This document shows positions 1 to 5,136 of a stretch of DNA of 5,136 nt, in pieces. The translations under genes and the position numbers were made by a program. Numbering within the stretch: position 1 is the first letter of the stretch; the number at the start of each line of letters is the position of its first letter. The stretch is taken from positions 1-5,136 of the forward strand of contig JAEZQV010000166.1 in NCBI GenBank assembly GCA_023441125.1. Direction: 5' to 3'. The notes below the pieces were generated by a model, which ran no database searches, was not told the DNA's origin, and saw only the letters and a list, made by a program, of their open reading frames with translations. Source of the DNA: Bacillota bacterium. Its GTDB lineage: Bacteria; Bacillota_C; Negativicutes; Sporomusales; Sporomusaceae.

Positions 1-1560
1 GGTTACATTCTTGGGATATACAGCAATATTGGTCAGGTAGGACAGCGGCAAATATACGGCCTGTTCGTGCAGCGTCGTGAAAATCTGCCGGTACATTTCC
101 TGGCGTTTGGCCTCATCGGTACTAACAAGTACATTGGTAGCCAGCCGGTCAATGTCCGCCTTCATGGGCAGGCCCAGTTGCGCCTGATAGTCGGCATGAG
201 CCGGTTCGCGCATGGAGCCTACCAGCGAATGCGGGTCATAAGGAGCGCCCCAGGTATCACTGTAAATCAGATTGAAGTTGCCGTTCTTCTGCCGTTCGAC
301 AATGGCCCCCTCTTCTTCACCGGTCAGTTTTACTTTGATGCCCACTTTCTTAAAATCTCCCTGCAGCACTTCGCCAACCGATTTTTGGATAGCATCGGTG
401 CTGACAAAACAAACTTCCAGTTCGAGCGCCTGACCGTCTTTTTCCCTAAACTCCTTACCGGGAACTTCTTGCCAGCCGGCTGCTTCCAGCAGGGCTTTGG
501 CCTTGCCCTCGCTGTACTCGTAAGGCTGTAAGCCCAGATTGCAATACGGGAAGTTAGCGGCCAGCAAGGTATCGGCTTTTAACTCCGTACCAAACAGAAC
601 CCCCTTAACAAAAGCGTCCTTATTAACAGCATGCTGAATGGCCTGACGGACTTTAAGCTCTTTCGTCGCGCCTTTATTGGAATTGATGGCCAAAACCCGG
701 GTTGCCAGCGGCTGGGATAATTGCGTTTCGTATTTGCCTGATTGCTGCAGTTGTTTGAAGGCATACAGGCTGATGCTGCCGTTGCCGTAGATCAGATTAA
801 GTTCTTTCTTTTCGAAGGCGACCACCCGCGATTCGCTGTCGGGAATGATTTTTACGACCAGTTTATCCACCTTGGGCTTGGGTCCCCAGTAATGTTCGTT
901 GCGAACAAATACCGCCACTTCCCCCTGCTTATACTCGCTTAGCACCCAGGGACCGGTCCCCACCGGTTTTTTGATGCCTTCGCCGGTATTGCCGCTATCC
1001 GGGAACTGGGACGGCGCCAGGAAACGGATAGGCCGGATGAGAGCCAGTTCCTGCAGAACAGGGTAATAGGCGTCTTTTAATACCAGTTTAAACGTATTGT
1101 CGTCGATAACCTGGGTATCTTTGATCTCGCGAATAAACGCCAGCCAGTCATGGCGCTTGCTGTTGGCCAGCACGGCATCAAAATTTTTCTTGACGGCGAC
1201 GGCGTTAAACGGCGTGCCGTCGGAGAATTTCACATCCTTACGCAGCTTAAATATGTATTCTTTGCCGTCCGGTGAGATTGTCCAGCTTTCCGCCAGCCAG
1301 GGAATTATCTTGCCGTCGGCGCTGTACTGTACCAGCGGTTCGTACACCAAGGCCTGCGCAAACATTTGATTGGGATTATACAGATGGGGATTTAAGGGGC
1401 CGATGTCTTTGGCCCAGGAAAAATTCAGAACCTTTTCTTTAGCCGGGGACTGACTTGACTGCGAACCACAGCCGGCCGCCAGGCCAGCTAACAGAAGCAG
1501 TGCAGCCAATACTATTGCATACTTTCTAAATCCGGGAAAATGTTTTGCTGTCATTGCCAT
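1..1560 (-). CDS. nikA: NikA-like nickel ABC transporter substrate-binding lipoprotein (SBP1), C-terminus cut by window edge
   Basis: This is the periplasmic binding protein of a NikABCDE-type importer (SBP_bac_5 family), expected to hand Ni(II)-chelate to a NikBC permease. The frame is open for 520 codons from ATG 1560 to the window edge; about 20 residues are missing by comparison with its neighbour SBP2. A basic start, a hydrophobic stretch and the lipobox L-A-A-G-C31 mark a lipoprotein. NikA signatures run throughout: GPLNPHLYNPNQMFAQ near 54-69, LQELALIRPIRF at 169-180, GTGPW near 201, and TWGAPYDPH at 436-444. Residues matching E. coli NikA ligand-site positions (from memory of that structure) are Met66 (Met27), Arg136 (Arg97), Trp139 (Trp100), Arg176 (Arg137), Trp437 (Trp398), Tyr441 (Tyr402) and His455 (His416, the direct nickel ligand). 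Tyr382 is replaced by Val421. The start is set by the strong ribosome site; ATG 1554 is too far from it. Its own promoter and leader lie upstream. Family assignment is very secure; nickel specificity is inferred. Confidence 0.95.
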   Translation of the reverse strand, partial: MAMTAKHFPGFRKYAIVLAALLLLAGLAAGCGSQSSQSPAKEKVLNFSWAKDIGPLNPHLYNPNQMFAQALVYEPLVQYSADGKIIPWLAESWTISPDGKEYIFKLRKDVKFSDGTPFNAVAVKKNFDAVLANSKRHDWLAFIREIKDTQVIDDNTFKLVLKDAYYPVLQELALIRPIRFLAPSQFPDSGNTGEGIKKPVGTGPWVLSEYKQGEVAVFVRNEHYWGPKPKVDKLVVKIIPDSESRVVAFEKKELNLIYGNGSISLYAFKQLQQSGKYETQLSQPLATRVLAINSNKGATKELKVRQAIQHAVNKDAFVKGVLFGTELKADTLLAANFPYCNLGLQPYEYSEGKAKALLEAAGWQEVPGKEFREKDGQALELEVCFVSTDAIQKSVGEVLQGDFKKVGIKVKLTGEEEGAIVERQKNGNFNLIYSDTWGAPYDPHSLVGSMREPAHADYQAQLGLPMKADIDRLATNVLVSTDEAKRQEMYRQIFTTLHEQAVYLPLSYLTNIAVYPKNVT

Positions 1561-1565
1561 TTGCT

Positions 1566-1575
1566 ACCTCTCCTC
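1566..1575 (-). promoter_or_regulatory. Ribosome binding site of SBP1
   Basis: The minus strand reads GAGGAGAGGT here. AGGAG lies 9 bases, and the second GAGG 6 bases, from ATG 1560. This favours ATG 1560 over the in-frame ATG at 1554, which would be 15 and 12 bases away. Confidence 0.8.
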
Positions 1576-1597
1576 ATAGTATTCTTTTAATTTATGC

Positions 1598-1636
1598 CAA
1601 ACCGACCACTACAGCCCGTCTGCATTGTCTGGTTTG
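1598..1636 (-). promoter_or_regulatory. Hairpin in the SBP1 leader between terminator and ribosome site
   Basis: The minus-strand RNA can form a long imperfect hairpin: CAAACC (1636-1631) with GGUUUG (1603-1598), then GAC (1629-1627) with GUC (1606-1604), then UGCAG (1624-1620) with CUGUA (1614-1610), closing a five-base ACGGG loop. That is 14 pairs interrupted by one bulged A and an AA/GUG internal loop. No T-run follows, so it is not a terminator. It ends about 22 bases before the SBP1 ribosome site and could stabilise the mRNA, bind a regulator or be part of a folded sensor. The pairing is seen in the sequence; the function is not known. Confidence 0.45.
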
Positions 1637-1642
1637 CGCAAT

Positions 1643-1693
1643 AAAAAAAAGCATGAAAAGCCACCGGGACTTCACGTCCGCAAGGCTTCATGC
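1643..1693 (-). terminator. Intrinsic terminator upstream of SBP1 (attenuator or end of the SBP2 transcript)
   Basis: On the minus strand, GCATGAAGCC (1693-1684) pairs with GGCTTTTCATGC (1662-1651) as a ten-pair stem with a two-base bulge. An inner GGAC/GTCC hairpin with a GTGAA loop caps it. Eight T's follow at once (1650-1643). There is no T-run on the other side, so it acts only on leftward transcription. It would stop transcripts coming through SBP2, and also transcripts from the promoter at 1771-1799, about 120 bases after their start. The terminator itself is secure; whether it is regulated is inference. Confidence 0.85.
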
Positions 1694-1720
1694 CGATTTC
1701 GCTGTTTAAATTAGATTAGT

Positions 1721-1757
1721 GGATTATGACAATTTTAATGTAGAGTCTTCATAACCC
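1721..1757 (-). promoter_or_regulatory. Inverted repeat in the leader, NikR-like half-sites or RNA stem
   Basis: The minus strand reads GGGTTATGA (1757-1749), 19 bases, then TCATAATCC (1729-1721). As RNA this is a nine-pair stem with one G-U. As DNA the cores TTATGA and TCATAA resemble the E. coli NikR half-sites GTATGA and TCATAC. However, the E. coli gap is 16 bases and here it is 19, which shifts the half-sites by about a third of a helical turn. It lies just after the predicted transcription start, a place where a repressor could block. The repeat is plainly present; NikR binding is a guess. Confidence 0.4.
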
Positions 1758-1760
1758 TAC
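1740..1760 (-). promoter_or_regulatory. 5'-proximal leader hairpin, exclusive with the 1721-1757 stem
   Basis: The minus-strand RNA GUAGGGU (1760-1754) pairs with ACUCUAC (1746-1740) in seven pairs, one of them G-U, around the loop UAUGAAG. It would begin about four bases after the predicted transcript start. Because 1754-1757 is also needed by the longer stem 1721-1757, the two folds cannot coexist, as is common in RNA switches. It could also simply protect the 5' end. Confidence 0.4.
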
Positions 1761-1761
1761 T

Positions 1762-1776
1762 TACAAAATAATTGTA
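1762..1776. promoter_or_regulatory. Candidate operator TACAA-N5-TTGTA over the -10 region
   Basis: A perfect five-base inverted repeat with a five-base AT-rich centre runs from the predicted -10 to the predicted transcription start. This is a usual position for a repressor site. It is short and lies in AT-rich DNA, so chance is a real possibility. I do not recognise it as a Fur, Zur, PerR or NikR box. Confidence 0.25.
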
Positions 1777-1799
1777 CATTGTAGTCTGCTTTTTGTAAA
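1771..1799 (-). promoter_or_regulatory. Sigma-70-type promoter for SBP1
   Basis: The minus strand has TTTACA (1799-1794), a 17-base spacer and TACAAT (1776-1771). Each hexamer matches the TTGACA/TATAAT consensus at five of six positions, and the spacer is optimal. It lies in the AT-rich gap behind SBP2 and points at SBP1. Transcription would start near 1764, giving a leader of about 200 bases before ATG 1560. No start site has been measured. Confidence 0.6.
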
Positions 1800-1848
1800 T
1801 AGTGAAAAAATTATCTTATTTCAGGTTCTATCAATTATAGGTGCCTCA

Positions 1849-3468
1849 TTAGTCCTGCTGAACCTCCATATCGGCAAAGGGAATGTCACACTGATTAGCT
1901 TGAAAGGCAACCCCGGAAATTTTTTTATGATAAACAGCCAGATTGGATAGATAGGTGAGCGGTATGTATATGGCCTGGTCATGCAAGGTCCGGAGGATGT
2001 AGGTATATAACTCCTGGCGTTTTTCTTTATTCGTACTGATTAATGCCTGGGAAATAGCTTCGTCAAGCCTGGCTTTCATCGGCAAGCCCAACTGAACCTG
2101 ATAGTCGGTAGACGGCTCGCGCATCGAACTTAAAAGCGAATGCGGGTCATACGGAACCCCCCAGGTATCAACAAAGGCCATATGAAAATCTCCTTCTTTC
2201 CGGCGCTGCACAAAGGCTACTGCTTCTTCTGTAATCAAATTGAGTTTAACACCGATCTTTCTCATATCTCCCTGTAACACTTCAGCTATTGACTTTTGTA
2301 TGGCATTGGTAGCTTCAACGCATAAATCCAGGGCCAGTACCTGACCGTCCTTTTCCCGGAACTCTTTGCCGGGTATCAGGCGCCAGCCGGCTTGCTCCAG
2401 CATCGCTCCGGCCTGCTCAAGATTAAATTCGTAGGGTGTAAGATTTATATTACAATAGGGAAAGCTTGGAGCAAACAAAGTATCGGCTTGGCGTTCTGTT
2501 CCGAAAAATATCCCTTTAACCAAGGCATCCTTATCCACCGCCAGTTCAAGCGCCTGGCGCACCTGCAGGTCTTTGGTCGGACCTTTGTTGGAATTCAGGG
2601 CAATTGTCCGGGTGGCCAGCGGTGCTGACAGCCTGGTATCATATTTGCCGGAGTCTCTTAACTGCTTGAAGGCATCTACACTGATGCTGCCATTGCCATA
2701 GATAAGATCAAGTTCTTTTTTTTCAAAAGCGATCACCCGGGATTCGCTGTCAGGAATAATCTTGACTATAATTCTTTCAATGGCAGGCTTGGTTCGCCAA
2801 TAGTATTCATTGCGCACAAATACCGCCCTTTCACCAGGCTGGTATTCATTTAATACCCAAGGGCCGGTACCTATCGGCTTCTTAATAGTATCCGCAGTAT
2901 TGCCATTATCAGGGAAGGCCGAGGGGGCCAGGAAACGCAGGGGACGTATTAAGGCCAATTCCTGCAACGCCGGATAGTAAGCATTATTAAGTGTCATTTT
3001 AAACGTATACTCGTCAATTACCTCAATTGCTTTAATTTGCTTAATTAATTCCAGCCAGCTATGGCTTTGTTTGTTAGCCAAAACCGCATCAAAATTCTTT
3101 TTCGCTGCGGCGGCGTTAAAATCCGTACCGTCGGAGAATCTTACGCCCTTGCGCAGCGTAAAAAGATATTCCCTGCCGTCCGGCGAAATGCGCCAACTCT
3201 CTGCCAGCCCGGGAACAATCCTGCCGTCATTGCTGCATTGTACCAGGGAATCATATACCATGGTCTGGGCAAACATTTCGCTATTATAAAGGTGCGGATT
3301 CATCTCCCCGATATCTTTCGGCCAGGAGATGGTCAGGGTCTTTAGGTTAGCGGGGGCTTGCGCCCCCTGGCCGCCACAGCCGGTTGTCAAACCGTTCAGC
3401 AACATGAATATGCCCAACAGGATCAATGACAGTATCAGCCTTTTACCCTTACTAGTTTTAAGCAACAT
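1849..3468 (-). CDS. NikA-like substrate-binding lipoprotein paralogue (SBP2) lacking the nickel-ligand His
   Basis: This 539-residue SBP_bac_5 protein is a close paralogue of SBP1 and should be the periplasmic receptor of a NikA/peptide-type ABC importer. It has a basic N-terminus, a hydrophobic stretch and the lipobox L-T-T-G-C31; Thr at -3 is less usual than Leu. NikA hallmarks are present: NPHLYNSEMFAQ (57-68), LQELALIRPLRF (168-179), GTGPW (200-204) and TWGVPYDPH (435-443). Met65, Trp138, Arg175, Trp436 and Tyr440 match E. coli NikA pocket residues. Two key positions differ: Ser135 replaces Arg97, and the VPSHAD loop holding His416 becomes EPSTD (451-455), one residue shorter with no His. 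A different metal-chelate, or a chelate that fully wraps its metal, is therefore likely. It follows the methyltransferase by 12 bases with only a weak ribosome site, which suggests translational coupling. A stop codon at 3474-3472 rules out an upstream start. Function class is secure; ligand unknown. Confidence 0.92.
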   Translation of the reverse strand: MLLKTSKGKRLILSLILLGIFMLLNGLTTGCGGQGAQAPANLKTLTISWPKDIGEMNPHLYNSEMFAQTMVYDSLVQCSNDGRIVPGLAESWRISPDGREYLFTLRKGVRFSDGTDFNAAAAKKNFDAVLANKQSHSWLELIKQIKAIEVIDEYTFKMTLNNAYYPALQELALIRPLRFLAPSAFPDNGNTADTIKKPIGTGPWVLNEYQPGERAVFVRNEYYWRTKPAIERIIVKIIPDSESRVIAFEKKELDLIYGNGSISVDAFKQLRDSGKYDTRLSAPLATRTIALNSNKGPTKDLQVRQALELAVDKDALVKGIFFGTERQADTLFAPSFPYCNINLTPYEFNLEQAGAMLEQAGWRLIPGKEFREKDGQVLALDLCVEATNAIQKSIAEVLQGDMRKIGVKLNLITEEAVAFVQRRKEGDFHMAFVDTWGVPYDPHSLLSSMREPSTDYQVQLGLPMKARLDEAISQALISTNKEKRQELYTYILRTLHDQAIYIPLTYLSNLAVYHKKISGVAFQANQCDIPFADMEVQQD

Positions 3469-3480
3469 AACCTATACCCA
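3469..3480 (-). promoter_or_regulatory. Short methyltransferase-SBP2 junction with weak ribosome site
   Basis: Only 12 bases (TGGGTATAGGTT) separate the methyltransferase stop from the SBP2 ATG. GGG is 8 bases and AGG 2 bases from the ATG, so neither is a strong ribosome site. SBP2 is probably translated by ribosomes finishing the methyltransferase. Confidence 0.5.
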
Positions 3481-4230
3481 TTATTTTTCTCCGCCAACCA
3501 GGAATGCCGGCGTGGTTTTATTGAGTTCCTTGCTTACTTCATCCCATATCCTGGCGGTAATATCAATTTCTGCGAATACTTTGGAGAAACCGATTTCAAT
3601 CATCCTGCCCAAATCCCATAACGGCCTGTATTTATCACTCATAAACAGTTGTCTGCTGATTTTGTCGCCTTCCTCCGGATCAGCGTGGCTGTGGGTGCGC
3701 CTGTCGTATTTCTGCCAGATACGCGCTTCATTTTCTTCATATTTTCTGCGCAAATCCTCATTGAACAGATGTAAATACCAACAGGCGTCGAATACCAGCA
3801 GACGGCCGCCGGGGCGCAATACCCGGAACCACTCTTTGTAGGCATTTACCGGATCATGTAAAGTCCAGGTCAGGTTGCGGCAAATAGCCAGATCAAAGCT
3901 GTTATCGGCAAAGGTAAGGGCCTGACAGTCCATTTGCAGCAGGGTGGCGGCCACACCGGCCCGCTTAACATTTTCCCTGGCGCATATAATCATATTCTCA
4001 GTAATGTCAATACCGGTCACATGATGGCCGGCCTCGGTCAGAACAATAGGGAAAAAACCGGGACCGGTGCCAATGTCAAGAATCTCCAGCTTCTCTTTCC
4101 CCGGGGCATTTTCCAAAATCAATTCTTTCCAGGCAGTTCTCTGAAAACCCTCCAGTTCTTTCTCAATTGACTGGCTGTATAAGGTCGCTTCCCCTTCCCA
4201 GTAATTTTTGATGCGTTCATTAAGTCCCAT
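3481..4230 (-). CDS. Class I SAM-dependent methyltransferase in a metal-uptake operon
   Basis: This 249-residue, probably cytoplasmic protein transfers a methyl group from S-adenosylmethionine to an unknown acceptor. The Rossmann-type SAM site is clear: motif I L-D-I-G-T-G-P-G at 51-58, the acidic Asp75 in GIDIT that binds the ribose, Asp101 in MDCQAL for the adenine region, R-N-L-T-W-T-L at 118-124 as the post-II strand, and LRPGGRL at 138-144. The last 100 residues carry aromatic and charged stretches (CWYLHLF, 150-156) that probably form the acceptor side. ATG 4230 is chosen because the strong site AAGGGGGAG lies five bases upstream. The longer reading from 4371 would add 47 residues overlapping the receptor gene and lacking family features. 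Between a TonB receptor and NikA-like proteins, a job in making or processing a metallophore is plausible, but nothing in the sequence proves it. A quinone- or tRNA-type substrate cannot be excluded. Confidence 0.9.
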   Translation of the reverse strand: MGLNERIKNYWEGEATLYSQSIEKELEGFQRTAWKELILENAPGKEKLEILDIGTGPGFFPIVLTEAGHHVTGIDITENMIICARENVKRAGVAATLLQMDCQALTFADNSFDLAICRNLTWTLHDPVNAYKEWFRVLRPGGRLLVFDACWYLHLFNEDLRRKYEENEARIWQKYDRRTHSHADPEEGDKISRQLFMSDKYRPLWDLGRMIEIGFSKVFAEIDITARIWDEVSKELNKTTPAFLVGGEK

Positions 4231-4235
4231 ACAGA

Positions 4236-4244
4236 CTCCCCCTT
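4236..4244 (-). promoter_or_regulatory. Ribosome binding site of the methyltransferase
   Basis: AAGGGGGAG on the minus strand ends five bases before ATG 4230 and fixes that codon as the start. It lies in the 43-base gap (4231-4273) after the receptor gene. That gap shows no clear terminator or promoter, so the two genes are probably cotranscribed. Confidence 0.75.
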
Positions 4245-4273
4245 GTATAAATCGTATTTGCGGCAATGGCAGC

Positions 4274-5136
4274 TTATAGCTCCATAGTGGTTGACAGTAA
4301 AAAGGTGCGTGGTCCGCCAACAGCCAGCGAACCGGAAGTATTGCCGATCCAGTGGTTCTTGTTAAAGACATTGGCCACGGTGGCCCGGATGGTTACCGGT
4401 TTGCTTTTGTTTTGGAAAGTATAGCGGGCGCCCACGTCGACACGGGTCCAGGACGGAACCTTCAGGGTATTGCCGGCATCCACAAATACATGACCGTTGT
4501 ATACCGCCTCGGCCGTCAAAGTGAGCCCTTTTTGCGACGGGACATCCCACTCAACCCCCATGGCAGCCCCCCAACGCGGCACACCGATCGGCCGGTTGCC
4601 GTCGGTTGCGCTGTTAAGCATACTGCTCAGCTTGCTATCAATGAGCGTGATCCCTCCCATCAGGCGTGTGCCTTTGACCGGTTCGCCAAACACGCTTAAC
4701 TCCAGACCGCGGTTGCGCTGCTCGCCATAAGTGCCAAAAATATTGGAAACCGGATCAATATAAGCGCTGGGCACTTTAATCTGATAGGCGCTCAACGTCG
4801 TTGCGTACGTACCGGCATCCCATTTAACGCCCAGTTCATATTGCTTTGATTTATAAGGCGCCATGATCTCGCCGCCGTTGGCTGCCGCGGCATCGGCAAT
4901 CGCCCCCTGCTGCAGCCCTTCAATGTAATTCCCATAGAAAGAAAGATTTGGTTTGGCTTTCATTACAAACCCCACAGCCGGGGTAGTTGCACTGTTATCG
5001 TAAGCAGACGATTTGGCGCCGTCTGTACTCAGGCTGTAGGATTCAATATTCTGGCGCCGGACCCCGAGAGTAAGCGCCAAGCGGTCGTCGGCTGTGGAGA
5101 TTGTGTCGGCCAGGGCGACGCCGGACAAGTTAATTA
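4274..5136 (-). CDS. TonB-dependent siderophore/metallophore receptor, C-terminal part of the barrel
   Basis: These 286 residues are the C-terminal part of an outer-membrane beta-barrel receptor that imports chelated metal using TonB energy. The reading frame is open to the right edge; the plug domain, TonB box and signal peptide lie outside the window. Family features are the alternating strands and conserved turns: DRLALTLGVRRQ near the left of the fragment, YKSKQYELGVKWD, EQRNRGLELSVFGEP, RPIGVPRWG, VPSWTRVDVGARY, ANVFNKNHW and finally GGPRTFLLSTTMEL. These match the siderophore-receptor branch (FhuE/FpvA-like order). The last residue is Leu, where most barrels end in Phe or Trp, the residue BAM usually reads. 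A TTG at 5128 is not a real start, because upstream codons stay open and the fragment begins mid-barrel. Its place at the head of a NikA-type operon suggests a nickel or cobalt chelate rather than iron, by inference only. Confidence 0.92.
   Translation of the reverse strand, partial: INLSGVALADTISTADDRLALTLGVRRQNIESYSLSTDGAKSSAYDNSATTPAVGFVMKAKPNLSFYGNYIEGLQQGAIADAAAANGGEIMAPYKSKQYELGVKWDAGTYATTLSAYQIKVPSAYIDPVSNIFGTYGEQRNRGLELSVFGEPVKGTRLMGGITLIDSKLSSMLNSATDGNRPIGVPRWGAAMGVEWDVPSQKGLTLTAEAVYNGHVFVDAGNTLKVPSWTRVDVGARYTFQNKSKPVTIRATVANVFNKNHWIGNTSGSLAVGGPRTFLLSTTMEL

Follow-up and report, generated by a model that had tools for sequence, protein, structure and literature searches.

How is a metal-transport gene controlled when its promoter lies upstream of a strong terminator? 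This question is raised by the locus studied here, a stretch of DNA of 5,136 nucleotides (hereafter the window) on whose minus strand lie the end of the gene for a TonB-dependent receptor, a methyltransferase gene and the genes for two substrate-binding proteins of the NikA type (SBP2 and SBP1). Among named relatives, proteins of Sporomusa and Methylomusa are the best matches to SBP1. An earlier note on this DNA had placed a promoter, several hairpins and a terminator in the 288 bases between SBP2 and SBP1 (1561-1848, minus strand) and had read them as the layout of a transcription-terminating riboswitch. The gap is as described, and its order on the minus strand is promoter, hairpin P1, a linker of 45 nucleotides and a terminator with a run of eight U residues (U8). 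The individual features are listed here.

1..1560, minus strand: SBP1, the controlled gene, encoding a NikA-type substrate-binding protein; runs off the window (TIGR02294 nickel_nikA, 702.9 bits versus a cut-off of 393; PF00496)

1849..3468, minus strand: SBP2, the NikA-type paralogue upstream (TIGR02294, 670.4 bits versus a cut-off of 393)

1794..1817, minus strand: block GATAATTTTTTCACTATTTACA, which runs into the -35 TTTACA; possible operator or upstream element, nearly identical in relatives

1799-1794, minus strand: -35 hexamer TTTACA (promoter match 10/12)

1771..1776, minus strand: -10 hexamer TACAAT, separated from the -35 by a spacer of 17 nucleotides (promoter match 10/12)

1740..1760, minus strand: P1 hairpin GUAGGGUU-AUGAA-GACUCUAC with the pentaloop AUGAA, at the 5′-end of the transcript (-7.5 kcal/mol)

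1695..1739, minus strand: linker of 45 nucleotides, unconserved, with structure not above chance (mean z -0.2 over 37 long linkers)

1684..1694, minus strand: P2 mini-hairpin GGC-AUGAA-GCC of 3 bp, whose bases double as the terminator's 5′-arm; putative antiterminator (covariation)

1643..1694, minus strand: intrinsic terminator with the 5′-arm from 1694, the 3′-arm at 1662-1650 and U8 at 1650-1643 (-22.5 kcal/mol)

1667..1679, minus strand: P3, hairpin GGAC-GUGAA-GUCC inside the terminator, at its top (predicted fold; pairs kept in 6 or 7 of the 7 A2 sequences)

1598..1636, minus strand: hairpin between the terminator and the ribosome site (fold only, unconserved)

The 210-nucleotide leader folds better than its shuffles (z -2.30; 4 of 200 shuffles were as good). 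The promoter at 1771-1799, the 5′-hairpin at 1740-1760 and the terminator with eight T's named in the earlier note were all recovered. A promoter scan was overall not above chance (8 sites versus 6.2 in shuffles); the TTTACA/TACAAT site is conserved in relatives, and transcription is predicted to start near position 1764 on the minus strand. The pattern scan for terminators did not list 1643-1694, as the stem is interrupted. A simpler explanation for such a terminator between SBP2 and SBP1 would be that it ends the SBP2 operon and that the promoter is unrelated to it, or that a small RNA terminates at 1643, with SBP1 being unregulated. However, the promoter lies upstream of the terminator, and the unit of P1, P2 and terminator recurs before unrelated genes with compensated changes, which renders this explanation very improbable.

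Two other folds of the earlier note stood only in part. The proposed competing stem at 1721-1757 does form nine pairs in the window, but it is not conserved as a switch stem: when eight other leaders were inspected, the left side of P1 formed a helix of 7-8 pairs with the linker in three, and in the remaining five the left arm of P1 pairs best with its own right arm. Likewise, the hairpin at 1598-1636 folds in the window but is not conserved in the three SBP1 relatives that were folded; at roughly the same position, L133 contains a smaller and different hairpin (-9.1 versus -21.0 for the window stretch), and nothing alike is present in the other two. A conserved competitor of the terminator nevertheless exists, which the earlier note did not contain, namely P2 inside the terminator arm. 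Conservation of the stems in relatives, by which the earlier proposal was to be judged, is therefore seen for P1, P2 and the terminator and not for the nine-pair stem or the hairpin at 1598-1636.

When the gap was compared by blastn with 12 genomes of the Sporomusa malonica family, six were matched at E≤0.001. These matches precede SBP1 orthologues (L095, L096, L098) and other genes, and two pieces of the gap are conserved separately, one comprising the promoter and P1, the other the terminator. No plasmid relatives of the gap were found at E≤1e-5. The block GATAATTTTTTCACTATTTACA falls inside the matching stretch 32-107 of the gap and has hardly changed in the leaders of SBP1 and GNAT genes in four relatives (L133, L139:12898, L144, L151). 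Within this SBP1/GNAT group the block (window 1794-1817, minus strand) is more conserved than the linker, and it may serve as an operator for a DNA-binding regulator.

Two covariance models were employed, R1 built from seven copies and R2 for a compact subtype; their E-values are rough owing to a short calibration. In the Sporomusa malonica family, R1 gave matches at E≤1 in at least 11 of the 12 genomes, with a best match of 4.2e-4 in the weakest genome. At 1.3 Mb, G003, the only family genome that R1 did not match, is small; no ANTAR match in it exceeded the cut-off. In a search of the class, at least 16 of 300 genomes were matched at E≤0.01, including five from outside the family; of these, L188-L191 show P1 and P2 and L192 does not. 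Among the genomes of the class of Desulfotruncus arcticus, at least 5 of 113 were matched at E≤0.05, and visual inspection favours L212, L213 and L214 as real elements, leaves L215 in doubt and rejects L216. At least 3 of 20 genomes of another class gave matches at E≤0.01, and R2 found matches at E≤0.05 in at least 10 of 380 genomes of the class searched first. Copy numbers are minimum values, because only part of the candidates was scored per genome (up to 150 in the family and 20-genome searches, 11 in the 300 genomes, 12 with R2 and 30 in the 113 genomes) and because R1 missed the copies in L001 and L002. Within the window, R1 at E≤1 matches only 1641-1770; no such element was found before SBP2.

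As a control free of R1, the loci L001-L079 were picked by protein similarity and scanned blindly for a 3-bp A[UC]GAA hairpin that doubles as a terminator arm. The two Sporomusa loci L001 and L002 (43 kb) yielded three P2-terminators, all with P1 within 120 nucleotides, versus none for any of the seven control loops. The 21 matches in the remaining 77 loci (1.57 Mb) equal the background of 3 to 22 for the control loops; five of the 21 are concentrated in L003 (Desulfotruncus) and L006 (a Peptococcaceae MAG). The 89 matches (57 with P1) in R1-selected loci, versus 0 to 8 for the control loops, show only that R1 undercounts, because those loci were selected by R1.

The SBP1-orthologue leader of S. 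malonica is instructive, as neither R1 nor blastn gave a match there although it holds a diverged copy. It consists of P1 (GACGGC-UGAA-GCUGUC), a linker of 10 nucleotides, P2 (ACC-AUGAA-GGU) and a terminator of -17.0 kcal/mol. Compared with the window, both arms of P2 and the 3′-arm have changed together, and pairing is kept. In S. silvacetica, no element lies directly before the SBP1 orthologue in the stretch examined; a copy is located earlier, at L002:8635.

The copies analysed further derive from 88 R1 matches, of which 69 were taken forward after leaving out the 17 matches ranked below L139:5264 and two on the opposite strand (L143:4196, L160:1948). P2 was sought in 74 stretches, namely these 69 and L188-L192. 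No P2-terminator was present in L165:2233, L153:6243, L139:5264 and L192, leaving 70 copies with P2 and terminator; L171:15704 was placed by hand, and removal of one duplicate resulted in 69 distinct copies from 15 genomes plus the window. The elements of L001-L003, L006, L212-L214 and L229-L232 stand outside this set (A4).

In these copies the 5′-arm of the terminator begins with N3-A[U/C]GAA-N3, and the flanking triplets are complementary to each other. Across the 69 copies, 99.0% of 206 cells of P2 are paired, versus 82.8% after shuffling and at most 54% in the slid-partner controls. Double changes occur at all three of the three pairs, with 38 double-change cells versus 3.6 in shuffles, a control that leaves the kinship among copies in; the number of further pair types is not above shuffles (6 versus 5.6). 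The terminator, which uses the same bases as P2, is paired in 95.8% of 620 cells over the 69 copies and contains 53 double-change cells. The arm combinations of P2 are GGU-GCC (23), GGU-ACC (17), GGC-GCC (12), ACC-GGU (6), GCC-GGU (5) and five rarer ones. The loop is AUGAA in 61 of 69 copies and ACGAA in 8, where the collecting script required A[UC]GAA. P2 and the terminator are therefore mutually exclusive helices that share bases. The self-pairing of P2 is not required by the terminator, since both half-arms pair with the 3′-arm. Moreover, the absence of single-sided P2 intermediates is probably not made by the search, because R1 should score them above double changes.

The hairpin P1 was sought by pattern. 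A hairpin of this type (at least 5 bp, loop of 4-5 nucleotides ending in GAA) lies within 120 nucleotides upstream of P2 in 46 of 69 copies, versus 3.7 in dinucleotide shuffles (maximum 9). Five control loop endings gave 1, 6, 6, 2 and 5, within their shuffle ranges; two of them exceed the shuffle mean yet stay in range, AAG with 6 versus 2.9 (maximum 7) and GAU with 6 versus 3.4 (maximum 7). As the search pattern ended in GAA, the invariance of the P1 loop is not a result, and only the excess over shuffles counts. In 23 of the 69 copies, P1 is missing or was unrecognised in the 120 nucleotides searched. Promoter-like pairs (at least 10/12) were found upstream of P1 in 36 of 48 copies, versus 2.3 in shuffles, and P1 therefore lies near the 5′-end of the transcript.

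The distance between the two hairpins varies strongly. Among the 48 copies with P1, the linker measures 6-9 nucleotides in 11 and 23-116 nucleotides in 37. The compact subtype A5 comprises 11 copies with linkers of 6-8 nucleotides; the short-linker P1 of L134:15239 is probably wrong and was kept out of this set. A helix within the linker that would bring P1 and P2 to a short distance, as in ANTAR targets, was considered and dismissed: the 37 long linkers fold like shuffles (mean z -0.2; external length 22.4 versus 20.3), and single subtypes do carry a hairpin.

The high copy number per genome, which reaches 9 in set A4, might suggest a dispersed repeat or a mobile terminator-like element that was copied around and has no regulatory role. 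Such an origin is extremely improbable, considering that the sequence outside P1, P2 and the terminator differs between groups, that promoters lie upstream of P1 and that changes in the arms are compensated. Some copies recur at an exact spacing, 701,564 bases on contig C2 of G007 and 25,748 bases on contig C1 of G012, which suggests duplicated stretches or assembly artefacts. Tandem pairs before one gene were observed at L162:15810-16076 and L166:18445-18876 (both minus strand), where the gene encodes a TonB receptor, and at L006:5756 and 5882 (plus strand) before a NikA-type gene, as if two switches were placed in series. At about 5165-5514 of L102 and L139, divergent elements occupy both strands between DUF3842-like and FmdE genes, and the FmdE copy has no clear P1.

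Which genes follow the element? For each of the 69 sites, a script assigned the longest open frame starting within 600 nucleotides, and Pfam confirmed one or two representatives per group. The largest groups are methyltransferases (12), SBP_bac_5 proteins (7), DUF3842 (5) and TonB receptors (5 sites, 3 genes), followed by FmdE (5, one at a site without P2), ABC permeases (5), GNAT acetyltransferases (4, in one case with a permease gene next), Rex-like regulators (3) and ExbB (3). The assignments are weak where the frame is without a partner in the set (14 of the 69 sites) or begins more than 400 nucleotides away, as some do. The first genes outside the family, determined by eye, encode CbiM (L188, L189), FmdE (L190), an ABC permease (L191), CbiQ-CbiO (L212), a substrate-binding protein after cbiM-cbiN (L213), an ABC ATPase pair (L214), a CobN-like chelatase (L230, L232) and a NikA-type protein (L006). 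Genes with no metal theme follow the element at L231 and at one copy of L003. As predicted from these annotations, the common theme is the uptake of nickel, cobalt or related metals, and the leader is a member of a dispersed family of predicted RNA switches that precede such uptake genes. That the leader itself responds to metal is a guess from the gene content. Acetogens such as Sporomusa have a high demand for nickel and cobalt, for CO dehydrogenase/acetyl-CoA synthase and corrinoid proteins.

The FmdE-like protein encoded behind the element at L152:7519-8127 has a C-terminal zinc finger of the dksA/traR type. At L144:15777-15889 (plus strand), about 4 kb beyond the SBP1 orthologue of Sporomusa termitida, there is a weak match to the Moco (molybdenum/tungsten) riboswitch (28.1 bits versus a gathering score of 36).

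A promoter upstream of a terminator together with a conserved, mutually exclusive helix is the general mark of an attenuator or antiterminator, and both are present in the leader. The proposal that transcription of a metal-transport gene is attenuated here thus gains strong support from the recurrence of the promoter-P1-terminator layout with covarying alternative helices. Alone, P2 reaches only -0.3 to -2.5 kcal/mol (five variants) versus -22.5 kcal/mol for the terminator of the window. Being nearly unstable by comparison, P2 should need some binder to be held, and for this reason we infer activation, the bound state being the one that allows read-through. In addition, what is conserved is a pair of small hairpins sharing one loop sequence, which gives the leader the look of a protein-bound antiterminator. 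With moderate confidence, we consider the leader a two-hairpin, protein-dependent transcription antiterminator of a metal-acquisition regulon, most likely served by an ANTAR-type factor.

The comparison shows conserved alternative helices, their dispersion and their gene company; for the mechanism we infer the binding, the direction of control, the identity of the factor and the signal as follows. RNA polymerase would start near 1764, and P1 would form at once. By default, the arm from 1694 would pair with 1662-1650, and transcription would stop at the U-run 1650-1643. An active trans-acting factor would bind the AUGAA loops of P1 and of nascent P2, hold P2 folded and block the terminator, such that SBP1 would be transcribed. 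The likeliest factor would be an ANTAR-type RNA-binding response regulator that reads a pentaloop variant, with a PdtaR-like protein as first candidate. Because the same switch precedes many nickel/cobalt-type uptake operons, one factor would open the whole metal-acquisition regulon, most likely in metal shortage.

Could the two hairpins instead form a riboswitch, jointly binding a small ligand such as a metal ion, a metal chelate or a corrinoid that keeps P2 folded? The guanidine-II (mini-ykkC) riboswitch consists of two hairpins with identical loops (ACGR) and a variable linker. The element shares with it the pair of hairpins with the same loop and the variable linker, but its loop differs, P2 itself is an arm of the terminator, and Rfam gave no match. 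The NiCo, cobalamin and Moco riboswitches are larger aptamers; the gene company of the element is as expected for these (Ni, Co, Mo), but none of them matched it in Rfam. Specifically, the Rfam 15 covariance models gave zero matches to the gap (1561-1848) at E≤10 and zero to the elements of seven loci at E≤1; the earlier note had recognised no NiCo, cobalamin or other common class. Direct ligand binding would suit the predominance of uptake genes downstream, the concentration of conservation in two loops and the genome G110, which bears an element and has no ANTAR match. On the other hand, there is little conserved information, the linkers range from 6 to 116 nucleotides with the long ones folded no better than shuffles, P1 is missing or unrecognised in a third of the copies (23/69), and the Rfam searches were negative, so that we regard a riboswitch as unlikely. 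The attenuation layout claimed together with the riboswitch stands, and nothing specific speaks for direct ligand binding.

The comparison with ANTAR targets returns us to the protein-dependent antiterminator. According to PMC3369931, ANTAR targets are built from a pair of mini-hairpins, each with a 3-bp stem and a hexaloop (A1, G4), and the second overlaps the terminator; the eut motif AGCAANGRRGCUY lies over the 5′-side of the terminator, and the eut linker measures 5-12 nucleotides. Antitermination by EutV is lost when the linker is lengthened (PMC3369931, PMC8934654), in PMC8934654 by 20 nucleotides. Like the targets of EutV (eut), NasR (nasF) and AmiR (amiE), the element has paired small hairpins with matching loops, the second over the 5′-arm of the terminator, a short P2 stem, a loop whose first base is A and whose last three are G and two purines, and a regulon-like dispersion. 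In contrast to these targets, its loop is a pentaloop A-N-G-A-A with G at position 3 rather than a hexaloop with A1 and G4, its P1 stem often has 5-9 pairs, and its linker measures 45 nucleotides in the window and 23-116 nucleotides in 37 of the 48 copies with P1. A linker near the ANTAR length is found only in the compact subtype A5 (6-8 nucleotides) and in the S. malonica SBP1 leader (10 nucleotides). The gene themes differ as well, being metal-related here and mostly nitrogen management in the published ANTAR survey (PMC3369931). Hence, two hairpins with the second over the terminator are present in the window, whereas the A1/G4 hexaloop and the short linker are not, and the element is termed ANTAR-like and not filed as an ANTAR target because its loop size and the window linker differ.

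An ANTAR protein is encoded in 11 of the 12 family genomes, the exception being G003, which also lacks the element. An ANTAR match is also present in the genomes G034, G061, G085, G381, G397 and G414. This co-occurrence was ruled out as proof, since ANTAR proteins are common in the class (277 of 380 genomes) and since G110 carries a good element (L190) and zero ANTAR matches in its genome. The common ANTAR protein of the family is PdtaR-like, with 1s8n/Rv1626 as its closest relative (E 1e-59). Its gene adjoins that of a kinase whose match to PdtaS is weak (3.7e-7, fourth of five); its other neighbours are groES/groEL. In an alignment by eye with the EutV contact residues, Arg142, Lys143, Lys149, Glu160, Tyr164, Met172 and Arg175 are kept in the PdtaR-like protein, whereas Arg168, Asn173 and Arg177 are lost and Arg stands in place of Lys147. 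Mycobacterial PdtaS/PdtaR is tied to copper/NO and to heme/iron (PMC8131098, PMC11537054). The Sporomusaceae pair resembles it in combining an ANTAR response regulator with a partner kinase, both being sequence relatives; it differs in neighbouring groES/groEL and in that its tie to the leaders is only proposed. The PdtaR-like protein is thus at most an attractive candidate, the first one, for the regulator of the leaders.

Alternatively, the element could be bound by an RNA-binding protein outside the ANTAR family, a dedicated metal-sensing antiterminator. The pentaloop and the long linkers, which depart from the ANTAR rules, and the missing ANTAR match in G110 would agree with such a protein; yet the first downstream genes offer no candidate, and the loop and the overlap with the terminator closely resemble ANTAR targets as described in PMC3369931. 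We therefore judge this alternative somewhat unlikely. More tentatively than the antiterminator with an ANTAR-type factor, we propose that the element represents a new antiterminator class, in which two ANGAA-pentaloop hairpins would be read by a metal-sensing RNA-binding factor (a protein that does not follow the ANTAR rule or a bound metal chelate), coordinating nickel/cobalt acquisition across Negativicutes and Desulfotomaculia-type Firmicutes.

A search of openly licensed papers found no report of such a motif controlling nickel/cobalt uptake genes, and the words nickel, cobalt, ANTAR and FmdE are absent from the main text of two surveys of bacterial structured RNAs. The element is a defined RNA with tens of copies and a clear predicted structure. 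Should pentaloops spaced by long linkers prove to be read by an ANTAR protein, the recognition rule in the literature must be widened; otherwise, a new RNA-binding sensor awaits discovery. The recurrence of this switch ahead of many nickel, cobalt and related uptake genes in Sporomusa-like bacteria suggests that one factor turns on a whole metal-uptake programme.

Hairpins of another type were seen beside ANTAR genes. In L184, L185, L186 and L187, tandem hairpins of the GGGC-AAUAGC-GCCC type, the last of which overlaps a terminator, lie between a second ANTAR regulator and a permease-like gene; their hexaloop has G at position 5, not 4, and the amino-acid-permease-like gene perhaps serves ethanolamine. 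The gap between the ANTAR gene and groES in L174 contains a GGGCAAAAUGCUC hairpin, a short terminator and then, before groES, a CIRCE-like repeat; the GGGCAAAAUGCUC hairpin is possibly another ANTAR-type leader.
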